Virus record (IMG/VR): IMGVR_UViG_3300031645_000024
Span: 1-21,976 of that record
Length of the DNA stretch: 21,976 bases
Source: a virus
Reading direction: 5' to 3' (one strand)
The position numbers and the translations under genes were made by a program. Below the pieces are notes generated by a model. The model searched no databases, was not told the DNA's origin, and was given only the letters and a program-made list of their open reading frames with translations. Every line of letters starts with the position of its first letter. Within the stretch, counting starts at the first letter, position 1. Positions 1 through 21,976 of this stretch are shown piece after piece.

Positions 1-1245
1 ATTGGCAAATGTATCAGGTTGCTTATAGCCTGTAAATAATGATACATCTACTTTAGTATCAAATAACCTAATTTGTTCAGCCGCCCATTTCGAACCTTTT
101 TTTATTGTATGGAAATCATCTTCTTTATCTTTAACATAAAATACAGATTCTACTTCATCTACTCTAGTAGGAGTAGGCACACCTGTAATTGTTGTAGTTT
201 TCGTAGGATCTAAAAATAATAAAATACCTGCATCATTTGTAATTTCAAATGGGGTATTTAAGTATTGAGAGACCTCAGTTATAGTTTTTATTTTTGGTAG
301 TTGACTCTTCTCAGTATTTTTATAAAAAGCTTCTCCTGATAAATCAAACTGACCTTCTTCTATTTCATTAACATACATACCAAAGTATCTGTTCACTGAA
401 TAGTCATCAGCCGTTAGATCATCAAATAAGAATTCTAAATTTAAAAGATTTGCTAAGATTATTCCATTGTTTTGAAAGCCTTGTGTAAATAAGTACTCAT
501 CTTGCATAATAGTAGAATCTTTAACTACCATATCTTCATAAGCAAAAGCACCACTACTTGAAAATCCACCATGCTTATAAGATATACCATTCCATGCAAT
601 AGGTTCATCGCTTCGCCATGTCATATTAAGTGGTACTTCAGGAAAATCTTCTTGGTTTCTATAATTTCTAATATACGACCCTAGCGCAGTACCTTCAGTC
701 AAATCAAAAGTTTTAATTGCAGTACAATTTTCTAACACTTGTTTATTAAAATTGGCCGAGGTTTGCGCATTAATTTCACCTGCATATTCAGCTGTCGCAT
801 TTAAATTATTTACAGCAACTGGATCATCTAATCTAAAAATTACAAATGCCCTAGGAATCTGTTTATTTAACCATAGTGGTGCCAGTGTTCCTAAACTTTG
901 TGAGTATGATTCTGATGCAATAGATCTAGTACCTGCACAATAGAACATTTCATACTGATTACCATAATTAGATAATACAGCAGTATCTTGAAATTCTTGG
1001 AATATTTCATATGCAGCTTCTATTGGAAACTTACCATAATCAAAGAACTTAAATACATCTTGATCATATGTACTAGTTCCATCAACTTTGAATGCTTTAA
1101 ATTTCTGAGAAGACAATCTAGTATTGGCACTAAATGATTCTAAGTAGATATCAGTTCCATCAGATACTACTTTAACATTTGCTGTTAATTTAGGATTAGT
1201 TCTTACAACACTATACGACGCTTGGTCAAGAAGGTTTTCAGCCAT
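1..1245 (-). CDS. Large virion structural protein, N-terminal 415 residues (3' end beyond window)
   Basis: The minus strand is open without a stop from the ATG at 1245 to the left edge, exactly 415 codons, so this is the 5' part of a longer gene. The protein begins MAENLLDQASYSVVRTNPKL and continues with NVKVVSDGTDIYLESFSAN, then APLWLNKQIPRAFVIFRLDD around residues 125-145. It shows no signal peptide, transmembrane segment or catalytic motif. Its mixed polar and beta-rich composition and its place last in a run of large tail proteins suggest a virion component, perhaps a baseplate-peripheral or fibre-attachment protein. I could not assign it to a T4 gene. The leader is A-rich (AAAGATAAAT before ATG) with no Shine-Dalgarno sequence, and a promoter-like GAATATATAA lies 18 bases upstream. 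Coding is certain; the function is inferred from context only. Confidence 0.8.
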   Translation of the reverse strand, partial: MAENLLDQASYSVVRTNPKLTANVKVVSDGTDIYLESFSANTRLSSQKFKAFKVDGTSTYDQDVFKFFDYGKFPIEAAYEIFQEFQDTAVLSNYGNQYEMFYCAGTRSIASESYSQSLGTLAPLWLNKQIPRAFVIFRLDDPVAVNNLNATAEYAGEINAQTSANFNKQVLENCTAIKTFDLTEGTALGSYIRNYRNQEDFPEVPLNMTWRSDEPIAWNGISYKHGGFSSSGAFAYEDMVVKDSTIMQDEYLFTQGFQNNGIILANLLNLEFLFDDLTADDYSVNRYFGMYVNEIEEGQFDLSGEAFYKNTEKSQLPKIKTITEVSQYLNTPFEITNDAGILLFLDPTKTTTITGVPTPTRVDEVESVFYVKDKEDDFHTIKKGSKWAAEQIRLFDTKVDVSLFTGYKQPDTFAN

Positions 1246-1371
1246 ATTTATCTTTTACTTTTTTTATATATTCACTAAAAGATTAAGTTAAAATAAAGCC
1301 TAAGTATCGGAGTTAATAGATCAAACTTACTCGGTACCAAAAGATAAAGTTAATAATTAGTAACAATAAAA
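1246..1371 (-). other. Longest intergenic gap (126 bases) with a 10-base inverted repeat
   Basis: This gap separates the stop of the 1281-residue gene from the next start. It holds the promoter-like box at 1264-1273. It also holds a perfect 10-base inverted repeat: 1247-1256 (plus TTTATCTTTT) and 1339-1348 (plus AAAAGATAAA). The downstream arm of the repeat sits one base before the ATG. There is no GC-rich hairpin followed by a U tract, so I do not call a factor-independent terminator. No open reading frame of note is present. Confidence 0.4.
1264..1273 (-). promoter_or_regulatory. Candidate phage promoter upstream of the left-edge gene
   Basis: The minus strand reads GAATATATAA here, 18 bases before the ATG at 1245. 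It is identical to copies upstream of the S1, amidoligase and gp25 genes. It lies in the longest intergenic gap of the window (1246-1371). No -35-like element is obvious, as in T4-type late promoters, which consist of a TATA-rich -10 box only. The assignment is inferred from recurrence and position. Confidence 0.5.
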
Positions 1372-4300
1372 TTACGTTATGTTATTGTTAGTATTATTAC
1401 CCCCACCCCATGACGTTCCATTGTGTGCACCACTTGAAATCAGTGTTTGGTTTAGTGAAGGACTTAGCGCTTTTACTACTTTCTCTAAATCATTTAATCC
1501 CTTTGTCACTGTTGCTTTAGGAAATTGTTTAATGCTTAATCTATCAGATCTATAATTAGCAGAGATTTCAATGTCAAATTGTACAACATCACTATTATTT
1601 GGGTATATGTCAAATCCTATTTTCTTAGTGTAAGTAAGATTTACAGTATTTCCAGAAGAGTCTCCTGCAATATTTCCTAAACCACTACCTGAAGTAACCC
1701 CGAAGTAATCAGTCATTCTATATTGGAATACTAATGGAATACTAACAGCATTTTGTTGACCAAACGAGATAGTCTCATATGATTGTATAGCATCACCATC
1801 AACTTGGATATTTTGGTGGTTATCAGATGAAATGAACAAATAAGATCCACATGATTGTTTACCTAATGTATATTGATCAAAACCTTCAAATGAGGTTTTT
1901 GCATTCCTGCTATAATTAACATAATCTGCTAAAGTAGCATCCCATAAATTTGGTACATTAATTATTGATGGGCTAGCACTAAGTTGTTGACCACTATCAA
2001 AAACAGTTGGCATTGATAAACTTAATTCTCTTAAATCAGTAACATTTTCGTTTATGTATATTGCCTGTTGCTGACCATAAGTATCATCTCCCTTAAGTGG
2101 TGCAAATTTAGATTGTCTAAACATAACGGCGGCAGTACCATTACCAGCATCTGTCATATCAAGATCACCAGGAGCTGGTGCCACGGGTAATGTTACGGTA
2201 TCTCCCGTCAATGCAACATATGCATTTCTATACGCAGTATAGCTAAGCAAATATGGATGAGCAGTTGAAACTTGTATTACATTATCAGTAGTAGGATAAT
2301 TAGCAACAGTAGTTGGCAATAATCCAACAGTAAAAGCACCACCCCAGATAAACTGTGTAACTGGAGTTGCCACGGCAGAAGCAGAAGCAGCGTTATAAAG
2401 ATTTTCTGTAGTATCTAAATTAAATGTATAATCTTTTACTGGATTAATATAACTATAAAAATTAGCATCATCAGATACATCACTAAATCTACTATAAATA
2501 AATTGGTTTTTATTTTGTGCTGATTGAAATGGCGGTAGTGAAACCGTTTGCCCATATTTAGTAGCAGTCTTTACTGCTGGATTAGTTAATAGTATAGGTG
2601 ATAGATCATATTTTCTAATAGTGTTATAATCTACATCATCAGCTCTAAAAGTAGCTCTAGTATTTGTTTGGTTAGCTGCACTATTATCCAACCATGAATA
2701 AGTTGCTGGTAATATAGTAGCACCACTAATTACATCACTATTTGTGTATGTTGGGTTTTCTGATTGTTTAGCCATTCTAGTTCTACTACCAGTTATCCTA
2801 GCAATTAATTGCAATGCAGTTTGTGAGGCATTTGCAATATTAATAAAATATGTCTTTGAAATGACAGCTCCTCTCGGATCGTCTAGGTCTCTTACTTCTT
2901 GTGAATAAAATCCAGCAAAAACTTTAGTTACTGAATTCCTTCTTAAATTAAAAGTATTACCTGTATCATCTACTAATGTAGTATTTAATTCACCCTGTGC
3001 GCTACTTAATATCTCAGCAAATAAATCTAACTGATTTTGCATCTCATTCAATTTAGTAAATAAATCAATAGGTGTTTGATTTTCTGATAAAAACCCAGAT
3101 GCAATTACTGGAGATGAATGTGCAAAGTATGTTTCGTTTGCAGTAAAAGAACTACTCAAATGTGTGGCTAGCCCAATAGATTCTAAATTTTCATTTAATG
3201 CAACTAATGCTGAGTCTTCTTGGTTCTGTGTTAATATAGAATCAACTGCATTGTCAGAACTTAAATCAGCTGGAAACTCAACTCTTATTGTTGTGCTCCA
3301 ATCGCTCTCTAGCGGATTAGACGGCCATCCTGCTTCTGAAATAGACTTTACTTGTATTTCTAATTGCTCACCTTTTCTAATAGGAATGTCTAATTGGTTA
3401 ATATTTACTGAGTCGGCATTATCATCATCTATTGCAACCCATTCATATAAGCCTGTTATTGTATTTTTAATCCTAGGTCTTAATACACTATCTATAATAA
3501 CATAATTTGAGAATGCCCCTTGGCTTGTTCCACTACCATCAGTATATTTAAACTGATCTACAGGGTTAGCTGCCCCATCAGCAGAAAGATATCTATAACG
3601 ATATTTGAATTTTATTATATCTTGTGCTCCTGTTGCTGGGTTTGACTTTTCTTTAGGCATTGCCCAGAATCCTCTTACTCTATATTTAGGTGATATACTA
3701 CTTACAGAATTATCTTGTGCAGATGCATTGATCTCTGTGACTACTGATGAATAAAGTTTTGATTGTGCTGCTCTCTCATTAATAAGACCTTGTAAAGCAT
3801 TCTTATCAGCATCTCTTTCAACTTCAGTAGAATAATTAGTAGTTTGTATCTTTGCTCTACTTTGTGCAATCGAAGTGTCTACCTCAGTTAATGTAGATTG
3901 GACTGTATTCTTTTGATTATTTAAATCTTTAAGTTGTACTATAGCATCAGACTTACTAACTTGTCCATTTATTAATGTTACTGTAAAATCATCAGATGAT
4001 AACACAGGTGCATTAGGAGTTAATCCTTCTCTACTAGTAGGCATTTTATCTTGCGCAAATGATAGAAGATATCTACCAAAGTCAACTGCGTTTTGTTGAT
4101 AATAATCTGATAATGTTTGTTTATTACCACTAGCATCAATTGTGTTTAAATCATTAGTATAAAAACCACTACCTGGCGACCAATTGACTGCAGGAATTTT
4201 AGAATCTGGATCAATTGGTTTAATAAAGGTTACACATCTTTCATTAAAACCAATAGTAACATCAACTTCTAAAAGATTATTTAATGCAGATCCTATTTTT

Positions 4301-5217
4301 AATACATCGGCCCCAATACTAATAGTTCTTGAACCTTCCTGTAATCTCACTATTACTGAGTTAGTACTTGAATCAATTCGAGTTACTGTATATCTAGTAT
4401 CAATCGGTGTTGATATGACTTCTAAACTATCCCCAACTTTAAGCTGCACAGTATCAGGAAAGTCAGCTTCTGTATCTGAATAAAATACTTTATTAAGTTT
4501 ATATAATTTTTGAACAACCGTTTGGCTAATACCATTAACAGTCTCGGTAACACTTTCTTCACCAATTCTTATTACACTAAAGTTACCAGAGTATCTCTTA
4601 TCTCTAGGTGGTAAGTCAACAACTGCTTCATCTAAAACATATGCTATATTCTTTTCAACTATTTGTTGCAAAAATGTATCACGATCTAATTCTGCATTAC
4701 CATTATATTCACTATCGAAAAAATTAATTTTGCTTTGTGAATTGGTATCTAAAATATATCGTTGAACAATTGCTCGCTCGGTATCACTCGGTGCTTGCCC
4801 TGTAATGTCAAAAGAAATATATAGTAAAGGATTAATTAGCTCTTCGAAAAACCAATTAGGCTTAATATTAAATTCATTAACAGAGTTCATTGCGGTTAAA
4901 TCCAGCGCTTCTGTTGGCAGCTTAGCTAAAACTAATTTTCTAAACGTACCATCAGGTAATCTTATTGAGCTATTTGCATCATTAAAATTAGTAAGGGTAT
5001 TAATATTTGTATTTAATCTATCAACTGAATTTTTAAGATACCCAAAACTAGGAACAGTAACCCTAGCGTTTGTACCATCATTGTTTTGAATGTTAATAGT
5101 TACAGAGTCTCTGCTTGATGTAATCGCTTGGTTGACTTTCTCAAAGCTCTCCAATGAATTGTTAAAGAGTCTTAACAACTCTGGAAGCATTGTTTGTATT
5201 GAATTATTTTCAGCCAT
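1372..5217 (-). CDS. Very large tail/baseplate structural protein with coiled coil and FN3-like domain (1281 aa)
   Basis: This is a 1281-residue protein with no enzymatic motif. Residues 1-80 are helical with heptad-like spacing. Residues about 420-500 form a strongly predicted coiled coil rich in Gln, Asn, Lys and Asp (for example KDLNNQKNTVQSTLTEVD). Residues about 508-650 look like a fibronectin type III or related beta-sandwich, ending with EIQVKSISEAGW and DWSTTIRVEF. The remaining 630 residues are beta-rich, Asn/Thr/Ser-rich and low in cysteine, as in phage fibre or baseplate-arm proteins. It follows the 705-residue protein by 23 bases with no promoter-like box, so the two are probably cotranscribed. 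The start is the ATG preceded by TTGAAACTTATATA, without a Shine-Dalgarno sequence. A role as virion structural or host-contact protein is inferred from size, composition and position. The T4 counterpart is unknown. Confidence 0.8.
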   Translation of the reverse strand: MAENNSIQTMLPELLRLFNNSLESFEKVNQAITSSRDSVTINIQNNDGTNARVTVPSFGYLKNSVDRLNTNINTLTNFNDANSSIRLPDGTFRKLVLAKLPTEALDLTAMNSVNEFNIKPNWFFEELINPLLYISFDITGQAPSDTERAIVQRYILDTNSQSKINFFDSEYNGNAELDRDTFLQQIVEKNIAYVLDEAVVDLPPRDKRYSGNFSVIRIGEESVTETVNGISQTVVQKLYKLNKVFYSDTEADFPDTVQLKVGDSLEVISTPIDTRYTVTRIDSSTNSVIVRLQEGSRTISIGADVLKIGSALNNLLEVDVTIGFNERCVTFIKPIDPDSKIPAVNWSPGSGFYTNDLNTIDASGNKQTLSDYYQQNAVDFGRYLLSFAQDKMPTSREGLTPNAPVLSSDDFTVTLINGQVSKSDAIVQLKDLNNQKNTVQSTLTEVDTSIAQSRAKIQTTNYSTEVERDADKNALQGLINERAAQSKLYSSVVTEINASAQDNSVSSISPKYRVRGFWAMPKEKSNPATGAQDIIKFKYRYRYLSADGAANPVDQFKYTDGSGTSQGAFSNYVIIDSVLRPRIKNTITGLYEWVAIDDDNADSVNINQLDIPIRKGEQLEIQVKSISEAGWPSNPLESDWSTTIRVEFPADLSSDNAVDSILTQNQEDSALVALNENLESIGLATHLSSSFTANETYFAHSSPVIASGFLSENQTPIDLFTKLNEMQNQLDLFAEILSSAQGELNTTLVDDTGNTFNLRRNSVTKVFAGFYSQEVRDLDDPRGAVISKTYFINIANASQTALQLIARITGSRTRMAKQSENPTYTNSDVISGATILPATYSWLDNSAANQTNTRATFRADDVDYNTIRKYDLSPILLTNPAVKTATKYGQTVSLPPFQSAQNKNQFIYSRFSDVSDDANFYSYINPVKDYTFNLDTTENLYNAASASAVATPVTQFIWGGAFTVGLLPTTVANYPTTDNVIQVSTAHPYLLSYTAYRNAYVALTGDTVTLPVAPAPGDLDMTDAGNGTAAVMFRQSKFAPLKGDDTYGQQQAIYINENVTDLRELSLSMPTVFDSGQQLSASPSIINVPNLWDATLADYVNYSRNAKTSFEGFDQYTLGKQSCGSYLFISSDNHQNIQVDGDAIQSYETISFGQQNAVSIPLVFQYRMTDYFGVTSGSGLGNIAGDSSGNTVNLTYTKKIGFDIYPNNSDVVQFDIEISANYRSDRLSIKQFPKATVTKGLNDLEKVVKALSPSLNQTLISSGAHNGTSWGGGNNTNNNIT

Positions 5218-5240
5218 TATATAAGTTTCAATTTTATTAT

Positions 5241-7358
5241 TTATTTGACTACATCATATACGAAATTCAATATTCCTTGCTCTGTGCAAATCAAATCAAT
5301 GATTGGAATATTGCTTAAATCAGTATTCTGTATAGTTGCTATTAGTTTACCGTATGAACCACTATTTAATCTATTAGGAGCATCGGTATATATGTTTATA
5401 TTTCTTGATCCTATAAGAAGATCATTATTAAAAGTTAACCTCATAGTTTGACCAGTTCTCCACTGGGTGCTAGTATCATTAATATAAATATTAAGATTTC
5501 CGCCTGCCTCATTTATAGTATCTAACCTTAACATATTAGTATAAGCATTTAACTCTACAAATACTTGTGGCGCAACAACATTCAAGTTTAATGGGTTTGT
5601 TGTTGTTATTTGTATATCATTAACATTCAGTGGAACCATTAAGTTATATGCTTGCACATTACTTGATACTTGTATCTTATTTGGTGTATTCGTGTTAATT
5701 GTAATTCCAGTACCTTGCTGTACTACTGCTGTATTATATTGTAGTGTAGTTGTAACCTCACCATTTGCCAATGCCTGAATCTCATCTGAGTTTTTAGCAA
5801 TAAGATCCAATAATGTAGTACTACTTGCAAAAGCTAATGACGCATTATCAACTTTAGTATTTAGTGTTGTAATTTGTGATTGTAAAAATGCTGAAGTACT
5901 AACAGAATTTAAAGTATTTTCTACAGCTGCTAATCTAATTTCCATATCAGCTATCTCTAACTGTTGTCTTTGGAATATTTGAGCAGATGCTTGTAACTGA
6001 GCAGATGCATCAGAGAAAAGACTCATTGAAAAAGTATTATAATCATTTACAATTGTATCAATACCCGCAGTTCCAGGTGAAGCATCAAATCTTAGATTAA
6101 TTTTAAACCCATAACTATTACCATTTTGGCCAGTAGTTGTATTAGGTTTATATTTTGGGTATCTTTGGATATATCCACCATCTGTTGTTGGTGTTATATT
6201 ATCTAATAATAAAATACCATATAAGTTAGTAGTTGTTTTAGATGAATCGCTCATGTCGATCATATCATAATAAACTAACACTGCATTAAATTCAAATGAC
6301 TGTGCTAAATCGGTACCATTAAATTGTGGTATTGTACTTATAGTTGAGTCCTGTACAATCTGTTGATAATCATTAGGATTAAAATCTACACTAATTCCAT
6401 CTAATTCACTTCTTACATAAGCAGATTCAGTATAACCAGGAATTGGACTAGCACTATAATCAATAGCATATTTTTGTATATTAACATTAAGTACACTTGT
6501 AAATGTTGTAGGTTCTGTAAAGTATGCATTAGTAGTAGTAGACGGTGTTGGGAGATCCATCCAGTTAGCATTAGGATCTGTATAACCAGCAGGCCCAGCA
6601 CCTAATAATTTTATATCATAATCATAAAATGCATCTATATCTAATCCTTGTGGATGAATCGTTGCTGCATTTCTACCAAGTATAAATTCACTTGTTCCCT
6701 GTATTGTCAACCCTGGTTGATAATTCATATCGGAAATTGAACTAAATAAGATAGTGGGTGTTCTACCTACCTCTGTGGGTACGTTGATGTACAACTCAGT
6801 ATACGCTTCTCCTGCTTTATCTACATTATTTACAATGTCAATTTCACCTATATACTTTACTACTCTTCTATATTGTCGAGTACCTGTCGTTGCTTCGTCC
6901 TCTTCACAAAAACTAGGTGTTGTTGATGCCACTTGTTCCAGCACAGTAGCTTCTCGGAATCTCATAGCACCACATTCCTTCAACCATTTAAAAAATACTC
7001 GCTCAGTAACAGTTAAGTTAGTAGTGTTATCATATCCTGCGTCACTTATAATGAGCTCTTCTAAATTTAATGCATAATTCTGAAGGCTTTGTGTAAAGCT
7101 AACATTAGGGTCACCTGCCAGGCCACCATTTACTATAGCACCATCAATAGTATCAAACTGCATATAGTTTTGATATTGACTAAACGTTGTTGCATCTAAC
7201 CTATCAAAATCTGGCAAGTTAAGGAGCACAAACTTAGAAAAGACTAATTTAAGATCATCATTATTGAGAGTCCTAGATAAGTCTTTTGCAGAAGAAGAGA
7301 ACGTATAAAAAGTTCCTCCATCTGCCTGGGGTGTTTTAATTAAGGGCGTTGTTGCCAT
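5241..7358 (-). CDS. Virion structural protein with central coiled coil and C-terminal beta domain, fibre-like (705 aa)
   Basis: The N-terminal segment (residues 1-50) has the motif GGTFYTFSSSAKDLSRTLNN followed by FSKFVLLNLP. It resembles N-termini of structural proteins I associate with marine T4-like phages, from memory and unchecked. Residues 60-440 are mixed alpha/beta. Residues about 450-530 form an Ala/Gln-rich coiled coil (EIADMEIRLAAVENTLN), a usual trimerisation element. Residues 535-705 are a beta-rich, Asn/Thr-rich C-terminal domain that could be a distal tip. Together this looks like a trimeric fibre or baseplate-attached protein. The ATG follows AAAAGATAAAAATAACA with no Shine-Dalgarno sequence. 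It lies 22 bases after the 218-residue gene. No chaperone-like or lyase motif is visible. The exact role (fibre, whisker or baseplate protein) cannot be decided from sequence reading. Confidence 0.75.
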   Translation of the reverse strand: MATTPLIKTPQADGGTFYTFSSSAKDLSRTLNNDDLKLVFSKFVLLNLPDFDRLDATTFSQYQNYMQFDTIDGAIVNGGLAGDPNVSFTQSLQNYALNLEELIISDAGYDNTTNLTVTERVFFKWLKECGAMRFREATVLEQVASTTPSFCEEDEATTGTRQYRRVVKYIGEIDIVNNVDKAGEAYTELYINVPTEVGRTPTILFSSISDMNYQPGLTIQGTSEFILGRNAATIHPQGLDIDAFYDYDIKLLGAGPAGYTDPNANWMDLPTPSTTTNAYFTEPTTFTSVLNVNIQKYAIDYSASPIPGYTESAYVRSELDGISVDFNPNDYQQIVQDSTISTIPQFNGTDLAQSFEFNAVLVYYDMIDMSDSSKTTTNLYGILLLDNITPTTDGGYIQRYPKYKPNTTTGQNGNSYGFKINLRFDASPGTAGIDTIVNDYNTFSMSLFSDASAQLQASAQIFQRQQLEIADMEIRLAAVENTLNSVSTSAFLQSQITTLNTKVDNASLAFASSTTLLDLIAKNSDEIQALANGEVTTTLQYNTAVVQQGTGITINTNTPNKIQVSSNVQAYNLMVPLNVNDIQITTTNPLNLNVVAPQVFVELNAYTNMLRLDTINEAGGNLNIYINDTSTQWRTGQTMRLTFNNDLLIGSRNINIYTDAPNRLNSGSYGKLIATIQNTDLSNIPIIDLICTEQGILNFVYDVVK

Positions 7359-7380
7359 GTGTTATTTTTATCTTTTGTTA

Positions 7381-8037
7381 TTATACTATTGTATATCCAT
7401 CACCACCTACAACATACCATACAGCTGTACCTGCACCATTGTCGATAGCTAAAAGATGTACAGTTTCACCAACTGCATCCAATGTAATTGAAGTACCACT
7501 TGCAGATAAAACCAGATTACTAGCATTACCTATTATACTTACAACATTACTACCTGCATCGTATGCAAAGAAAATTTCCTGTCCTATACGTCCAGTATTT
7601 AATTGTAGTGTTAAAGTACCTGCTGCTCCAACCCCTGAATCGCTATTACCAACCCTATACATAGTATAAGATGGAATTGCTGTTGTTGTTCCAACTTGAA
7701 TAGTTGCTGGCATTGCTTGGCCAGTATCATTTAGTGTGGTTGGGCTTGTATCATTTCTGAATATGCCACTACCTGTCATATTTAAATTCCCAGTCATTTC
7801 AACATTTGTTAAAATATCAAAGGTACTTGCATTAATATCTAATAATATTGTACTTAACCCTACTCTTAGTGCTTCTGTTGAAACATTGTTAAGATTAGTG
7901 ATAGTACCTGCAGATGGCGCAAAGTATACTTCCATCGCATTAATTTCACTAGTAAGAACATTAAAGTTATCATTAATTACTAGTCTTGATCCGGATAAGG
8001 AATCTGTTCCTAATATTTCTGTTACTGATATCGCCAT
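7381..8037 (-). CDS. Small beta-rich fibre/baseplate-like structural protein (218 aa)
   Basis: A 218-residue protein. Residues 1-35 (ISVTEILGTDSLSGSRLVIN, then a DNFNVLTSEIN helix) form a short N-terminal region that may anchor it. Residues 75-110 carry GNLNMTGSGIFRN, a phrase common in phage fibre shafts. Residues 138-215 form a compact beta domain with the phrases GRIGQEIFFAYD and ETVHLLAIDNG, ending at TAVWYVVGGDGYTIV. This layout (short anchor, shaft, C-terminal beta head) fits a small trimeric fibre or decoration protein. The gene follows the 1105-residue gene by one base, so translation may be coupled. A promoter-like AAATATAAAA also lies 13 bases upstream, inside that gene's 3' end. 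No enzyme motif is seen; the role is inferred. Confidence 0.7.
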   Translation of the reverse strand: MAISVTEILGTDSLSGSRLVINDNFNVLTSEINAMEVYFAPSAGTITNLNNVSTEALRVGLSTILLDINASTFDILTNVEMTGNLNMTGSGIFRNDTSPTTLNDTGQAMPATIQVGTTTAIPSYTMYRVGNSDSGVGAAGTLTLQLNTGRIGQEIFFAYDAGSNVVSIIGNASNLVLSASGTSITLDAVGETVHLLAIDNGAGTAVWYVVGGDGYTIV

Positions 8038-8038
8038 T

Positions 8039-11000
8039 TTAATTTATTTGTTTTATATTTAAGATATTTCTACCTTTTTTGTATTTATTCCCATTTGTAT
8101 CTGTAAGTTCTAATGTTATCATATACTTTCCTGGGTCTTTAAAAAGATATGTTAGATACTTGCTTTCAAAATATATATCAGCCACTGATGAGTCAGTAGT
8201 ATTAGAGATAGTCCATCTAGGCTCAGCTTTGCCAACTATTCTGCATTTATTATAGACAAACATTGCCCATGTCATAGGAGGAAGTGTTTTACCATCATTA
8301 ATAAACTTAGCAGTATTCCATGTAGGATTATTTGATATACTCTGCCCAGATTTATAAATCAGACTCTGGCAACCAGACCCACCTGTTATACCTGTTGCAT
8401 CTCCACATATTCTACTACCATTTACATCTACCATATCAACAGAAGTAAAATCTCCATGTACACCATAATATCTAGCTACTGCTTGAACAAAGATTTGACT
8501 ACTTGCTGCATTCATTACTAAATTATATACATATTTATTAATTATAGAATTAGTGCTCACATTAAGTAAGTCTACTGCTTCGCTTAAAGTATTTATTGTA
8601 AAATCAAAATACTCTGTGCCTACTACACCATTCTTATCTATTATCTTTAAATAGCTATTAGGTTGTATTTCACTGAATTGGAAAAATCCTGGAGAATCAC
8701 CAGTAGTTGCTGTCATATCCCACCATAAGTGGTATGTATTATTCCAAATACTAGATTTTGTATTTAAATTCTTCCATTGATAAGGTCCACTAAAACTAGC
8801 CTTACCATTATTCTGATAGTTCATTAATTGAAAATCAGTATTAGTTCCTATACCAAAAGTATTCAAGATTGCATTAACTCTATCTAAAGATTCGTACAAA
8901 CTAGGAGTCTCATCATCCCATGTAGTTTCTGGTTCAATTGGAAGATCCCACAAAGATCCATAATCATCCCAAAGATATTTACCTTCATTATTCCAGTCAT
9001 AGATTAATTTTCTACTTTGATACCAGCCTGAATATTCAACTTCTTTAGCATCAACACATATTGCGCCAGTCTTAACTGTAGATGAAATATTATTATACAA
9101 ATCATACAATTTCATTTCTACATTATAAGTACCAACATAAGGCAATGTTACTGGTAAAGTTCCATAAGTACCAAGTTCACCTCTAATATTATAATAATAA
9201 GCTGGTGAAGTTCCTTCTACATCTTTAAAGATAGACCACTCTATTTCTGTAAAATTACCAGAACCTATAGCATCCCAAGTAAATAATGTTTCACCAGGTA
9301 ACTGATCCTCTGTAAATTGACCACCACTTGTAGGATTTAATAGAGTTAGCGATGGTACAAATCGATTAGCATCGTTACCATAGCATCTAATACTAGGCCC
9401 AATGTCATTTGTTATCTGAGACCAGTCAAACCATAACCACGGATCTGTATGTAAAGTCTTTAACACTACTATTTGATTAAATAGTGAAGTTGTAATACTT
9501 TGTATAGTATCACCAGCAATTACAGTATGTGTAGCACCAGTTAGTGTTGCAGGGTCAGATAATTTATAAACATCCCCAACAGCAGCGCCCTGTACATTAA
9601 AATCAAATGTAAAGAAATCATTAGCATTATTTAAATCAGCCCATGTACTATTTATACTATCCCAAGTCATACTATTGAAACTATCATTTGTTAAAGTTAC
9701 TAATGCCCCTGATTTTACACCAGGATGATCTGGTAAACTTCTTGATGATTCACCTTGTACGAAATTAGCTTGTGAACTGTTTAAATTTGGAGCATATCGT
9801 GCAAAATATGCGGCATATGATCCAGCAACAGATTGTATTGAAACATTTCCACCATCTTGGAGTGTACCTAATACACTATTAACATCTGGCCCAATTGGTG
9901 GTGGTGGTAAAACATCACCTGGTGTATATGGTCCCATTATCATATTTTCAGATCCTGATACTAGTGGTGCAATAAAGGCATTGCAATAATTAATGATAGC
10001 TTGTCCAACAATACCTGCTTCTTTTTTTAAACAAAAGCTATTAAACACCCTAAGATCTTCTAAATAAGTACATGAACTTGGTGATACTTTAAAGTCTGTA
10101 TTAATACCAACCTTAATAGTATTAGTATCATTCCTACTAATTGTATTTGTCACTTCTAATAATCCAAAATAATCAGCCTCTGCTGTTATATCTTTAATAT
10201 GAGCATTAAGTGGTAGGTATTCTTTTTCTAACTTTCTCTTTAAACCAAACAGTTTAATTAAGACTTCTTCAATTGTAAAATCTTGAACCTCTTCAGTTAC
10301 TGGTAAATCTTCATCAGTAAAGGTGTATGGTGTAATTTTATTAATTCTATAAATAAGACTAAACATACTAGTCTTTCTAAAATTCTTATTTGGTAGTGTT
10401 ATACTTTTATCGTCAAATTGTACTAGTGGAGAAAATAAATCCACAGTATTACTTTGTATATACTTACCAAACTGTGGGGAATTTGCATTTACATTTTTCC
10501 AAAATTCTTTAACTTTTAAATTATCATACCCAAAAAACTTAATAGCATTTATTAAACCTTTATAAGATCCAATAAAAGGGTATATGTTACTACCCTCCAT
10601 CATTATTTCTTTACGCTTAAGATTTATTTCTACATAATCAGGTAATGCTTCTTTTAAGTTAGTATCTCTAAAAATTGTACTATCAGCAGCAATTACATTA
10701 TAACCCATATTCTGAGTCATGACCCTAAGTCTTTCATCTTCTTCGATACTCTCGGCCCATACTGTAAATTCAGCTACTATTGTATTAGTACACTTATCGG
10801 TAATCTGTAAAGTTTTCTTGTATGTATTTTCATCACCGGAAGAAAATGCTATATTAATTTGTAATGCGATTGATCTTATATCATTGCTCTTGGTAATAAT
10901 ATAACCTTCTGGACTTATTGTTTGACTATCATCATAATCTAAAGGTATTGTAAGCTTGTCAACTTTTACTAACGGTGGTCCATCAGGTTCTTGTACTAAT

Positions 11001-11356
11001 GCAGATTGTGTACCTGTATTAAAGTCTTCGTCGAATTGAAAAAGAAATAATTCTTTAGGAGTAAATGTTTTCCATTCAGCTTCCCAGCCACAACCACCTG
11101 TTCCAGTAGGATCACCAGTTGCACCATCAGTGTAATCATGAGGATACCCAAACTTAAAAGTCGGGTTTGTAGATACAAGAGTGTTTGTAGAATCAATCAT
11201 TTTTTGTAAAATAAATAATTGTCCTACTTCAAATAAATCAATAGAAACTTGCGGTAGAAAAATGTCACCAGTCCACATGTCAGCGGAACTGTCATAATTC
11301 ATATTATAATTATTACCCCCTTTATCAAAGAAATATAAATGTTGCCAGCGATTCAC
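8039..11356 (-). CDS. Large baseplate wedge/tail protein with PKD-like and repeated modules (1105 aa, GTG start), gp7-like by position
   Basis: This 1105-residue protein follows gp6 and a small unknown, the place held by wedge protein gp7 (1032 aa) in T4. The start is GTG at 11356, six bases after the preceding stop; the next in-frame ATG is at residue 19. GTG is preferred because it keeps the opening WQHLYFFDKGGNNYN and follows the usual close spacing. Residues 215-400 (for example YPFIGSYKGLINAIKFFGYD) recall tail-protein-I-like wedge domains. A proline run sits at 484-487. Two PKD-like beta domains are suggested, about 670-770 (VGTYNVEMKLYDLYNN) and 1040-1103 (PGKYMITLELTDTNGN). Each is preceded by a similar Trp-rich module (about 562-640 and 867-950), so the C-terminal half looks duplicated. 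Assembly into the baseplate periphery is inferred from context; homology to gp7 itself is unproven. Confidence 0.75.
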   Translation of the reverse strand: MNRWQHLYFFDKGGNNYNMNYDSSADMWTGDIFLPQVSIDLFEVGQLFILQKMIDSTNTLVSTNPTFKFGYPHDYTDGATGDPTGTGGCGWEAEWKTFTPKELFLFQFDEDFNTGTQSALVQEPDGPPLVKVDKLTIPLDYDDSQTISPEGYIITKSNDIRSIALQINIAFSSGDENTYKKTLQITDKCTNTIVAEFTVWAESIEEDERLRVMTQNMGYNVIAADSTIFRDTNLKEALPDYVEINLKRKEIMMEGSNIYPFIGSYKGLINAIKFFGYDNLKVKEFWKNVNANSPQFGKYIQSNTVDLFSPLVQFDDKSITLPNKNFRKTSMFSLIYRINKITPYTFTDEDLPVTEEVQDFTIEEVLIKLFGLKRKLEKEYLPLNAHIKDITAEADYFGLLEVTNTISRNDTNTIKVGINTDFKVSPSSCTYLEDLRVFNSFCLKKEAGIVGQAIINYCNAFIAPLVSGSENMIMGPYTPGDVLPPPPIGPDVNSVLGTLQDGGNVSIQSVAGSYAAYFARYAPNLNSSQANFVQGESSRSLPDHPGVKSGALVTLTNDSFNSMTWDSINSTWADLNNANDFFTFDFNVQGAAVGDVYKLSDPATLTGATHTVIAGDTIQSITTSLFNQIVVLKTLHTDPWLWFDWSQITNDIGPSIRCYGNDANRFVPSLTLLNPTSGGQFTEDQLPGETLFTWDAIGSGNFTEIEWSIFKDVEGTSPAYYYNIRGELGTYGTLPVTLPYVGTYNVEMKLYDLYNNISSTVKTGAICVDAKEVEYSGWYQSRKLIYDWNNEGKYLWDDYGSLWDLPIEPETTWDDETPSLYESLDRVNAILNTFGIGTNTDFQLMNYQNNGKASFSGPYQWKNLNTKSSIWNNTYHLWWDMTATTGDSPGFFQFSEIQPNSYLKIIDKNGVVGTEYFDFTINTLSEAVDLLNVSTNSIINKYVYNLVMNAASSQIFVQAVARYYGVHGDFTSVDMVDVNGSRICGDATGITGGSGCQSLIYKSGQSISNNPTWNTAKFINDGKTLPPMTWAMFVYNKCRIVGKAEPRWTISNTTDSSVADIYFESKYLTYLFKDPGKYMITLELTDTNGNKYKKGRNILNIKQIN
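8051..8060 (-). promoter_or_regulatory. Weaker promoter-like box upstream of the 218-aa gene
   Basis: The minus strand reads AAATATAAAA, 8 of 10 bases identical to the GAATATATAA motif found elsewhere, 13 bases before the ATG at 8037. It lies inside the end of the preceding coding region. Because the DNA is AT-rich, this weaker copy could be chance. Confidence 0.25.
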
Positions 11357-11362
11357 AGTTTA

Positions 11363-11632
11363 TTAATTTATTTTTTGATACCACTTAGGTACTGCAAAGT
11401 TATAAAAAATTCTTACATATTTAACTTTATTAATATAGAACACCATGATTGGCGTCAAATAATCTTCCAAGAACTCACGGATATGTTTATTCTTGAACAT
11501 GTATTTTGACATTGTAATATTTAATAAGTTTTTAGAATAATCATATCCTGTGTTTTTTAATAACCATCCCTCCTCATAAGTTGCCCTATATAGACTAGGA
11601 AAGCCGGTTCTCTTATCTTTAACTGTTGCCAT
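11363..11632 (-). CDS. Small unknown protein between gp6 and the large wedge protein (89 aa)
   Basis: An 89-residue basic protein, rich in Tyr, Lys and Phe, beginning MATVKDKRTGFPSLYRATYE and ending FAVPKWYQKIN. Residues 40-80 contain hydrophobic stretches (PIMVFYINKVKYVRIFYNF) that look like beta strands rather than a membrane span, because charged residues interrupt them. I do not recognise the family. It starts one base after the gp6 stop, preceded by AAAAGGAAATTAAT, one of the few Shine-Dalgarno-like leaders in the window. It ends six bases before the next gene. The tight placement between two wedge genes suggests a minor baseplate component or assembly factor, by context only. Confidence 0.65.
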   Translation of the reverse strand: MATVKDKRTGFPSLYRATYEEGWLLKNTGYDYSKNLLNITMSKYMFKNKHIREFLEDYLTPIMVFYINKVKYVRIFYNFAVPKWYQKIN

Positions 11633-11633
11633 A

Positions 11634-13490
11634 TTAATTTCCTTTTAATGTTTTAAGTGTGGGCGAATTTTGCAATCTCCCTGTATTTAAACCTGCTGAG
11701 TTCACACCAGTTGCAATTGTAGTTCCTCGGTTTCGCTGAACTTTATTGTATTTTTCTTGTTGTATTTTATTATAAAGATTATTTTCAATTGCTTCTTTAT
11801 AGAATACATTAAGTGAACTAATTTTATTAGCCTCTGGTATAAGTTCATAGTATGTACCGTGTCTATCTTTCCACCCACCTCTAATAATTGCTAAATCATT
11901 ATTTTCTATTACTATATCCCCAAAACTGTCTAAACCTAATTGAGGATCTTCACCTTTCTTTAGGACTATTTTTTTGTTTTCTATTAATACACGCTGGTCT
12001 GTGACTGGGTCAGTTCCATAAACAGGGATAGAATAAAAACCATCTCTAATTGCTTGTTCATTGCGCTCTGATATGAAAAATACATTAACTGAATCTATTC
12101 CATCAACATTTTCTATGATAGAAATAATATCAGATCGAGGTATTCTATCTCTCCTACTTACATTTAAGAAATATTCATTTAAATTTTTTCTTATTTCAAT
12201 TCTAATAGCATCTTTGTCAAAATCTTCAAAATATCTAACAACAACATTCAGTGCATATTTTTGTATAATTGGATCTATAATTCTAGTTTCAGCAGTGACA
12301 ACTTGTCTACCACTTTTATTTAAAATTTCATAAGTCATTTCTTTTTCAGCTGTAGTCATTGAGAATTCAACCTCAGGTACACTGAAATAATCCAAGTCAC
12401 TTGTAAGTTTCTTTTCTACATCAGGAATTAAAAACAAGTAAATAATATTATCATCGTCTAAGTATTGGTCATTCTTAGTATTATAAGCATCTATAAATGA
12501 CCAAAAATCATACTTACTTAAATAGTAAATATAATTATTAGGATTTGCTAATACAAATGAATTACTTTGATACGGTGCAATTAATCTAGTAAATGCAGGA
12601 TCTTCTGTATCAGAACCAAACATCGGGTTTCTTGTAATGTTAAGAGATAAGATTTCATTTAAGTCTACTTGTTCACCAGACGAGTCTGTGCCTGGCGTAG
12701 AAAATTTTATATCTAATTGTTTACCACCAATATTACCAGCATTACCCCTAGTCTTCACATATGTAACTCTAATACGTGAACCTAGAGCAGGTGGCATACC
12801 AAATTGGTTATTCCCAAAGAATACACTAAGTCCACCATTTACACTAGTTTTAATCATTGCAGTTTTTTCACCATTGTTCATATCATACAATGAATCTACC
12901 CTTTTCCATAATTCCCCATCAACAAAAACATCTACTAAATATTGGTCAGTAGGATCCTTTGTTGTTAAATTATAACTTTGTAATGCAAAACCTGATCCTG
13001 TAAAACTTTGTTCATCTTTCTCACCCTGTACTATTTCAACATTAACAAATGATTTTATAGTTTTCTGTAATCGTATAAAGTCACTATTAAATTTTAGAAA
13101 ATAAGTTAAGCCATTCTGACTTATTTCCAATTTTGCACCATTCATAATCTGTATATAATCACCATTAACGAGGCTAGCTGCACTCGTGTTAAGTCGTAAT
13201 CCAATAATACCTCTTGCAGAAATACCTCGTGTTGGGTCATGTCCAGTTAATCTAGACAAACCGTATATAGATTCAATATTCCTTGCTCGTGAAATATTTA
13301 ACTCAGTAAGAGCTGCTTCGATGTAGAAGAAAATCATTTCTCCTAAATTTGACACAACAGTTAATATCTGTCCAAATGGCGATGCCGGTGTGAATACCTC
13401 GACTGCTTGGTCATAAGTACGTGCAAGATATTCAAATGAATCTTCAAATAGCTCTGTTGCTTTTATTCTTGTTTTACTAAAAAATGACAT
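11634..13490 (-). CDS. 6: Baseplate wedge protein gp6-like (baseplate J family, 618 aa)
   Basis: A homologue of T4 gp6 (660 aa), the wedge protein that forms the inner iron-ring of the baseplate, and of the wider gpJ/baseplate-J family. Residues 1-100 form the helical N-terminal part (FGQILTVVSNLGEMIFFYIE, then SRARNIESIYGLSRLTG). Residues 222-256 carry the family core, with FGNNQFGMPPALGSRIRVTY followed by TRGNAGNIGG. Residues 410-475 contain the C-terminal alpha/beta domain (YALNVVVRYFEDFD, then RIPRSDIISIIENVDGIDSV). Residues 500-560 add a domain with GDIVIENNDLAIIRGGW. A basic Gln/Asn-rich tail follows (571-618). It is encoded 13 bases after gp25, its natural partner in the wedge core. 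The leader is A-rich with no Shine-Dalgarno sequence. The assignment is firm at family level. Confidence 0.9.
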   Translation of the reverse strand: MSFFSKTRIKATELFEDSFEYLARTYDQAVEVFTPASPFGQILTVVSNLGEMIFFYIEAALTELNISRARNIESIYGLSRLTGHDPTRGISARGIIGLRLNTSAASLVNGDYIQIMNGAKLEISQNGLTYFLKFNSDFIRLQKTIKSFVNVEIVQGEKDEQSFTGSGFALQSYNLTTKDPTDQYLVDVFVDGELWKRVDSLYDMNNGEKTAMIKTSVNGGLSVFFGNNQFGMPPALGSRIRVTYVKTRGNAGNIGGKQLDIKFSTPGTDSSGEQVDLNEILSLNITRNPMFGSDTEDPAFTRLIAPYQSNSFVLANPNNYIYYLSKYDFWSFIDAYNTKNDQYLDDDNIIYLFLIPDVEKKLTSDLDYFSVPEVEFSMTTAEKEMTYEILNKSGRQVVTAETRIIDPIIQKYALNVVVRYFEDFDKDAIRIEIRKNLNEYFLNVSRRDRIPRSDIISIIENVDGIDSVNVFFISERNEQAIRDGFYSIPVYGTDPVTDQRVLIENKKIVLKKGEDPQLGLDSFGDIVIENNDLAIIRGGWKDRHGTYYELIPEANKISSLNVFYKEAIENNLYNKIQQEKYNKVQRNRGTTIATGVNSAGLNTGRLQNSPTLKTLKGN

Positions 13491-13503
13491 TCAATTTATT
13501 TTT

Positions 13504-13866
13504 TTAAAAAAGTGCGCCCAATACTCTTTGTTCATTAACAAAAATATCAACCAATGCGCCATTTCGTTCTAATGTTGAAAAGAATTGCACCTTTGTGTTA
13601 ACTGTAAAACCATTATATTGCGGTAGGCAGTATGCTGCTATTTGTGCATTGACAGTATTTTGTATTGTACTTTCATTTAATACTATCGAAAATATTAACT
13701 CATCTAAATTACAACCCATACCTGGGGATCCTAATACATCTCCTTTGTTACTAAAAAGAACATTTTCTATTTTTAGAATTAACTGAGATAATTTATCACT
13801 CACTTCCAATGTAGTAGCACTATAGTTAGCCTGAGTGGCATCCCGACTATACATCTCTCTTATCAT
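13504..13866 (-). CDS. 25: Baseplate wedge protein gp25-like (120 aa)
   Basis: A member of the gp25/gpW lysozyme-like fold family (T4 gp25 is 132 aa), which sits in the inner baseplate and helps nucleate sheath polymerisation. The pattern is clear: a helix with KLSQLILKIENVLFSNKGDV, then the conserved turn GSPGMGCNLDELIF (residues 47-60), then a helix IQNTVNAQIAAYCLP and closing beta strands ending VLGALF. The family's usual E-P-R motif near the end of the second helix is replaced by LPQYNGF. The gene immediately precedes gp6, as expected for wedge-core partners. A promoter-like GAATATATAA lies 19 bases upstream, suggesting that a gp25-gp6 transcription unit begins here. The leader holds AGGG eight bases before the ATG, at best a weak ribosome site. 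Confidence 0.9.
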   Translation of the reverse strand: MIREMYSRDATQANYSATTLEVSDKLSQLILKIENVLFSNKGDVLGSPGMGCNLDELIFSIVLNESTIQNTVNAQIAAYCLPQYNGFTVNTKVQFFSTLERNGALVDIFVNEQRVLGALF

Positions 13867-13885
13867 AATGTAACCCTAATTTTTA

Positions 13886-13895
13886 TTATATATTC
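13886..13895 (-). promoter_or_regulatory. Candidate phage promoter upstream of gp25
   Basis: The minus strand reads GAATATATAA within the 59-base gap between the neck-like gene and gp25, 19 bases before the ATG at 13866. The ten bases match exactly the boxes upstream of the S1, amidoligase and left-edge genes. It would start the gp25-gp6-wedge transcript. This is inferred from motif recurrence. Confidence 0.5.
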
Positions 13896-13925
13896 TCTTT
13901 TTATTTGATGGCTTTCAGATTATAA

Positions 13926-14789
13926 TTATCCAGTGAAAAAATAATCAACACCCTCATCATTTTTAATCTCTTCAACTATCCTATCTACCTCTTCTCTACC
14001 TTCGGTTGAAATCATATCATAATTAATAGTAATGTTACCTGGTAGATTAAATGAAAAGGTTCCTAAGATTCTAGCTAATTGAATTTTAGCCTGTCCTATA
14101 CAATATCTAATAAATGCTTCATCACTAAAAAGTGCACAGTCAGGAATAGATGAAAAGATTTCAAAGATAACAGCCTGCTTCGGTAACTCCCCCTGGAATC
14201 TAAACTTTTTTGTTAATCTATTATATGTATATGATATTTGAGGTAATAATACTTGCCTAGCATTATCCATGAATAATGAATTTACTACATAGTACATTAA
14301 ATTTTCACTACCTATACCAGCACCATAAACATCATTATAGATAAACTTATCAATTGAAAAGTCAATATCACCTGCATTAAATCCCATACTACCAAAGCCA
14401 CCATCTTCTCCAGAGAAACCACCAATTTCAAATACAGCATTAACTGAATAAACTCTTGACGGCATTTGTACAACTCCCCTTGGGTTTGCTATTTGGTTTT
14501 TATTGGTTATTGTTTCGTTAGTCTGCCCAGTCCCAAAAGGAACACCTTGCTCAAATGTTGGTTTTGCTAAAGCACCTGCAGGTAAAGCAATATACATCTG
14601 TTCCACACTATCCTCGTATATTTTATAGAAGTAACCTTTTGCTCTATTGATGATATTAGCTAATTCTTTTTTAGGAACGGTAAAAGGAATCTGACAAGCA
14701 ATAGTTAGCTCCTCGTTAATTTCTTTAATTAATTCATCCAAGCATGCTGCTTCTGCAGGATCATTACAATAAGTATTTGTATTCGCCAT
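13926..14789 (-). CDS. Probable neck protein, gp13-like (287 aa)
   Basis: A 287-residue protein close in size to T4 gp13 (309 aa), the neck protein that joins head to tail. The N-terminal part has a helix that follows FTVPKKELANIINRAKGYFY (residues 36-55). Residues 100-140 are Gly-rich (GGFSGEDGGFGSMGF). The C-terminal part resembles what I recall of neck proteins of marine T4-like phages: a helix with FIRYCIGQAKIQLARILGTF (226-245), then LPGNITINYDMISTEG and a final acidic helix ending FFTG. The similarity is from memory, without alignment, so the assignment is moderate; another connector or adaptor is possible. It lies seven bases downstream of the amidoligase start-to-stop unit, with no Shine-Dalgarno sequence in its leader. 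Its place between the amidoligase and gp25 means neck and wedge genes are adjoining here. Confidence 0.55.
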   Translation of the reverse strand: MANTNTYCNDPAEAACLDELIKEINEELTIACQIPFTVPKKELANIINRAKGYFYKIYEDSVEQMYIALPAGALAKPTFEQGVPFGTGQTNETITNKNQIANPRGVVQMPSRVYSVNAVFEIGGFSGEDGGFGSMGFNAGDIDFSIDKFIYNDVYGAGIGSENLMYYVVNSLFMDNARQVLLPQISYTYNRLTKKFRFQGELPKQAVIFEIFSSIPDCALFSDEAFIRYCIGQAKIQLARILGTFSFNLPGNITINYDMISTEGREEVDRIVEEIKNDEGVDYFFTG

Positions 14790-14795
14790 GTTATT

Positions 14796-16088
14796 TTATA
14801 TTTTTTCTATTTCAATAATTTCAGTATTTTCAAATCTTGCAAAATCTGTTGCTCTACCCTTTCTGAATATACCTCCATCCATTTCTCCACTAAATACTCC
14901 TCTAACACCAAAGACATAAGAATCTTTAACAGCTACATTTTTACTTACATATGAATCCTCTATTTTAGAATCAACAACATCAGTTGCCCCAAATAGATTG
15001 CACTCAGTCATTGAAGAATTAATTAATTCAGTACTAAATATATCACAGCCTATAATATTACCTTGAATTTTAGAATCAACAATATCAATACCTCGTATTT
15101 CAAAACATTTCATTAGTTCAGCATTTTTAAGCTGCATCCTACCAGTATCAGAATCATAATTAATTAAACCTTCACTTAGTCCTGCTTTAGTTAGTAGTTC
15201 AAATATTTTCTCTCTCATTTTAGGATAATAAGTTTCTACTATTTGATCATAAGTTTTCAAATCAACCATTAATTTAACCTTAGGAAATTTTCTTCTAAAT
15301 GTTCGGTAAGCTTTGTAAGATTCTACAATACCTTTATGCTTTTCTAATATAACATCTAATTTCTTAATATCTTCCGCATTATAAGCTGGATCAATTAAAC
15401 TTTCATATAGAGATAAAACAAAATGTTCCGTCATAGACATTATAGTGTTATATTTCTTTTCATAATCTTTACCACCTAAATATCTAAACTCGATATAATT
15501 CTTAGGTATCTTAGAAAAGTTTACACCGTAATATTTTTCAGTCACAAACATATAGTTCTTCCATGAAATTCTTTCAGGAGAAGGCTGTGTCATACCACTT
15601 AATGGTACAATAAATTTTATAGATTTAGCATAAACAGAATCTCTCCTGTTAGGAAAGGCTTCATAGACTGCTTTCTCATTGAAGTTAAGAACAAACTTGC
15701 CGATGTCTAAAGATGATACATTTGTAGGGGTTCCCAATTTCTTGCCATCAAATGCAACATTTATATGAATAGAGCATCGTTCATTAGTAGATCCATTTTC
15801 CCTAATCCACTTTAAAGTTTTTGCTATAATTAGTTTTGATTCAACAAAAGGCATTGGTCCTGTTACTAATTCAATCATACCAGATCCACCAGAATTATCT
15901 GGTTCTAATTTGAAGATTTCATCACTAGGTATAAAGTCACTATGGGCCTTTTCTTCGACTCGTATTTGTTTATTTAGAGTTTGGGATAAGCTTCTTTTAA
16001 CTTCATCCATTCCCTCATTGGCAAAGAATTCAAATTCTAAACCAATCTTTGACGCATATATAGCATTTAGCTGTTCGTTAGTGTACAT
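14796..16088 (-). CDS. Amidoligase (glutamine-synthetase-like fold) fused to a C-terminal beta-solenoid-like repeat (430 aa)
   Basis: The N-terminal 230 residues fit the amidoligase family (Amidoligase_2, COOH-NH2 ligases with a glutamine-synthetase-like fold), which join a carboxylate to an amine using ATP. Motifs in order: GLEFEF at 16-21 (metal-binding glutamates E18 and E20), K60 with EPDNSGGSG and IELVTGPMP (D64, E73), CSIHINV at 105-111 (H108), an Arg pair at 148-149, and IEFRYLGG at 199-206 (E200, R202). Residues 235-305 are helical. Residues about 331-410 form short repeats such as IVDSKIQGN and VVDSKIEDS, like a pentapeptide or hexapeptide-type beta-solenoid. The gene has its own promoter-like box 16 bases upstream and an AGGA leader. 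The substrate is unknown; cell-wall or virion-protein modification are both possible. The family call is from motif reading. Confidence 0.8.
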   Translation of the reverse strand: MYTNEQLNAIYASKIGLEFEFFANEGMDEVKRSLSQTLNKQIRVEEKAHSDFIPSDEIFKLEPDNSGGSGMIELVTGPMPFVESKLIIAKTLKWIRENGSTNERCSIHINVAFDGKKLGTPTNVSSLDIGKFVLNFNEKAVYEAFPNRRDSVYAKSIKFIVPLSGMTQPSPERISWKNYMFVTEKYYGVNFSKIPKNYIEFRYLGGKDYEKKYNTIMSMTEHFVLSLYESLIDPAYNAEDIKKLDVILEKHKGIVESYKAYRTFRRKFPKVKLMVDLKTYDQIVETYYPKMREKIFELLTKAGLSEGLINYDSDTGRMQLKNAELMKCFEIRGIDIVDSKIQGNIIGCDIFSTELINSSMTECNLFGATDVVDSKIEDSYVSKNVAVKDSYVFGVRGVFSGEMDGGIFRKGRATDFARFENTEIIEIEKI

Positions 16089-16104
16089 GTATTTCCTGAT
16101 TTGT

Positions 16105-16114
16105 TTATATATTC
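16105..16114 (-). promoter_or_regulatory. Candidate phage promoter upstream of the amidoligase gene
   Basis: The minus strand reads GAATATATAA in the 42-base gap after the S1 gene, 16 bases before the ATG at 16088. With initiation a few bases downstream, the leader would be only about ten bases long and would contain the AGGAA sequence before the start. The ten bases match exactly three other boxes in the window. Confidence 0.5.
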
Positions 16115-16130
16115 TAAACCAGGATTGCGG

Positions 16131-17270
16131 TTATGCTATGTTCATAGTAATCTTACGATCACTAACATTTACACTACCAATTTTAATATTGATAACATCG
16201 CCCTTGGTTAGATTAGCATCTTTTAGTTTAGATTTATGGATTAAACCACTAATTCCTTTTTCAAGTTCAACGAATGCACCGTATGAAGTTATTTTTGTAA
16301 CTTTGCCTTCAGTGACCATCATAGGTTTATATTTTTCGTCTATACCATCCCACAGATCAACTTTAGGCCCTAATTGACTTAATATAATCTTCTTGTCTGA
16401 AATTATTTCTTTTGCCCAGAATTCTATTTCATCACCTGCTTTAATATCTCTATTATCTAAAGCTTCTTGCATTTTATTAGTTAATTCAGCTCGAGGTATT
16501 AAACCAGTTAAGCAATCATCAAACTGAGCAAATACACCAAACTTAGTTATACCTGTTACAAAACCAACCCTAGGTTCTTTTATAGTTTCATCCAATTCAT
16601 AAATCCTAGTAGGTATCATTGTCCTTAGATATTCTCTGTGAGATACTACAATAGTAGATTTATCTTTTGAGTAGGTAATTGGCATTACAATAATATCTTT
16701 ACCTACTAATGAATTAAAATCATGTAGTTTATTTAGACCCCCTAGAGAACCTGGCATGAAGCAAGTAATACCTGCAACATCAACCCAATAACCACCGTGT
16801 ATTAATTCTTTAACATTAGCAGTAAATCCAACTGACTTATTACCAATAGCATCCATAATTTCTTTTAACTTAATATCCATCAATGCATCATTAATAGAAG
16901 CAATAACATCACCAGTTTTTGTAGTTTTAATCTTAACTTCGATTTCCATACCAACCTGCATCTGTTCAACAATATACTCTGGTTCTTTTATTAAATTACA
17001 ACTTGCAGTATGTTTAGAATTAGTATCAATAGTTGCTCTTGTTCTATCAGGTGAGATATAAGTAATTTCTCCTAATGTAGTATAAGATACATTGTCTTCG
17101 GTTAATTTGGTTTTAGTTAAAGCAGAATCTGAAAGTTCATACATTGATAAAGCATCAGCAGCATAAGATTCATTACTTAGTAGTTTTGTTCCAAGTGGAA
17201 CTTGTACTTTTACTATTTTAACATCAAATGGATCGTCACTTAATTGAATTGTGATTTCTTGCTCTGTCAT
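16131..17270 (-). CDS. S1-domain RNA-binding protein with four S1 repeats, ribosomal protein S1-like (379 aa)
   Basis: A cytoplasmic RNA-binding protein. After a unique 60-residue N-terminus come four OB-fold S1 domains. The first, about 62-128, is degenerate. The second is 145-211 and contains GGYWVDVAGITCFMPGS and a VSHREYL end. The third is 233-299 (GFVTGITKFGVFAQFDD, then LTGLIPRAEL). The fourth is 318-379 (GKVTKITSYGAFVELEKGIS, then GLIHKSKL). Cellular S1 usually has up to six domains, the first two of which dock on the ribosome; here the N-terminus is different. It could bind phage mRNAs and help initiation without Shine-Dalgarno pairing, or act as an RNA chaperone or antiterminator. 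It has its own promoter-like box 30 bases upstream and a leader of AAAATAAAAAAA. The family call is firm; the role is inferred. Confidence 0.9.
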   Translation of the reverse strand: MTEQEITIQLSDDPFDVKIVKVQVPLGTKLLSNESYAADALSMYELSDSALTKTKLTEDNVSYTTLGEITYISPDRTRATIDTNSKHTASCNLIKEPEYIVEQMQVGMEIEVKIKTTKTGDVIASINDALMDIKLKEIMDAIGNKSVGFTANVKELIHGGYWVDVAGITCFMPGSLGGLNKLHDFNSLVGKDIIVMPITYSKDKSTIVVSHREYLRTMIPTRIYELDETIKEPRVGFVTGITKFGVFAQFDDCLTGLIPRAELTNKMQEALDNRDIKAGDEIEFWAKEIISDKKIILSQLGPKVDLWDGIDEKYKPMMVTEGKVTKITSYGAFVELEKGISGLIHKSKLKDANLTKGDVINIKIGSVNVSDRKITMNIA

Positions 17271-17382
17271 TTTTTTTATTTTAAAAAGTTGTTATCTGTA
17301 TTATATATTCTAGTAAGAGTTATCTATTGTATTTATTATTGTACTCACCTTATGTAGATTTGTTTCATTTAATAGACTAAGA
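17271..17382 (-). other. Intergenic gap (112 bases) between the 79-aa and S1 genes
   Basis: Second-longest gap in the window. It holds the promoter-like box at 17301-17310 and an A-rich leader before the S1 start. I see no GC-rich hairpin with a U tract after the stop at 17383, and no RNA gene. Confidence 0.4.
17301..17310 (-). promoter_or_regulatory. Candidate phage promoter upstream of the S1-domain gene
   Basis: The minus strand reads GAATATATAA, preceded by CTA, 30 bases before the ATG at 17270. This copy lies in open intergenic DNA, so no coding constraint explains its conservation. It gives the longest leader of the set (about 20-25 bases). Confidence 0.55.
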
Positions 17383-17622
17383 TTATGTAACTGCACCAAC
17401 ACCAGGCCCAGCAGGTGTGGTAGTCTGAACTAAACCACTTTTAACAAAGACATCAATAGCTATTGAAGCATCTACTCCGAATACCTCACCGGCCGCAGTT
17501 GTTGCTGCATCAAATTTATCAACCCCTGCATTACCAGTTTGGTCAAAATCTCTATATACTTTCATCGCATTAATGAATGCTACTGTTAGCTCTGCTTTTA
17601 ATGCTGGTGTTGCTAATGGCAT
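17383..17622 (-). CDS. Small unknown protein following the spike gene (79 aa)
   Basis: A 79-residue protein, MPLATPALKAELTVAFINAM onward. The first two thirds are Ala-rich and helical. The end has IDVFVKSGLVQTTT followed by the flexible tail PAGPGVGAVT. Small proteins with an I-D-V-x-V-K-S-G type motif and a Gly/Thr tail occur near spike genes in other contractile phages, as I recall, but I cannot name a family. There is no signal peptide or membrane span. The gene starts 30 bases after the spike stop, with a promoter-like AAATATATAA 21 bases upstream overlapping that stop. It is followed by a 112-base gap. A spike-associated assembly role is possible, by position only. Confidence 0.65.
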   Translation of the reverse strand: MPLATPALKAELTVAFINAMKVYRDFDQTGNAGVDKFDAATTAAGEVFGVDASIAIDVFVKSGLVQTTTPAGPGVGAVT

Positions 17623-17643
17623 AATTTAAATAGTTTTTATAAT

Positions 17644-17653
17644 TTATATATTT
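17644..17653 (-). promoter_or_regulatory. Candidate promoter-like box upstream of the 79-aa gene
   Basis: The minus strand reads AAATATATAA, nine of ten bases identical to the GAATATATAA motif, 21 bases before the ATG at 17622. It touches the last base of the spike stop codon. Spacing agrees with the exact copies, so it is probably functional, but the AT-rich background lowers certainty. Confidence 0.4.
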
Positions 17654-18543
17654 TAGAGTGACTTAACTTGTTTCTGGCTTAATTCATTAGGAGTCATTGG
17701 TTTAGTTGGTGGACTTGTTGGTGCTCCTAGATTTCCAATGTGTGTATGTGCATTAAATAAGGCTGTCATTTTATCACCCAACACAATCTTCTCAACAGCA
17801 CCTTCTCCTAATTCAATTGAAGAAGAATGATTAATAATAGTATTCTCGCAATTGACAATAGCATCCACACAATTTATTTCTGTATTAGCTCCACTGTTAA
17901 TAGTAAATTGAGCAGAGTGAGTAAATGTTATATTTCCATCATTAAGCATTACAATAGTATCACCATTAGCATTAATTACTTCAACAGAATTATCAGGTTT
18001 TATATTAATAGTGGTTGGTCCAGTTGATGTTGTATAATCCATCATTAAGCCTTTCTCTTCTGTAAAAAAAACTTTGACACTTTCACCTTCTCTATCATTT
18101 GTTACTTCAGTACCATTCTCCCCACCTGTTAAACCAAATGCAGTGTCATAAATAAGTACGTGTGAATTTTGGTATGATGCTTCTATCTCAGCTTTAGTTT
18201 CATCTGAAGGATACATGTTTTCATGATAGACTGGTTGGTAAAAGTTTCCGTTATCAAAAGTCATTCTAACAATAGATCCTAATTTTGGTATTTCAAATTT
18301 ACCACTACCAGTATTACTACCACCATACATTAGTTGATGAGGCCTAGCCCATGGCAATGCAAGTGTAGGAATCTTATATTCACTCTCAGGATCTTCAGGA
18401 TCAACCCTATCATCCATCTTTCCATATACTCTTATCTTACATCGCCCCTCGAAGATATCATCAGCAGTATCTTCAACTATTCCTACCCACTGAGTAGTTC
18501 TTAAATCATCTGCATTAAAATTTGCTGGATTTACTTTTCCCAT
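17653..18543 (-). CDS. Baseplate spike protein, gp5/gpV-like, OB fold plus beta-helix, no lysozyme domain (296 aa)
   Basis: The membrane-piercing spike at the centre of the baseplate. Residues about 18-110 form an OB fold (WVGIVEDTADDIFEGRCKIR, then PKLGSIVRMTFDNGNFYQPV). Residues 150-250 are short repeating strands (INIKPDNSVEVINANGDTIV, then ITFTHSAQFTINSG), consistent with a trimeric beta-helix. Residues 254-280 hold VLGDKMTALFNAHTHIG and a Pro-rich PTSPPTKPM stretch, a C-terminal pattern seen in many phage spikes. T4 gp5 carries a lysozyme domain between the OB fold and the helix; here the two are nearly contiguous, so it is absent. The start codon overlaps the preceding stop by one base (TAATG), which implies translational coupling to the 477-residue gene. 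There is no Shine-Dalgarno sequence near the start. Confidence 0.88.
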   Translation of the reverse strand: MGKVNPANFNADDLRTTQWVGIVEDTADDIFEGRCKIRVYGKMDDRVDPEDPESEYKIPTLALPWARPHQLMYGGSNTGSGKFEIPKLGSIVRMTFDNGNFYQPVYHENMYPSDETKAEIEASYQNSHVLIYDTAFGLTGGENGTEVTNDREGESVKVFFTEEKGLMMDYTTSTGPTTINIKPDNSVEVINANGDTIVMLNDGNITFTHSAQFTINSGANTEINCVDAIVNCENTIINHSSSIELGEGAVEKIVLGDKMTALFNAHTHIGNLGAPTSPPTKPMTPNELSQKQVKSL

Positions 18544-19976
18544 TATTCAAAAATATTTGATGAGGATAAACCTCCGTTATCTTGTGCTGGCCCTGGTGCA
18601 CCAAACGCATTGATTGTTTTTATCCCACCAAAACTATTGGTTAATGGATCAAATGCACTACTCTTGTTAATTGTTCGTAATGGCGCAGCAGGATCTCCTA
18701 AAGGGTTATCACCTAATCTAGTATTAGCAGTGCTCCCACCAAAAGTTTGTAATTCATTTGACTGTGCTGATGCTCCTAAGGCTGCATCAAGTAAACCTTG
18801 TGGGTTTGATAATGTTCCTAGTAGTTCATTTCTTAAACCAAAAACATTTCCTAATGTAATACCTTGTATCGCGCTATTTACTGTTGATGTTAATTTATTA
18901 GCAACACCTTGTACTGCGTTATCTAACAGATCCTTTCCAAAACTTTTTATCTTACTAGTAAATGAAGGATTAGTTGTAATCTGTGGTTTTGTAACATCTA
19001 AACTATCATCATATCCAGAATATTGAGATTGTAATTCCATTACACCATACCCAAATTTTATCTCAGTTGTTGCAACAGTACCACCAGTGTTAGTTACACT
19101 TTCAAAAACTTTACCACTAGCACCAGGATCAAATGTACATTCTGTAAACTTAAATCTAATTCGTGAAGTATTTTCATTTACATATTTTGAAGATTCTGGG
19201 TTTGCATCACCAGTATTTAATGCCTTTAACCAATTTCTAACTGTTTTGAATTTTCTTATTTCGTGAACGTCAACATACACGTCAAACCTCATTAAGTTTT
19301 TTGGTAATACATACCGCTTCATTCTTTCATCATATACAGCCATTCTATATAGATTAAATAAACCAGTTATTTTTAAATCTATAGCTTCAAGACAACCTAT
19401 TGTAATACCATCTTTAGCATCAACACCAGTATAAGGGTCTATTGCAAACTCTGTACTTTTACTCCATGCTTCTAATAAACCAGCAATAGTTTGAAAGTAA
19501 TATGGCCTAGTCTTAACAACCTCTTGTATTCCCTGTATAAATGCTTGTAAATATTTTGCCCTTCTTGCTTCGCCCACTTTAACTAAATAACCCACAGCAG
19601 ATGGTTCAGTTGGATATTCAGATGGCCCAGAGTTACCCTCATCAATAACACTTGGCCCAACACCTAGCTTTGACTTTACTGAATTAATACCATCAGTAAT
19701 ACTACCAACTAATGTATCTAGTTTATTTGGTGCAAAGTCTGTAGCTCCAGGAGGATCTCCAATCTGCGCTGCATTGAATAATGGGGAAAGAATATCAAAC
19801 ATTAAACTAAAACCCAAATAAGTAGGATCGTCTAGTGCAGTAACAGCATTATTTCCACTACCATTATTAGTATCTGCATTACTTACAAATCTTTTTGCAA
19901 ATGGGTAGCTAGCCGGGAACGATTTACCACCTAGTGCAGAACTAAATGGTCCAGCTATACTTGAAAAATTACCCAT
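18543..19976 (-). CDS. Probable tail-tube-fold or hub-associated baseplate protein (477 aa)
   Basis: A 477-residue structural protein between the gp27-like hub and the spike, where a tube-initiator or hub adaptor would be needed. The N-terminus is Ser/Gly/Asn-rich and disordered, then PTYLGFSLMFDILSPLFN (51-68). Residues 125-180 are helical (GEARRAKYLQAFIQGIQEVV). Residues 196-325 have alternating strands and a turn like those of tail-tube proteins: LEAIDLKITGLFNLYRMAVY, LPKNLMRFDVYVDVHEI, RIRFKFTECTFDPGASG, and IKFGYGVMELQSQYSGYDDS. The C-terminal 150 residues are low-complexity and Gly/Asn-rich. A gp48/gp54-type tube-initiator role is inferred from fold pattern and position, not from clear homology. 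The leader (AATTAAAAAGAT before ATG) lacks a Shine-Dalgarno sequence. It is coupled to the spike gene. Confidence 0.6.
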   Translation of the reverse strand: MGNFSSIAGPFSSALGGKSFPASYPFAKRFVSNADTNNGSGNNAVTALDDPTYLGFSLMFDILSPLFNAAQIGDPPGATDFAPNKLDTLVGSITDGINSVKSKLGVGPSVIDEGNSGPSEYPTEPSAVGYLVKVGEARRAKYLQAFIQGIQEVVKTRPYYFQTIAGLLEAWSKSTEFAIDPYTGVDAKDGITIGCLEAIDLKITGLFNLYRMAVYDERMKRYVLPKNLMRFDVYVDVHEIRKFKTVRNWLKALNTGDANPESSKYVNENTSRIRFKFTECTFDPGASGKVFESVTNTGGTVATTEIKFGYGVMELQSQYSGYDDSLDVTKPQITTNPSFTSKIKSFGKDLLDNAVQGVANKLTSTVNSAIQGITLGNVFGLRNELLGTLSNPQGLLDAALGASAQSNELQTFGGSTANTRLGDNPLGDPAAPLRTINKSSAFDPLTNSFGGIKTINAFGAPGPAQDNGGLSSSNIFE

Positions 19977-19990
19977 ATCTTTTTAATTGT

Positions 19991-20000
19991 TTTTATATTT
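19991..20000 (-). promoter_or_regulatory. Weaker promoter-like box upstream of the 477-aa gene
   Basis: The minus strand reads AAATATAAAA, 14 bases before the ATG at 19976, in the 25-base gap after the hub gene. It matches eight of ten bases of the main motif and is identical to the copy before the 218-residue gene. It may be chance in AT-rich DNA. Confidence 0.25.
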
Positions 20001-20001
20001 A

Positions 20002-21489
20002 TTAAGTCGTTGGAGTAAACTCTCGACGTTGTAATGTTAATCTCATCCTAATTGGCCCTGGTGTTGTATATAACCACTCAACTCCAGATATAACATAAAA
20101 GCCAGTTAAGTATTCATTCACAACACCATTTTGTGATTTTTGATCATTTTCTTCAGCATCACCAGTCCTAGTTTGAGGGGCTTCTTCACCTTCTATTTCA
20201 TCTTGGCTTGGTGCAAGCAAAACATTTTTTATTGGGCTTGCAAATTCTAAGATTTGACAATATATTCTACTATATCTTACAAGAGCAGGGTTAACAGTGT
20301 CTAACTCGATAACCATTCCCATTTTATTTATCTCCGCTATGTTTTGGTAATTAAGTACTGTACTATATTGATAATCAGCATGAACATTATCTCCTTGTGT
20401 CCCTAAGTACTTATATTTAACTTGGTCATTACGTGGACCTTCTACTTCACCATCAACTATCCTACCCTTTGTTGCAGGTATCATACCTGGTGTATTATTA
20501 GTTAAAGGATCTACAAATTCACTTATCCATTCTTTAGCTTCTAAATCCCAATATTGAGTATATCTTTTGTAACCATTTGCTTTACTTATTTGTCCACTCT
20601 TATTAACCATTTGGTGTTTAGAAATATATCTAGCATTACCCTGTAGAGTAACCATATTACTTAAATAGTTTGGAATGCCATCTACTTGACCTTCTCCACC
20701 TTCAGCACCCATTGTATCCCCAGCATTTTGGCTAAAACTCTGGCTTGCTTCGATTGCACCCTCCTGGCTAAAGAACCTATTAACATCAATTAAAGTTAAA
20801 TAGTAATAAGGATCAATATAACTTGTAAAAAAAGTTTCGTCACTAAGATAACTATTTGCTACAATATCCTGGATCCAAGTTTCCGTAGTATCGTTAGGAT
20901 TAGTCCACGTCATTTGATCTGCGGTGTCTTCTATATTAGATGCAAACCCTAAGTCCATTCTTTCTGCAATATTTAATAAAGCAGTAAAACTAGTAACATC
21001 TTCTTCATATTCAACAGATTCTGTAAATAACTTTGGTACAAACATCCTACCTAATATAAGATATTGATTAGCGCTCTCGCCACCACCACCCCCAACAGGT
21101 TTACAATCAATAATAGTAAAATCTATTCTAATAGGTTTAAATGTAGTCTCATCACCTTGAGATCTAATATTGACTTGTACAAGATCACCATCCTTAGGAT
21201 AAAATCTTGCAGTAAATGTACCATCAACATCACCAAACTGCAATCTTATTGTTGGATAAAACCCATTATTCTCTAATGTGAATATATTTAAAGCCTCTGT
21301 ACTTACATCATAACCATTAACTTTAATCTCAGGAACTAGAGAAGAAAATAATGACGGCTTTTCTTTCATAGCTTCATAATCAGAATTTTCAGTACCACTT
21401 TCCCTGTCCAATATCTCTAATGGATCTAGTTCAATAGCAGGTTCTAATATTGTTAATATATTTCTTTCAACTATACTATGGTTTGACAT
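20002..21489 (-). CDS. Baseplate hub protein, gp27/gpD-like (495 aa)
   Basis: A hub protein expected to form the trimeric ring that links the tail tube to the spike (T4 gp27 is 391 aa; the wider family includes gpD of P2). Residues 55-130 form a first tube-like barrel: PEIKVNGYDVSTEALNIF, then IRLQFGDVDG and YPKDGDLVQVNI. Residues 145-240 hold the second region typical of hubs: a beta hairpin, the helix SFTALLNIAERMDLGF, WIQDIVANSYLSDETFF, and IDPYYYLTLIDVNRFF. A Gly run (133-137) links the two parts. The C-terminal 200 residues, including an acidic insert near EIEGEEAPQTRTGDAEEND, exceed the usual family length. It starts three bases after the gp53-like stop and precedes tube-like and spike genes, in keeping with this role. 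Confidence 0.72.
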   Translation of the reverse strand: MSNHSIVERNILTILEPAIELDPLEILDRESGTENSDYEAMKEKPSLFSSLVPEIKVNGYDVSTEALNIFTLENNGFYPTIRLQFGDVDGTFTARFYPKDGDLVQVNIRSQGDETTFKPIRIDFTIIDCKPVGGGGGESANQYLILGRMFVPKLFTESVEYEEDVTSFTALLNIAERMDLGFASNIEDTADQMTWTNPNDTTETWIQDIVANSYLSDETFFTSYIDPYYYLTLIDVNRFFSQEGAIEASQSFSQNAGDTMGAEGGEGQVDGIPNYLSNMVTLQGNARYISKHQMVNKSGQISKANGYKRYTQYWDLEAKEWISEFVDPLTNNTPGMIPATKGRIVDGEVEGPRNDQVKYKYLGTQGDNVHADYQYSTVLNYQNIAEINKMGMVIELDTVNPALVRYSRIYCQILEFASPIKNVLLAPSQDEIEGEEAPQTRTGDAEENDQKSQNGVVNEYLTGFYVISGVEWLYTTPGPIRMRLTLQRREFTPTT

Positions 21490-21492
21490 AAG

Positions 21493-21976
21493 TTATGATT
21501 CTGTGTTAGTACTATTTCTACTTGGTAGGTTCGCACCCAATAAAATTTTGCCGCCTTTATATACTTTAGCTACTTGCCCTTGCTGCATCATATTCGGTGG
21601 AATCGGTGCCTTTACTCCATTCTTCTTAGTTTTAGCTAATTGTATTAATCTTTGTATTCTTGATTGATCTTGTACACTTTGTCTATCAGTATTAACATAT
21701 TGAGCTAACGTTTCGCTTGGTCGTGAAGCTGCATTAGGTCTTGAATATACTAAGCCTTCATTTTTAAGTTGAGGTATTGCTAGCACATCCCCCTCAGAAA
21801 CCGAGAACGGGTTAAAGATATTATTTACACCACATATAGCATCGATATATGCACCTGTCCCAAAATACATTTCTGATATTTTATCAACTCTACCTGCCTG
21901 GTCTACAGTAACATAATGTAGAGCTTTGACACCAAGCTCCCTCTTATATCTAAAAGAAGGTGCAGATAAGTCATAG
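21493..21976 (-). CDS. 53: Baseplate wedge protein gp53-like with LysM-type domain (3' 160 codons; 5' end beyond window)
   Basis: The reading frame stays open to the right edge, so the gene starts outside the window. The first in-window ATG (21870) lies inside a LysM-type domain and would cut it. Visible residues 25-70 show that domain: DQAGRVDKISEMYFGTGAYI, then NNIFNPFSVSEGDVLAIPQ, the pattern of gp53 and related baseplate wedge proteins (T4 gp53 is 196 aa). In T4, gp53 joins wedges around the hub. The remaining 90 residues are basic and disordered-looking, with a Gln/Lys-rich helix (SRIQRLIQLAKTKKNG) and the end LGANLPSRNSTNTES. It is followed by the hub gene after three bases. The family call rests on the LysM-like motif and the baseplate neighbours. 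Confidence 0.78.
   Translation of the reverse strand, partial: YDLSAPSFRYKRELGVKALHYVTVDQAGRVDKISEMYFGTGAYIDAICGVNNIFNPFSVSEGDVLAIPQLKNEGLVYSRPNAASRPSETLAQYVNTDRQSVQDQSRIQRLIQLAKTKKNGVKAPIPPNMMQQGQVAKVYKGGKILLGANLPSRNSTNTES

Follow-up and report, generated by a model that had tools for sequence, protein, structure and literature searches.

An apparent amidoligase fused to a pentapeptide-like solenoid, linked to tail genes in large and huge phages

What might an enzyme that forms amide bonds be doing in the middle of a phage baseplate gene cluster? The question is raised by one gene of a 21,976-base virus record of environmental origin (the window, here and below), whose phage, if it is like its relative L023, would have a genome of at least 180 kb. 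The gene occupies positions 14796..16088 of the minus strand, as do all window features given below, with the ATG at 16088 and the stop codon at 14796-14798, and it encodes a protein of 430 aa, exactly the open reading frame that the original prediction had described as an amidoligase fused to a beta-solenoid-like tail. The gene as a whole is supported by its open reading frame, its homologues, an AlphaFold2 model, and a dN/dS ratio of about 0.10. Its product divides into a ligase domain with the glutamine-synthetase fold, i.e., that of carboxylate-amine ligases (residues 1–232, 15393..16088; matches to Pfam in relatives, hhalign, Foldseek), a helical linker joining the ligase to the solenoid (residues 233–300, 15189..15392; DSSP of the model), and a pentapeptide-like, putatively right-handed beta-solenoid with a C-terminal cap (residues 301–430, 14799..15188; strand spacing, Pfam, Foldseek). 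The ligase domain and the solenoid (dN/dS 0.07 and 0.12, respectively) are both under purifying selection comparable to that on the adjoining Ad2-like gene (0.09), and hence the solenoid is a working part of the protein; the linker, at 0.18, is under the weakest constraint.

The window protein alone does not reveal its family. It had no significant match in Pfam, PHROG-amidoligase, or NCBIfam scans, and thus standard annotation of the window sequence would miss the amidoligase, and homologues were required to demonstrate family membership. A PDB sequence search with the window protein returned weak pentapeptide matches only, the ligase not being recovered, and no phage matched the whole window by megablast. 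Homologues were gathered from annotated phages and from IMG/VR. Among 20 relatives, nine give some match to Pfam Amidoligase_2 (PF12224), and two that were scanned singly exceed its gathering score of 22, namely, L062 (24.6 bits) and gp196 of Agrobacterium phage Atu_ph07 (30.2 bits); PHROG 2443, "amidoligase enzyme", is matched by two relatives. Alignment by hhalign of the window family with four undisputed Amidoligase_2 proteins from phages (145–235 bits each), taken as the reference, covers 233 columns with a probability of 96% and E=3.2e-9, the motifs being in register. Hence the Pfam comparison proposed with the original prediction, which misses the window protein itself, succeeds at the level of its relatives. 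A PF12224 search over whole viral records recovered Atu_ph07 only, so this profile is too insensitive for the present branch. We are close to certain that the protein is an amidoligase-solenoid fusion.

The ordered amidoligase motifs named in the original prediction can be read directly from the sequence. These are G16-x-E18-x-E20 (GLEFE, 16029..16043), whose place in the order is that of the first metal-ligand strand in glutamine synthetase; D64-x-S66 (DNS, 15891..15899) and E73 within E-L-V-T-G-P (15870..15872), aligned, respectively, with D279-x-S281 and E288 of the bona fide amidoligase L187; H108-x-N110 (HIN, 15759..15767), to be compared with H323-x-H325 in the bona fide amidoligases that were aligned; and E200-F-R202 (15483..15491), aligned with E436-x-R438 of L187. 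All ten residues, G16, E18, E20, D64, S66, E73, H108, N110, E200, and R202, are invariant in an alignment of 39 homologues reaching down to 23% identity. This invariance, together with the relatives that pass the Amidoligase_2 cut-off and the hhalign E-value, places the motifs beyond chance. Their order matches that of the metal and phosphate ligands E129/E131, E212/E220, H269, and E357/R359 of glutamine synthetase, to which we presume they correspond residue by residue. The sole systematic departure from bona fide amidoligases is the asparagine that replaces the second histidine of H-x-H throughout the family, and for this reason activity is not guaranteed; still, we predict with considerable confidence that the protein is an active ligase.

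The AlphaFold2 model, built on an IMG/VR alignment (mean pLDDT 90.7, pTM 0.82), contains both the glutamine-synthetase-like core and the solenoid, the two elements on which the original prediction had depended. In a Foldseek comparison with the PDB, glutamine synthetases rank first (E=3.2e-5; e.g., 8fbp), and the lower ranks include a bifunctional glutathione synthetase and the pentapeptide-repeat protein 6fls, while a fusion of ligase and solenoid folds was not present among the PDB matches found. Among viral models, Foldseek retrieves many entries named "Amidoligase enzyme", including that of Atu_ph07. The fold and the active site are both well supported.

The modelled solenoid is specifically pentapeptide-repeat-like. 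Three-residue strands lie at residues 335, 340, 349, 354, 359, 364, 370, and 375, i.e., at a spacing of five residues, and the same five-residue strand spacing appears in a separate model of the relative L149 (33% identity, pLDDT 81.9). Profile comparison yields weak matches of the solenoid to solved pentapeptide proteins, e.g., MfpA. Among relatives, Pentapeptide_4 gives an E-value of 5.6e-6 at best; the highest scores are those of L066, 26.8 bits for Pentapeptide_4 against a curated cut-off of 38, and 17.3 for Pentapeptide (PF00805) against a cut-off of 20.2; since these matches fall below the curated cut-offs, we use the name "pentapeptide-like". By analogy with the pentapeptide family, the solenoid would be right-handed and four-sided. 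The repeats of the original prediction therefore stand, being present in two models, whereas its estimate of 80 residues was too short, the solenoid extending over approximately 110–130 residues (about 315–425).

The presence of glutamine synthetases and of the bifunctional glutathione synthetase among the structural matches would agree with the synthesis of a small molecule, or with the addition of an amino acid to a non-protein metabolite to give, e.g., a gamma-glutamyl compound. Metabolite synthesis was reportedly proposed for some amidoligases by Iyer et al. in 2009. On the other hand, the pentapeptide-like solenoid to which the ligase is fused suggests that a macromolecule is bound, the ligase gene has no pathway genes beside it, and its position is fixed within the tail cluster. 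We consider this explanation decidedly unlikely.

The surrounding genes include members of baseplate and head-tail adaptor families. Directly downstream lies the gene for an Ad2-like head-tail adaptor protein of 287 aa (13926..14789; PHROG 211, E=3.6e-12), beyond which are a gp25-like baseplate wedge gene (13504-13866; a weak match to PHROG 43, E=0.043) and a gp6-like baseplate wedge gene (11634-13490; PHROG 219, E=4e-27). Directly upstream is the gene for a ribosomal-protein-S1-like protein of 379 aa with several S1 domains (16131..17270; Pfam S1, E=4e-18, and NCBIfam S1 matches), and farther upstream a gp5-like baseplate hub/spike gene (17653..18543; PHROG 37871, E=1.5e-14, and PHROG 430, E=2.6e-10). 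Synteny was counted for 75 distinct homologues with identity of at least 40%. The Ad2-like gene directly follows the ligase gene, with a gap of 1–9 bp, in 74 of the 75, and the S1-like gene directly precedes it in 65 of the 69 relatives with sequence there; in four it lies at a distance of one to three ORFs. The same gene order, with extra genes interspersed, is found in the 462-kb phage LR756500. The baseplate setting is thus borne out both by the PHROG matches of the neighbours and by the survey of gene neighbourhoods that had been recommended. It had been called unusual for an amidoligase; the setting is real, yet this is no one-off insertion but a standard gene in a broad group of large phages.

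Two further features of the cluster were observed. The slot between the gp5-like and S1-like genes (17383-17622 in the window) is occupied across relatives by differing small ORFs of 79 to 189 aa, those of L001, L046, L135, L139, L143, and L180 being mostly without similarity to the ORF of the window, which gives the slot the look of a variable site. The Ad2-like protein has an acidic C-terminus, approximately DEGVDYFFT[GAS], that is strongly conserved across the clade. On inspection of the C-termini of the neighbouring tail proteins, we considered this segment (about DEGVDYFFTG) as a tag-like acceptor and set the idea aside, as structure could explain the conservation equally well.

The S1-like gene itself suggests another role, in which the ligase, acting with the S1-like protein, would modify the translation machinery, e.g., by tagging of a ribosomal protein in the way that RimK adds glutamates to S6. 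The adjacency of the two genes in most relatives of the window clade speaks for such a role, and S1-domain proteins are known to be carried by huge phages (PMC7162821). But the S1-like gene lies about 78 kb from the ligase gene in a 508-kb record, several partial records show none, and the two genes are not adjacent in the distant group of huge phages. A role in translation is accordingly regarded as highly unlikely.

The linkage to tail genes extends far beyond the window clade. An alignment-based scan identified at least 567 viral stretches that encode relatives. Complete phage genomes of 634, 636, 642, and 735 kb were reported by Al-Shayeb et al. (PMC7162821), and the records that match them in length all carry the amidoligase gene (4/4). 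The homologues in LR756500-LR756504 and LR745206 (462–735 kb) are 29–42% identical to the window protein over nearly the full length, have the same two-domain architecture, and are unannotated in their records; most adjoin tail genes. An exception is the 735-kb phage, in which the surroundings of the ligase gene are free of recognised tail genes to a distance of about 9 kb. The gene order in the 634–735-kb phages is unlike that in the window, a DHH-type protein often being encoded downstream. In a second clade, to which the 634- and 642-kb phages belong, the ligase gene adjoins the opposite flank of the tail block. Next to it are a 129-aa gene, a 606-aa gene whose homologue in the window clade lies upstream (E=2e-32), and a gene homologous to the 125-aa gene of the window (E=7e-18); the three are oriented divergently from the ligase gene, and in L171 they share its direction. 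In most of these rearranged huge-phage relatives, often with the opposite orientation, the ligase gene still flanks the hub/baseplate block, composed of homologues of the window's 125-, 495-, 477-aa, and gp5-like genes. Hence the linkage has survived both rearrangement and inversion.

Additional observations concern individual relatives. In the second huge-phage clade, the ligase is adjoined by a protein of 470–760 aa that weakly matches DHH-phosphoesterase and winged-helix families (L065, 13823-15814; L064, 13817-16093, and related loci) and, on its other side, by a highly conserved 129-aa protein. The 129-, 130-, and 231-aa genes near Mahaphage-type copies were compared with the gp25-like and Ad2-like genes and do not convincingly correspond to them. 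Salicola phage SCTP-2 encodes two adjacent large proteins, gp125 and gp124 (L185, 8924-12684; PHROG 33777), annotated only as hypothetical, each of which has a ligase-related region.

Cellular genomes almost entirely lack the family. Among approximately 85,000 bacterial and archaeal genomes, only two relatives were found, both on metagenome-assembled contigs, L195 (JAJFLM010000187.1) and L196 (CAIWBA010000291.1), filed under Deltaproteobacteria and Bacteroidetes. The former has the gene order of the phages (S1-like, ligase, Ad2-like, gp25-like, gp6-like), and thus is very probably phage DNA, probably in a mis-binned contig.

Location among structural genes is also what would be expected of a virion structural protein that had kept the fold and lost the activity. 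In this respect, Atu_ph07 gp196 falls within CDS 170-215, a range in which many genes encode proteins that mass spectrometry detected in virions (PMC6102473). In its main text, however, the paper is silent on the detection of gp196, and the full set of metal- and ATP-binding residues, needless for a purely structural role, is invariant over large divergence. A purely structural protein is very improbable.

A role in the host cell wall has a published precedent. Modification of peptidoglycan has been proposed for the amidoligases of phiEco32/LUZ24/RIO-1-type phages (PMC5498523, PMC10580990), and ligases of this kind have natural substrates in the carboxylates of the wall; here, an amide or a peptide would be added to peptidoglycan precursors late in infection, blocking superinfection or controlling lysis. 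Phages of the phiEco32, RIO-1, and LUZ24 types, however, carry a cassette that also encodes a gamma-glutamyl cyclotransferase, a glutamine amidotransferase, and further ligases. We searched 11 related viral records, mostly partial but including three of 429, 490, and 508 kb, and obtained no match to GGACT (PF06094), AIG2_2 (PF13772), or GATase_6 (PF13522) in any of them. The second COOH-NH2 ligase (PF14395) had no match in the relatives, the control set being equally without a match. The failure to find the usual partner enzymes in these relatives, and the linkage of the ligase gene to tail genes rather than to an early cassette, weaken the peptidoglycan explanation; moreover, neither a signal nor a membrane segment was apparent on reading the sequence. 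We regard it as unlikely.

We tentatively favor the modification of virion proteins, giving somewhat less than an even chance to the reading as a whole, that is, a late, catalytically competent, solenoid-docked amidoligase whose target is a tail, baseplate, or assembly protein of the phage. The ligase would be an ATP-dependent carboxylate-amine ligase of the Amidoligase_2/glutamine-synthetase-like superfamily, expressed late together with the tail genes. Its ring of glutamate, aspartate, and histidine residues would bind metal ions and ATP, and, as expected from the family, a carboxylate would be activated to an acyl phosphate, with subsequent attack by an amine yielding an amide bond. The pentapeptide-like solenoid may act as a docking or dimerisation module, and the tail, baseplate, or assembly protein that it engages would be modified or joined in the course of virion assembly. 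That the target is indeed a virion or assembly protein is in itself possible, if short of probable: gene linkage can arise from shared expression timing and need not indicate a physical partner, and the S1-like neighbour in the window clade shows that non-structural genes also reside within the cluster. The broader proposition, that big phages, the largest included, place covalent amide bonds into their own tail or baseplate proteins by means of a dedicated solenoid-docked amidoligase, is doubtful; enzymatic modification of virion proteins of this type had no description in the literature searched.

Amidoligases are well known and common in phages, and the Atu_ph07 protein already bears this name. 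In a partial literature search, we found no description of a solenoid-fused amidoligase or of its constant association with tail genes in huge phages, and no demonstrated role for any phage amidoligase within the literature searched. The solenoid form is found widely within one viral group, with one fixed set of genomic partners, and it is present in each of the four largest complete phage genomes described in 2020 (records matched in length). A concrete question can now be asked, namely, which tail protein, if any, bears an amide bond made by this enzyme. If virion proteins are modified, this would be an assembly step without known precedent in tailed phages in the literature searched; if they are not, the gene would point to a host component that large phages need modified late in infection.

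Compared with known systems, the window protein resembles glutamine synthetase in the ligase core, with a whole-chain TM-score of only about 0.3, which limits the claim to the same fold class rather than to glutamine synthetase itself, and pentapeptide-repeat proteins (MfpA, 6zt4, and PDB 6fls) in the solenoid. The BFVD model A0A6J5PQ40, an uncharacterised protein of an uncultured Caudovirales phage, matches it over the full length, with TM-scores of 0.92 and 0.90 at 24% identity. Gp196 of Atu_ph07 (A0A2L0UZM1, "Amidoligase enzyme") has the same motifs at about 23% identity, matches in structure, and is encoded near the portal gene in a region rich in virion genes; it differs in having no solenoid, in its divergent N-terminal extension, and in its location outside a baseplate operon. 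Finally, the Amidoligase_2 members of Christensenellales, Porphyromonas, and LUZ24-like phages share the predicted fold and have GxExE, DxS, E-x-V, H, and ExR in register with the window family, whereas the latter, at about 17% identity, has asparagine for the second histidine of HxH, lies in a tail cluster, has neither a cyclotransferase nor an amidotransferase as partner, and carries the C-terminal pentapeptide-like solenoid.
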